Shown: one piece after another, positions 1-46,014 of the stretch
How positions within the stretch are numbered: the stretch's first letter is position 1
How the letters are laid out: each line of letters starts with the position of its first letter
IMG/VR virus record: IMGVR_UViG_3300032893_003189
Coordinates: 1 to 46,014 of that record
Direction: 5' to 3' (one strand)
Source: a virus
Length of the DNA stretch: 46,014 nucleotides
Translations under genes and position numbers: made by a program
Notes under the pieces: model-generated
Seen by the model: the letters and a program-made list of their open reading frames with translations, nothing else
Databases searched by the model: none
Told to the model about the DNA's origin: nothing

Positions 1-315
1 TCAATGGGCATTGGGTAGCCCCTCCTTTATCCAACTGGTAAATGAGATAAATGGAATATCGGGTACAAATAGTGGTTGTAGCTCGATATCTTTTAGCAGT
101 GCTATCATTGGTAGGCCGGTTTCTTCGTGTATCACGTTAGTTGGGAATCCAAGGCCATGAGTCCTTTGCTCTGAAGTGTCTATAGAGCCATCTATTCTTT
201 GTGCATACCTGCACATAAAATAATGCGGATCGTTTCTTACCCACACTTCGCGTTGGAACACTGATAGTTCACGATTGATAAACTTGGCGCGCTGGTAATT
301 CATTTTAGTGCTCAT
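1..315 (-). CDS. hypothetical protein, 104 aa
   Basis: This is the last gene of the leftward early operon, and its stop codon occupies the first three bases of the window. The ATG at 315 is preceded on the minus strand by a good GGAGGGGA ribosome-binding site, which supports this start over the internal Met at codon 5. The protein is soluble, with no membrane segment and no motif I recognise. Base composition is visibly more AT-rich and codon use less biased than in the neighbouring genes, which hints at separate acquisition. Function unknown. Confidence 0.6.
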   Translation of the reverse strand: MSTKMNYQRAKFINRELSVFQREVWVRNDPHYFMCRYAQRIDGSIDTSEQRTHGLGFPTNVIHEETGLPMIALLKDIELQPLFVPDIPFISFTSWIKEGLPNAH

Positions 316-371
316 TACTTCCCCTCCTTCCCTAAAAGGTCCAAGATTGCGCGAGCGGGAACTTGTCGGAT

Positions 372-581
372 TCAGTAATCCATCTCGCCGTCGTAGCGAA
401 GAAGTATCTCAACAGCCTTGTCTTGATGCGAACAGCTAACATCGTTAGCAACTTGGCGCAGCACCTCAACCATGTCCGCGACTAGACGGGCGTGGGCTGC
501 GAGACGCGGACGCAATTTGCCGTCCTCGACGCTGAACATGGAGCGTTGCAGGCTTTCGTTAAAATCAACGTGTGTAATCAT
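372..581 (-). CDS. hypothetical protein, 69 aa
   Basis: Small leftward ORF whose ATG overlaps the stop codon of the upstream gene (ATGA arrangement at 578-581), typical of translational coupling in a phage early operon. The predicted product is a short, mostly helical soluble protein (VADMVEVLRQVANDV) ending in an acidic tail. No family is recognised. Confidence rests on gene packing and GC-biased third positions. Confidence 0.55.
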   Translation of the reverse strand: MITHVDFNESLQRSMFSVEDGKLRPRLAAHARLVADMVEVLRQVANDVSCSHQDKAVEILLRYDGEMDY

Positions 582-865
582 ACTTCTTTATCTCCGAGTG
601 CTAGAGCGGCGCGAAGGCGCTCAATCCGCGTTGCTGAGACAATGCCATCCGGGCCGTTGTGGTCCCAACTATCTATTACGTCCTGCGCTGCCGTTCGCAG
701 TGTCTCGCGTTCGGCGTGGGCTTTGACTTGAATTAGTCGGCTCTCCGCCCTCTGTGCACGGGCGATGAGGGCAACCACAGTATCGCACAGATTATCAACC
801 TTATAGCTCAAAGCGCTTCCTCGTAGCTCTCTCGTTAATTCCAGCAATTCAGCGTCAGTTTTCAT
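578..865 (-). CDS. hypothetical helical protein, 95 aa
   Basis: Leftward ORF that overlaps its downstream neighbour by 4 nt and its upstream neighbour by 11 nt. The sequence is rich in Leu, Ala, Glu and Arg with heptad-like spacing (ELLELTRELRGSAL, then AQRAESRLIQVKAHAERETLRTAAQ), so a coiled coil is likely. It could be a small accessory or regulatory factor, but nothing identifies a specific function. Confidence 0.55.
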   Translation of the reverse strand: MKTDAELLELTRELRGSALSYKVDNLCDTVVALIARAQRAESRLIQVKAHAERETLRTAAQDVIDSWDHNGPDGIVSATRIERLRAALALGDKEV

Positions 866-1055
866 GGGTTGGTTCCTTCTCTCGTTTCATCTCTGCGCGA
901 ACCGACTGATTGTGTGCGCGGCGTAACATCTTTACGGTTTCGCGAATGCTTTTGTAACAGTCATCGCAGAGTGTATCCTTGACACCAAATCGGTCGCACA
1001 TGAAGGCTCGGTCATAGCTGAGTTCTTTATCGCAACAAGCACAATGTTCTGGCAT
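855..1055 (-). CDS. small zinc-ribbon protein, 66 aa
   Basis: The N-terminal half holds paired cysteines typical of a treble-clef or zinc-ribbon fold: CACC near residues 5-8, a lone Cys near residue 19, and CDDC near residues 30-33. The C-terminal half is basic and helical. Such proteins are common in phage early regions, where they usually act in protein or nucleic-acid binding. The specific role is unknown. The ATG at 1055 has a GGGGAGG-like Shine-Dalgarno immediately upstream on the minus strand. Confidence 0.6.
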   Translation of the reverse strand: MPEHCACCDKELSYDRAFMCDRFGVKDTLCDDCYKSIRETVKMLRRAHNQSVRAEMKREKEPTHEN

Positions 1056-1088
1056 CGTCCTACCTCCCCGCGATCCAGCAGATCGTCG

Positions 1089-1280
1089 CTACCGACTCCG
1101 TGCCCGTTTCTGGCGTCGCTTTTCGGCGCGGTTATTGAGAAACGGTGCCGGGTATTTCTTTTCGTGTTTCCGTTCAAGGGTATCAAGAATCTCACGTGTC
1201 CGAGTTGGTGAGATATCGTAATGGTGCAAGTCGAGAAGCAACGCATCGGACATTGCCGCTAGGAGGGTTCTTCCGTTCAT
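1089..1280 (-). CDS. hypothetical basic protein, 63 aa
   Basis: The start at 1280 (MNGRTLLAAM) is preferred to an upstream in-frame start because its ATG overlaps the stop of the upstream gene by the usual ATGA junction. The product has an N-terminal helical part and a strongly basic C-terminus (NNRAEKRRQKRARSR), suggesting nucleic-acid contact. No family is recognised. Confidence 0.5.
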   Translation of the reverse strand: MNGRTLLAAMSDALLLDLHHYDISPTRTREILDTLERKHEKKYPAPFLNNRAEKRRQKRARSR

Positions 1281-1498
1281 AATGCCCTCAACAGAATCGC
1301 CGCTATCACCATCGCCGCGCCGAGCGCCGTCCACGCTAGCGCCCGCACTACGGACCAGCCGGACTCAGTGGGGGTGTAGTCAAGCCGCTGGATGGGCGGC
1401 GAGCAACTAGTATCAATCAGGCATTCACGCAGTATATGCGTCCGCTCGCGTTGCGAACGTAGCTCAGCGTAGTGGGCGATGCGTTGGATTTGGTTCAT
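1277..1498 (-). CDS. small tail-anchored membrane protein, 73 aa
   Basis: The first 50 or so residues are soluble and charged. The C-terminal segment (SVVRALAWTALGAAMVIAAILLRAL) is a single hydrophobic helix, so the protein is probably anchored in the inner membrane by its C-terminus. It overlaps both neighbours by 4 nt or less, which supports expression from the leftward operon. Function unknown. Being far from the lysis cassette, it is unlikely to be the main holin. Confidence 0.5.
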   Translation of the reverse strand: MNQIQRIAHYAELRSQRERTHILRECLIDTSCSPPIQRLDYTPTESGWSVVRALAWTALGAAMVIAAILLRAL

Positions 1499-2031
1499 GG
1501 CATGTTTCCTTTGGAGTAGGGCGCTTTCTTATTGATGATTGCGAAACGCAGATAGCGAACCTCCGTTTGTAAGTCCACCATTTCACGTTTTGGTGCATCC
1601 CGTACAATGACCACCTTGCGACCGATTACATGCAGCAATCCATGATCGGGTGCGTGCTTTTCCACGAGATTGATGGTCACTATATCCGGTTCGCTCATAA
1701 AAAAACGGAAGTTACCCATCCGGGGAAGCGGCACTTCCACGTACCCCAACTGTTGAGCCACGCGGCGTCCAAATCTGCCATGCAACTGGCGGTCGCCATT
1801 TGTCGGATGCTCAAACCCGATAGCTTTTTTCTTATCGGCGTAGAAGTCGGATACCGAAGTCTTACATTCAACAACCGTGCTGCCACGCCACCGGAAAGAA
1901 CTGGCCCAGCCAATCGCATCAGGGATTTCATCGCAAGAAGCGACATTACCAAATACAGGCTGACAGCGGCGCGTACCGTATAGCCAACGTAAGGCCCGCT
2001 GGCAGAGTTCGCCATGTGTTAAGCTGCCCAT
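1495..2031 (-). CDS. PD-(D/E)XK-like nuclease-fold protein (MmcB-like), 178 aa
   Basis: The central segment reads D-A-I-G-W near residue 37, then a strand ending V-V-E-C-K-T-S near residues 53-59, followed by DFYADKKK. A conserved Asp followed by ExK on a hydrophobic strand is the signature of restriction-endonuclease-fold enzymes. The VECKTSVSDF part resembles bacterial MmcB-like DNA-repair proteins and related phage genes. The role is probably DNA processing, but activity is inferred from the motif only. It lies downstream of the RecB-like exonuclease on the same strand, overlaps the next gene by 4 nt, and starts at the ATG (2031) just after the small gene that ends at 2035. Confidence 0.6.
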   Translation of the reverse strand: MGSLTHGELCQRALRWLYGTRRCQPVFGNVASCDEIPDAIGWASSFRWRGSTVVECKTSVSDFYADKKKAIGFEHPTNGDRQLHGRFGRRVAQQLGYVEVPLPRMGNFRFFMSEPDIVTINLVEKHAPDHGLLHVIGRKVVIVRDAPKREMVDLQTEVRYLRFAIINKKAPYSKGNMP

Positions 2032-2034
2032 CCG

Positions 2035-2145
2035 TCATAGCTCCTTGCGTACATGGCGGATTGACGCTGTTGGTTCATGATTGGTTGTTTCTCCGCGTTT
2101 CCAGCCGAGCGGCCAGCAAAGCGGATATGCGGTTTCTGCGTTCAT
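2035..2145 (-). CDS. mini-protein with YPLxWPxGW motif, 36 aa
   Basis: This very short ORF begins MNAETAYPLCWPLGWKRGE and has a strong GGGGAGGG ribosome-binding site 6-7 nt before its ATG, immediately after the exonuclease gene. The YPLxWPxGWxR opening is, from memory, typical of the N-terminus of longer phage DnaJ-like proteins. Here the reading frame stops about 20 residues later, so it may be a truncated remnant or a genuine peptide. It fits exactly between its neighbours. Confidence 0.5.
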   Translation of the reverse strand: MNAETAYPLCWPLGWKRGETTNHEPTASIRHVRKEL

Positions 2146-2146
2146 T

Positions 2147-2812
2147 TTATTCCCTCCCCGCCACCACGCGGTCCAAGTCGTAAGCGCGGCGGTAGAGTTT
2201 AAACAGTTCCCACGCCGCCGCGAGCTTTGGATGGTCGATGCGGAATGAGTGCTGCGCGAAGTCCATCCCTTCTTTGCCGAAGCGCAGAACATGGAAGAAT
2301 CCGGTAATAGGTGAATCAGGGTGAGACTCATTCCAGAGATTGATATAGGCCGCGCCCTGAATCAGATTGTCCGGGTAGAAATCCTTAGCTGACTTCCAGT
2401 CGATCATCGACAGTTTGTCGTCGTGTTCGCAGCCGTTCGCGTCAGGAGTGCCGCCGTAGCGGTACACTTCGGAAACCAGCGGAACCTCGATAGGGGCAAT
2501 CTCGATATGCGCGCCGTCGCGCCATCGCAAAAATGCCTCGAAAGCGTTGCCGCGCGCCCGCTTCACGTTCTCTGGCGGAATGTTGGCGGGCGGCTCTGGC
2601 TCCGGCTGCCCGCGCAGGTGCGCCTCGATTAGCGCATGGACGTAAGTGCCAACGTCGGCCTCCGGCTTCTCGAAGCGCGGCTTGCCCGCCTTCCCTTGGT
2701 TGTACGCCCACCCGATTAGCGCGCCAGCGTCTTTGAAGCGCCCGATGATTGTAGTCGTGCCGGGAACTTCGCGGCCATCGGTGGTACGGTAGCCTGCGCG
2801 TGGAGTGGGCAT
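2147..2812 (-). CDS. RecB/Cas4-like PD-(D/E)XK exonuclease, 221 aa
   Basis: This is a phage recombination exonuclease, expected to resect double-stranded ends for the single-strand annealing protein encoded divergently at 3113. The sequence shows the family order: a helix with GTYVHALIEAHL near residue 55 (the conserved His of this superfamily), an Asp in GGTPDANGC near residue 124, then M-I-D-W-K-S near residues 135-140 as the D-x-K strand, followed by the motif IV helix LIQGAAYINLWNE with its conserved Gln and Tyr. Length fits small phage exonucleases. The start at 2812 overlaps the last base of the ribbon-helix-helix gene, so the two are co-transcribed. Confidence 0.8.
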   Translation of the reverse strand: MPTPRAGYRTTDGREVPGTTTIIGRFKDAGALIGWAYNQGKAGKPRFEKPEADVGTYVHALIEAHLRGQPEPEPPANIPPENVKRARGNAFEAFLRWRDGAHIEIAPIEVPLVSEVYRYGGTPDANGCEHDDKLSMIDWKSAKDFYPDNLIQGAAYINLWNESHPDSPITGFFHVLRFGKEGMDFAQHSFRIDHPKLAAAWELFKLYRRAYDLDRVVAGRE

Positions 2813-2985
2813 TACGATTTCCTTTTTTCAGGCTTCCCTATTTCAGTGGGGAGCGCAGCATTGAAGGCCAGCAGCGCCGCGCGATTAAGCGGTAGCGCCA
2901 ATTCAGCCGCGTAATATCGAAGCCGCCTATGGAGCGGCTCCGGTACTCGCAGCACCAACTTATGGGTGTCGAGTTTTTTCTCCAT
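2812..2985 (-). CDS. ribbon-helix-helix-like small regulator, 57 aa
   Basis: From the Met at 2985 the sequence is a basic beta-strand (THKLVLRVPEPLHRRLRYYAAELALPLNRAALLAFNAAL), with strand, helix and helix in the order of Arc/CopG DNA-binding proteins. It lies at the head of the leftward operon, between two divergent promoters, so it is the best candidate for their autoregulator. The longer in-frame start at 3042 would read through the promoter and is disfavoured. The predicted transcription start coincides with the ATG, so the message may be leaderless. Confidence 0.6.
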   Translation of the reverse strand: MEKKLDTHKLVLRVPEPLHRRLRYYAAELALPLNRAALLAFNAALPTEIGKPEKRKS

Positions 2986-2991
2986 GCTTCG

Positions 2992-3020
2992 CTTATGGCA
3001 CAGCGGGGCATCGGTGTCAA
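2992..3020 (-). promoter_or_regulatory. leftward sigma70-type promoter of early-left operon
   Basis: Read on the minus strand there is a perfect TTGACA (complement of 3015-3020), a 17-nt spacer and CATAAG (complement of 2992-2997), which matches TATAAT at four of six positions. The expected start point lies around 2985, exactly at the ATG of the ribbon-helix-helix gene. Confidence 0.55.
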
Positions 3021-3062
3021 GCCGGATGCGGCGAATACCCACAGGTAGAGAGGTACGCGGGG

Positions 3063-3103
3063 TTGACAGGGGGCGCGGGTAAGGAGTAGATCTTACGCGG
3101 AGG
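3063..3103 (+). promoter_or_regulatory. rightward promoter and Shine-Dalgarno of recombination/replication operon
   Basis: TTGACA at 3063-3068 is a perfect -35 box. TAGATC at 3087-3092 is a moderate -10 at an 18-nt spacing. A strong GGAGG at 3099-3103 stands 9 nt before the bet ATG at 3113. It is back to back with the leftward promoter, with about 40 bp between the two -35 boxes, suitable for shared operators. Confidence 0.5.
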
Positions 3104-3112
3104 TTAAATTTA

Positions 3113-4057
3113 ATGTCAAACGATCTTCAAATAAACGACCTGACGCGCGAGCTTGCGGCGGCGTACAAGGTGTCGCCGGATGAATTGGTAAAAACCACAA
3201 AGGCGATCTGCTTTCCCGGCGGCGCGGCCAGCAACGAACAGCTTTTCGTTTTCCTCACGGTCGCGCGCCAGCATGATCTCAATCCGTTCCTGCGCGAGCT
3301 ATACGCTTTCGTCAGCGGCGGCAAGCTGCAAGTAATCGTCGGCTTCGACGGCTGGGTTAAGCTGGTGAATCGCAATCCGAATTTCGCGGGCTTTCAGTTC
3401 GAGGATCGGCTGGACGACAAAGGCAATCTCGTTTCCGTGACGTGCCGCATGTGGCGTAAGGACTGGGGCGCGCACCATGGCGAAACGACGGAATACCTTG
3501 CGGAATGCGTCGGCACGACAGAGCCGTGGAAGAAGTGGCCGCACCGGATGCTTCGCACGAAAGCATACATTCAATGCGCGCGACTTACGTTCGGGTTCGC
3601 TGGCGTGATAGACCCGGATGAGGGCGAGCGCATAGAACATCCTGAATCGTGGTCGAACCAAAAAACTCCAGCGGCGGCGCGGGTGGTGGAGGCGGAAGTC
3701 GTGAAAGAGGAACCCGCGCCGCCCGCTGCCGTCGAAAATGCCGCTGTAGCTCAAGGGACAGAGCAGGCTGCTTCTATCAGCACGGTTGCGGGTTCGATTC
3801 CTGCCAGCGGCGCAGCTACCGCCCCGGAGGCCACGCCACCCAAGCGCGGGAGACCGCCGAAAGCGGCAGCGCCGGCCCCCGTCAATCCGCCCACCGCAGG
3901 CGGCGACCCCAAAGTGAAACTCAAGGAACTATGGGCGGCACTTCCGAGCGCGCGGCAGACCGTGATGCTCGGTCAGGCGGGCGTCGCCAAGTTCGACGAT
4001 CTGACGGATGAGCAGGCGTCAAAAATCGTAGAGAAAATCGAAAAGAGAGGACGCTAA
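3113..4057 (+). CDS. bet: Bet/RecT-family single-strand annealing protein, 314 aa
   Basis: This is a phage recombinase that anneals complementary single strands during recombination and end repair, partnered by the exonuclease at 2147. The core (about residues 1-185) has family-typical blocks: FLTVARQHDLNPFLRELYAF, then LQVIVGFDGWVKLVNRNPNFAGFQF, and a late block WPHRMLRTKAYIQCARLTFGFAGV. After it comes a long Ala/Pro-rich linker with an AT-hook-like KRGRPPK, then a short helical C-terminal domain (KVKLKELWAALPSARQTVMLGQAGV). Residues 210-234 of the linker are encoded by DNA that is at the same time a complete tRNA gene sequence (3740-3812), with no stop codon. The ORF is the first gene of the rightward replication operon. 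AGA codons occur at 3851 and 4046, both downstream of that tRNA. Confidence 0.85.
   Translation: MSNDLQINDLTRELAAAYKVSPDELVKTTKAICFPGGAASNEQLFVFLTVARQHDLNPFLRELYAFVSGGKLQVIVGFDGWVKLVNRNPNFAGFQFEDRLDDKGNLVSVTCRMWRKDWGAHHGETTEYLAECVGTTEPWKKWPHRMLRTKAYIQCARLTFGFAGVIDPDEGERIEHPESWSNQKTPAAARVVEAEVVKEEPAPPAAVENAAVAQGTEQAASISTVAGSIPASGAATAPEATPPKRGRPPKAAAPAPVNPPTAGGDPKVKLKELWAALPSARQTVMLGQAGVAKFDDLTDEQASKIVEKIEKRGR
3740..3812 (+). tRNA. tRNA-Arg(UCU)-like gene embedded in bet
   Basis: A full cloverleaf can be drawn. The 7-bp acceptor stem 3740-3746 with 3805-3811 is perfect. TA fills positions 8-9. The D-stem GCTC/GAGC has an 8-nt loop containing GGG. The anticodon stem 3766-3770 with 3778-3782 has four pairs plus one G-A mismatch at the top. 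The 7-nt loop CTTCTAT has anticodon TCT. The 5-nt variable region is CGGTT. The T-stem GCGGG/CCTGC has one G-U, and its loop TTCGATT fits the TTCRANY consensus. CCA is not encoded. It lies on the same strand and in frame with bet. It could be a working gene, a captured fossil or an RNA-processing signal. Confidence 0.8.
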
Positions 4058-4058
4058 A

Positions 4059-4604
4059 ATGATCGTAAACCTTAAGGCAGTTCCCGACAATCAAGGCGGC
4101 GGGCCGCTCCCGCTCGGCAAGTACGCTTGTCGGATGCACGTCATCCCGAATCAGGTTGACACGCAGGGGTCGCCCATGCTGGACGGTGACAACAATCCGG
4201 CGCCGTGGCGGACGACGGCGGGCGATCCGATGTGGAAGCTCGAAATGCTGATCCTTGACGGGCCATATAAGGGCCGCAAGATTCTCGATCAGATTTCGTT
4301 CGGCGCGGCGGCGCTCAAGCGCGTGAAGATTATCTACGTGCGCGCGGGGCTGGCGAAAGGAGACGAAGAGAAAATCGACCTGCAACCGGACGACCTTGAG
4401 GGGACCATGTGGTACGTCACGATTGACCGGCTTGAGGAGTCGAAGAAGATCAACCCGAAAACCAACAAGCCTTACATGAACGGCAAGACGGCGTTTGATG
4501 GCTATGAGGTCATGGACGCAGAGACGGCGGCGCGCCTGTCGAAAGTTGCGGCTGAGGCCAGCGCGGCAGCCACAGCCGAAACGGCGGACGATCTCCCGTT
4601 CTGA
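4059..4604 (+). CDS. SSB-like protein with SSB-type acidic tip (DUF669-like), 181 aa
   Basis: The protein is beta-rich in its first 130 residues (for example MWKLEMLILDGPYKGRKIL, MWYVTIDRL), with an Ala-rich linker and the C-terminal tip ETADDLPF. The D-D-L-P-F ending matches the partner-recruiting tip of bacterial single-stranded DNA-binding proteins (DDDIPF). Its position between bet and the helicase matches phage DUF669-type ssDNA-binding proteins. It probably coats single strands and recruits host or phage replication proteins. The ATG is 1 nt after the bet stop codon. The family assignment is by layout and tip rather than by a full domain match. Confidence 0.65.
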   Translation: MIVNLKAVPDNQGGGPLPLGKYACRMHVIPNQVDTQGSPMLDGDNNPAPWRTTAGDPMWKLEMLILDGPYKGRKILDQISFGAAALKRVKIIYVRAGLAKGDEEKIDLQPDDLEGTMWYVTIDRLEESKKINPKTNKPYMNGKTAFDGYEVMDAETAARLSKVAAEASAAATAETADDLPF

Positions 4605-6268
4605 TGCTCAAGCTGGCCGACATTGCCGACATCGCGGGCTTCGGTCCGGTTCTACGGAAGCGCATCAAAACCACATTCCCTAAAGAGGAATGGCGGGACA
4701 ATCCATATTGCCTAACGGAAGTTCACGGAATCGGTTTCGTAAAAGCGGATGCCGTGGCGCTGCAACTCGGCATCGCGAAGGACGCGAAAGAGCGAATTAG
4801 CGCGGGCGCGGCATGGGTGCTGTCACAAGCGGAAATGGAGGGACATACGGTCCTCCCCCTTCAAATCTTCGGCGAGGGGCTGTCGAGCGCCTTAAATACG
4901 TCGCTACCCGACGACCTTGACCTTGACGGCGACTTCGAGGTTGACGCTGGCCTCATCGCGCGCGGTAGGACGGCGAAGGCGGAGCGCACGGTCGCCGCGA
5001 TCATTCAAAGCATGATGCGCGAGCGCGAGCCGTTGCCTGCGTTCGCGATGGAGGGCTTGAAAAATGACCAGCGCCAAGCGGTCGAGGCTATTCGATATTT
5101 CCCGGTCTTTACGCTCCTTGGAGGGCCGGGTGTCGGCAAAACTCACACAATCCGAACGCTTATTGAAGGAAGCAAAGATTCTATTGCGCTCTGTGCGCCG
5201 ACTGGTAAGGCGGCTAAGAGAATCGAGGAACTGAGCGGCCAGCGGGCGCAGACGATTCACCGGCTGCTTGGCGTGCTGAAATTCGGCGGCACGCCCGCGC
5301 ACTCTCCGGGCTTTAAGTTTGAATATAACCGCTACAATACGCTGCCCTACGACATGGTGATTGCGGACGAATCGAGCATGATCGACATTCGCCTCATGGC
5401 CGACCTCTGCGAAGCCCTTAACCCGGACGCGCGGCTATTGCTGGTTGGCGACCCATTCCAGTTACCAGCGGTCGGCCCCGGCGCGGTATTGCGCGACCTG
5501 ACGCAAACTCGGCAAGGCCGATGGGCGAACGGACCCGGCGGTGCGCCGTTTTTCGAGCTAACCGAACTCAAGCGCCAAGACCCGGATAAATTGATCGCGC
5601 GGAACTGCCAAGCGATCCGCTATGAACATCGCGTGATTGTCGATAACGCCAAGGCATCGGATTTCTTTTTTGCGCCCATTCCCGATGCGCGCCGTGCCGC
5701 CGACGAAATTGTCAAGCTGGTCATTGAGCGGCTCCCAAAAAAGTACGGGCTGGACCCGACGCGCGACATTACGGTGCTGGCGGCGCTGCGCGACAAGGGC
5801 GAGTTGAGCGTCAAGGCGCTGAATACGCGGTTGCGCGCAGTACTGAATCCTGACGCGGGCGCAGCGCGGTGGGCGGTTGGCGACCGCGTAATCCAGACCT
5901 CGAATAATTACAAATTCGATATGATGAATGGCGACCTCGGCACGATTTGCGAGATTACGCTGCTCGGAATGTCGGTCGAATTCGACACGCCGCAACGCAT
6001 CGTGAAGGCTCCTAACGATGAATTCGACCTATTGCACGCCTACGCACTGACGGTGCATAGGTTCCAAGGTAGCGAGAACCGCGCGGTGGTCGTCGCGATC
6101 CATGAGGAGCAGGGGCAAATGGTCGTCCATGCAAATTCGATCTATACTGCAATCTCCCGCGCGCGGGAACTTTGCGTGATGGTCGGCTCGCGGGCGGCGC
6201 TGGACGGGGCGGCAGCGCGGCATCGGGAAGTGGCGCGATGGACAAGACTCGCAAGCCTGCTGTCATAA
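4604..6268 (+). CDS. RecD2-like superfamily 1 helicase, 554 aa
   Basis: ATP-dependent DNA helicase of the RecD/TraA group. The N-terminus holds helix-hairpin-helix-like segments (IAGFGPVLRKRI, EVHGIGFVKADAVA). Walker A GGPGVGKTHT lies near residues 173-182, motif Ia APTGKAAKR near 200, Walker B VIADESSMID near 251, motif III LLLVGDPFQLPAVGPG near 282, and the C-terminal UvrD-type block HAYALTVHRFQGSEN near 477 with TAISRARELCVM near 520. It likely unwinds DNA in replication or recombination beside the annealase. It is shorter than RecD2 (about 700 aa). The start codon overlaps the SSB-like gene's stop. Confidence 0.85.
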   Translation: MLKLADIADIAGFGPVLRKRIKTTFPKEEWRDNPYCLTEVHGIGFVKADAVALQLGIAKDAKERISAGAAWVLSQAEMEGHTVLPLQIFGEGLSSALNTSLPDDLDLDGDFEVDAGLIARGRTAKAERTVAAIIQSMMREREPLPAFAMEGLKNDQRQAVEAIRYFPVFTLLGGPGVGKTHTIRTLIEGSKDSIALCAPTGKAAKRIEELSGQRAQTIHRLLGVLKFGGTPAHSPGFKFEYNRYNTLPYDMVIADESSMIDIRLMADLCEALNPDARLLLVGDPFQLPAVGPGAVLRDLTQTRQGRWANGPGGAPFFELTELKRQDPDKLIARNCQAIRYEHRVIVDNAKASDFFFAPIPDARRAADEIVKLVIERLPKKYGLDPTRDITVLAALRDKGELSVKALNTRLRAVLNPDAGAARWAVGDRVIQTSNNYKFDMMNGDLGTICEITLLGMSVEFDTPQRIVKAPNDEFDLLHAYALTVHRFQGSENRAVVVAIHEEQGQMVVHANSIYTAISRARELCVMVGSRAALDGAAARHREVARWTRLASLLS

Positions 6269-6699
6269 TCCTTGTGGATACTCGCGAGCAAGCGCCGCTC
6301 TATTTCGGCGGCGCTGAGACCCGCTTGGCAACTCTCGCGACGGGGGACTACAGTATTGCGGTTGGCGACCGCGACCTAAGCGACATAATCGCGATTGAGC
6401 GCAAGAGCATGGGTGACCTGTTCGGGACGGTGGGCGCGGGCCGTGAGCGATTTGAGCGCGAATTGGAGCGGAGCCGGACCTTGAGATACTTCGGGATCGT
6501 AATAGAGGCGACGATGCCGGAAATTCTGGCGGGCGCGCGATTTAGTCGGATCTCGCCAAAGGCGGTTGTCGGCTCCTTGTTGAGTTGGAGCGTGAAATTC
6601 GGCGCGCACGTTTTCTTTACGGGCGACCGGCGCGCGGCGGCGGCGACCACGCGGAAATTATTGACAAAGGCGGCGGAATACTTTGTCGATGGCGAATGA
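6238..6699 (+). CDS. ERCC4-fold nuclease, 153 aa
   Basis: The sequence carries the ERCC4 nuclease signature: V-D-T-R-E-Q at residues 13-18, G-D-Y-S at 36-39, and I-E-R-K-S at 53-57, followed by RERFERELER. These supply the conserved acidic and Lys residues of XPF/MUS81-type nucleases. No tandem HhH domain follows, so it is a minimal single-domain enzyme as in other phages. It probably cuts branched or flapped DNA during replication. The ATG at 6238 lies inside the 3' end of the helicase gene (31-nt overlap); an upstream in-frame start at 6172 would lengthen the overlap and is unlikely. Confidence 0.8.
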   Translation: MDKTRKPAVIILVDTREQAPLYFGGAETRLATLATGDYSIAVGDRDLSDIIAIERKSMGDLFGTVGAGRERFERELERSRTLRYFGIVIEATMPEILAGARFSRISPKAVVGSLLSWSVKFGAHVFFTGDRRAAAATTRKLLTKAAEYFVDGE

Positions 6700-7048
6700 G
6701 CGCAGACGGGCGCAATGGCGTAAGAATACGCTGGCCTACGTGGCGCGGCATCCTGAACGCCGCAAGAATTATCGCGCGCGGGTAATCACGGAACGCAGGC
6801 GGCGCGCGATCTTACTTTTAGGCGGCGCGTGCGTTGACTGCGGGGAAAGGGACGAGCGGCTACTGCAATTCGACCACATAGACCCGACCACTAAAGTTAT
6901 CGAAGTTTCCTGCCTCCTCGATTGCCGCCCGGAGCGCATTGTCGAAGAATTGCTGAAATGCGCCCTTCGGTGTGTTGAGTGCCATATGCAGAAATCGAAA
7001 GACGATGAAATCAGGCGACGAATCAAACCGGAAGATGTGCCTTTTTAA
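6689..7048 (+). CDS. HNH endonuclease-like protein, 119 aa
   Basis: After a very basic N-terminus (RRAQWRKNTLAYVARHPERRKNYRARV) comes an HNH core: CVDCGERDERLLQFDHIDP with a zinc CxxC and the D-H dyad, then ELLKCALRCVECHMQKSK with the second CxxC and the terminal His. This is a beta-beta-alpha metal nuclease layout. It may be a free-standing homing-type enzyme or a replication-associated nuclease. It overlaps the ERCC4 gene by 11 nt. The ATG at 6689 is chosen over a TTG two codons upstream. Confidence 0.75.
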   Translation: MANERRRAQWRKNTLAYVARHPERRKNYRARVITERRRRAILLLGGACVDCGERDERLLQFDHIDPTTKVIEVSCLLDCRPERIVEELLKCALRCVECHMQKSKDDEIRRRIKPEDVPF

Positions 7049-7062
7049 GGCGAGGGGAATCC

Positions 7063-9447
7063 ATGCGATTAGCGGACGTGGCGGCGCGGGTGACGGGGGT
7101 TACGTGGTCTGGCGATTCACAATTTACGGCGCGATGCCCGGCGCACGCCGATGAATCGCCAAGCCTGAGCGTCGGCGTCGGCGAGCGCGGCGCGATTCTC
7201 ATCAACTGCTTTGCGGGTTGTGATCCGACCGCGATTGCGTCCGCGATGGGTCTGAAGATGGCAGACCTCATGCCGCCCAAGTTATCGCTCGCGTCTGGCG
7301 GGTGCGGCGGTGCGCCGTCCTATCTCAAGCTCTGGAAAGAATCCATCCCAGCGATCGGGACGCTGGCGGAATCCTATTTACGGGCGCGCGGCCTGACGTT
7401 GCCGATTCCGCCGTCGCTTCATTTCCTGCCCGATGCCCTCTATCATGAAGGCGAACAGCGCGAGCGGTTGCCCATGATGATCGCGCCGATCCAGATCGAC
7501 CGGACGATTATCGGCGTCCATCGGACCTACTTGGCGGCGGACGGCCTCGGTAAAGCCAGTGTCGCGAAGCCCAAGAAGATGCTGGGCGGCGCAAAGGGTG
7601 GCGCCGTGCGTCTTGGCCCGCACGCGGAGCGCATCGGCATCGCGGAAGGCATCGAAACGGCGCTGGCCGCAATGCAAGGCGACTTAATCCCGGTTTGGGC
7701 GGCGCTCTCTACTGTCGGCATGAAAGAAGTCATCATCCCCGCCGACACAAAAGAGGTTGTCATCTATGCGGACGCGGATGAACCGGGCCTGTTGGCGGCG
7801 CGGGCGCTCGCGCAGCGGCTAATCCTGAGCAATATCCGCGTCGGCATCAAGCGGCCAGCCGCAGGCAAGGATTTCAATGACCTCTTGAGCGAAGGCGGCG
7901 ATTCTGCGATTCGCGACATCCCTATCGAATGGCAAGACCCGGCGGTGGACAAATCGCTGCCAATTATTGACGCTGAAAACGGCGACCTTTGGTCAACGCT
8001 CAATGCGATAGCGGACGCCATCAAGAAGTGGAACGATCCCCCGCGGCTATTTGTGCAAGAAACGACCGGACGGCTGGTCAAGCTGGTCTGGCGGATGCCG
8101 AAAAAGGACGAACCGGACACAGGGCAAGCCGCCTATCTCTCATTGGACGAAGTGACGCTGGACGGCTACCGCAACATCATGGCGGCTGCGGCGCGCTGGG
8201 TGAAATACCGTAAAAGCGGCGCCGAACCGTGTTACCCGCGATCGGATACGATTCATTCCGCTTACGACCACGCCAAAGAGGGGCGCTTTCTGCCGCCATT
8301 GCGCGCCGTCGTTTACGCGCCGGCGTGCGCGCCGAGCGGCCGATTCCTGAAAGCTGGTTACGATGCCGAAACGCGCCTGTGGTACTCCCCAGACGACGGC
8401 GACCCATCCGACGACGAGATAGACGACGAGGACCCCGAAGCCCTCCAAGCGGCGATTTCATGGTTTGAAGAGGCCGTTTGTGATTTCCTTTTCGAGTCTC
8501 CAGGCGACAAGGCGCACGCGCTTTCGCTCTTCCTACTGCCATTTGTGCGCGAGCTAATCGACGGTCCCATCCCTCTCTACAATATCGAGGCTCCAATCGC
8601 GGGGACCGGCAAAGGGTTGCTTTCGCGCGTCCTTTTGCGGCCCTCCAATTCCTACCGGATGATTCCTGAGACGCGGCGCGAGGATGAGCAGGAGAAGCAA
8701 ATCACGGCGGCTTGCGCGAATGCATGGCCGGCGGCGGTGATCGATAATGTCTCAAACGTGGTCAACTCGCCGCTGCTGGCATCAATCGTGACCTCGAAAA
8801 ACCCCGAACTCCGTATGATGGGCGGCTACAAGATGATCAAGGTGATGCGCGTCCCGATTTTCATCATTACCGCAAACAATCCGACATTCAGCGAAGAAAA
8901 CGCGCGCCGGGTCGCGCGCATCCGCATCACGTCACCAATCGAGCAACCCGCCGACCGCGAGGGCTTCAAGCATCAGCATCTCGAATTGTGGACCGAGGAG
9001 AATCGCGCCGAACTTTGCCGCGCGGCGGTTACCATCGTCGCCCATTGGCTCAAGAATGGCCGCCCAGGCGTCCCGGCGAAGCCTTGGGGCAGCTTTGAGC
9101 GGTGGGCGGACGTGATGGGCAGCCTTGCGGCGTTCGCGGGCTTTACGGGCTTCGGGACGGCCAGGATCGAGAAGGAAGCGGTCGATTCCTCTGAATCGCG
9201 ATGGCGCGAGCTAATCGAGAAGTGGGCCGAACTCTACGGCACCCAGCCCGTCACGGCGGCATCGATCGTGACTGCGGCGGAAGCAATCGACGGCTTCTTC
9301 TCGGAGCGCGAAAAATTATCGAAAGCGCGCGTAATTGGGAATGGACTGCGGGCGCGCCGTGACCGGATTTTCGGGTTATACAAAATCAAACTCGGCGCGA
9401 CAGTCCAAGGTCAAAGACGATGGGAATTAGCGCAATTTGGGAATTAG
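7063..9447 (+). CDS. bifunctional primase-helicase, 794 aa
   Basis: The N-terminus has a zinc-binding site CPAH at 25-28 and C-x3-C at 49-53 in the CHC2-like arrangement PAHADESPSLSV. A Toprim domain follows (GIAEGIETALAAMQ near residue 190, VVIYADADEPGLLAARALAQRL near 230), with the conserved Glu and DxD. The C-terminal half is an ATPase: Walker A in EAPIAGTGKGLLS near residue 510, an acidic pair in AAVIDNVSN, and sensor-like PIFIITANNPTF. This layout fits phage and plasmid primase-helicases that prime and unwind at an origin. The gene ends directly at the repeat array proposed as the origin. An acidic stretch (DDGDPSDDEIDDEDPE) separates the halves. Confidence 0.8.
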   Translation: MRLADVAARVTGVTWSGDSQFTARCPAHADESPSLSVGVGERGAILINCFAGCDPTAIASAMGLKMADLMPPKLSLASGGCGGAPSYLKLWKESIPAIGTLAESYLRARGLTLPIPPSLHFLPDALYHEGEQRERLPMMIAPIQIDRTIIGVHRTYLAADGLGKASVAKPKKMLGGAKGGAVRLGPHAERIGIAEGIETALAAMQGDLIPVWAALSTVGMKEVIIPADTKEVVIYADADEPGLLAARALAQRLILSNIRVGIKRPAAGKDFNDLLSEGGDSAIRDIPIEWQDPAVDKSLPIIDAENGDLWSTLNAIADAIKKWNDPPRLFVQETTGRLVKLVWRMPKKDEPDTGQAAYLSLDEVTLDGYRNIMAAAARWVKYRKSGAEPCYPRSDTIHSAYDHAKEGRFLPPLRAVVYAPACAPSGRFLKAGYDAETRLWYSPDDGDPSDDEIDDEDPEALQAAISWFEEAVCDFLFESPGDKAHALSLFLLPFVRELIDGPIPLYNIEAPIAGTGKGLLSRVLLRPSNSYRMIPETRREDEQEKQITAACANAWPAAVIDNVSNVVNSPLLASIVTSKNPELRMMGGYKMIKVMRVPIFIITANNPTFSEENARRVARIRITSPIEQPADREGFKHQHLELWTEENRAELCRAAVTIVAHWLKNGRPGVPAKPWGSFERWADVMGSLAAFAGFTGFGTARIEKEAVDSSESRWRELIEKWAELYGTQPVTAASIVTAAEAIDGFFSEREKLSKARVIGNGLRARRDRIFGLYKIKLGATVQGQRRWELAQFGN

Positions 9448-9631
9448 TTAATTTAAGAGCCACCCAGAGCCACCTTTTTGGCTGTTTTGGGTGGCTGTGG
9501 TGGCTGTGGGTGGCTGTATCTTATACTCCCTTTTATTATTTTTTTTATAGAAGGACAAGTAGGGAGAGCCACCTAGAGGCACCACAGCCACCCAAATCCA
9601 CTTGGGGTTTAGAGCCACCCAGAGCCACCCT
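9448..9631. repeat. AGCCACC direct/inverted repeat array with AT-rich core (candidate origin)
   Basis: AGCCACC occurs on the plus strand at 9458, 9468, 9567, 9586, 9613 and 9623, and in inverted form GGTGGCT at 9490, 9499 and 9509. A 19-bp unit AGAGCCACCCAGAGCCACC is perfectly repeated at 9456-9474 and 9611-9629. Between the inverted group and the right-hand group is an AT-rich tract (about 9517-9552, including eight Ts in a row). The array lies between the convergent primase-helicase and integrase genes and holds no ORF. Iteron-like repeats next to an AT-rich tract suggest a replication origin; an integrase arm-site region or bidirectional terminator are alternatives. Confidence 0.6.
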
Positions 9632-10588
9632 TCATAGCGCTCCTTTGAGCGGGTGGTTCTCGAACGCATCCACGGCCCGGACGTAGGAGTCCAGGCTTTG
9701 CGTTGACCGATGCCGGGATAGCTGCCGGAGTTGCCACTGATTGGCTCCAAGGCGGGCGCCGGTCGTCAATGCGCCAGAGCGGAGCGAATGGCCGGCCAGA
9801 TTGTCCGCATCGATCCCGCACTCTGCGGCGCGGGCCTTCACGATTGCGGCGACGCTGCCAGCCGCCAGCGGCTCCGCCAGCCTGCCACCCTTGCGGATGC
9901 GCCGGAAAATCGGTCCTGATGGCCCTGGCAAATGGGAAAGCCATGCTTTGAGGGCTTCCAGCGGGCAAGTTTCCCCTATGCCGGGCCTAACCGCTACGGT
10001 CTGCCCCTGACCGCCTTGATCCGTCTTTGAGCGGCGGATCGTGATTGTCAGGCCGTCGGTGCCGAATTCCAGATCATTGACTTTTAAGTCAACCAGTTCC
10101 GAGCGGCGTAAAGCGGCCGCAAAGCCCAGCAGAATAAGCGCCTTGTCCCGAATGGCGGTTAATCCCGGCTCTTTGCTCAAATGCCGCGCGATCGTCCTGA
10201 TTTGCTCGGCGACCAGTGCGTCTTTGGGATGCGCGGCGCTGCCCTTGGCATTGCGAATGCCAGTTAGCTGCCCCCGCACAATTTCAGCCGAAGTAGGGTC
10301 ATTGAGGTTGTATGCGCGATGAACCGCCCGAATTGCCGCAAGACGCCGCTTGAGAGTAGAGGCGGAAACTCCGCGATCGGCTTGGTCTGCAAGAAACCCC
10401 GCCAGAATGCGCGGTTCAGCCGGGAAAGCCCGGATGTTTCGCGTTGAACACCATTCCGCAAAGATGGCAATATCGCTGACATAAGCGCGCAGGGTATTGC
10501 GAGCGTGCCGGTTGGTTGCGTATTTGCGCGCGGATTCTTCGACTTGCGTGGGAAGATAATCGGGGGAAATTTCAACCAGTTCATTCAT
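9632..10588 (-). CDS. int: tyrosine recombinase / integrase, 318 aa
   Basis: Site-specific recombinase expected to integrate and excise the phage or resolve its multimers. The N-terminal SAM-like core-binding domain covers residues 1-105 (HARNTLRAYVSDIAIFAEWC). The catalytic domain shows Arg in FAAALRRSELVDL near 162, a Lys-bearing hairpin RRSKTDQGG near 186, the box H-S-L-R-S-G near 267-272, a second His in LSRHRSTQSLDSY, and the nucleophile Tyr in LDSYVRAV near 303. All six catalytic positions are present. The ATG at 10588 has a GGAGGG site 7 nt upstream. It overlaps the next gene by 4 nt. No obvious attP is seen beside it. Confidence 0.85.
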   Translation of the reverse strand: MNELVEISPDYLPTQVEESARKYATNRHARNTLRAYVSDIAIFAEWCSTRNIRAFPAEPRILAGFLADQADRGVSASTLKRRLAAIRAVHRAYNLNDPTSAEIVRGQLTGIRNAKGSAAHPKDALVAEQIRTIARHLSKEPGLTAIRDKALILLGFAAALRRSELVDLKVNDLEFGTDGLTITIRRSKTDQGGQGQTVAVRPGIGETCPLEALKAWLSHLPGPSGPIFRRIRKGGRLAEPLAAGSVAAIVKARAAECGIDADNLAGHSLRSGALTTGARLGANQWQLRQLSRHRSTQSLDSYVRAVDAFENHPLKGAL

Positions 10589-10839
10589 CGGACGCCCTCC
10601 AATGCCGCCCTCAGAGTCGCGTAATCATGTACGCGCGTAATCACGGTTGAATGGAGACTTGATCCGCGGTGAAGGACCGGAATTCGGACATCCAGGGCCG
10701 TGCCGGATGGCGCGATCTCCGCCGTGGCTCCGTGGTCCGCGCAAATAGCCATCATGGCGCGGAGTTCCTGTTTTGTCTTTGCAGCGTATGGGCTGCCGGC
10801 AGTCTCATCGGTTGAGAAAGAGAATTTGCGACTTGTCAT
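10585..10839 (-). CDS. hypothetical protein, 84 aa
   Basis: Small soluble protein co-transcribed with the integrase through a 4-nt overlap. The GGGGAGGTGACAAA leader gives a clear ribosome-binding site before the ATG at 10839. The middle reads as alternating strands and helices (KTKQELRAMMAICADHGATAEIAPSGTALDVRIP). The position just upstream of int would suit an excisionase-type factor, but no helix-turn-helix is evident, so the function stays open. Confidence 0.6.
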   Translation of the reverse strand: MTSRKFSFSTDETAGSPYAAKTKQELRAMMAICADHGATAEIAPSGTALDVRIPVLHRGSSLHSTVITRVHDYATLRAALEGVR

Positions 10840-11564
10840 TTTGTCACCTCCCCGAAAATACCGCCGAATATCGAGTTAAAATGGTCGCGTTGCCATTTGA
10901 TTTCCGCAGCAGCCCCCGCAGCAGCCCACGCAGCAGCCCGCGCAGCCCCCGCAGCAGCCCACGCAGCATTCCCCGCAGCCCCCGCAGCATCCCACGCAGC
11001 AGCCCGCGCAGCATTCCCCGCAGCATCCCACGCAGCAGCCCGCGCAGCATTCCCCGCAGCAGCCCGCGCAGCAGCCCACGCAGCAGCCCCCGCAGCCCAC
11101 GCAGCATCTTGCGCAGCATCCCACGCAGCAGCCCCTATTTTCCCATTGGCGAAATCACGGGCAGCTTGGATTGCTTCGCGGGGTCGCTTGTCGTTTGGAT
11201 AGTCGCGCTCGAATATATACAGCGCGCGCTCCGCGCAATCGGCGGCGAATAGACGTAACTCGCGGTCAATGTTGACTGCTGCGATTAGCTTGCGACTGAC
11301 TGCAACGCCCTTGCGCTGGTTTTCGTCACCATCTTCCGCCACCACGTCGATCACTTCCACTTTGCAGGCCAGCGGTCCAGGCGCGTAAGGCAGCGCATCC
11401 CACAGCGTCGGCGAAAAGTGGTAGCCGTATTTGCAGAGCGCAATCTTTGAGCGATCGGCAATGGTGCGTGTCTCGCCGATCTTCCAAGGTTTCTCATCAC
11501 CACTGCCCGCGCTAAAATCTTCACGCAGGAAGTGGTAGCCGATTATTGGTTTCTGTTTGCTCAT
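10836..11564 (-). CDS. Ala/Trp-repeat protein with DUF7666-like N-terminus, 242 aa
   Basis: Residues 1-140 form a compact domain (IIGYHFLREDF, KIALCKYGYHFSPTLWDAL, ACKVEVIDVV) that resembles phage proteins annotated from memory as DUF7666. Residues 144-220 are a low-complexity helix-forming repeat built from AAWAAA, ARAAAG, GNAARA and WDAAG units, almost wholly Ala with regularly spaced Trp, Arg and Asp. The C-terminus (KWQRDHFNSIFGGIFGEVTK) is again ordinary. The DNA of the repeat (10905-11135) is a tandem GCAGCCC-type repeat open in several frames. Function unknown. The start at 11564 is chosen because its ATG overlaps the upstream stop codon. Confidence 0.65.
   Translation of the reverse strand: MSKQKPIIGYHFLREDFSAGSGDEKPWKIGETRTIADRSKIALCKYGYHFSPTLWDALPYAPGPLACKVEVIDVVAEDGDENQRKGVAVSRKLIAAVNIDRELRLFAADCAERALYIFERDYPNDKRPREAIQAARDFANGKIGAAAWDAAQDAAWAAGAAAWAAARAAAGNAARAAAWDAAGNAARAAAWDAAGAAGNAAWAAAGAARAAAWAAAGAAAEIKWQRDHFNSIFGGIFGEVTK
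10905..11135. repeat. degenerate tandem repeat coding for the Ala/Trp region
   Basis: About 230 bp built of variants of GCAGCAGCCC(A/C/G)CGCAGC and GCAGCATTCCCC on the plus strand. The periodicity is a mix of 12-, 15- and 21-bp units, all multiples of three, so copy-number changes keep the reading frame of the minus-strand gene. It is likely to be length-variable between relatives. Confidence 0.8.
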
Positions 11565-11791
11565 AGCTGACCGCCTCTCAATCGGTCGTGCCGCGCTGCC
11601 CGCTGGTAAATCCTGCAAGGGCAATCGTCGCATACGTCGCCATCGTGATAATGCCCGCACCGACAAGCTGGCTTACAAATCGGGCAGACCGCCAGAATGT
11701 TGGCCGCGTAATGGTTGCCACAATCGGGGCATCGGCGGTAAACGATTTGCGCGTCGATTTCGTCTTGCTCTGTGAAGTCTGAAATGTGCAT
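11561..11791 (-). CDS. cysteine-rich zinc-ribbon protein, 76 aa
   Basis: From the Met at 11791 the protein holds CPDC, CPIC, CRC and CDDCPC cysteine clusters, enough for two zinc sites, in a rubredoxin/treble-clef style arrangement. The C-terminus is basic. A GTG start at 11869 would add 26 residues and overlap the upstream gene by 25 nt; the ATG at 11791 with GAGAGGGG upstream is preferred, but the longer form is possible. The downstream end overlaps the Ala/Trp-repeat gene by 4 nt. Binding partner unknown. Confidence 0.6.
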   Translation of the reverse strand: MHISDFTEQDEIDAQIVYRRCPDCGNHYAANILAVCPICKPACRCGHYHDGDVCDDCPCRIYQRAARHDRLRGGQL

Positions 11792-11844
11792 AAACTTCGC
11801 CCCTCTCAATGGGCGTGCCGGGTATTCCGGCGGGGTTGCGGACG

Positions 11845-12246
11845 TTAAATATTCGCGTAAGGATCGCACCTGATATCCGACAATCGCTCATACAAGTCAT
11901 CTGTCATGGCGTCTCGAACCGCATCGCCCGATTGCGTCCAATCGACCATTTCTGCGATGCGAAGCACAGCGACCTTAGCGTCAATCAAGAACTTAAACGC
12001 CGCTTCTATGCTCCTGCCGCTCGCGATATGGATGATTCGCCACGAACCGCTGATTCCGCCGTACGGGCGATGGATGGCTAGTCCCTTGAGGCAGTAGGCT
12101 TCGATGACGTCCGGGTCGCGGCTATCGTGATCCGCCTTGTGTGCAACTGCCAACTTGATCGGTGCCTTCACGAAAGGCGCTTGCTTGGCCTTTGATTTCC
12201 AGCCATCGATCCGCGCGCGTTCCGATTCCCATGCTGTCATTTCCAT
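11845..12246 (-). CDS. hypothetical protein, 133 aa
   Basis: Soluble protein of the leftward accessory operon. The ATG at 12246 (MEMTAWESERARIDGW) is chosen because AAGGGGG lies at proper distance upstream; an in-frame ATG at 12255 abuts that site too closely. A middle segment, GLAIHRPYGGISGSWRIIHIASGRSIEAAF, looks like a compact alpha/beta fold, and the C-terminus is helical and acidic. No family is recognised. Confidence 0.6.
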   Translation of the reverse strand: MEMTAWESERARIDGWKSKAKQAPFVKAPIKLAVAHKADHDSRDPDVIEAYCLKGLAIHRPYGGISGSWRIIHIASGRSIEAAFKFLIDAKVAVLRIAEMVDWTQSGDAVRDAMTDDLYERLSDIRCDPYANI

Positions 12247-12421
12247 TTGTCTCATCCCCCTTGGCTATAGCGCCAGCGCTAGGCCATCATCAAGGCTGTT
12301 TGGCGTGCGGCCCGTACCACTTCGATATAAGGCGCAGCTGAGGCTTGCAGCGTGCGAGACGCGGCGCGCCAAGTGGGATTGATGCTGTTTGCTGACCGTT
12401 GCCGTTTTCTCCTTGTGTCAG

Positions 12422-12577
12422 TTAGCGGACCAATTCCGGATCGGCCTGTTCGCCCTCGTGACGTGTCCCGAAGCAGGCAAACTCACCCTTGGCTTGGCAC
12501 TCCGTATGCGCGCAGCGAACATACCGGCCATCCAGTACCCATGCTTGATTCTCGTAGTCGTATCCGTTCAGTTCCAT
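12422..12577 (-). CDS. small CxxxC protein, 51 aa
   Basis: Short leftward ORF that begins MELNGYDYENQAWVLDGRYVRC and contains three Cys (RCAHTEC, ACFGTRHE), a possible single zinc site. AGGAGG stands 7 nt before the ATG at 12577; a second ATG at 12583 is too close to that site. It is the first gene downstream of the leftward promoter at 12698-12726. The stretch between this gene and the next one downstream (12247-12421) shows no convincing gene. Confidence 0.6.
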   Translation of the reverse strand: MELNGYDYENQAWVLDGRYVRCAHTECQAKGEFACFGTRHEGEQADPELVR

Positions 12578-12697
12578 TTCCATCCCTCCTAAGTAGTCTC
12601 GATTAGCGTTACCGAACTACGGATACAATGTAGCACAAGCCATGCCAGTTATCGCGACTAATAAATCCCTACGCTTTTCTTCCCCGGTTGCATCCGC

Positions 12698-12730
12698 AGT
12701 GTATCAAAACGGCTACATTGTGTCTTTTTT
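12698..12730 (-). promoter_or_regulatory. leftward promoter with 18-bp shared operator
   Basis: Read on the minus strand: AAGACA, a 17-nt spacer, then TACACT, each matching the consensus hexamers at four of six positions. The -35 and spacer include the 18-mer GACACAATGTAGCCGTTT (complement of 12707-12724), identical to the one in the rightward promoter at 13216-13233 and placed at the same register relative to both hexamers. A partial copy, ACAATGTAGC, is at 12625-12634 on the plus strand, within the expected leader of the leftward transcript. Confidence 0.55.
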
Positions 12731-12765
12731 GCGACACCTGATGACTCCGTAGGCGCCACTCGTGT

Positions 12766-13056
12766 ATGAATGAATCTATGAGATTCACCGCCAACACCGC
12801 CACTAAGAAGGGTACCGCCTTCTCCGCCTTCTGCGCGCGCGGCGGCCATGCCAGCGTCAGACTCGATAAACAAAGAGGTTGGCCCAAACTCAAGAAGGCC
12901 CGCCTATCCTCAAATATCACCACAATGAGAAGGGGCTTACGCACTACACTGATTCGCCTTAGCACTGTCTGCGCGAAACTCTCTGTCGATCCAGTGCTTA
13001 CGCTCGCCTATTTCCTTGAGCATGGCGAGCTTCCCCCCGTCGAGAAACCCAAGTAA
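12766..13056 (+). CDS. hypothetical basic protein, up to 96 aa (uncertain)
   Basis: This ORF has GC-rich third positions and a sensible C-terminus (SVDPVLTLAYFLEHGELPPVEKPK), with a strongly basic middle (RLDKQRGWPKLKKARLSS). No clear ribosome-binding site precedes either ATG (12766 or 12778). Lying between two promoters that share an operator, it could encode the cognate DNA-binding regulator, but no helix-turn-helix is convincing. Confidence 0.4.
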   Translation: MNESMRFTANTATKKGTAFSAFCARGGHASVRLDKQRGWPKLKKARLSSNITTMRRGLRTTLIRLSTVCAKLSVDPVLTLAYFLEHGELPPVEKPK

Positions 13057-13213
13057 TTACTGCTGATAATGGTGGTTATCGTGACTAGCTGGCACGTCCG
13101 GCCGCTCGCGTCGTGAGTTTCTGGAGGCCGGGGTGGGGGTAGCCCCAGGCGCTCGCGTGAAAATATGTATGATGCATTCCCACCAACCTGAAAAAATTTT
13201 GGTAGAAAACCCC

Positions 13214-13242
13214 TTGACACAATGTAGCCGTTTGTAGATAAT
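13214..13242 (+). promoter_or_regulatory. strong rightward sigma70-type promoter (candidate late promoter)
   Basis: TTGACA at 13214-13219 (perfect), a 17-nt spacer and GATAAT at 13237-13242 (five of six). Expected transcription start is about 13249-13250. The spacer carries the 18-bp element repeated at 12707-12724, so a repressor bound there would occlude RNA polymerase. The promoter reads into the tRNA-like leader and the gene at 13350, and no other obvious promoter is seen before the long overlapping late operon. Confidence 0.7.
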
Positions 13243-13248
13243 GGCGAT

Positions 13249-13312
13249 GGCGGAGGGTCGCAGGTTCAAATCCTGCCGGAGAAATCCGTAGCGCAGTCTG
13301 GGGGCGCGCCGC
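13249..13312 (+). ncRNA. circularly permuted tRNA-like leader RNA
   Basis: In order: 5' strand of an open stem GCGG (13250-13253); variable-like AGGGTC; T-stem GCAGG/CCTGC (13260-13264 with 13272-13276) with loop TTCAAAT; then directly CGGA-GAAA-TCCG (13277-13288), a 4-bp acceptor-like stem capped by a GNRA tetraloop; TA as positions 8-9; D-stem GCGC/GCGC (13291-13294 with 13304-13307) with loop AGTCTGGGG; one nt (position 26); then CCGC (13309-13312) pairing back to the first strand. Junction lengths equal those of a canonical tRNA except for a 6-nt variable region. The 3' end leads to AGGAGG and the ATG at 13350. Confidence 0.65.
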
Positions 13313-13349
13313 ATTTTCGTAGCATAATTGCAAAAGGAGGTACGGGGAG

Positions 13350-13613
13350 ATGGAGGGAGCGTTGGGAGAGAAGAGGGCGGAGGCGATGGCGGCGTTTCGG
13401 GCGTGGGCGCGGGAGTACGCGCCGGGATGTGAGATGATGCTGGTGGTGAGGAATGGAGAGGACGTGGTGTCAACATTTGCGCGGCTGGAGATTAAGGAGG
13501 GGGAGAGCCGCGCGGCATTACGGGGGAGGAAGTTGGAGTTATTGGAGCGCGGGGTGGACACGGTGATGAATCCTTCGCAATCGGAGTTCGAGCCGGAGGA
13601 GAGAGGGAATTGA
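13350..13613 (+). CDS. hypothetical protein, 87 aa
   Basis: First gene behind the strong promoter and the tRNA-like leader. AGGAGG at 13335-13340 lies 9 nt before the ATG. The protein is a soluble alpha/beta type (MLVVRNGEDVVSTFARLEIKEGESRAAL) with a charged helical C-terminus. Codon use is strongly G-biased, as in the next gene. Its position makes it a candidate early regulator of the late operon, or the target of control by the leader RNA. No family is recognised. Confidence 0.6.
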   Translation: MEGALGEKRAEAMAAFRAWAREYAPGCEMMLVVRNGEDVVSTFARLEIKEGESRAALRGRKLELLERGVDTVMNPSQSEFEPEERGN

Positions 13614-13615
13614 AG

Positions 13616-13906
13616 ATGGAACAGGAGACGAAGCAGTTTTGCCATATTCGGCTGAAGCCGGAGACGATGCGGGCGCTGGTGGCGCGGGCGGAGGCGACGG
13701 ACCACAAGGTGGGGGCGATGGCGCGGATTCTGATTGAGAAGGGATTGGCCGCCGCGCAATCTATTACGGACGCTCCGCAGAATGGTCACGGGAAGAAGCG
13801 GAGCAAGGGGACCGCGATGGTGGAGTACGCGCTGGTGATGGCGGTGGTGGCGGCGCCGCTGATTGCGCTGGTAGGGTGGCTGACGTATATGGCGGCGCAG
13901 CCGTGA
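13616..13906 (+). CDS. ribbon-helix-helix-like domain fused to Flp-pilin-like hydrophobic segment, 96 aa
   Basis: Residues 1-45 (EQETKQFCHIRLKPETMRALVARAEATDHKVGAMARILIEKGL) have the strand-helix-helix order of MetJ/Arc-type DNA-binding proteins. After a Gly/Lys linker comes KRSKGTAMVEYALVMAVVAAP and a continued hydrophobic helix. A Gly before a small residue, then the Glu five residues into the hydrophobic run, is the class III signal pattern of Flp/Tad pilins. Start: ATG 13616 is preferred to TTG 13610. A membrane-tethered DNA-binding protein is one reading; a chimeric gene remnant is another. Confidence 0.5.
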   Translation: MEQETKQFCHIRLKPETMRALVARAEATDHKVGAMARILIEKGLAAAQSITDAPQNGHGKKRSKGTAMVEYALVMAVVAAPLIALVGWLTYMAAQP

Positions 13907-14076
13907 AGTGCATCTGCGGACACGATTACGCAAGCCACTATTACGACCTGTTACGGTCGCCAAATGCGCGTGGCCTTTTTACACGTTGCCGTGAATGCGA
14001 TGTGGAGCACTCGAATCCGGGGTTTATCGCATTCCGTCCACCTTGCAACGAATTCGTTCCGGTGAGGAACTACTAG
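13903..14076 (+). CDS. small zinc-binding protein, 57 aa
   Basis: GTG start overlapping the previous stop (GTGA). The sequence opens with KCICGHDYASHYY, then TRCRECDVEHSN and a final Cys in RPPCNEF: a C-x-C-G-H plus C-x2-C pattern that can hold one or two zinc ions. It is encoded just before the methyltransferase. Small Cys/His proteins of this kind are frequent in phages and usually unassigned. Confidence 0.55.
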   Translation: MKCICGHDYASHYYDLLRSPNARGLFTRCRECDVEHSNPGFIAFRPPCNEFVPVRNY

Positions 14077-14078
14077 CC

Positions 14079-15350
14079 GTGATCTACGGCTCCATTTGCT
14101 CCGGGATCGAGGCGGCGACCGTCGCATGGCATCCGCTCGGATGGCGGGCGGCATGGTATGCCGAAATCGAGCCGTTTTGCTGCGCGCTCTTGAAGCATCA
14201 ATATCCGGGGACGGTTAATCATGGCGATTTTACGCAAATCCGGGAATCCGAACCTCTCGATGTTCTCGTCGGCGGGACGCCGTGCCAATCCTTCAGCGTC
14301 GCCGGAAAGCGCGCGGGATTGGACGATCCGCGTGGCAACCTCACGCTCGAATTCTTTGCGCTTGCTCGCCGATTACGGCTGCGCTGGATACTTTGGGAGA
14401 ATGTCCCCGGCGTCATGTCGGATGACGGCGGACGGACGTTTGGAACCGTGCTCGGACTCCTGGCGCAATGCGGGTATGGGTTCGCCTATCGAATTCTTGA
14501 CGCTCAATATTTCGGAGTGCCACAGCGGCGCCGCCGCGTGTTCATTGTCGGATATCTTGGAGACTGGAGATATCCCGCGGCGGTACTTTTTGAGCGCGAA
14601 AGCCTGCGCGGGGATATTACGCCGGGCCGAGCGGCGCGGGAAGGAATTACCCATGCAGTTGCGGAGAGCCTTGGCGCAAGCGGCCGGGGCACCGAAAGAA
14701 CCGGCAGTTCCCGCGGACAAGACCCAGTAGTGGCAATGCCGCTGGCTAATCATCATGGAAGGAATGACCTCGATAGCACTAGGTTCGTTCCGGAGATTGC
14801 GACCAGCCTGAACGCGCGCGAAAACAAGGGGCCATTGCCGGAAGCGGGACTATCGACGGTGACCGCGCATTCGCTGCGCGCCGAGGGCTTCGACGCCTCG
14901 GAGGATGGAACCGGACGCGGGTGTCCGATTGTGCCGATTCTGGAAGCGGGCAAGCGATGCGGTAACCGGGATAGCGCGCGAGATGGACTTGGAATCGGGG
15001 AGCCGGGCGATCCGATGTTCACGCTGCAATCCGGCGCGCAACATGCGGTCATGTTCGATTACAAGCAATCGGGCGAAATCGATCCGGTGATGCGCAGCCT
15101 TTCGCACGACAAGAGCCATGCGAACAGCGGCAGCCATTTGGCGGTCGCATCGCGGACATTTGTCGGCGTGCGCCGGTTGACGCCGCGCGAATGCGAGCGC
15201 TTGCAGGGCTTTCCCGACGACTACACGGCGATTCCCTATCGCGGCAAGCCGTGCGCCGACGGGCCGCGTTATCGAGCGCTCGGAAATTCGATGGCGGTTC
15301 CGGTGATGCGCTGGCTCGGCGAACGAATCGCAATGGTGGATGCGATATGA
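14079..15350 (+). CDS. DNA cytosine-C5 methyltransferase, 423 aa
   Basis: Transfers a methyl group from S-adenosylmethionine to cytosine C5. Motifs are in the standard order: I GSICSGIEAATVAW (residues 4-17), IV G-G-T-P-C-Q-S-F with catalytic Cys69, VI W-E-N-V-P-G near 106-111, VIII Q-R-R-R-R-V near 149-154. A long variable target-recognition region follows, then IX RRLTPRECERLQGFPDDY and X RALGNSMAVPVM at the C-terminus. The GTG at 14079 with GAGGA upstream avoids the overlap created by the longer frame from 13995. No cognate restriction enzyme is seen, so it is probably an orphan enzyme protecting phage DNA. The 3' end couples to the terminase (ATGA). Confidence 0.9.
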   Translation: MIYGSICSGIEAATVAWHPLGWRAAWYAEIEPFCCALLKHQYPGTVNHGDFTQIRESEPLDVLVGGTPCQSFSVAGKRAGLDDPRGNLTLEFFALARRLRLRWILWENVPGVMSDDGGRTFGTVLGLLAQCGYGFAYRILDAQYFGVPQRRRRVFIVGYLGDWRYPAAVLFERESLRGDITPGRAAREGITHAVAESLGASGRGTERTGSSRGQDPVVAMPLANHHGRNDLDSTRFVPEIATSLNARENKGPLPEAGLSTVTAHSLRAEGFDASEDGTGRGCPIVPILEAGKRCGNRDSARDGLGIGEPGDPMFTLQSGAQHAVMFDYKQSGEIDPVMRSLSHDKSHANSGSHLAVASRTFVGVRRLTPRECERLQGFPDDYTAIPYRGKPCADGPRYRALGNSMAVPVMRWLGERIAMVDAI

Positions 15351-16633
15351 AAGACGAAGGCCGCGAGACACCATCCTGGCGGCAGGTCCAATCCTTCCAG
15401 AAAATGCTCGCCAAGGCCGGAGAGAAGCCACCGGCCGACCGCGACGAATTCAAGGCGTGGCTGAAGGAGCACGCGGAGCGGGAGTTGTGGTTTTTCAGCC
15501 GGTGGATTCTGGGGAACGAATATCTCTCGCTCGGCACGTTTCATCGGCAAATCGTCTGTCCGTACCTTACGGACTACTCGAATTCGCGGTTTAAGCTGCT
15601 GATGCTGCCGATGGGCTGCCTCAAGACGACGATCGCGAGCCGCAGCATTCCGCCTCACGCGCTGATTCAGCCGGCGGCGAAGAACATCTATTTCCCCGGC
15701 GTGAAGGGTTGCAACATCCGCACGCTGCTGGTGAACGAGAACACCGACAAGAGCAAAGAGAACTTGGCGTACATTTCCGAGCATTTGATGGAGAACAAGT
15801 GGATTTACTGGCTGTGGCCGGAAATCTGCTGGCAGCGGAAGAAGGACGCGAAGCGATGGACTGATACCGAAATCGAAGTGCCGCGCACGCGGGTCATTGC
15901 GGAGCCGAGCATCACGGCGGCGGGAATCAAGACCGGATGGGTCGGCCGGTATTACGACCTGATCGTCGCGGACGATATTTCGGCGTTGCAGGCCAGCCAA
16001 GACCCGCCGCTCATGGAGCGCGCCAAAAAGGTGCGGCGCACGCTCAAGACCCGCTTTTCGCATAAAGAGACCGGCATCTATTTGGGCGCGATGACGCACT
16101 GGGGCGCGAATGATACCTGCGTGGAATGGCGCAAAGACCTTGACTTCGAGGTCATGGTCAAGGGGATAGAGGAGCCGACTCCGGCGCCGGACGGTCCGAT
16201 GATGCCGCTGTGGCCGGAGAAATACCCGGCTGAATGGATTGAAAAGACCCGCAAGGGCATGGACCCGATTGAATTCTCTCTGTGGCTGATGAACAAACCG
16301 GTGCCGTCCGGGTACACGGCGCTGAATTGGGAGGAATTGCGGGAGTACACGCTGGAGGTTCGCGGCGACCTGAATCACCCTTACGAGGTACTGGTCTTTT
16401 CGGATGCGCCGATCGATGAGCAGATTCTCATGCGGCACGAGCGCAAGATGAACCCGGCTGGGTTCCGGTTGGGCAAGCCTCTCTCGGAGGTCTATCCCGG
16501 CAAGCCGCGGAAGCCGGGCAAAGGGCCGGAGATTGGATGGGAAGGCCAAGGCGGCTATTTGCTGAATAAATATCCGAGCTTGGAACACCCGCCGCCGAAT
16601 TACCCCAATCCGGTGCGGAGGGATGCCCAATGA
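15347..16633 (+). CDS. terL: terminase large subunit, ATPase part, 428 aa
   Basis: Motor part of the DNA-packaging terminase. Residues 86-95 contain M-L-P-M-G-C-L-K-T-T, a deviant Walker A as found in many TerL proteins. YYDLIVADDIS near 202-212 is Walker B with the catalytic acidic pair, and GIYLGAMTHWGANDT near 245 resembles coupling motif III. The frame ends at 428 aa without an RNase H-fold nuclease; that domain is encoded separately at 17013. The C-terminal tail is Pro/Gly-rich. The start at 15347 (ATGA overlap) is chosen over the long upstream extension. No small terminase subunit is recognised nearby. Confidence 0.8.
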   Translation: MKDEGRETPSWRQVQSFQKMLAKAGEKPPADRDEFKAWLKEHAERELWFFSRWILGNEYLSLGTFHRQIVCPYLTDYSNSRFKLLMLPMGCLKTTIASRSIPPHALIQPAAKNIYFPGVKGCNIRTLLVNENTDKSKENLAYISEHLMENKWIYWLWPEICWQRKKDAKRWTDTEIEVPRTRVIAEPSITAAGIKTGWVGRYYDLIVADDISALQASQDPPLMERAKKVRRTLKTRFSHKETGIYLGAMTHWGANDTCVEWRKDLDFEVMVKGIEEPTPAPDGPMMPLWPEKYPAEWIEKTRKGMDPIEFSLWLMNKPVPSGYTALNWEELREYTLEVRGDLNHPYEVLVFSDAPIDEQILMRHERKMNPAGFRLGKPLSEVYPGKPRKPGKGPEIGWEGQGGYLLNKYPSLEHPPPNYPNPVRRDAQ

Positions 16634-16854
16634 TTCAGATCTGCGAAGCTATCTTTTGCGAGGCGATGTACTGCTACTACCGAAACAATGAATTGGCGCA
16701 TCGGCGTCGCCCGCTCCCCCGCGGTGCGGAGTTCATCGTGAAGATGAAGCATTACCTTGACTTTATGAATGAGGCAGCGGAGCGTCCGCAGATCAAAATT
16801 GTGACGGACTATCGGAGCCGCAATGCTGAATGGATCGAAAAGACGCGCATTTGA
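16630..16854 (+). CDS. hypothetical protein within split terminase, 74 aa
   Basis: The ATG overlaps the stop of the ATPase gene. The N-terminal segment is Cys/Tyr-rich (ICEAIFCEAMYCYYRNN), followed by basic helices. Its last residues AEWIEKTR repeat residues of the terminase ATPase exactly, and the DNA at 16825-16849 matches 16229-16253 at 23 of 25 positions. It may be a small gene that gained its 3' end by local recombination, or a remnant of a duplicated terminase segment. Confidence 0.55.
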   Translation: MIQICEAIFCEAMYCYYRNNELAHRRRPLPRGAEFIVKMKHYLDFMNEAAERPQIKIVTDYRSRNAEWIEKTRI

Positions 16855-17026
16855 AGCCTTTCCCGCCACCGGAATGTATCCGAGCATGTTCGATTTCCTA
16901 TGGAATGACCCGTTATCCGATGCGGATAGACAGTTAGCGCAAGACATTGTGAGATCGGGGATTCTTGTGTTTCCGCGAGTTTACGACCGACTGCGCGAAT
17001 TAGGATTTCTTAATGGCGATAGTTGA
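16823..17026 (+). CDS. hypothetical protein within split terminase, 67 aa
   Basis: Overlaps the preceding ORF by 32 nt and the nuclease gene by 14 nt. It starts inside the duplicated terminase segment and continues with FDFLWNDPLSDADRQLAQDIVRSGILVFPRVYDRLRELG, a helical soluble stretch. It could be an accessory factor connecting the two terminase halves or an unrelated insert. No known family is recognised. Confidence 0.5.
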   Translation: MLNGSKRRAFEAFPATGMYPSMFDFLWNDPLSDADRQLAQDIVRSGILVFPRVYDRLRELGFLNGDS

Positions 17027-17630
17027 AGTCCGCAAGCTCTACCGGGTTGGCTTTTGCGACCCCGCCGGACGCAAAACAGACGCCAAGGGTCCGCGCGCCC
17101 GCGCCGCCATCGCGGTAATCGGGCAAGACGAATTCGAGCGGATATTCCTTTTGTCGATCTGGGCGGATCGCCTTCCAGCCGACAAGCTGATGGAGAAAAT
17201 CTTCTGGACGCACGAACATTTTCAGGTGGCGATATTCGGGGTCGATGCGACCGCCACGCAGGTCATCTTTTTCGACATGCTGCAAAAGCAGGCCAGCGAT
17301 TTAGGCATCCGCATTCCATTGCGCCCGGTCGATCAGAAGATGGAAAAAACATTTTCCATTGAGACGACCTTGCAGCCGATTGCGGCAGGCGGGAGATTAT
17401 TCCGACCGCCAGAGCGTGAATGCTCCGGCCTGAAATCCGAATGGACGACTTTCCCCAACGGCTTCTATCGCGACCAGATGGACGCGGTTACGAATGCGAT
17501 CAAGCTGCTGCCGCGCGTGCTGCCCGAACATCTCCGCGCGCTTTCGCGCGATCGGTTGCGCCGATATTTGCAATCGACGGGGATGTCGCGGGACCAGGTG
17601 GAGTTGCAGTTGCTTCAAAAACAAGATTAA
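17013..17630 (+). CDS. terminase large subunit, nuclease part, 205 aa
   Basis: Matches the C-terminal RNase H-fold nuclease of TerL. VGFCDPAGRKTDAKGPRAR carries the first catalytic Asp (residue 16), VAIFGVDATATQV near residue 75 the second acidic strand, and FYRDQMDAVTNAI near residues 150-163 the final Asp. In usual TerL proteins this domain follows directly the ATPase; here it has its own start and is separated by about 380 bp. The two products probably act as a two-chain motor/nuclease that cuts concatemers. Confidence 0.75.
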   Translation: MAIVEVRKLYRVGFCDPAGRKTDAKGPRARAAIAVIGQDEFERIFLLSIWADRLPADKLMEKIFWTHEHFQVAIFGVDATATQVIFFDMLQKQASDLGIRIPLRPVDQKMEKTFSIETTLQPIAAGGRLFRPPERECSGLKSEWTTFPNGFYRDQMDAVTNAIKLLPRVLPEHLRALSRDRLRRYLQSTGMSRDQVELQLLQKQD

Positions 17631-17641
17631 CTTTCGGCAGG

Positions 17642-18295
17642 ATGAAGAAAGTCGCTGCGCTGCTGACTGTGATCGTCGCGGGATGCCACCCTCTCCCTGC
17701 TTTCGCGCAAAATTGGCCGGGCGTCCCGACGACCACCACCACGGTAACGCCGACAACTACGGTGACCGCCACTGCGACCTTTACCGCGACGGCGACCACG
17801 ACGGCGACCTCCACCGCCACTAGGACCGCGACGGCAACAGCTACTCATACCGGCACGACTCCGACGGTTACCGTATCGCCCACGGCTACAATCTCGCCGA
17901 CCAGTACAACGACCCTATCCCCAACGGCGACGATTTCACCGACCGCGACAATAACGACAACTGCGACCTCCACCACCACCGCAACCGCAAGCGCGACGCC
18001 CACGCCGCAACCCCAGCAATGGAGTTTCTGGGCAAGCGGGATCAACGTCGGCGGCGCCAAGACTTGCCTTGCGGCACAGACCTGCCCGATCCCGCCGCAG
18101 AATCAAATAGGCGGGACCGCTTCGACCGCCCAAATAAATGCAGCGGGTGCCGCGTTGCTGGGTTGCTTAGATGCGCTGAATTCGCCGACCCCGAACGCAA
18201 CCGTGAGCGTGTTGGTCAAGAACTGTAACCAGCAGAGCGGATGGTCTGGCCAGACGTGCGACCAGATTTATCCGTACTGCTGGGGAACATGGTGA
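17642..18295 (+). CDS. secreted Thr-rich repeat protein, 217 aa
   Basis: The N-terminus (KKVAALLTVIVAGCHPLPAFAQ) is a Sec signal with a possible lipobox V-A-G-C, so the protein is exported, either as a lipoprotein or cut after AFA. Residues 30-125 are almost only Thr, Ala, Pro, Ser and Val, with PTATISPT units and TAT triplets. The C-terminal domain carries several Cys (TCLAAQTCPIP, LLGCLDAL, VKNCNQQ, TCDQIYPYC) that probably form disulfides. The ATG at 17642 is preferred because the upstream part of the ORF lies over the nuclease gene. Related linkers occur in three genes at 37545-42218. Function unknown. Confidence 0.65.
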   Translation: MKKVAALLTVIVAGCHPLPAFAQNWPGVPTTTTTVTPTTTVTATATFTATATTTATSTATRTATATATHTGTTPTVTVSPTATISPTSTTTLSPTATISPTATITTTATSTTTATASATPTPQPQQWSFWASGINVGGAKTCLAAQTCPIPPQNQIGGTASTAQINAAGAALLGCLDALNSPTPNATVSVLVKNCNQQSGWSGQTCDQIYPYCWGTW

Positions 18296-18373
18296 TATTG
18301 CCAAGCTGTCCATTGCGGTGCTAAGTTCGCGTCATCCGGGCGTGCCGCGTGTCGTCCCCGATAAGAGGCACGC

Positions 18374-18976
18374 ATGGCGCAAGTTGCCGGAACCTTAGCG
18401 GGACAAGTTGGCGGACGGGTCAGAGACCCTGACGCCCAAGCGACTCCAACCTCAAGCCGTCTTTCGCTTCTCTCCTACGCGCAAATAGCGATCAACGCCA
18501 TTTTGGGCGACGTGGTGCAGAGCGCGAGTTTAGCCATCACGGCGGGCCAGCAGGTCTATCAACTCTCCAGCGTTCTCCCCAACGCGATCAAGGTGCTGCG
18601 CGTCACCGACAGCAGTGGCGTCGATTTTGAGCCAACACCATTTGAACCGGGTCTGCGATGGATCGACATGAACTGGTTGGGTGGAACCAGCGGCAAGCCG
18701 CGCGTGTACGCACAGTGCGGCCGCGACGTGCTGGTGATTTATCCGAACCCGACCGTCAACGACACGCTCACCGTGTACTACTCGAAGCTAACAGCCACGA
18801 TCACTACCGGCAGCCAAGTTACCGAAGTTCCCAATGAGGACGATGACGCGGTGATGGACCTGACCGAAATCTTGCTGCTGCTGCACGACCGCGACCTGAA
18901 TGGAGTAGCCGCCGCGATCAAACGATGGCAGGACCGTTTGGCGCGGCTTAAAGGCGAAGTCCGGGGTACACCGTAA
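18374..18976 (+). CDS. head-tail adaptor-like protein (phage adaptor family), 200 aa
   Basis: A short N-terminal tail is followed by helices (SYAQIAINAILGDVVQ), a beta region (YQLSSVLPNAIKVLRV, DVLVIYPNPTVNDTLTVYYSKL) and a C-terminal helix pair (MDLTEILLLLHDRDLNGVAAAIKRWQDRL). This order resembles podovirus adaptor/neck proteins that dock under the portal. It opens the tail gene block and couples by TAATG to the next gene. An AGAGG site precedes the ATG. Confidence 0.6.
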   Translation: MAQVAGTLAGQVGGRVRDPDAQATPTSSRLSLLSYAQIAINAILGDVVQSASLAITAGQQVYQLSSVLPNAIKVLRVTDSSGVDFEPTPFEPGLRWIDMNWLGGTSGKPRVYAQCGRDVLVIYPNPTVNDTLTVYYSKLTATITTGSQVTEVPNEDDDAVMDLTEILLLLHDRDLNGVAAAIKRWQDRLARLKGEVRGTP

Positions 18977-19524
18977 TGGCACAAGCCGACGTACAAACTC
19001 TGGTCGATCTGCTGTCGAGCGGCCAATTCGACGTGACACTGTTTCCGCAGTTCTACGCCGATGTGATGAACGATCTCGGCGCGCAGAATTGGCATACCAG
19101 CGAGCAGACGCTTGCGGTATCAGCCGGAAACAACCCGCTTAACCTCAGCCCGAACCTTCTCAATCTCTTGGGCGTGATATTCGGCACAACCGCGATGTGG
19201 CAGCTTACCCTGCGCGAACTCGAATCCTTGAACATCAACTGGCGCAACACGACGGGCACGCCGAACACCTTCACGATGGAAGCCCTTGGCGCCAAGTCCA
19301 TTGAATTGGCGCCGCCGCCGGCCAGCCCCGGCACGCTCTATTATTTCCAGTCCGAAACCAGAACTGCGGAGCTTCCTTACCTCACGCTCCCGATGGCGTT
19401 GAAAGTTCTGTGGCGGGAATACAAGCGCGAAAGCGATCATCAGGATTTGGCGTATGCCGCGTGGTGCAACTATCTGGCCGATTTGATTCTGAATGAAATG
19501 CTGGCGGGCGGAGGGACGCCGTGA
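18976..19524 (+). CDS. hypothetical tail/neck protein, 182 aa
   Basis: Starts at a TAATG junction. Composition is mainly alpha-helical with a small beta region (GTLYYFQSETRTAELPYLTLPMALKVLWREYKRES). The location between two structural genes indicates a virion protein, possibly a tail completion or neck component. No specific family is recognised. Confidence 0.55.
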   Translation: MAQADVQTLVDLLSSGQFDVTLFPQFYADVMNDLGAQNWHTSEQTLAVSAGNNPLNLSPNLLNLLGVIFGTTAMWQLTLRELESLNINWRNTTGTPNTFTMEALGAKSIELAPPPASPGTLYYFQSETRTAELPYLTLPMALKVLWREYKRESDHQDLAYAAWCNYLADLILNEMLAGGGTP

Positions 19525-20072
19525 ATGAACTCCCGCGCTTCAGCCCGATGGAGACGCCCGACCTTACCGCGGATCGGCTCAACCGCTTTCGCGATCGGCT
19601 GAATACCAGCCTCATCAACTTCGATAAGCGAATCGCCACGCTGGAGAAAGCGGGCATCGTAGTGACCAATGGAGCTTCAGCCGCTACGCCCTCTTCGGCT
19701 GCATCGAACGCGGCATCGGCGCCCGGCACACTGATAAATCCGTCGCAATTTGCTCCCTCGGTCGGCGGATCGATGACACTGATCACGCTGGCGTCAACGG
19801 ACTCCCCATATTCGGCAGCCCTCAATCCTGCCAAATGGACGCTGTTCTTGGTGGCGACGGGCGCGGGAGGAGATTTCACCCTCAATCTGCCGGTAGTGAC
19901 CGGAAGCGGGAATGTGGCCGTGGTCGTCAAGACGGACCTTCCCGCGCACGATGTGGTAATTACACCATCCGGTTCCGATAGGATCGCAGGTGCCGCGACG
20001 TACCCGCTGACCACTCAATTTCAATCCGTCATTCTGATCGACGGTGGAACGGGGGAATGGGTGGTGGCATAA
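19521..20072 (+). CDS. tail fibre/appendage-like protein, 183 aa
   Basis: GTG start overlapping the previous stop. An N-terminal coiled coil (RLNRFRDRLNTSLINFDKRIATLEKAGI) is followed by an Ala/Ser linker and a beta domain with SPYSAALNPAKWTLFLVA and VVITPSGSDRIAGAATYPLTT, the kind of terminal beta module often found in tail fibres and spikes. The coiled coil would allow trimerisation. It may attach to the large tail protein encoded next. Confidence 0.6.
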   Translation: MNELPRFSPMETPDLTADRLNRFRDRLNTSLINFDKRIATLEKAGIVVTNGASAATPSSAASNAASAPGTLINPSQFAPSVGGSMTLITLASTDSPYSAALNPAKWTLFLVATGAGGDFTLNLPVVTGSGNVAVVVKTDLPAHDVVITPSGSDRIAGAATYPLTTQFQSVILIDGGTGEWVVA

Positions 20073-23000
20073 ATGCCGATCCGGCGCATTCGCTTCAATA
20101 ATTTCAACCGTCGCTTGGTGCTGGCTGGCGGACAGGAACAGACCGGCCCCGGCGGCGTCCGGCAGGCGGTCAACGTCGCGCCGGAAAGCACGACCTCTAT
20201 TCTCTCGCGATGGGGATCGCAATCGCTGCGCAACGGCATCGCCGCGATTCAGGCGTACTACTGGAACGGCGTCGATTACCTCTACGACGGCACGACTCTT
20301 TACGCGAGCGGCAGTTCCCTCAACGCGACGATCCATGCGAACGGAAACATTCCATCCGGCGGCTTCAATGGAAACCGGATAACTTTCGTCTCAATGCCGC
20401 CTTCACCGGGCCTGCCAGACTATCTATTTGTGCTGGGTGGCGGCTGTATTCCGTTCAAGATCGACCCGTCCGGCAACGTCACGAACTGGGGAATTCAGCC
20501 GCCCGACACGCTGACCGGGACGACTGGGATGCAGGCGGCAAATGTCGCAGCGGAGTCCACGGCGATAGAGCCGGACAACTGGGACTCCGGCACGGGATGG
20601 AAAGCCACCAATGCGGTTCTCAGCGACAATTCCGATTCCCCGACTGGCGCGGCGTACTCACTGGAAATCAATCCGGGAGCTACCGCTGAAGCGGGTCAAA
20701 TCGTCAATCCCAAGACCGTGCCGTATAGCCCCGCGCTGAATCTTTCAACCTACGCTGACGGCACTCTGTCTCTTCCGACGGACGTATTCCAGTTCTGGCT
20801 CCTGATTCACCTGCCCGCGACTCAGGCCACGACATGGGCAGAGGTGGACTTCGACGTTAACGATGGGAGTTTCAAAAAAGACTGGTACAGCTTTCAAATC
20901 GGCTTTGTATCGCCTACCGGCCAGAATCAAACCAAGACGCCATCGCACACCTACAACACGCTGTTAAATTTTCAAAGTGATCAATGGCAGTTGATTACGA
21001 TTCCCAAGAGCGCCTTCCTCCGCAATGGTGCTTCGTTGCAATACGATTGGAGCAATGTGCAGGCGATCCGGTTTCGATTTGGCAATCCGGTGCCGCCTTC
21101 CGGCTACTATCTCCTCGATAACAGCTTCACGATGTCGGGTGGTTGCGCGATGGGGGCTGGGCCGGCGGTCGGCAACGGCGGCTCTGAATACGATTACTTT
21201 GCCGTATTCCGCAACCAGACGACGGGAGCGCAATCAAATCCGCAACCCGTAGCGGCCAAAGTGTTCGGCGTGCAGGACAACACGGTCAAGGTAATAGGCA
21301 TCCCCGTGTCATCCGATGCTCAAGTGACGGCCCGCGATCTCTATCGGACGCAAGCCCTCACTGGACAGCCGGGCGGCGGCGTTGCGTTCTATCTCGACAC
21401 AATCCCCGACAACACAACCACGACGTACACGGACTCAGTGGCCGACCAGAGTATTCCGCTGACCCAAACGCCGTGGCAGAAGAATGTCAGTGTGCCGCCG
21501 AATAGCTCAGCGCCGTACTACGTCGATGGCGGCAACGGCTACTACTTCAGGCTGATCACTGGCGGCACGACTGGCGCAGCGGAGCCGTCGTGGGTCGTGC
21601 CAAGCACGGTATGGAGCCCGCAGACCTCGTTCGCGGTTAACGACACAACCTCGCAGCCCAAGGCGAACGGCCATTTCTGGAAATGCACCACGGCTGGCAT
21701 ATCCGGCAGTTCGGAGCCCGACTGGACAAAGGCCGGACCTCTCACCGATGGGACCGCCGTATGGACGGACCAAGGGGTGCAGCAGACGAACGATAACGGA
21801 GTGGTCTGGCGGTTCATGGGGATCAATTCAACCGCCGTGCTGGGGCAACCGATTGCAGCGGGCGTATCGCCCCAGTTGCTTTACGACAACACGCCACCGG
21901 CCAGCACCTACGACGACGCGATCGGGAATTTCCAAGGCTCCATGTTCTGGACGCGGGATAGCGCCAGCGGCAAGGGCGGGTATCTTTACGTCTCACCTCC
22001 GGGTCGGCCAGAAGCCGCGGCGACCGCAATTCTGGCGTGCGATCAGAACGACCCGGCTCAGAAATTGGTCGGATGGGATAGCGCGCTCTGGCTTCTATCT
22101 CAGGGACGCGGATTTCAAGTCACCGGTACCTACCCGAACTTCATCGCTCAAGAAGTCAATTTTAACTGCGGCACCTTGGCACCGTGGGCAGTCGTCGCAC
22201 TTCAGAAATTAGGAATTCTCTACTGGGCGCCGGATGGCGTCCGGGTGATGAATTGGAGCGGTTCAACGCTACTCGGCTTCGAGCAACTGGCAACCATCTT
22301 CCGAGGACAGCCGGAAGAAAACATCGCCAATGCGTGGAACGGGCAAAAGGGGTCATCGCCGATCTGGGCCGCGCTGCTACGCGATGAAGTAGTCTTTTCC
22401 GATGGCGCAAACCTGACGCTCGCGCTCGCTTACGAAGGGACGCGGCAAGGCCCGGCGTGGCGGCAAATCTCGCCTGTGCTGACCGCGCTCTATTACGCGC
22501 CGCAAGTCGGGAAGGCGATTGGCGCATTTGGCGGCAACAGTTATTGGTATGAGACTTCGGGGCAAGGTGAAGATGGAAGCACGCCCATTACGTTCACCTT
22601 GCAAACAGCGGGAGACTTCCCCGCACCTGGCGAACAGTTCACTTTCCAGCGGCTCTATATCAGTGCGAACCTCAACCAGAATCAGACCCTATCGCCGTCG
22701 CTCATCATTGACGGGGAAGCGACTGCCTTGCCGAGCATTACCGGCGCGCTCGGCATTACGCGCACCATTTACGAATTGTCGCCCAAACTGACCGGGCGGA
22801 TGCTCTCCGGCGTGATCGTGACCGGGAACCTTACGGGGCGCGTGGAAATATTCGACATCAGTGCGGATGTCTGGTTCGGGGAAGTCGCCGCGGCGATGCC
22901 GCCGGAATCCGCGTTGCAGGCGATGCCGAAACTGCAAGCTCCGGCATCTCGCGGGGATGCACCGATGCCGCCCGATATGGTAGCCAGACAGGATTTACCG

Positions 23001-23201
23001 CCTCCATTCCCGAAGGTTGCGAATGCGCCAGCGCCTCCCGATATGGGATCGAAGCCATCCCTGCCGCCACCTTTCCCCGGCTCTACTGCTGCGCCCGCGC
23101 CATCCGATACCGGCCCGAATGCGGCCAAGCCGCCGCCGTACCCCTCTTCCAATAGCGCGCCGATGCCGCCAGAATCGAATCAACTGCTACCATCCCGATG
23201 A
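20073..23201 (+). CDS. large tail/stabilisation protein with carbohydrate-binding-like modules, 1042 aa
   Basis: The largest gene in the window. The N-terminus (RIRFNNFNRRLVLAGGQEQTGPGGVRQAVNV) resembles phage stabilisation/tail-tube proteins of P22-like phages, which close the neck. The middle is beta-rich. Around residues 480-590 two modules of the type YYFRLITGGTTGAAEPSW and FWKCTTAGISGSSEPDW, each followed by a W-T-D-x-G-V-like end, match the short carbohydrate-binding-like repeats seen in tail fibres. The last 90 residues are Pro-rich tandem repeats (APxPPDMxxxxxLPPPFP). It is probably exposed at the tail and contacts the cell surface. Confidence 0.65.
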   Translation: MPIRRIRFNNFNRRLVLAGGQEQTGPGGVRQAVNVAPESTTSILSRWGSQSLRNGIAAIQAYYWNGVDYLYDGTTLYASGSSLNATIHANGNIPSGGFNGNRITFVSMPPSPGLPDYLFVLGGGCIPFKIDPSGNVTNWGIQPPDTLTGTTGMQAANVAAESTAIEPDNWDSGTGWKATNAVLSDNSDSPTGAAYSLEINPGATAEAGQIVNPKTVPYSPALNLSTYADGTLSLPTDVFQFWLLIHLPATQATTWAEVDFDVNDGSFKKDWYSFQIGFVSPTGQNQTKTPSHTYNTLLNFQSDQWQLITIPKSAFLRNGASLQYDWSNVQAIRFRFGNPVPPSGYYLLDNSFTMSGGCAMGAGPAVGNGGSEYDYFAVFRNQTTGAQSNPQPVAAKVFGVQDNTVKVIGIPVSSDAQVTARDLYRTQALTGQPGGGVAFYLDTIPDNTTTTYTDSVADQSIPLTQTPWQKNVSVPPNSSAPYYVDGGNGYYFRLITGGTTGAAEPSWVVPSTVWSPQTSFAVNDTTSQPKANGHFWKCTTAGISGSSEPDWTKAGPLTDGTAVWTDQGVQQTNDNGVVWRFMGINSTAVLGQPIAAGVSPQLLYDNTPPASTYDDAIGNFQGSMFWTRDSASGKGGYLYVSPPGRPEAAATAILACDQNDPAQKLVGWDSALWLLSQGRGFQVTGTYPNFIAQEVNFNCGTLAPWAVVALQKLGILYWAPDGVRVMNWSGSTLLGFEQLATIFRGQPEENIANAWNGQKGSSPIWAALLRDEVVFSDGANLTLALAYEGTRQGPAWRQISPVLTALYYAPQVGKAIGAFGGNSYWYETSGQGEDGSTPITFTLQTAGDFPAPGEQFTFQRLYISANLNQNQTLSPSLIIDGEATALPSITGALGITRTIYELSPKLTGRMLSGVIVTGNLTGRVEIFDISADVWFGEVAAAMPPESALQAMPKLQAPASRGDAPMPPDMVARQDLPPPFPKVANAPAPPDMGSKPSLPPPFPGSTAAPAPSDTGPNAAKPPPYPSSNSAPMPPESNQLLPSR
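22906..23190 (+). repeat. Pro-rich tandem repeats at the C-terminus of the tail protein
   Basis: At least three imperfect units of about 24 residues follow each other, with cores MPPDM...LPPPFPK, APPDM...LPPPFPG and APSDT...KPPPYPS, flanked by two partial units beginning MPPES. The DNA repeats are diverged. A low-complexity, probably extended tail. Confidence 0.7.
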
Positions 23202-23914
23202 TTCGCTACGACCCAAACAAGCTCTCGCATGAAACCTTGGCGGTGAATTGGTTCTTCGCGCTTGAGGCCAAGCCCGACGAAATGGAGAAGCTGTTTCACG
23301 AATCGCTCCGGCACCACCTGACGGACTTCTTGAATTGGTTGAAGTATCAGGGGCAGGCCGTCATCGCGATAGACGAACAAGGCATCTGGGCGGCAGCATG
23401 GACGATCCCGGATTTGAGCGGTGCCTTTTTCGGCGCATGGTTCCGGGAGGAAAAGCGCGGCACGATCGCGGCAGTCAAGTTCATCCGCGACGCCTACCGG
23501 CTGGCCTTCGAGAAATACTCGGTGCTGATTGGCCTCACCAAGCAGCCTGCGCTCCATGATCTGCACCTTGCATTGGGCTACGACTATCTGGGCGAGATTC
23601 CGCACTACTTTGACGGACAGCCCGGAAGAATGTATGTTTTGACCAAGGAGAATTTCTATGGGCGGTCCCGGCGGCGGCAAAGGCACGTCAACCACGACGA
23701 CAAGCCAGTTCTCGCCCCAGTTGATGGGGCTTTACAAAATGGCAAAGCCGACGATCGCGGCGATGTCCAGCCAGACGGCGGAAGCTCTCCGAACGGGGGG
23801 AGTGAACGCGAATATTCCGTCCATCAACGCAAGCCTCGACGCATCGCGGGAAGCGTACAGCAAGAGTTACGCGGCGTTGAAAAATCAACTGGCGGAGAGC
23901 GGAATGGCGGATAG
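23198..23914 (+). CDS. GNAT-like protein (T7 gp13-like) with overprinted C-terminus, 238 aa
   Basis: Residues 1-153 have acetyltransferase-like secondary structure: LAVNWFFALEAKPDEMEKLF, VIAIDEQGIWAAAWTI, a central helix with KFIRDAYRLAFEKY, and a terminal block ALHDLHLALGYDYLGEIPHYF, typical of the last GNAT motif. GNAT-fold proteins of this kind sit in internal-virion clusters of T7-like phages. From codon 154 onward the frame runs over the next gene for 257 nt and gives only charged, low-hydrophobic sequence, so the last 85 residues may be unstructured or absent in the folded protein. It starts at an ATGA overlap with the tail gene. Confidence 0.6.
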   Translation: MIRYDPNKLSHETLAVNWFFALEAKPDEMEKLFHESLRHHLTDFLNWLKYQGQAVIAIDEQGIWAAAWTIPDLSGAFFGAWFREEKRGTIAAVKFIRDAYRLAFEKYSVLIGLTKQPALHDLHLALGYDYLGEIPHYFDGQPGRMYVLTKENFYGRSRRRQRHVNHDDKPVLAPVDGALQNGKADDRGDVQPDGGSSPNGGSEREYSVHQRKPRRIAGSVQQELRGVEKSTGGERNGG

Positions 23915-24173
23915 CTCGTTCGCCAAGGAAATGCTCAGCCAGTACGAATCGGAGAGCGGGCAGCAAATCGCGAATACTCCAGCGAATTTGACTCAGGACT
24001 TCTTGGGTCGCGCGGCTCCCGAAGTAATGCGCGGCGGTGAAGCGGCGCTTGGCGAAGCGGCCGGGTTGAATACTACGACTACCACGACGCCAGGATTCTG
24101 GCAGACGTTCATGCAGGGGCTTCAAGCCACTTCACAGGGCGCTGGTGAAGCGATCGGGGCAGCTGCGGCGTAA
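23658..24173 (+). CDS. putative internal virion protein, 171 aa
   Basis: The ATG has AAGGAG 6-7 nt upstream, which lies inside the GNAT-like gene; the two frames then overlap for 257 nt. Codon use supports this frame as the main coding one. The protein starts Gly/Thr-rich (GGPGGGKGTSTTTTSQFS), has long helices with coiled-coil character (ASREAYSKSYAALKNQLAES, KEMLSQYESESGQQ) and ends in an Ala/Gly-rich amphipathic helix. Such features are common in ejected internal virion proteins. Confidence 0.6.
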   Translation: MGGPGGGKGTSTTTTSQFSPQLMGLYKMAKPTIAAMSSQTAEALRTGGVNANIPSINASLDASREAYSKSYAALKNQLAESGMADSSFAKEMLSQYESESGQQIANTPANLTQDFLGRAAPEVMRGGEAALGEAAGLNTTTTTTPGFWQTFMQGLQATSQGAGEAIGAAAA

Positions 24174-24175
24174 TC

Positions 24176-25240
24176 ATGGGCGGCGCACTCGGAATGGCAT
24201 TGGGGCTTGGCTTAAACGCCCTTGGCGGTTACGCCGGGGAGAAGCTGCAACAGAAACACGCCAATGAACAGATGCAGCATGACTTCCTGATGACCTCCAT
24301 GCAGCAAAACCCCGAAGGGACGCTGAAGTACCTCCAGACTCCCGAAGGGAAGAAGCTGACCTCGCACATGGACAAGGACACGCTGAACTCGTTTATGATG
24401 CTGGGGCAGGCGGCGACGGCGCAGTCGGCGCAATTCTCGAAGGAGATTGGCGGCGAATCCGGCGGACCAGCTACGGCCCCGCAGGGCGGCGATCCGATGG
24501 CTGCGCACACCGCGCAGCTTGACGCGGACATTCAACGCTTCACGGCATTGCAAGCGAAGTACGCGAACAATCCGACCTACAGCAAACTGATCGACAGTCA
24601 TCTCAAGGAGTTGCAGGAGCAGCGTCGGCAGTTGTCAGGCCAGCAGTTCACCGCCGGACAGGAAGCGAAGAAGGAGCAGGCAACGCAGGGCCGTTTCGAG
24701 CAGGAACAAAAGACAAAACAAACCGAATTTGCGCAACACCGGGAAGATATTGCTGCGACCCGCGAAGCGACCGCTTCATATCGAGACGCGGAACTGCAAA
24801 TCAAGAAGGCCAATGAGGATGCGGCCAAAGCGACCCGCGAAGCGACCGCGCAGGCCAAGCAGGCCAAGACCGAGGAGGATCGCAAGGCCGCGATCGATAA
24901 AGGAGTCGCCGCGCTGACCAAGGGCGGTACGGATTTTATTGAAAAGTTCGGGAAGTTGACCGACGACCAGAAGAACACGCAAGGTCCGGTAGTCACGGAT
25001 TTGAATAAGCAGCGGATCACGTTCCATCAAACCCATCCGGGGAGCGGAGCGCCGACACTTCTGCAATTTACGCCGGGTAAGAAATCGACCGGACTCATTA
25101 AGGGCGCACTTGGCGATTACGATCAGTCTCCCCAAGTGGAAGCGGTCGAACCGAAGTATGGCACCTTGAAGGGCGCGTCCGGCTGGTTCGATGCGCTAGG
25201 GAATTTCTATGCCGACCCCGACGCCAGCCCCAGCAAGTAG
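24176..25240 (+). CDS. putative internal virion (ejection) protein, 354 aa
   Basis: The N-terminus (GGALGMALGLGLNALGGYAGEKL) is a glycine-zipper-like hydrophobic stretch that could insert into a membrane. The middle (residues 100-230) is Gln/Glu/Lys/Ala-rich coiled coil (LKELQEQRRQL, EQEQKTKQTEFAQHREDIAATREA), and the C-terminus is compact. It sits between two proteins of the same type and ends overlapping the next start by 32 nt. It probably forms part of the DNA-ejection channel; this is inferred from composition and location. Confidence 0.55.
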   Translation: MGGALGMALGLGLNALGGYAGEKLQQKHANEQMQHDFLMTSMQQNPEGTLKYLQTPEGKKLTSHMDKDTLNSFMMLGQAATAQSAQFSKEIGGESGGPATAPQGGDPMAAHTAQLDADIQRFTALQAKYANNPTYSKLIDSHLKELQEQRRQLSGQQFTAGQEAKKEQATQGRFEQEQKTKQTEFAQHREDIAATREATASYRDAELQIKKANEDAAKATREATAQAKQAKTEEDRKAAIDKGVAALTKGGTDFIEKFGKLTDDQKNTQGPVVTDLNKQRITFHQTHPGSGAPTLLQFTPGKKSTGLIKGALGDYDQSPQVEAVEPKYGTLKGASGWFDALGNFYADPDASPSK

Positions 25241-27470
25241 TTTCGTTCCCGCCGAGAAGATCGATCCCAAAGATGTCAAGATTGGGGATGGTGGAAGCCA
25301 TTTCACGCCAGCCTCCGCAATCGATCCAAAGGACGTAAAGATACCGGAAGCGCCAGCCGAATCGCCCGGCCAGAAGGTCCGGCGCATCGGTGGCATGGTG
25401 GCTCGCGGTACGGTCAAGACTGCCGCTGCGACAGCGCCTATCGTGGCTGGCGCCGAGATGGGAGCCTCATTAGGCACAGCGGTCGCTCCCGGTCCCGGTA
25501 CGTTGGTTGGCGGCGTCATCGGCGCGGGGATAGGCGGTCTGGCCGCTCCCGCATCGGAATACATGGCGCAACGCGCGATAGGCGAGAAGGCCGAACCGCC
25601 TACCTTCGGAGAAGCCAAGACTTCTGCTGGCGTTGCGGCCATGACGCAGGGCGTCGCTCCCATCATGGAGAAGATGGCGGAGCCGTTTGTTGAGGGTGTA
25701 CTTGGCATCAGCGGCGCGGGCAAATTACTCCGAGAGGGGGAAGCCAAAACCGGGACGGAAGCCACTGAATTAGCCGAAAAGCAGACGGCCTTACAAGCGG
25801 AGCGGACCGCGATCAAAACTGAGGCCGCAAGGAAGGCTCTCCAAGAGCACGCCGACACGATTAAGAAGGCGGACGACGCGGCGGATGCTGCGCGTCAAAA
25901 ACTCAGGCAGTCAATATCCACGCATCTCGAAACGCTCCGTCCAAAAGCGGCGGAAGAAGTCGGCGCGAGTGCTGCGGAAAAAATGATCAGCAAGACGCCC
26001 GCGCAATTCGGGAGACAGGAAGCGCAGCCGTTCGAGCGGCAATCGTTGGCGCTGGCGGACTCCAATGGTGCGGTATTTGATGCGCTCGATAAATTCCACA
26101 AGGAAGTCGGCGCGAAGTTCGAGCCGTACATAGGGAAGATCAAGGATGATCCGCTATCGCCCAAGACACGGGAGAATCTAGGTGGCGAGGTCGCGCGAAT
26201 TAAGCAGACGCTTGAGCAGCGCGGCCAACGGATCAGTTCATCCGATCTTAGCCGGGTAATGGATGAAGTCGCCGCAAAGGACAAGGCGTACCCAGAGCAC
26301 GAACCGAATGTGGACATTCCCGAATCGGTAGCCAGGGCGAACGCAAGGATGCGCGCGGCTTACGAAGCGGAAAATCCTCCCTCAACATTTGGACAATTGT
26401 GGGGGCAACGTGGTCGCGCCAACTCCATCCTCGCATCCACCAAAAATCCCGCCGACAGGTGGGCGGCCCGCGAATTGGTCAGCGCCATTGACGACGAGAT
26501 TCCCGGTGTCCCCGCGGAGATTCGCCAGCAGTACGGATTTGAGCGTCGTATCTCCCGCTCGGTAGTCGCCGACGTTGCTAAAGCCCGCAACCCGCAAGAG
26601 GTCGGTGAGGCGATCTTCGGCTCCAAAGCGAAACCGGAACCGGCGGCAGTTCCACTGTCAATCATCAGCTTCACCAAGCGATTCGCGCCGGAGCGGATGG
26701 ACGGACTCCGCCAGGCATTCGCGGATCGCTACCTCGGCAACCAGATGGACGCAAACGACCTTGGAAAACTCAACCCGCAGGTATTGAAAGAACTGTACGG
26801 CGACGCCTCGGATGACGTGATCCGGCTCCTCGGTCCAGAAGGAAACGTCAAGGCGCGTTCATGGGGCGAACTGATTAAGTCTGACCCCAACGTGGCGAAG
26901 AATCTTGAGCAGGGCGTCCGCGACGCAATGCTGAAGCAGCAGAACCTTACGGCGCAGCAGGCGCTCGTAGAAGGGAAAGCGGCACTCAAGGAACTTGGCC
27001 CGAAGTATGCCTACGTCCAGAAGAAGGTTGATGCGGCCGACCTGCCGGAAGCGAAGCTCAAGATTCTCGCACAGGAATTACCGGACATTCAGGCAGGCGG
27101 GAAGGAAGCCTTGCAGAAAGGACTTGGAGCGGGTGGCTTCGAGCGATACCTAGCTCGCCGCCTGATGTTCATGTCCATGTTTGCTCTAACCGGAGGAATG
27201 TACGGTGCCTTGTTCAAGAAGCCTGTCATGCTGAGTGCAGCCATCGCGGTCGGTGCGGGCTTGGCCGGACGTTCATTGATGCGCACGGCCCTTACGTCAG
27301 AAAGCGGGGCGTCTCTCTACATGAAGGCGCTATCCATGCGTCCCAGCCCTGAGACCGCGCAAGCGTTCGGGAGAGTCGCTGGTTCGATTGTGGCGGGTGG
27401 AATCGTCGATCACATCAGGAATGAACCGCCACCGTCCGCGGCTCCCGAACCGCCTAAACCGCATTTCTAA
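25209..27470 (+). CDS. large internal virion / DNA-ejection protein, 753 aa
   Basis: Begins with two repeats of (I)DPKDVKI separated by about 25 residues, then an Ala/Gly-rich hydrophobic region (residues 70-125, GAEMGASLGTAVAPGPGTLVGGVIGAGIGGLAAP) with glycine-zipper character, long helical domains with Glu/Lys/Ala heptads (about 175-240), and a C-terminal hydrophobic stretch (MFMSMFALTGGMYGALFKKPVMLSAAIAVGAGLAG). Large helical proteins with membrane-active ends are typical of ejectosome components in podoviruses. It is the last gene of the first late block and faces the ATP-grasp gene with 4 nt between stop codons. Confidence 0.55.
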   Translation: MPTPTPAPASSFVPAEKIDPKDVKIGDGGSHFTPASAIDPKDVKIPEAPAESPGQKVRRIGGMVARGTVKTAAATAPIVAGAEMGASLGTAVAPGPGTLVGGVIGAGIGGLAAPASEYMAQRAIGEKAEPPTFGEAKTSAGVAAMTQGVAPIMEKMAEPFVEGVLGISGAGKLLREGEAKTGTEATELAEKQTALQAERTAIKTEAARKALQEHADTIKKADDAADAARQKLRQSISTHLETLRPKAAEEVGASAAEKMISKTPAQFGRQEAQPFERQSLALADSNGAVFDALDKFHKEVGAKFEPYIGKIKDDPLSPKTRENLGGEVARIKQTLEQRGQRISSSDLSRVMDEVAAKDKAYPEHEPNVDIPESVARANARMRAAYEAENPPSTFGQLWGQRGRANSILASTKNPADRWAARELVSAIDDEIPGVPAEIRQQYGFERRISRSVVADVAKARNPQEVGEAIFGSKAKPEPAAVPLSIISFTKRFAPERMDGLRQAFADRYLGNQMDANDLGKLNPQVLKELYGDASDDVIRLLGPEGNVKARSWGELIKSDPNVAKNLEQGVRDAMLKQQNLTAQQALVEGKAALKELGPKYAYVQKKVDAADLPEAKLKILAQELPDIQAGGKEALQKGLGAGGFERYLARRLMFMSMFALTGGMYGALFKKPVMLSAAIAVGAGLAGRSLMRTALTSESGASLYMKALSMRPSPETAQAFGRVAGSIVAGGIVDHIRNEPPPSAAPEPPKPHF

Positions 27471-27474
27471 CCGA

Positions 27475-28695
27475 TCAGTCCCCCGTCCCGTAATTCTCGG
27501 TTAGTTGCTTCACGGCTTCTTCAAGTTTGGCTTCCTCGAATACCACGTTCTTGGCCTTCACGGCCTTGGCCGCTTCCTTCGCCATTTCGGCGGCATCGTT
27601 CAAGCTCTCCGCCCATCCGAGCGCGTAACCAGCAATCGTCGCATGGTCGCTCATCGGGACGTACCAGATGTCGTCGCCTTCGCGGAAATAACTGCGGAAG
27701 CTGTAGCGGTCCTTCAATTTATCGGGGACGCGAAGCCGCAGGAAATCGCTACAACCCCCGTCAATCGTCAGCGCCAACTCACAGAAATATTTGGCCTTGC
27801 CGTAATCCGGCGCTGCGCCATTCAACACGACCTCGGAAAAGTTCGTGCAGCTTTGCAGCATCACGCCGCCCGGAGGCGACGGCATCCGCGTCGTCGCGTC
27901 GGTCATGTACGCTTCACCGCCCTTGGCTATCCGCATCTCGTTTGAGAAGAAGCCGCGATAATTCACTTTGGCGAAGTAATCGCCCACCGCGTTCAAAACG
28001 GGAACCACGCTCTGCGGAGGTTCCTGAATCAATCGACCGGCGTATGCCTTGTCCTTGATTTCATCGCCCAGAATCATCGGCATCGCCCATCCATCCTGAA
28101 AAAACGTGTCGATGCCGGTCTCGCGGTCGCTTTCCAGCGCGTCTTGCACCATGAAGCGAATATGCGCACCGATTGGACCGAAGCGGAGCCGCTGGCTATT
28201 GAGCCACGCCTGCATATCGTCCCAGTCGGTCCAATGTTCGGTTTCCATGTCGCCGCGGAAGAGCGAAACCTTGAGGTATTTGTCTTGCTTGTCCCTCAGA
28301 TATTCGGCCAATTCTTCCAAGCCGGTGATTTCGACGGTGGGAATAACCGGAAGCCCCGCCGCTTGCAGCAGTTCCGCCATAAACCAGCGGTCATCTTCCA
28401 GCCGTTCGCCTTCGCCGGAGCCGAATACGGGGATTTCGAGTTGCTTGGCAAGTCTCGCGTATGAAGCAAGGTATAGATCGGGGATAACCAGATGCGAAGC
28501 GCCGCCGTCCAGCATGAACGCGACGGCATCGGCTACGCGCTCTACACCGGGAATTCCCGACCCGGCGATGAAGTCGCGCGAAGTCGGGAAAGCGTTGTCC
28601 CAACTGGAAAAATAGGCAACTTCTTGGTCTCGCGCCATGCGTTCCGCGACGCACGCGAGCATCCCGTTATCGATAATCAGGGGTTTCGGTTTCAT
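27475..28695 (-). CDS. ATP-grasp ligase-like enzyme (GAR synthetase-like), 406 aa
   Basis: An N-terminal pre-ATP-grasp region (residues 1-100; HLVIPDLYLASYARLAKQLEIPVFG) is followed by GEGERLEDDRWFMAELLQAAGLPVIPT, typical of the ATP-grasp linker helix. Nucleotide-binding strands (KYLKVSLFRGD, AHIRFMVQDAL) and the late block VNYRGFFSNEMRIAKGGEAYMTDATTRM follow, with an acidic metal site (NEM and D). A C-terminal helix with EMAKEAAKAV resembles the end of PurD/PurT-type enzymes. It would join a carboxylate to an amine using ATP; the substrate is unknown. It is alone on the minus strand between structural blocks and so behaves as an independently acquired cargo gene. Confidence 0.65.
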   Translation of the reverse strand: MKPKPLIIDNGMLACVAERMARDQEVAYFSSWDNAFPTSRDFIAGSGIPGVERVADAVAFMLDGGASHLVIPDLYLASYARLAKQLEIPVFGSGEGERLEDDRWFMAELLQAAGLPVIPTVEITGLEELAEYLRDKQDKYLKVSLFRGDMETEHWTDWDDMQAWLNSQRLRFGPIGAHIRFMVQDALESDRETGIDTFFQDGWAMPMILGDEIKDKAYAGRLIQEPPQSVVPVLNAVGDYFAKVNYRGFFSNEMRIAKGGEAYMTDATTRMPSPPGGVMLQSCTNFSEVVLNGAAPDYGKAKYFCELALTIDGGCSDFLRLRVPDKLKDRYSFRSYFREGDDIWYVPMSDHATIAGYALGWAESLNDAAEMAKEAAKAVKAKNVVFEEAKLEEAVKQLTENYGTGD

Positions 28696-28784
28696 GCTTC
28701 AGCACCCAAAGAATCCGATCGTATCGTCATCTTCATCGCAACCGTCCAAGAGGAGGAAACAACACCAAGTCATTTGCGCCCATG

Positions 28785-28814
28785 TTGACATGACCGCCCC
28801 GCACGGTCTAGAAC
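28785..28814 (+). promoter_or_regulatory. candidate promoter of the head operon
   Basis: A perfect TTGACA at 28785-28790 is followed at an 18-nt spacing by TAGAAC (28809-28814), a weak -10. It is located in the 160-bp divergent gap between the ATP-grasp gene and the first head gene, where a rightward promoter is needed. Confidence 0.4.
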
Positions 28815-28858
28815 GTGGAGTAAGAGTTTTCCCACGGACCACCCACAGGAGAGATAAT

Positions 28859-29032
28859 ATGCCACGCGGAAGCAACAGTTCGATCGAAGAGCAGCGCGCA
28901 GCGAAAGAGATGGCGAGCGTTCGTCGCGACGGCAAGACGGGCAGCGGCCCGAAGAATTTCGAGCGCAAGGGCTTCGGCTCCGAAAAGGGAATGCAGACGA
29001 ACGCCAAGCGCACCGCCAAGAACGATTTCTAA
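28859..29032 (+). CDS. small basic protein of the head operon, 57 aa
   Basis: The ATG at 28859 follows AGGAGAG at good spacing. The protein (PRGSNSSIEEQRAAKEMASVRRDG..., ending FGSEKGMQTNAKRTAKNDF) is hydrophilic, Lys/Arg-rich and probably disordered. Short basic proteins of this kind recur in the head cluster of this phage and may bind DNA or assembly partners; this is inference. Confidence 0.55.
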   Translation: MPRGSNSSIEEQRAAKEMASVRRDGKTGSGPKNFERKGFGSEKGMQTNAKRTAKNDF

Positions 29033-29041
29033 GGGATCGTT

Positions 29042-29230
29042 ATGGCCGACGACGACAAGAAGCCGCCTGAGACCAACACACCCTTTCAAACCCTCGTACA
29101 GAAGGGGTATGAAATGACCGGTATCCCGGAGGCCAAGAAAATCGGCAAGTACCTCTCGGATGCGGTTACAAATTACGGGAAGCTCCGCAAGCCAGTCGGC
29201 GGTGACGACAAAAACAAGGACGATAAGTAA
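29042..29230 (+). CDS. small charged protein, 62 aa
   Basis: AAGGGA upstream, ATG at 29042, stop overlapping the next start. Hydrophilic ends (ADDDKKPPETN, GGDDKNKDDK) flank a short helix (FQTLVQKGYEMTGIPEAKKIGKYLSDAV). No family is known to me. It is structural or assembly-related by position. Confidence 0.55.
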   Translation: MADDDKKPPETNTPFQTLVQKGYEMTGIPEAKKIGKYLSDAVTNYGKLRKPVGGDDKNKDDK

Positions 29231-29616
29231 TGGGAAACGTCGCGGTCATTTACGGCACGGGCGTTTGGACGTTGAAAGCGACTACTGCCCCGACGACCAC
29301 TCCGCTGGCCGGCCCGGTACCGGGCAACGGCGTCTATGCGGTTCCCTTCACGCTTTGCACGATCGACCTGATTCCCAATCGTCTCAAGGGCACCTTCCCC
29401 AGCGGCTCGCAGACCGATTTCATCGTCATCCAAGACGTGAACGGGACCGACGTTTACAAGGAATCGCCGGTTGCTACGACCACGATGGAACACGCGCCCC
29501 GCCACAAAGAGAAATGGCAGGGAGCGCCGGCTGTCTCCGGCGGCAACTCTGGGATCACCGTCACGCAATTTGATGGCGGATCGAGCAATGACACTGAATT
29601 GCAGATTTTCCTGTAG
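29230..29616 (+). CDS. hypothetical virion protein, 128 aa
   Basis: Beta-rich, Thr/Gly-rich protein without signal or membrane segment (WTLKATTAPTTTPLAGPVPGNGVYAVPFTLCTIDLIP). The composition fits a decoration or minor head protein. Its stop codon lies directly before the structured RNA at 29618. Confidence 0.5.
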   Translation: MGNVAVIYGTGVWTLKATTAPTTTPLAGPVPGNGVYAVPFTLCTIDLIPNRLKGTFPSGSQTDFIVIQDVNGTDVYKESPVATTTMEHAPRHKEKWQGAPAVSGGNSGITVTQFDGGSSNDTELQIFL

Positions 29617-29617
29617 G

Positions 29618-29855
29618 GGGGTTATACGCTTGACCGCCCGTAATGAGTTTGGCAGGCGTGTTCTGCCTAAAAGCGCGGCGAAAGCCCAGCAGCTTGAAAA
29701 GAGCGAGTCCTTCCGTTCCGAGAAATCGGAATCCCCGGCGTCCAGGCATGAGGGAAGGGTAAGTCACAGCCAGCAATGGTCGGCTATGTCGCCTAACCGG
29801 GCAACTGTGGGAGCTGCTGCCAAATTTAGTACGGGACGGTAGAGCGTATAACCCC
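29618..29855 (+). ncRNA. structured RNA resembling HEARO / IscB omega-RNA, no IscB nearby
   Basis: No ORF is supported here. Helices seen: P1 GGGGTTATACGCT (29618-29630) with its perfect 13-nt complement at 29843-29855; hairpin 29651-29667 (GGCAG/CTGCC); hairpin 29677-29686 (GGC-GAAA-GCC); long-range helix CAGCAGCT (29687-29694) with 29812-29819; CCTTCC (29709-29714) with GGAAGG (29753-29758); inside it TTCCGA-GAAA-TCGGAA (29716-29731); ACAGCC/GGCTATGT-like helix (29766-29771 with 29782-29787, one mismatch); possible pseudoknot CCCGG (29734-29738) with CCGGG (29797-29801). The layout and the pieces CCCCGGCG and ATGAGGGAAGGG recall HEARO from memory. Confidence 0.6.
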
Positions 29856-29860
29856 TAAAA

Positions 29861-30232
29861 ATGAAATCCGTTCGCGTAACAATTTCGGTCGAAATCGACG
29901 GCGTTCTCCAGCCGGACATGCCGCTCATCAAGGAACTCTCCTACGCGGAAGCCGCCGAAGCCGCGATAATCGCCGCGCCCGACAGTAATTCAACCACCTT
30001 CCACCCGGTCGCTGCGGCGACCATGCCCAACTTGGGCTTCTTTTTCCTGACGACCGATCAGGCACAGAATCTCAAAATCAACCAAAATACGGCGATTGCG
30101 CTGAATGCGGGGGCTGTGGTGCTGATCATGGGCGCGTCGCTGGCGCAAGCGACGCCGCCCGATAATATCGAATACAACAATCCTTCCAGCACGACACCGG
30201 CCAATCTCGGAATGACGCTGGCGGGAAGCTGA
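29861..30232 (+). CDS. hypothetical protein, 123 aa
   Basis: The ATG lies 5 nt after the 3' strand of the RNA closing stem, and no Shine-Dalgarno is visible in the gap, so its translation may depend on the RNA fold or on another site. The protein is alpha/beta (VRVTISVEIDGVLQPDMPLI, AAEAAIIAAPD) with a hydrophobic stretch IALNAGAVVLIMGASLAQA. Structural role by position. It couples to the portal gene by a TGATG overlap. Confidence 0.5.
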   Translation: MKSVRVTISVEIDGVLQPDMPLIKELSYAEAAEAAIIAAPDSNSTTFHPVAAATMPNLGFFFLTTDQAQNLKINQNTAIALNAGAVVLIMGASLAQATPPDNIEYNNPSSTTPANLGMTLAGS

Positions 30233-32076
30233 TGCGCATAATCGCGACCGGGACCGGCGAAGCCCTCAAATTAACTCCTGATCGGCGTTCGCGGCTCAAA
30301 GAATACCTGATGGATGAACACAACCGCGCCCGCAATGGGCGGGCTGGTCTTGAAAATACGTGGCGTCACGCGATCCGTGCCTATCAAGCGGAAGCCCTTG
30401 ACCAGCCGGATCGCCGTTGGCGTCCGTTCACTGGTGCCCCGCGGATTGAAATTGGTCTGGTCGGGCAACTCTGCGACACCGTTCAATCGCAAGTCGAAGA
30501 TTTAATCTTTCAGGTCAAGCCGCCGCTCACAATTCGCTCGCGCAAAGACGAATATGATGAAGCCGCCGCAGCCATTCAGGATTACGTCGATCACGGCGTC
30601 GAGAGTGGGCGCTGGAATTTTGAGCCAGCCATCAAGCGCGGAGCGATAGATTGGGCGCAACTCGGCACGGTAATTTGGTACGTCCCTTTCACCAAGACCG
30701 TGCGGGTCACGGACGCGCGTAAGGTCATCACGCTGGGCGCGCGAATCTCGCTGGTCGCGCCAGAAAACTTCTATCTGCCAAAAACAGCGGACAAGGACAT
30801 CCAGCAGGCTTCCTTTTGTACGCTGCGGACATTTATGTCCAAGAAACAGCTTGCATTACGCGCGCGGTTGAACAAGTGGGCGATCGACGATGCGGCAGGG
30901 ATGCCGGACTCCGACCTTGTAGGACACGACCGGCGCGCCGCTGCCGGTCTTTCTTCTGGTGGCGCAAGCAAGCCACCAGTTACGGTTGCCCGGACGTGGT
31001 GCTACTTCGATCTTGATGGCGATGGAATGGAGGCTGACATCATCGTCACTTGGAACATGCTGACCGGCGGCATTATGAAGGCCGAATACGACACTTATGA
31101 TTACCGCCCTTTCGTGCTGCAAAATTATCAGGATCGCGCGCACAGCTATGCGGGCGTCGGCGTTGCGGAACAGGTGATGCAGTACCAGAACGCCGCGACC
31201 GAGATCATTAACAATCACATTTGGAACATGATGATCGCCAATACGAAGGCATACACGGGGCCATCGGAGGCGATGCAGGAAGTTCAAGAAATTTACCCCG
31301 GCGCTTACATCCCGAATGATAGCGGCAAGGAAGTGAAGCCGCTGGATTTGGGCGTCGTGAATGCCAGTAGCGTGCAGGCGGTGCAAATCATTCTGACGAT
31401 GGCGAAGGAGCGTGTCGGGACGGCGCAGTTGAGCGCCCCGGTTCGGTCCGCCTCGCGCACGCCCGGCATTTCGATGCTGTCGATGCTGCAACAGGCCAAT
31501 CGGCGTTTTACGCATCCCTTCAATAACCTGCGCGATGGCGCGGCTGAGTGCGTGATGCAATGCCTCTATCGCGAGCAGGAGGAAGTCCGCGCCGGGAATG
31601 CGGAGTTGATCGCCAAAATCAAGGCGGTCATGGGCGACGAGAAAGCCGACCTGATTATCGGTTTGATGCGCAAGAGCGAAGTGGAACTCTTCGATGCGCT
31701 GGATGTGGAACTGGTCGTGTCCAGCGTTAGTATCAACCGGGAATCCGACCGCCAGAATCTCGTCATGCTCGCAACGCAGGTGGTTCCGCTCTACTGGAAC
31801 GTCAAAAAGGAACTGGCGCAATTCATCAGCGCGCCTCCATTTCCCGGCGCAGCAGAAGCGGCCAAAGAAGCCGATAAAGTGTTCGACAAACTGTTCACGA
31901 AGATCATCAAGACGTTCGATCAGGTGTCGGACGCGCGAGCGTTTATGATCCCCTTGGAGAATATCGAGCAGGATGCCGGGCACTTCGACCAAATGTTGAA
32001 CCAGTTGCGCGGCGGTGAGGGTGCGCCGGAGCCGGGCGGTAACGCCGCACCGGCTGCGCCGCCGGTCATGCAATGA
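30232..32076 (+). CDS. portal protein, 614 aa
   Basis: Forms the dodecameric ring at the head vertex through which DNA is packed and ejected. The sequence fits podovirus-type portals: N-terminal helical wing (YLMDEHNRARNGRAGLENTWRHAIRAYQAE), the segment RWRPFTGAPRIEIGLVGQLCDTVQSQVEDLIF, the stem/clip region with CYFDLDGDGMEADIIVTWN, and the NYQDRAHSYAGVGVAEQVMQYQNAATEIINNHIWN block typical of portals, followed by a helical C-terminus ending in Gly/Pro/Ala. Length is in range. It heads the scaffold/capsid genes. Confidence 0.8.
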   Translation: MRIIATGTGEALKLTPDRRSRLKEYLMDEHNRARNGRAGLENTWRHAIRAYQAEALDQPDRRWRPFTGAPRIEIGLVGQLCDTVQSQVEDLIFQVKPPLTIRSRKDEYDEAAAAIQDYVDHGVESGRWNFEPAIKRGAIDWAQLGTVIWYVPFTKTVRVTDARKVITLGARISLVAPENFYLPKTADKDIQQASFCTLRTFMSKKQLALRARLNKWAIDDAAGMPDSDLVGHDRRAAAGLSSGGASKPPVTVARTWCYFDLDGDGMEADIIVTWNMLTGGIMKAEYDTYDYRPFVLQNYQDRAHSYAGVGVAEQVMQYQNAATEIINNHIWNMMIANTKAYTGPSEAMQEVQEIYPGAYIPNDSGKEVKPLDLGVVNASSVQAVQIILTMAKERVGTAQLSAPVRSASRTPGISMLSMLQQANRRFTHPFNNLRDGAAECVMQCLYREQEEVRAGNAELIAKIKAVMGDEKADLIIGLMRKSEVELFDALDVELVVSSVSINRESDRQNLVMLATQVVPLYWNVKKELAQFISAPPFPGAAEAAKEADKVFDKLFTKIIKTFDQVSDARAFMIPLENIEQDAGHFDQMLNQLRGGEGAPEPGGNAAPAAPPVMQ

Positions 32077-32315
32077 GCGCGACCCGTTTCATTGCCGCGT
32101 GCCGAGAAGATACTTCGATTCTGGCGGGCCTGCTTTCGCTCCTGGATGAGGAGCGGGATAAGGTGCGAAAGCTGATGGAAACTACTGAGTCAGTTGACGA
32201 GCTACGCCGATTGCAGGGTGCTTGTGGGCAATTACGCATCTTGGCTATGGAACTGAAAAAACAGGTGAGGATGAGGGATGGAGCGGAAAACCAATCGAGA
32301 AATGGCCGCGATTGA
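32073..32315 (+). CDS. small coiled-coil protein, 80 aa
   Basis: ATGA overlap with the portal. Almost wholly helical: ILAGLLSLLDEERDKVRKLMETTESVDELRRLQGACGQLRILAMEL, with heptads. It may be a small assembly factor. Not recognised as a family. Confidence 0.5.
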   Translation: MSATRFIAACREDTSILAGLLSLLDEERDKVRKLMETTESVDELRRLQGACGQLRILAMELKKQVRMRDGAENQSRNGRD

Positions 32316-32454
32316 TCAGGGCTTCAAGGAGACCTGCCAGATGGCGGGAGTGTTCCCCAGCCGTCGTCGCTATGCGCAATACAAGCACATCGGCAGGGAG
32401 AAATTTCTGAAACGCCGCAATGGGGGCTTGACAAATCCCCAAGCAATCAAATAA
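32278..32454 (+). CDS. small basic protein, 58 aa
   Basis: Short ORF overlapping the previous gene by 38 nt, with GTGAGGATGAGGG just upstream of the ATG as ribosome-binding region. Sequence: MERKTNREMAAIDQGFKE then a Lys/Arg-rich part (YKHIGREKFLKRRNGG). Plausible but short; function unknown. Confidence 0.45.
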   Translation: MERKTNREMAAIDQGFKETCQMAGVFPSRRRYAQYKHIGREKFLKRRNGGLTNPQAIK

Positions 32455-32512
32455 TTCTGCAAATAGCTAATTCTGATTTCGGGTAAGCCGCGTGCGCCCA
32501 GCAGGGCGCATT

Positions 32513-33361
32513 ATGCCGGAACCCGAAAAGAAAACACCCGAAACAAATCCAACCGCTCCTTCTGCCGTCTCCGAAGATAAGCTCGCCGACTCGATCGTCA
32601 AGGGATTGCGCACCGCGCTCCCGGAGATGACGTCGGCGATTGCCGCACGCGAAAAGCCGGAAGCGCCCATACATACGGCCGCACCTACTCTGGTTGCTCC
32701 GCCGTCTCCCGACGACATCGCGGAAGCGACCATTGCGGGCGACAAGGCCAAGTTGTCGCAGTTGCTTCGGCAGCAGGCCGCTTACGATGCCCAAGAGCGC
32801 CAGCGTGGCCTTCAGACCCTCTCCGCTACCGGCGGACAAGCCATCGGCGCACTTGCACGTCAGGCCGCATCGGCTCTGCCCTATTACGGGCGATTCAAGA
32901 AAGACATCGACGGCATGGTTGCCGATTACCTCAAGGCCAATCCCGGCACGATTGCTACGATCGACATGTACGAGCGCGCCCATGACATCGTGAAGGGCCA
33001 GCACACCGACGAATTGATCAAAGAGGCGCGTGACGAAGCGATTCGCAAAGCGCGCAATCCAGAACCGCCGCTTTCAGTTGTCGATGATGACGGCAATCCG
33101 GTCAAGCCGGAACCGAAGTCGCTCTCCGAAGTTCTCAAAGGCGACTGGAACAAGGAATTCCGCGAAAAGATCGGATCAGGGCCGCAGCGTTCCGAGGAAG
33201 ATGAGCTTCATCGGCAAGGCTACCGCGGCGGCTTTGCGGAGTTTATGAAAACCCGCAAAGAGATGGAGCAGGTTGCCGAAGAGACCAATAGTTCCTTCGG
33301 GCTGGATCGTGATTGGGTTATTGACGACCCGAAAACCGGGGCCGGCCACTGGGTAAATTGA
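32513..33361 (+). CDS. putative scaffold / capsid assembly protein, 282 aa
   Basis: Located between portal and capsid genes, the usual scaffold position. The protein is acidic, helical and Ala/Glu/Lys-rich with long low-complexity parts (PEPEKKTPETNPTAPSAVSEDKLADSI; ELIKEARDEAIRKARNPEPP). The ATG at 32513 is chosen; a GTG at 32492 is possible. The assignment is by position and composition only, since scaffold sequences are poorly conserved. Confidence 0.5.
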   Translation: MPEPEKKTPETNPTAPSAVSEDKLADSIVKGLRTALPEMTSAIAAREKPEAPIHTAAPTLVAPPSPDDIAEATIAGDKAKLSQLLRQQAAYDAQERQRGLQTLSATGGQAIGALARQAASALPYYGRFKKDIDGMVADYLKANPGTIATIDMYERAHDIVKGQHTDELIKEARDEAIRKARNPEPPLSVVDDDGNPVKPEPKSLSEVLKGDWNKEFREKIGSGPQRSEEDELHRQGYRGGFAEFMKTRKEMEQVAEETNSSFGLDRDWVIDDPKTGAGHWVN

Positions 33362-33362
33362 A

Positions 33363-34151
33363 ATGACTGACGAACAAAAGAGAGCAATGGCCGCAGGGCG
33401 TGCGCGCAAAGCAGCGGAGCGCAAGGCTGCCGCCTTAATCAAGCCGGCAGACCTGCCTGCCGGGCATACGCGCGACGAAGCAAAGCGCATAGTCGCGGAT
33501 GCCAATGCCGAGCAGATCGAAGAGAATGAGGCGGCATTGGGCATTGAGGCCGTTGACCAAGCGAAGCTAGATCGGAAGGACAATGAAATCCAGCGCCATA
33601 TCGTGCGCAAAGGCCCGATGACCGGGACCATCCCGGTGGAGAATGCGCAGCCGGGGTTTCGCTACATCCGCCACGCGGCGGTTGAAGCATTTCACGATTA
33701 CAGCGCCCGTGCGGCCGTTCGCGCCAGTATCGAAAAGCATCAGGCGTGGGGTTTCGAGGTCGTCAGCGGCAGTATGCCGGAAGATGCGCAGTTCAAGGGC
33801 AATGACATGGCGGCGGGAAGCTCCGCGCGTGGCATTGGCGACACGATTCTCATGCGCATCAGTGAAGAGAACTGGCAAAAACTCCAAGAGTACAATGCGG
33901 ACCGTCTCGCGCGCCAAGGCGCAGTCGAGGAGCGGCTGCAAACGATTGGAGATCGGTACGGAATCCGCACGGAAGTCGGAGCCGGTAATTTCGAGAACAA
34001 GCCATTGCTGAAGGCGGCATTCGGAGCCGGACAGTCACAGCCGGAAATTTATCGCATAAACCGCCCCGCAGTGATGAAGTCCAATTTCACCGAAGGCGAT
34101 TTACGCCGAGGGTCAATCCCCGGCATTCCCGCAGCAGGAGCAGCGAGGTAA
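33363..34151 (+). CDS. hypothetical head-region protein, 262 aa
   Basis: A Lys/Ala-rich N-terminal helix (MTDEQKRAMAAGRARKAAERKAAALIK) is followed by a mixed domain (PGFRYIRHAAVEAFHDYSARAAVRASIEKHQAWGFEVV) and a region with GIGDTILMRISEENWQKLQEY. Such proteins are often found just before the capsid gene as scaffolding or head accessory factors. The ATG is 2 nt after the previous stop. Function not established. Confidence 0.5.
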   Translation: MTDEQKRAMAAGRARKAAERKAAALIKPADLPAGHTRDEAKRIVADANAEQIEENEAALGIEAVDQAKLDRKDNEIQRHIVRKGPMTGTIPVENAQPGFRYIRHAAVEAFHDYSARAAVRASIEKHQAWGFEVVSGSMPEDAQFKGNDMAAGSSARGIGDTILMRISEENWQKLQEYNADRLARQGAVEERLQTIGDRYGIRTEVGAGNFENKPLLKAAFGAGQSQPEIYRINRPAVMKSNFTEGDLRRGSIPGIPAAGAAR

Positions 34152-34157
34152 CAAAAC

Positions 34158-34658
34158 ATGGCGGCGAACATCAAACCCATTCAGGTCGATAACAGCATTG
34201 GCGGATGGGGAAGCGACTACATCCGGCATGGGCTGGAAGCCTCTTCGCAAAGCTGGAAAGTCGGCGCTCCGCTGGTGGTCTCCAGCGGCTATCTGATTCA
34301 GGCGACCACTTCGACCAGCGCCAAGAGCGGCATCGTCGGCATCGCGCTGGCGCCCGCCACCGGAACCCAAGGTTCCGACGTGCCCTACGCGCCGCTGATT
34401 CCCGGACTCGTATTCAGCGGGACCGTTGACGGAACTCTTGTCGGCGGCAACGCGCCGGGAACCGGTTCACTGTCGCAGGCGAATATGTACACGGGCGGCA
34501 CGCTCCAGAAGGATGCCGCCTCCGGTCTGTGGTTCTTCAACAACACCGCGACCGGCGATTTCATCTTCATTGCGGCCAACCCGCCGGATCAGCCGGTCGG
34601 AACCGTGAACGGTCTCGTGAAAGTGCAATTCCTACAGGCGATCTCGATCGTCCCGTAA
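34158..34658 (+). CDS. putative head decoration protein, 166 aa
   Basis: Beta-rich, Gly/Thr/Ser-rich protein placed directly upstream of the capsid gene, where decoration proteins are usual. Motifs such as KSGIVGIALAPATGTQGSDVPYAPLIPGLVFSGTVDG suggest a beta-sandwich. No membrane or signal segment. Assignment by position and composition. Confidence 0.5.
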   Translation: MAANIKPIQVDNSIGGWGSDYIRHGLEASSQSWKVGAPLVVSSGYLIQATTSTSAKSGIVGIALAPATGTQGSDVPYAPLIPGLVFSGTVDGTLVGGNAPGTGSLSQANMYTGGTLQKDAASGLWFFNNTATGDFIFIAANPPDQPVGTVNGLVKVQFLQAISIVP

Positions 34659-34673
34659 GTGAGGTAAAGACGA

Positions 34674-35567
34674 ATGCCAGCCGTAACTTCAGCGTTTGCT
34701 GACCTACTCTCCACGAAGTTCCAGAAATTCCTGGTTAACGTAGGGAAGGCCGTCCCGCGCCTGTGGCCCCAGTGGATCGCCTCGGAGGAGATGGACACCA
34801 ATCCGTACATCTCCGAGAAGATTTCGGGTATGCCGGCGCAGCAGATCAAGCCGGAAGGCCAGCAGTTCTCCAGCGGCCAGCCGACAATCGGCGGGTCGTT
34901 TCAGGTGACTGCCACCCCGTTCGGCCAGATTTTCTCGATCACATGGGAACTCTATCGCGACGACAAGTACGGCGTGATGGGTCAGATGTGGGAGAGCATG
35001 GCGCGCAACACGCGGACCCGACAGGAAGTGCAGGCGTTTGCGGTATTCAACACGGCCACCACGGCGAATGTCGGTTACGACGGGCTGCCGCTGGCCGACA
35101 CCGCGCACCCGAACTTGGACGGCACCACGCAGGGCAACTACGCGGCGGTAACGCTGTCGCAGACGGCGGTGCAGGCGGCGCAGGTCAATTTCGACCTGTT
35201 GAACGACGAAAATTCGCTGCCGATGAACGTCGCGGCGACGCGCATTCTGCTGCATCCGTCGAATCGGTATCTGGCGCGGGAATTGTTCGGCAGTTCCGGC
35301 AAGACCCAGACCGCCGACAACGACATGAACGCATTGCTCAACGATGAGTTGAGTTGGGGCGTCTCGCGGTTCATCACCAAGACGCAGGACGCATTCATCA
35401 TGGCGCCGATGCGGGAAACCGACATTCAGTTCATGTGGCGCGACCATCCGCGTGCGCGGGCCTTCGACGATCCGTTTATCGAGGCGATGGACAACACGAA
35501 CTATCAGCGGTTCGCCATGCGCGTCGGTGACTGGCGCGGTGTGTACGTTCTCTCGACGGGAGTGTAG
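34674..35567 (+). CDS. major capsid protein, HK97-like, 297 aa
   Basis: The sequence has the HK97-fold order: an N-terminal arm and E-loop region (SEKISGMPAQQIKPEGQQFSSGQPTIGGSFQ), spine-helix segment with SMARNTRTRQEVQAFAVFNTATTANVGYDGLPL, and the P- and A-domain strands VAATRILLHPSNRYLAREL, VSRFITKTQDAFIMAPMRETDIQFMWRDHPRARAFDD, ending NTNYQRFAMRVGDWRGVYVLSTGV. About 33 kDa. GAGGTAAAG precedes the ATG. It builds the icosahedral shell. Confidence 0.8.
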   Translation: MPAVTSAFADLLSTKFQKFLVNVGKAVPRLWPQWIASEEMDTNPYISEKISGMPAQQIKPEGQQFSSGQPTIGGSFQVTATPFGQIFSITWELYRDDKYGVMGQMWESMARNTRTRQEVQAFAVFNTATTANVGYDGLPLADTAHPNLDGTTQGNYAAVTLSQTAVQAAQVNFDLLNDENSLPMNVAATRILLHPSNRYLARELFGSSGKTQTADNDMNALLNDELSWGVSRFITKTQDAFIMAPMRETDIQFMWRDHPRARAFDDPFIEAMDNTNYQRFAMRVGDWRGVYVLSTGV

Positions 35568-35578
35568 GGAGGCGGCCA

Positions 35579-36061
35579 ATGGGTATCACTCATTTTGGCG
35601 TCTCCAGTGACGGCGCGATCTTCGTTCCACCGAACAAGGTAGGGCTGATTGGCGGAACATGGACGCTCACGCGCAATGCGGCCGGCAACTACAGTCAGCT
35701 ATTGAGCGCCGCTGGAGAAACAGACCACCTAATAATCCCGCTCGATCGGGGTATTAGGCTGGCGTCATTCGATCTGATTTATTCAATCGGGACTGCCGAC
35801 CTCACCACGCATACTGCGGCGATTTACCGCAATTCGTTTGTCAGCGGCTCCGCCGCCTCTGTGGCGACATTCCTTAGCCCGACCGCAGTGGCGAAGGTCC
35901 AGACCACGAACATCAAGGTAGCGAACACCAAGATTCCGACGCCGACTGATTTGGGTGTCACCGCAGATACGCTTGACTTCATCGAAGTGGAAATCGTGAA
36001 TCCGGGGACTTCGGTGTACGACTTCTACGGCGCTGTGCTGTACGGACGGCGGGCGATTTGA
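35579..36061 (+). CDS. hypothetical head protein, 160 aa
   Basis: GGGAGG upstream of the ATG. Beta-rich protein (TWTLTRNAAGNYSQLLSAAGETDHLIIPL, RLASFDLIYSIGTADLTTHTAAIYRN) ending VEIVNPGTSVYDFYGAVLYGRRAI. A minor capsid or fibre-like role is possible. No close family is recognised. TTGA overlap with the next gene. Confidence 0.5.
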   Translation: MGITHFGVSSDGAIFVPPNKVGLIGGTWTLTRNAAGNYSQLLSAAGETDHLIIPLDRGIRLASFDLIYSIGTADLTTHTAAIYRNSFVSGSAASVATFLSPTAVAKVQTTNIKVANTKIPTPTDLGVTADTLDFIEVEIVNPGTSVYDFYGAVLYGRRAI

Positions 36062-36228
36062 AGAAGAAGCCGAAAACCAAGAAGGGGCGCCGCGCCAAGG
36101 TCAAGAAGGTCATGGGCGAATTCAAGCGCGGCAAGCTCAAAAGCGGCTCCAAGAAAGGCCCCGAAGTCAATTCACGCCGCCAAGCCATCGCGATCGCCCT
36201 GAAGCAGGCCGGGTTGAGTAAGAAGTGA
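36058..36228 (+). CDS. DUF6496-type small basic protein, 56 aa
   Basis: TTG start overlapping the previous stop (TTGA). The sequence KKVMGEFKRGKLKSGSK followed by KGPEVNSRRQAIAIALKQAGLSKK is the pattern I know as DUF6496, a short Lys-rich protein. The domain's function is not known. It is very basic and could bind nucleic acid. It overlaps the next ATG (TGATG). Confidence 0.65.
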   Translation: MKKKPKTKKGRRAKVKKVMGEFKRGKLKSGSKKGPEVNSRRQAIAIALKQAGLSKK

Positions 36229-36518
36229 TGAAAAGCATCGGAATGCCAAAGCCGGAGAAGCCCAAGCCGTTCTCGGCTCATTTTCATTTTGAGGGGCAAT
36301 CGCTCGCGGAATTGCAGAAGGCAATCAAGGGCGCGTTGTCCAAGCACGGCGGCTCGGACAAGCAGAAGGTCCGCAAGGGTTTCGGCAAGAAGGCGGACAA
36401 GAAGGCCCCGATGAAATCCGCGCCCACCAAGAAGGCGACGCCCACAAAAACGCCGATGCAGATAGCCAAGAAAAAGGGCAGCGCGGTCTCCAGCGAATAC
36501 GGGCGTGTAATGTCGTGA
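36228..36518 (+). CDS. Lys/Pro-rich small protein, 96 aa
   Basis: N-terminal helix-strand part (KPFSAHFHFEGQSLAELQKAIKGALSKH) then an extended basic tail (KQKVRKGFGKKADKKAP, then MKSAPTKKATPTKTPMQIAKKK). Probably a DNA- or RNA-binding structural accessory. The ATG at 36228 is preferred to GTG 36225. Not assigned to a family. Confidence 0.5.
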   Translation: MKSIGMPKPEKPKPFSAHFHFEGQSLAELQKAIKGALSKHGGSDKQKVRKGFGKKADKKAPMKSAPTKKATPTKTPMQIAKKKGSAVSSEYGRVMS

Positions 36519-36521
36519 GCA

Positions 36522-37535
36522 ATGCCCGTGCAGGTCAGACAGCTTGCGCGCGAGGTTGTAGCCAATCTCGGATTGGACGCCGGACAGGAACTCGCCGCGC
36601 AATGGATCAGCCAGCGTTACCGCGAACTCTGTTCCCGCGCTAAATTCCGCCATCTCCGGCGGTACGATCAGCTTTACCTAGCCGCCCCCATCCAGACCGG
36701 CACTTGCACGGTCACGATAGATTCTTCGACCGTTACGCTCGACCCGACCGCGCTCGCGGCGTGTCGGGCGGATCAGTTCTTGGATTGGCCGGACGGCTTT
36801 CAAGGGTTATTCTTCCGGCCTCAATCGGGGAGCGTGTGGTATCGCATCATCGACGCCTCGGACGAACTCAGCACAATCACCCTTGAGACGCCCTTTGCCC
36901 AGGACAACAACTGGCTGGTGACGGGCGGCACCACTCAATCGGGCCTGACGTTCTTCATCACGCCGCGATATCTCGAATTGAATCCCAAGGCACGCCAGTT
37001 GGGCGTGTTCATCGCGGATTTCATGTATCGTCCGATGGAAAACAAGAGCATGGACGAATTGAACCGCTGGTGGAGCAACCGTCCGTGGGTCTGGAGCTAT
37101 CCGCAGTGGTGGGCCGAATTGACCAATGACAGCGGGACAACCGGACAACCCAAGATGGTCGAAATCGCGCCGTGGCCGCTGCAATCGACGACCGTGCATT
37201 ACACCTACTGGGAGATGCCGGAGGGGCTGGACTTCGGAGATTACGTGCCGCCCACAATCGACCCGGACATCTTGCGCGAGGGCGCGATGGCCGATGCGGC
37301 GAACAACATGGTTGGCCGCGAGTTGAGGAAAGGAAATATCGAAGCGGCGGCGATGTGGCGCAACATTTTCAATCAGCATCGGACCGCCTTCGAGCAGAAA
37401 GTACCGCGAGCGATACGGAATGATCGCGGCGCTGACGATCTGGCCTTTGCACTGAAAAACTTCGGATGGAGACCGCCGCTCGATTGGGACCCGATAACGA
37501 CAGCTTGGGACCAGTTCATTGCCCGCGGATATTGA
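36522..37535 (+). CDS. adaptor / head-to-tail connector-like protein, 337 aa
   Basis: N-terminal helices REVVANLGLDAGQELAAQWISQRYRELCSRAKFRHLRR are typical of phage adaptor proteins that contact the portal. The middle is beta-rich with repeated hydrophobic strands (LFFRPQSGSVWYRIIDASDELSTITLETP, LTFFITPRYLELNP), then a part rich in Trp (RWWSNRPWVWSYPQWWAEL), and a C-terminal helix pair with REGAMADAANNMVGREL. It closes the head operon and precedes the secreted proteins. Confidence 0.55.
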   Translation: MPVQVRQLAREVVANLGLDAGQELAAQWISQRYRELCSRAKFRHLRRYDQLYLAAPIQTGTCTVTIDSSTVTLDPTALAACRADQFLDWPDGFQGLFFRPQSGSVWYRIIDASDELSTITLETPFAQDNNWLVTGGTTQSGLTFFITPRYLELNPKARQLGVFIADFMYRPMENKSMDELNRWWSNRPWVWSYPQWWAELTNDSGTTGQPKMVEIAPWPLQSTTVHYTYWEMPEGLDFGDYVPPTIDPDILREGAMADAANNMVGRELRKGNIEAAAMWRNIFNQHRTAFEQKVPRAIRNDRGADDLAFALKNFGWRPPLDWDPITTAWDQFIARGY

Positions 37536-37544
37536 GGAATAAGC

Positions 37545-38267
37545 ATGAAAAAGTGGACAGTCATCGTAATGGTTCTGGCGGCGATATTGGGCGGAGGGCG
37601 TTACATCTACGCATCCGGCAACGCATGGAACCCGACGCTTACCTCGAATGCCCCGCGTTATTATGGAACCGCGCCGTGCAATCCCGTTGCGGCCACAGGG
37701 ACGGCAGGGGGAGCGGTCAGTTGCACCATCCCCGCACAGGCCGGGATTACGAATGTGCTGTATGGGGGTGAAATCGACTGTTCGCCAGCAAGCGCAGTGG
37801 TCAGCGGCGTCGCCACAATTACCGGGACCGCGCCCCCTATCAATATCCAATTCACGGAGACCACCACGGGCGGACAGGTGTGGGCGCTTCAATATCCGCC
37901 GATTACCGCCTCGGCAGCTAACACGGCAATCGTGCTTTCGGTGCCAGTGGTAGCGAATGGCGGCACTTGCTCTTGCGATCTTTCCTGTTCGCCAGTGACG
38001 CCGACTGCGACCGCGACATCCACGGCGACCGCGACGCTTTCCCCAACTGCCACGATCTCACCGACATCCACGGTTACGGTTACGGCCACAACTACTGTGA
38101 CTGCCAGTGCAACGATCTCGCCGACTACGACTGTCACCGCCAGCCCTACGGCGACGATCTCGCCGACCGCGACGGTCTCACCGACTTCCACGTTGTCACC
38201 TACGGCGACCACAACGGCAACCGCGTTTAATACGCCAACTTCGACGCCGACACAGACGACACCTTGA
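37545..38267 (+). CDS. secreted Thr-rich modular protein A, 240 aa
   Basis: The N-terminus KKWTVIVMVLAAILGGGRYIYASG is a signal peptide or anchor. A small beta domain with several Cys follows (APCNPVAATGTAGGAVSCTIP, GGTCSCDLSCSP). The last 85 residues are Thr/Ala/Ser/Pro repeats with PTATISPT and TVTATTT units. The stop overlaps the next start, so it is expressed with the other two large Thr-rich proteins. Perhaps a surface or virion-attached fibre-like factor; the function cannot be read from the sequence. Confidence 0.6.
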   Translation: MKKWTVIVMVLAAILGGGRYIYASGNAWNPTLTSNAPRYYGTAPCNPVAATGTAGGAVSCTIPAQAGITNVLYGGEIDCSPASAVVSGVATITGTAPPINIQFTETTTGGQVWALQYPPITASAANTAIVLSVPVVANGGTCSCDLSCSPVTPTATATSTATATLSPTATISPTSTVTVTATTTVTASATISPTTTVTASPTATISPTATVSPTSTLSPTATTTATAFNTPTSTPTQTTP

Positions 38268-40264
38268 TGCGAGCGAAGATTGCAGCAGCGGTAATTATCT
38301 CTCTCTGGTTCGCAGTCCCGGTATGGGCGCAAGGACCAGCCGGAAACTGCTTCCAGTACCAACCTGGTACCGGCGGGCAATTCTGCGTAAATACCGGGTC
38401 GCTTTCGGGCTGGTACAACCTGTCAGGCGACGTTGCTAACGTGAACGGAACGCCGCAATGCAGCCCGACCCATACGAGTCAGTGCGGAAAGCTGACCGTC
38501 CGGGGACTCAACGGCATTCCTCTCGCCGTTGCGACGCCAGCCAACGGTCAAACCTATTGTTTCAATGCCGTGGACGGCCAGATGGACCCGTGCGGCACTA
38601 TCCCTTCGGGCTACAAGATTCCGACGCCGTTCCCGACTCCCACGAACATAGGGAATCATTGTGCGGTGGCTCAGAACGGTCCAGTGCTTACGGCGGCGGG
38701 CAGCACGTTCACCTACCCGGCGCCGCCGGATCAACTGTACGTATTTCAAGCCGATGAATTGATTTTCATGTGGGACGTGCTGACCACCAATGCGACTTCA
38801 GCGGTATCGGTGACGATGGCCGACCAGCAGAATAACCAATATTACTGTCTGGCGACCGGCACTACCCTGACGCCGCAACCCGCGCAGACGCAGTGGTCAT
38901 TTATCTGCGTCGTCAACCCCCTAAACAGCACTGTCGGGGGTGCCGATCAATGGACTGTTACCGCCGCAGCGGCCGGTACGACTGTCCAGAGCGTTACCGG
39001 TGGGTTAGCTGTCGAAGGTACCAACGTCAGTGGCATCGACACTACCGGGATCGTGCCTTTCCCTTTCGGCACAGGTACTACCGGATCGACAGGCAGTTCG
39101 CCAGCCACTAATTCCAATGATCTGGTCTTGGGGGTCGTGTTGGCTGACGCGCAGGTGCGCACCGGAACGATTAGCGATGTTCCCGGGAGTAATGTCAGTT
39201 GGAAGCAACTGCCAGTCGGCTACGACACGGCGGGCAATACGTTCATCCCGGCTTATGGGATCAACAATCCCGGCGGCATCATAGGCTTCACGGTGCAGTT
39301 TTTGGGACCGTCAGGGATTCCGGCGCCGACCGTGAGTGCAGATTGGGCGGGCAATGTATTCGCCATGCAGTGCGGAACGCCCGTCACGCCGACTGTAACG
39401 CCATCTCCTACGGTTACAGTAACCGTAACCGCTACACCCACTTCGACCACGACGACGACACCCACTGCCACCGCGACATCCACCGCAGCCACGCCGACTA
39501 TGACGCTCAGCCCGACCGCTACTATCAGCCCGACTACGACCATGACGGTAACGGTGACGGCAACTATATCGCCAACAGCGACTATTTCTCCCACCGCCAC
39601 CATCTCACCTACGGCAACAATAACCCCTACGCCTATTCCGATCGCGTTCGTGACGGCAGCCGCTTCGGGTCCAATTACGGTGGTCCCAGCGGTGCCGGGC
39701 ATCACCTCTGGCTATATGATGCTCGCGCAAGTGAATTCGCCAACGTGCGTCATCTCGAACCCCGGCGGATGGACTCTCCTCCAAGTTGTATCGACCGGCC
39801 AGATTTGGTGCCGAATCGCGGACAGCAGCGATGCCTCGGCGTCGAGCTACAGTTTCACCAATCAAGCAGGTTGCACCGGCAGTCTGATTGATTCGACCTA
39901 CGGACGAATCAGTGTCTTTTCAGGTACAAACGACTGTGCGAACTTCGATACTGTGGCTAACCCTAGCTCCGGCACGTCGCAGACGTTGATCGCGCCGAAC
40001 GGGACCGCTCATTATTCCAACGATGCGACGGAAGTGTTCTATTGGGGCGGGTACGGAACCGGAACGTTGAACGGTACTCCGGGGGGACTGACGCTGGCTT
40101 ATCGAAACGCGACCGGGCAGCCGACCGGCGGAGGAGACGGAGGCGCGGCGTTTTACGACTTGAGCGTTCCCTTGGGCAACACGGGGAATCCGCAGATCAC
40201 TCAAACTATAAACCAGAATTGGCAGGCGTTTCGCGTGATGATCGAGAATGCGAATCCGCATTAA
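38267..40264 (+). CDS. secreted Thr-rich modular protein B, 665 aa
   Basis: Signal peptide RAKIAAAVIISLWFAVPVWA cleaved before QGP. Then come a domain with paired Cys, and a beta-sandwich-like module (about residues 150-370; FMWDVLTTNATSAVSVTMAD, ATNSNDLVLGVVLADA, NVFAMQCGT). A Thr-rich linker of about 90 residues with PTATISPT repeats follows, then a second beta module (IAFVTAAASGPITVVPAV... to the end). The first module shares its GG(A/F)D and FA-CGT landmarks with the C-terminal module of protein C. The layout is domain-linker-domain as in adhesins or tail appendages. Confidence 0.6.
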   Translation: MRAKIAAAVIISLWFAVPVWAQGPAGNCFQYQPGTGGQFCVNTGSLSGWYNLSGDVANVNGTPQCSPTHTSQCGKLTVRGLNGIPLAVATPANGQTYCFNAVDGQMDPCGTIPSGYKIPTPFPTPTNIGNHCAVAQNGPVLTAAGSTFTYPAPPDQLYVFQADELIFMWDVLTTNATSAVSVTMADQQNNQYYCLATGTTLTPQPAQTQWSFICVVNPLNSTVGGADQWTVTAAAAGTTVQSVTGGLAVEGTNVSGIDTTGIVPFPFGTGTTGSTGSSPATNSNDLVLGVVLADAQVRTGTISDVPGSNVSWKQLPVGYDTAGNTFIPAYGINNPGGIIGFTVQFLGPSGIPAPTVSADWAGNVFAMQCGTPVTPTVTPSPTVTVTVTATPTSTTTTTPTATATSTAATPTMTLSPTATISPTTTMTVTVTATISPTATISPTATISPTATITPTPIPIAFVTAAASGPITVVPAVPGITSGYMMLAQVNSPTCVISNPGGWTLLQVVSTGQIWCRIADSSDASASSYSFTNQAGCTGSLIDSTYGRISVFSGTNDCANFDTVANPSSGTSQTLIAPNGTAHYSNDATEVFYWGGYGTGTLNGTPGGLTLAYRNATGQPTGGGDGGAAFYDLSVPLGNTGNPQITQTINQNWQAFRVMIENANPH

Positions 40265-40286
40265 ACTGCGGGCTTAGGTTGCTGAG

Positions 40287-42218
40287 ATGAAGAAATCTAT
40301 TGCAATAATCACGGTAGCGTTGCTCTGGCCAGCATCCGCGCTCGCTGTCACGCCAACCTCCACGGCAACCCCAACGGCGGTGCCGGGAGCCGGGTCGGTG
40401 TTTATCGGCAATATTCTCGGCGCATCAATCACGGTCTATTCGCAAGGCTTGACTGGCAACATCCAACCGTACGCGGTCATTTCTGGTGCAAGCACACTTT
40501 TAAGTTCTCCTCAAGGACTCGCAGTAACACCAGCAGGTAAAGTGTGCGTAGCCGATCCGGGTGTTCCTGCTATTTTATGTTACGCAGTTGGCGCGAACGG
40601 GAATGTTGCGCCAAGTCAAAATATCAGTGGCGGAGTGCATACGCTTTTGTCTAGCCCATTTGGTGTGGCTTTTGATTCAAGCGGGAATATCTATGTAATA
40701 GATGCAGGTTCGGGGATGCTTGAATATGCATCAAACGCAAATGGTGACGTTGCACCTATTGCGAACATTACACAAGGTGTTAACGCGGAATGTACAGCTT
40801 CAACAAATCCGTGGCCCTGCTGCACCGGAAATAAAACTGGAACCTGTGTTAGCAATCTCGACCCATATATCAATGGCGGTATCACGGTTGATTCGTCTGG
40901 CAAGATTTACATTTCAGAATTGGGGCAAAGTTCTTCGGAGAACGCAGGGCTTACACGCGACGTAATCAATATTTATGCTGCAAATTCAACTGGGAATGTT
41001 GCACCATCATCTACGGTTACTGGTACTGCTACTTTATTGTGCAATCCATCCGGGATTACGATAGATGCAACCGGAATCACGTATGTTGCTAATGCGTGTT
41101 CTAGCGCCACCGTTAGCCCCGGTGCCGACAGCATCACAGTCTATGCGGCAAACGCCAGTGGCAACGCGGCCCCTATTCGCCAGATCATTGGAGCATCGAC
41201 GACTTTAGTGACACCAGAGTACATGGCACTGGATGCCAGTAACAATCTCTACGAGACGGGAACCGGCGATAATTATCTTGAGTTCGCGGCAGGCGTAACC
41301 GGCAATACCGCCCCGATTGCCACCATCACCGGCAGCCTGACCCAGATAAATGAAGCATTCGGCATCGGCTTGCAGAATCCGACGCCCACGGCGACCGCTA
41401 CCGCTACCGTATCGCCAACCGTGACAACAACACCTTCGCCTACGGCGACAATGATTGCGTCGCCCACCCCTACCGCGAATACTTGTCAAATCGTGCAGAC
41501 AACTCTGCCTACCGCGGCAGCAACCTCGGTCGCCTACTTCCCCGATCCTGTTAACGAGGTCTATATTCAGTCCGGCTCGGCAACGGTGCCAAGCGAGCCA
41601 TTGCTGGGCTGGAGCGTCGCCTTGGATAGCGGCCCCTCGGCATTTTCTGCGACCGCAACCGATCTTCGTGGAAATACGCTGATCTGCATCCCATCGACCG
41701 CGCATGTGGGCGGAAGCGTTGAGTATCACGGCATTTGCGTGACTACTCCGCAATACACCGTCGGCGGGTTTGATCGGTTCACATTAACCATCAACGCGAC
41801 GGGCGCTAACGTCCTTGCTCTCAATCTTGGGCTATTGGAAGTACAGAACTTAAGCGGCCCCGGCGTAATCGGGCCACCAGTGGCAGGCACCTTCAATCCC
41901 GCCACCAGCCAAAACATGGCCGTCAACAATATCAATGATTTCATCTTCGGAACGGCGGTAGGCGCGGGCGACTCGTCATGGTCCGCTGGTTCCTTGACCG
42001 GCGGTTTCACTGCCGTATCCGATGTGTACGACGGCTACAATACGTACTGGGCAGTCTATAAAATCGGGGCGCCGAGCGGGTTCGCTCAGTTCACGATCGG
42101 CCCCAATAGTGGCCTCCAAGCGTGGAATACGCAGATGTTCGCGGCTACGTGCGGGACGCTGCGCCCGGTTAGTGCGCTGCCGCATGGCACTACGCGCATG
42201 TGGTCGTGGGGCTGGTAA
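40287..42218 (+). CDS. secreted NHL-propeller and Thr-rich protein C, 643 aa
   Basis: Signal peptide KKSIAIITVALLWPASALA. Residues 35-355 are about six NHL/SMP-30-like repeats (SSPQGLAVTPAGKVCVAD, LSSPFGVAFDSSGNIYVIDAG, GGITVDSSGKIYISELG, PSGITIDATGITYVANAC), typical of a six-bladed beta-propeller that binds proteins or ligands. A short Thr/Pro linker and a C-terminal beta module (VSPT...ATCGT), paralogous to the first module of protein B, follow. The propeller DNA (about 40500-41150) is distinctly more AT-rich than the rest, suggesting recent import. Possibly a receptor-binding or host-surface protein. Confidence 0.6.
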   Translation: MKKSIAIITVALLWPASALAVTPTSTATPTAVPGAGSVFIGNILGASITVYSQGLTGNIQPYAVISGASTLLSSPQGLAVTPAGKVCVADPGVPAILCYAVGANGNVAPSQNISGGVHTLLSSPFGVAFDSSGNIYVIDAGSGMLEYASNANGDVAPIANITQGVNAECTASTNPWPCCTGNKTGTCVSNLDPYINGGITVDSSGKIYISELGQSSSENAGLTRDVINIYAANSTGNVAPSSTVTGTATLLCNPSGITIDATGITYVANACSSATVSPGADSITVYAANASGNAAPIRQIIGASTTLVTPEYMALDASNNLYETGTGDNYLEFAAGVTGNTAPIATITGSLTQINEAFGIGLQNPTPTATATATVSPTVTTTPSPTATMIASPTPTANTCQIVQTTLPTAAATSVAYFPDPVNEVYIQSGSATVPSEPLLGWSVALDSGPSAFSATATDLRGNTLICIPSTAHVGGSVEYHGICVTTPQYTVGGFDRFTLTINATGANVLALNLGLLEVQNLSGPGVIGPPVAGTFNPATSQNMAVNNINDFIFGTAVGAGDSSWSAGSLTGGFTAVSDVYDGYNTYWAVYKIGAPSGFAQFTIGPNSGLQAWNTQMFAATCGTLRPVSALPHGTTRMWSWGW

Positions 42219-42760
42219 TGGCTGAGGAACAGGCACCGCCAGTCGCCAATGCGATGACGCTCATTTCGATTCTATCGCGGGCGCCTACATGGCTTGCGGT
42301 CGGGATCGTGGGCGTACCAAGTCTAGTCGCAATCGCTGCCGTTTCGTTCCTCTGCTGGCTGGATTACCATCAGACGCTCATCTCGGACGGTAAATTAAGC
42401 GAAGTCGTCACGGCCATTGGTGACCATGACAAAAAAGACGATCCGCTCCGGGCGGGCATCCAAGTTCAATGGCAGAAGATGAACGAAAATACCGTAATGG
42501 AAGCCGAACAGCGGGAGCGTGAGCTTGCGGTAGCGGAAGTGGCGTGCGAGACCGGAGCGCGCGGCAATGAGACGATTAAATTACGGTGCGAACAGGCCGC
42601 CCGCAGGGATTCTATCGCCCTCGCGAAGCCGAGCGCGATGCCGTCGCCCAAGATAGTTGTCCACCGCGCTCAGGCCCATCACGACAGACTTTATGCGGGA
42701 CCGACTCGGATAGGTCCAATCTCATCTCCGACTGCAATAGAAGCGACCGCGCAGCCGTGA
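42218..42760 (+). CDS. membrane-anchored protein, possible i-spanin or holin-like, 180 aa
   Basis: TAATG junction with protein C. An N-terminal hydrophobic helix (TWLAVGIVGVPSLVAIAAVSFLCWL, about residues 25-50) is followed by a charged helical region (EAEQRERELAVAEVACETGARGNETIKLRCEQAARRDS). One transmembrane segment plus a periplasmic-type coiled coil recalls inner-membrane spanins (Rz-like), but other phage membrane proteins share this layout. Confidence 0.45.
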   Translation: MAEEQAPPVANAMTLISILSRAPTWLAVGIVGVPSLVAIAAVSFLCWLDYHQTLISDGKLSEVVTAIGDHDKKDDPLRAGIQVQWQKMNENTVMEAEQRERELAVAEVACETGARGNETIKLRCEQAARRDSIALAKPSAMPSPKIVVHRAQAHHDRLYAGPTRIGPISSPTAIEATAQP

Positions 42761-42899
42761 CAGGAAAGGACACGGCCCATCGGCGGGGGGGGACGCCAAT
42801 GGGCCGCTTAATGTCCAACCCGGTCAAGCGTTCCGGGTTCGGCTTGGAGGATCGTGAACAAGTGCATGATGCCAGACTAGATCGCCGGGAGCAATAGCG

Positions 42900-43409
42900 A
42901 TGCTGGAGCTTGATTATCCGCTCGATTTCATGGAAGCAATCAACCGCTGCCTGACGGATGAGGGCGGCTACGTGTGCGACCCGAACGATCCCGGTGGCGA
43001 GACGAATTGGGGCATCAGCAAGCGCAGCTACCCGGACATGGATATTAAGGCTCTCACGCGCGAGGGGGCCATCGCTATCTATTACCGGGATTGGTGGGAT
43101 CACTACGGGTACGGGCAGATTCGCGCCGGCCTGAGCGGCAAGGTCATGGAGGTTGCCATCAACCAAGGGCCGCATTCGGCCGCATTGGCGTTGCAGCGGG
43201 CTTTGCGCGCCGTCAGCCGGAATTTGTTCACGCAAGAGGACGGAATTCTCGGCAAGGAGACTTTAGCCGCGGTAAACAGCTACGCCGCCCCGGATGCCTT
43301 AATTGCGGCCTTCCGAAGCGAGGCGGCTGCCATTTACCGGATGATCGTGCAGGCCAAGCCCACCAGCCAGCAATACTTGCGAGGCTGGCTGAATCGGGCG
43401 TATAGATAG
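42900..43409 (+). CDS. GH108-type muramidase (endolysin), 169 aa
   Basis: Peptidoglycan hydrolase for host lysis. Residues 20-46 have D-E-G-G-Y-V-C-D-P-N-D-P-G-G-E-T-N-W-G-I-S, the catalytic signature of glycosyl hydrolase family 108 (Glu21 as catalytic acid). ALALQRALRAVSRNLFTQEDGILGKETLAAVN in the second half is the peptidoglycan-binding-3 motif usual in this family. No signal peptide is present, so release needs a holin. The gap 42761-42899 holds no supported gene. Confidence 0.85.
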   Translation: MLELDYPLDFMEAINRCLTDEGGYVCDPNDPGGETNWGISKRSYPDMDIKALTREGAIAIYYRDWWDHYGYGQIRAGLSGKVMEVAINQGPHSAALALQRALRAVSRNLFTQEDGILGKETLAAVNSYAAPDALIAAFRSEAAAIYRMIVQAKPTSQQYLRGWLNRAYR

Positions 43410-43424
43410 CGATGGGAGGATTCT

Positions 43425-43679
43425 ATGGGCACGAAACCTTGGTACATGAGCCAGACGATCATTTGCGCGGGCCTCGGCATGGTGGTTGCACTGGCAAAAA
43501 CGATCTTCCATCTCAACATTACGGACTCGCAGAATGCCGAGCTTATCAGCCAGGGAACCAATATCCTGCTGATTCTATTTGGCGCAGGGGCGATACATGG
43601 ACGAATCAAGACCAGCACGGCAATCGACGGCACGGCGGCTGCTGACAAGGTTAGCGGCAAGCTCACTCTGCATTCTTAG
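43425..43679 (+). CDS. holin-like protein with two membrane segments, 84 aa
   Basis: Two hydrophobic helices: TIICAGLGMVVALAKTIFHL and NILLILFGAGAIHG, separated by an acidic turn, with a charged C-terminus. The size, topology and position after the endolysin fit a class II holin, which would form the inner-membrane lesion. The sequence (GTKPWYMSQTII) is similar in style to known phage holins. Confidence 0.65.
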   Translation: MGTKPWYMSQTIICAGLGMVVALAKTIFHLNITDSQNAELISQGTNILLILFGAGAIHGRIKTSTAIDGTAAADKVSGKLTLHS

Positions 43680-43845
43680 CGGGTGCTTTGTGTTCCAGCC
43701 CGCACCATTGCCGCCGGAATGCCCATCTCTGGATGCCATCCGGCAGTTCAAGCCGATTACTTACGCACAGGGATGCCCGAAATCGGCGGGGCTGTGCCTG
43801 AATGAACATGACACGGAAACGCTGAACAGGCTGATTGTGCCATGA
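43597..43845 (+). CDS. lipoprotein, candidate o-spanin (Rz1-like), 82 aa
   Basis: The gene starts within the 3' end of the holin (83-nt overlap). It holds TRLAASSLCILSGCFVFQPAPLPPECP: a lipobox I-L-S-G-C followed by a Pro-rich mature region, as in outer-membrane spanin subunits. Cys residues further on (QGCPKSAGLC) could form disulfides. The nested position next to the holin supports a lysis role; two other lipoproteins downstream are alternatives. Confidence 0.5.
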   Translation: MDESRPARQSTARRLLTRLAASSLCILSGCFVFQPAPLPPECPSLDAIRQFKPITYAQGCPKSAGLCLNEHDTETLNRLIVP

Positions 43846-43882
43846 TCGAAATAGACTGGCCGGGGTTTAAGGTGAGGAAGCC

Positions 43883-44062
43883 ATGATCGTGACAATATGG
43901 TATTGCCGTAAGTGTGATCGGGCACTAAAAACTGACCCGCCCGGCATTTTTGCGCCCCGATGTCATTGCCAGATTCCTCAACTCCCAAAATCCGAAAACT
44001 ATTCTGTGTTAGACGATCCCGGACCGTCAGATGATGGCGGAGGCCAGAGAATAGCCGCATGA
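43883..44062 (+). CDS. small zinc-ribbon protein, 59 aa
   Basis: GTGAGGA precedes the ATG. N-terminal WYCRKCDRALK and downstream RCHCQIP give a C-x2-C plus C-x-C pattern for one zinc ion. The C-terminus is acidic and Gly-rich. Similar mini zinc-binding proteins occur at 855, 11561, 13903 and 44106 in this genome. Confidence 0.5.
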   Translation: MIVTIWYCRKCDRALKTDPPGIFAPRCHCQIPQLPKSENYSVLDDPGPSDDGGGQRIAA

Positions 44063-44105
44063 GCCACTGGTCCAGTTAAGGTGAAGAAGGGAGGCACACC
44101 ATAAC

Positions 44106-44336
44106 ATGAGTTTCATCGTGCAAAGAGGGCAGGAACGTTGCTATCGAGTTATCGAAATGCCCCCGATCCGCCTTGCGGGTAAATTTGACCCTACCGAACT
44201 GCCGGTAATGAGAACGTTGACGCTCCACGTAAAGCGATTCCAGCCGCACAATTTATTGCCCGATTGCGTAGAATGCTTCGAGCCACTTGAAGAACATCTT
44301 GTCGCGGACTGTCAGACTTGCCTTGGTACTTTATGA
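44106..44336 (+). CDS. small Cys-rich protein, 76 aa
   Basis: Mostly beta N-terminus (YRVIEMPPIRLAGKFDPTELPVMRTLTLHVKRF) followed by CVECF and CQTC, which form a likely zinc knuckle. It is coupled by a TATGA overlap with the next gene. Unknown function. Confidence 0.5.
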   Translation: MSFIVQRGQERCYRVIEMPPIRLAGKFDPTELPVMRTLTLHVKRFQPHNLLPDCVECFEPLEEHLVADCQTCLGTL

Positions 44337-44563
44337 CCCACTGGTCCACCCATCGCGTCAACGACGACTTCCCGAAGCTGCCGTTCTACATCGCGGCGGT
44401 AGTGATCGCGCTGTTGGTGCTGTGGCTGTGCGGGTGCGCGCCAAGCGGGCCAACTGTCGCTGCTGAGATATTGCACGCGCAAACCGTGAGAGATCGAGAG
44501 TATTTGGCGCAATCAACCCCTACTGCGACCGTTCAGCCGTGCCCACGGGGTAGCCATGAATGA
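44333..44563 (+). CDS. membrane/lipoprotein-like protein, 76 aa
   Basis: The segment KLPFYIAAVVIALLVLWLCGCAPSG combines a long hydrophobic helix with an L-C-G-C-A lipobox-like end, so the product is a lipoprotein or an N-terminally anchored membrane protein. The mature part (AEILHAQTVRDREYLAQ) is helical. It may be a second spanin-type component. The ATG at 44333 is preferred to the upstream frame. Confidence 0.5.
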   Translation: MTHWSTHRVNDDFPKLPFYIAAVVIALLVLWLCGCAPSGPTVAAEILHAQTVRDREYLAQSTPTATVQPCPRGSHE

Positions 44564-44762
44564 TATTGCCGCCCAAGCGTCCGAAGCGGAGATTAGAGAA
44601 GGGCGGCGTAGGTGCTGGTCGCCGCCCTGTGGACGAACTGCGTGGTTTACTGAATGGACAGGTTGGCATTGGTGCTGGCGACATATCTTGCGGGAAATTC
44701 GAGTAAGCGAAAACAATAAATGGATGACGATTCGGAGTATCAGGCTGCGATGGCCCTATTAA
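44556..44762 (+). CDS. hypothetical Trp/Cys-rich protein, 68 aa
   Basis: Overlaps both neighbours. The sequence has RCWSPPCGRTAWFTEWTGWHWCWRHI, with many Trp and Cys/His, possibly metal-binding. No family is recognised; moderate support from packing. Confidence 0.4.
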   Translation: MNDIAAQASEAEIREGRRRCWSPPCGRTAWFTEWTGWHWCWRHILREIRVSENNKWMTIRSIRLRWPY

Positions 44763-45046
44763 CCCGGCCCGTCCTCCTCTCTCTAGTGCTGGCGCTATGC
44801 GCGGGGTGTTCCCTGTTCCAGCCGAGCGCGCGAACGTCATCCACTCAAGTCGATCCAGCGCCGGGGTACTGCACGGCAGGCTGGTTCAAGGATGGCATCC
44901 CTTGGGACGCTACCACCGTGGTTTGGGGCTGCACCGACGATTACGGCAGCACGACCTACGAGTCGCCGGGAATGAGCGGCTCGGTCGCAAAGGACGTTTT
45001 CGGGGACTTGGGGACTATTGTAACGCCCACCTTGCCGATACAATAA
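44720..45046 (+). CDS. lipoprotein, 108 aa (or 98 aa)
   Basis: Signal with lipobox: RPVLLSLVLALCAGCSLFQPS, cleavage before the Cys of A-G-C. The mature part has Cys residues (APGYCTAGWF, VVWGCTDDYGS) that may pair. A second ATG at 44750 gives the shorter form that starts directly before the hydrophobic run and is equally likely. Outer-membrane lipoproteins in this position may act in lysis or in superinfection exclusion. Confidence 0.55.
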   Translation: MDDDSEYQAAMALLTRPVLLSLVLALCAGCSLFQPSARTSSTQVDPAPGYCTAGWFKDGIPWDATTVVWGCTDDYGSTTYESPGMSGSVAKDVFGDLGTIVTPTLPIQ

Positions 45047-45066
45047 TTAAACGTAAGGAGAGACCA

Positions 45067-45357
45067 ATGGACTTCGACAAGGAAGATATCAGGGTATGGT
45101 GCATCGGTCCTGATGGGACTGAGTATTACGCCGCTCATTCCGAAGCAGAAATGCGGCAGTTCTATATAGAGATGGTCGGCAAGGAACAGGCTGAGGAGGA
45201 CTTTGCCGCCGATTTTACTGAAGTTCCAAGCTCCAAACTTGACGAGGAATTTGATGAGCTTGATGAGTCGGGGAAAGTGATAGGCCGAACGACTTGGCGA
45301 AAACGAATTGCGGTAGAAACCAGGATTCCCACACAAATTGCGAGCGGCTACAACTGA
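45067..45357 (+). CDS. hypothetical acidic protein, 96 aa
   Basis: AAGGAGAGA ribosome-binding site before the ATG at 45067; the longer upstream frame would overlap the lipoprotein gene. The protein is acidic (FDKEDIRVWCIGPDGTEYYAAHSEAEM; EEDFAADFTEVPSSKLDEEFDELDESGKV) and probably compact. Codon use is more AT-rich than in the late operon. Function unknown. Confidence 0.55.
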   Translation: MDFDKEDIRVWCIGPDGTEYYAAHSEAEMRQFYIEMVGKEQAEEDFAADFTEVPSSKLDEEFDELDESGKVIGRTTWRKRIAVETRIPTQIASGYN

Positions 45358-45522
45358 CTGCGCCGCCAGTGGGCATTGGCATTTCCCGGTAAGCCGTGGA
45401 TGATAGGAGACCGCAAACCGACAGCGCAGGAAATAGGAATAGGAAGATCGCTACAAGGGGATGCGCGCCGCGCACTTGGAAAGAATTGACTTAACCGGCC
45501 ACTGGCCGCATGGAGGAGAACA

Positions 45523-46014
45523 ATGGGCCTGCTTCAAGATATCGAGCATCCAATCCAGTTCATTGAGGGCGTCGAGACGAAAATCGAAGCGGCCATTCCA
45601 CAATCGCTACGTGACGAATGGGGGGCGCTGGTCAGCAACACGGTCGTATCGAGCTTGTTCCATGACCTTGGCGACATCGCCACCACGGACGTTGAGGCCA
45701 TCTACAACGCGGCCAAGACGGCGGCTGGCAACTTGGCCCCTCAAGTCCTGAGCGGGAAGGTGACCTTCTCGGCGGCTGTGACCAGCTTCATTGCGGCCAT
45801 CACGGGAGAAGCGGGGGTGCTTGTACCGTCCACCATTGCGGCGGCGGAAACGACCCTTAAGACGTTTTTCAGCATGGCGCTCAACGCGGCCATCGTCGGC
45901 GCTGCTGCAAACCCTTCTACCGCGACTTCGCCATCAACGCCGCCGTCGCAGTCGCCAGCTTCGCCATCGGGATCGGCGTCGGCATCCAGCGCGAGCGCAC
46001 CGGCAACTAAGTAA
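45523..46014 (+). CDS. hypothetical Ala-rich protein, 163 aa
   Basis: GGAGGAGAAC stands before the ATG. A mostly helical N-terminal half (ETKIEAAIPQSLRDEWGALVSNTVVSSLF) is followed by semi-hydrophobic helices (VTFSAAVTSFIAAITGEAGVLVPSTIAAAET, FFSMALNAAIVGAAANPS) and a Ser/Pro/Thr/Ala-rich disordered tail. The stop is the last three bases of the window. It may be membrane-associated. Between 45358 and 45522 I see only a doubtful 29-codon ORF. Confidence 0.55.
   Translation: MGLLQDIEHPIQFIEGVETKIEAAIPQSLRDEWGALVSNTVVSSLFHDLGDIATTDVEAIYNAAKTAAGNLAPQVLSGKVTFSAAVTSFIAAITGEAGVLVPSTIAAAETTLKTFFSMALNAAIVGAAANPSTATSPSTPPSQSPASPSGSASASSASAPATK

What the first reader, a model, noticed from the sequence alone, without database searches (positions are those of the whole stretch)
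13249..13345. Circularly permuted tRNA mimic as the 5' leader of the late operon
A strong promoter (TTGACA, 17 nt, GATAAT) should start transcription at about 13249, precisely where a cloverleaf begins. Reading on, the elements are those of a tRNA but in permuted order: T-arm with a TTCAAAT loop, acceptor-like stem CGGA/TCCG closed by a GAAA tetraloop, TA, D-arm with GCGC stems and an AGTCTGG loop close to tRNA-Pro, one nt, and a 4-bp stem that joins the two open ends as the anticodon stem. Linker lengths (0 between T-stem and acceptor, 2 before the D-stem, 1 after it) match canonical tRNA. With a sealed acceptor it cannot be aminoacylated, so it is a mimic, perhaps recognised by a tRNA-binding or tRNA-processing host factor to control the gene at 13350 or RNA stability.
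Basis: partly seen in the sequence, partly recalled or inferred. Interest (0 to 1): 0.9.

Follow-up and report, generated by a model that had tools for sequence, protein, structure and literature searches.

The report
Phage tRNA mimic like bacterial Y-RNA
A phage carries, right behind a strong promoter, an RNA segment that imitates the body of a transfer RNA with its pieces in rotated order and its amino-acid end sealed shut; the shape is known from bacterial Y RNAs, but here the Y-RNA partner protein and its binding stem are missing, as in about 25 other phage records found here.

Summary
The element at 13250-13312 is a circularly permuted, sealed tRNA-like fold: T-arm, GAAA-capped acceptor hairpin, D-arm and a joining 4-bp anticodon-type stem. 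It sits directly behind one of only two 11/12 sigma-70 promoters in the window. It is not a new fold: it is the tRNA-like module of bacterial Y RNAs (YrlA, RF02553; 31.6 bits, E 7e-5, gathering score 69). A model built from 30 other phage modules, window excluded, also finds it (55 bits), though that model scores tandem-tRNA junctions similarly. No tRNA flanks the element, and both discriminating helices are fully Watson-Crick, seen in 0 of 64 tandem-tRNA junctions. The window lacks the other YrlA hallmarks: a basal Ro60-binding stem and a Ro60 gene. Among module-bearing phage records, Y-type stems go with a Ro60-like gene, while 25 records, including complete Erwinia phage Simmy50, have the module but no Ro60. 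The window belongs to this Ro60-less group, often tandem, in intercistronic gaps or tRNA clusters. Phage relatives (TerL 51%) lack the module, so it is accessory. Function is inferred only: most likely a tRNA-elbow mimic made as the structured 5' end of the downstream operon.

The parts
13214..13242 (+). sigma-70 type promoter, TTGACA-17-GATAAT
   Evidence: 11/12 consensus; start point about 13249 inferred
13250..13312 (+). tRNA-like module (permuted, sealed), YrlA type
   Evidence: YrlA 31.6 bits E 7e-5; R1 55 bits E 1.7e-16
13250..13253 (+). 5' strand of joining (anticodon-type) stem, pairs with 13309-13312
   Evidence: sequence; helix covaries in homologues
13260..13276 (+). T-arm with TTCAAAT loop
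   Evidence: sequence
13277..13288 (+). sealed acceptor hairpin CGGA-GAAA-TCCG
   Evidence: sequence; homologues use GCAA, GAAA, UUCG and UCCG loops most often
13291..13307 (+). D-arm GCGC-AGTCTGGGG-GCGC
   Evidence: sequence
13309..13312 (+). 3' strand of joining stem
   Evidence: sequence
13334..13340 (+). ribosome-binding site AAGGAGG, 9 nt before ATG 13350
   Evidence: sequence
13350..13613 (+). 87-aa protein of unknown function, first gene after the module
   Evidence: no Pfam or PHROG match; codon-position GC like the phage's other genes
13616..13906 (+). 96-aa protein of unknown family
   Evidence: longer frame 13610-13906 gave no Pfam or PHROG match
13995..15350 (+). C5 cytosine DNA methylase
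   Evidence: PF00145 E 8.7e-54
15191..16633 (+). terminase large subunit
   Evidence: phrog_38 E 4e-24

Best explanation
Shown: the element is a YrlA-type tRNA-like module, a permuted tRNA core with a GAAA-sealed acceptor, without the Ro60-binding stem and without a Ro60 gene on the contig. Inferred: RNA polymerase starts at about 13249, so the module is the very 5' end of the transcript of the 13350 operon, with its first nucleotides paired. Inferred: as an intact tRNA elbow that cannot be charged, it is bound or modified by host enzymes that recognise tRNA elbows (TruB and Dus modify YrlA; PNPase binds the YrlA module). Most likely it acts as a decoy or adaptor of such factors, and as a 5' cap-like structure it also shields the transcript. 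Acquired as an accessory element with its own promoter.
For: YrlA match and independent model match. Four helices with both-side changes in 30 phage modules: score 0.642 against 0.155 shuffled, 95% of cells paired against 34-50% when slid. Unselected swap control: joining stem of 4 bp or more in 44 of 76 sites against 8.2 expected, acceptor hairpin in 61 against 6.9. Canonical YrlA between rsr and rtcB in Rhizobium etli pA is found by the same model at 60-61 bits and by Rfam at 92. No tRNA overlaps the element. Promoter 7 nt upstream, no terminator-like site nearby, strong RBS downstream. No TROVE or phrog_850 Ro60 in the window; no basal stem, z -0.1 and -0.7. Elbow-enzyme and PNPase facts on YrlA: PMC8394870.
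Against: Score is below the Rfam gathering threshold. The leader's minimum-energy fold is different. No RNA data. The contig may be a fragment, so a Ro60 gene outside it is possible. No close homologue of this very leader was found, so covariation rests on homologous modules, not on this locus. R1 also scores tandem-tRNA junctions at 41-65 bits, so its score alone does not prove permutation.
Confidence: 0.72

Rival explanations
1. An ordinary Y RNA: the transcript starts further upstream, forms a divergent Ro60-binding stem around the module, and works with a host or unsampled phage Ro60 as a PNPase tether.
For: Rfam aligns the whole family model 1-114 to 13231-13337. Ro60-bearing phages carry the same module.
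Against: The aligned basal stem has many non-standard pairs and is no better than shuffles. Its 5' strand would overlap the -10 box of the only promoter found. Ro60-like genes found in module-bearing records lie close to the module, about 1.2 kb or less where positions were compared, and none lies within 13 kb upstream or 32 kb downstream here.
Confidence: 0.12
2. Remnant of two adjacent tRNA genes: the 3' half of one and the 5' half of the next, with the pairing by chance.
For: T-arm and D-arm sequences are tRNA-like, and tandem tRNA junctions score 41-65 bits with R1.
Against: No tRNA on either side. Only 12 nt lie between T-stem and TA, less than two acceptor strands plus a discriminator. 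Both discriminating helices Watson-Crick: 0 of 64 tandem junctions; with G-U allowed 1 of 64.
Confidence: 0.05
3. Core of an attP site matching a host tRNA 3' end.
For: The phage has a tyrosine integrase (9632-10588); the T-arm is a common tRNA sequence.
Against: attP cores usually lie beside int; this is 2.7 kb away with genes between. A T-arm core does not explain the sealed acceptor, D-arm and joining stem, and integrase-independent phages have the same module.
Confidence: 0.03
4. A cis-acting operator: the module is bound by a tRNA-binding protein and switches translation of the 13350 gene, perhaps through the competing 13250-13254/13285-13289 pairing.
For: It lies in a 5' leader with a strong RBS 21 nt after it. 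Paired modules stand 21-22 nt before a start codon in L070 and L027, and one 70 nt before a major head protein in L158. A competing fold exists.
Against: Genes downstream differ from phage to phage; many modules lie in tRNA clusters; relatives lack it; the RBS is not in the structure.
Confidence: 0.2

Closest known systems
YrlA bacterial Y RNAs (Rfam RF02553; Salmonella YrlA structure PDB 6CU1 as cited in PMC8394870)
   Same: Same order T-arm, sealed acceptor, D-arm, joining stem; same linker lengths; same conserved tRNA core bases
   Different: No basal Ro60-binding stem, no Ro60 gene on the contig, directly at a promoter and followed by an RBS and gene; score below the family's gathering threshold
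Phage Y RNAs beside Ro60 genes (Gordonia VanLee, Forza; Xanthomonas 10KY502B; Enterococcus CCS1; Listeria CKA15 as proposed in PMC12282133)
   Same: Same module in phage genomes
   Different: Those records have a Ro60-like gene close by
Circularly permuted tRNA genes of algae and archaea (PMC3978253, PMC3218864)
   Same: 3' half of the tRNA precedes the 5' half
   Different: There the precursor is circularised and cut to a functional tRNA; here the acceptor is a 4-bp hairpin with a GAAA loop, too short for a mature acceptor, and no CCA or discriminator is encoded

Membership tests
YrlA Y RNA (RF02553) | tRNA-like module with T-arm, sealed acceptor, D-arm, joining stem | tested here: met
YrlA Y RNA (RF02553) | score at or above the curated gathering threshold (69 bits) | tested here: not met
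   31.6 bits, (phage Y RNAs beside Ro60 also score below it)
YrlA Y RNA (RF02553) | basal stem of the 5' and 3' ends that binds Ro60 | tested here: not met
   flank pairing z -0.1 and -0.7; GUUAY motif absent
YrlA Y RNA (RF02553) | Ro60/Rsr gene close by | tested here: not met
   no PF05731 or phrog_850 in 46 kb; contig may be a fragment
YrlA Y RNA (RF02553) | binding to Ro60 and PNPase, tRNA-type modifications | not testable with these tools
   needs biochemistry
Permuted tRNA gene | full acceptor and CCA or discriminator after processing | tested here: not met
   4-bp acceptor closed by GAAA; ARAGORN and Rfam call no tRNA here
Tandem or decayed tRNA genes | intact tRNA halves on the outer sides | tested here: not met
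attP site in a tRNA gene | identity to a host tRNA 3' end next to int | tested here: inconclusive
   host unknown; genome search for capsid relatives found none

The most novel reading that the evidence does not exclude
Phages carry a widespread class of Ro60-independent, sealed, permuted tRNA mimics, singly, in tandem pairs or fused into the anticodon end of a tRNA-like body, which act on host tRNA-binding enzymes or tRNA-targeting defences rather than as Y RNAs. The window holds one at the 5' end of an mRNA.
Probability: 0.5. Interest if true: 0.75.

Novelty: new variant of a known kind. Interest (0 to 1): 0.55.

Why it matters
Bacterial Y RNAs are described, in the papers I could read, as tethers that join Ro60 to PNPase through their tRNA-like module. 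A set of phage RNAs that keep the tRNA-like module but have neither the Ro60 stem nor Ro60 suggests the module has a job of its own. That makes it directly testable what binds a tRNA elbow that can never be charged: PNPase, tRNA-modifying enzymes, or anticodon nucleases (a competitive-inhibitor role for YrlA was already suggested in PMC7790460).

Tried and rejected
Folding energy as evidence: not unusual. Blast of the leader against phages: only tRNA-like pieces, but it led to Erwinia and Enterococcus phages. Relatives through the 87-aa protein: one weak, unrelated locus. Relatives through TerL patterns: none. Relatives through the portal: ten loci, none with the module. Host through capsid proteins in bacterial genomes: none. 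R1 score as sole proof: rejected, because tandem tRNAs score alike. Permuted tRNA gene that matures to a tRNA: rejected because of the short GAAA-capped acceptor. Literature: Chen 2014, Wang 2018 and the Sim and Wolin reviews are not held, so whether Ro60-less modules were noted before could not be checked.

Full report
Observation. TTGACA 13214-13219, 17 nt and GATAAT 13237-13242 form an 11/12 promoter; only one other such site exists in the 46 kb, at 32428. The 63 nt 13250-13312 read joining stem, variable region, T-arm, GAAA-sealed acceptor, UA, D-arm, G, joining stem. All positions that hold a tRNA elbow together are occupied by the expected bases. Folding energy is not unusual, and the 97-nt leader has a rival minimum-energy fold. 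The case therefore rests on comparison, not on energy.

What it is. Rfam at its gathering threshold finds only the tRNA-Arg at 3740, but a permissive scan of 701 nt finds one sensible hit, YrlA, at 13231-13337, 31.6 bits, E 7e-5. YrlA is the bacterial Y RNA whose module mimics tRNA; it is modified by DusA and TruB, and in RYPER the basal stem binds Rsr/Ro60 while the module binds PNPase (PMC8394870).

Independent test. Pattern scans of IMG/VR gave many T-arm/short-loop/D-arm sites. Of 76 distinct sites without an overlapping tRNA, including the window's own, 61 have an acceptor hairpin of 4 bp or more (6.9 expected when strands are swapped between sites) and 44 a joining stem of 4 bp or more (8.2 expected). 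Thirty complete modules, window excluded, align well: 95.4% of cells pair, covariation score 0.642 against 0.155 in shuffles and 0.15 at most when slid. These thirty were chosen for having both helices, so the swap control is the fairer test. The model R1 built from them finds the window at 13250-13312 with 55 bits and canonical YrlA genes between rsr and rtcB on Methylosinus and Rhizobium plasmids with 60-69 bits. A caution: R1 gives 41-65 bits to junctions of tandem tRNA genes too. What separates the window from these is that no tRNA lies on either side, the linker is too short, and both helices are Watson-Crick throughout, which holds for 0 of 64 tandem junctions.

With and without Ro60. 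Most fetched sites fell into two groups by their flanks before any protein search was made (note). One has a long basal stem with conserved sequences such as GGUUACUUC or CAGCAA. The other has none. TROVE (PF05731) was found in 9 of 35 records. All 9 records (of 36, with L085) that carry the GUUAY motif have TROVE, against 1 of the 27 without it (Fisher 1e-7). phrog_850, which matches every one of these TROVE proteins, also marks the Enterococcus phage gene and its like as Ro60 relatives. Counting both models, 25 of the 35 records have a module and no Ro60-like gene, as does the window. Most of these are contigs of unknown completeness; Erwinia phage Simmy50 is a complete genome. Where positions were compared, Ro60 genes lay within about 1.2 kb of the module, so the absence here, with 13 kb on one side and 32 kb on the other, carries weight. 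The window's flanks show no basal stem.

Context. Ro60-less modules are often in tandem, two in a row 2-3 nt apart (L027, L070, L076, L082, L091, L101, L104, L126). They lie either in tight gaps between same-strand genes, for instance 21 nt before the gene after a head maturation protease in L070, 22 nt before a gene in L027 and 70 nt before a major head protein in L158, or in tRNA clusters (L047, L080, L082, L091, L151, L167). In the window, a strong RBS (13334-13340) and a small gene follow, then a methylase and TerL. The nearest relatives of this phage share TerL (51%), portal (54%) and capsid protein (65%) but have no module. The element is therefore an accessory piece with its own promoter, not a fixed part of the late operon's control.

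Mechanism. The transcript probably begins at the first base pair of the joining stem and runs into the operon, since no terminator-like site was found. The sealed acceptor excludes charging. What remains is an intact elbow, which host enzymes that read tRNA elbows should still bind. I put most weight on elbow mimicry as a decoy or adaptor with a side benefit of a closed 5' end, less on a cis operator, and least on a hidden Y RNA or a relic. None of these steps beyond the fold has been shown.

Novelty. The fold is known; module plus Ro60 in phages is known (PMC12282133 and PMC7824862; Gordonia VanLee is annotated Ro-like). I found no mention of Ro60-less modules in the open library, but the key papers on YrlA are not held. 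I therefore call it a new variant of a known kind.

Noticed in passing
L038 11320-11460; also L145, L151, L167: A tRNA-like body whose anticodon stem (AGCGT/ACGCT in L038) is capped by a second, permuted and sealed tRNA module, so two tRNA cores appear to share one stem end to end. Read from sequence; the predicted minimum-energy fold of L038 is different.
   Followed up: partly
L004 1320-1386 and 1496-1568 (Enterococcus phage CCS1, ON113170.1): Unannotated YrlA-like RNAs just upstream of a phrog_850 gene (a Ro60 relative). They may correspond to the very abundant RNAs of unknown kind upstream of an Rsr-like gene reported for Listeria phage CKA15 (PMC12282133).
   Followed up: partly
L324 (Xanthomonas phage 10KY502B, record 20198-22107): Up to three modules, one overlapping an annotated tRNA-Thr, next to gene0032, annotated hypothetical, which matches the Ro60-like family phrog_850 (E 6e-60).
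   Followed up: yes
L069, L085, L154 and others: Repeated copies of a basal-stem hairpin (GGCGUAG...GGUUACUUC...CUUGUUCC), some with and some without the tRNA module, near Ro60 genes: looks like arrays of Y RNAs.
   Followed up: no
window 3740-3813: A tRNA-Arg(TCT) gene called inside the open frame of the RecT-like gene 3113-4057, beyond its conserved domain; possibly an attachment-site relic or an overlapping tRNA.
   Followed up: no
window 32428: A second 11/12 sigma-70 promoter (TTGACA-16-AATAAT) in the structural region.
   Followed up: no
window 13616-13906: A 96-aa protein with what looks like a ribbon-helix-helix-like N-terminal half and a hydrophobic TAMVEYALVMAVVAAPLIALVGW tail resembling a Flp/TadE pilin segment; no family match.
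   Followed up: no
window 10836-11666 (-): Protein with an Imm-5-like domain (PF21805, E 4e-8) near the integrase; possible accessory defence or immunity gene.
   Followed up: no
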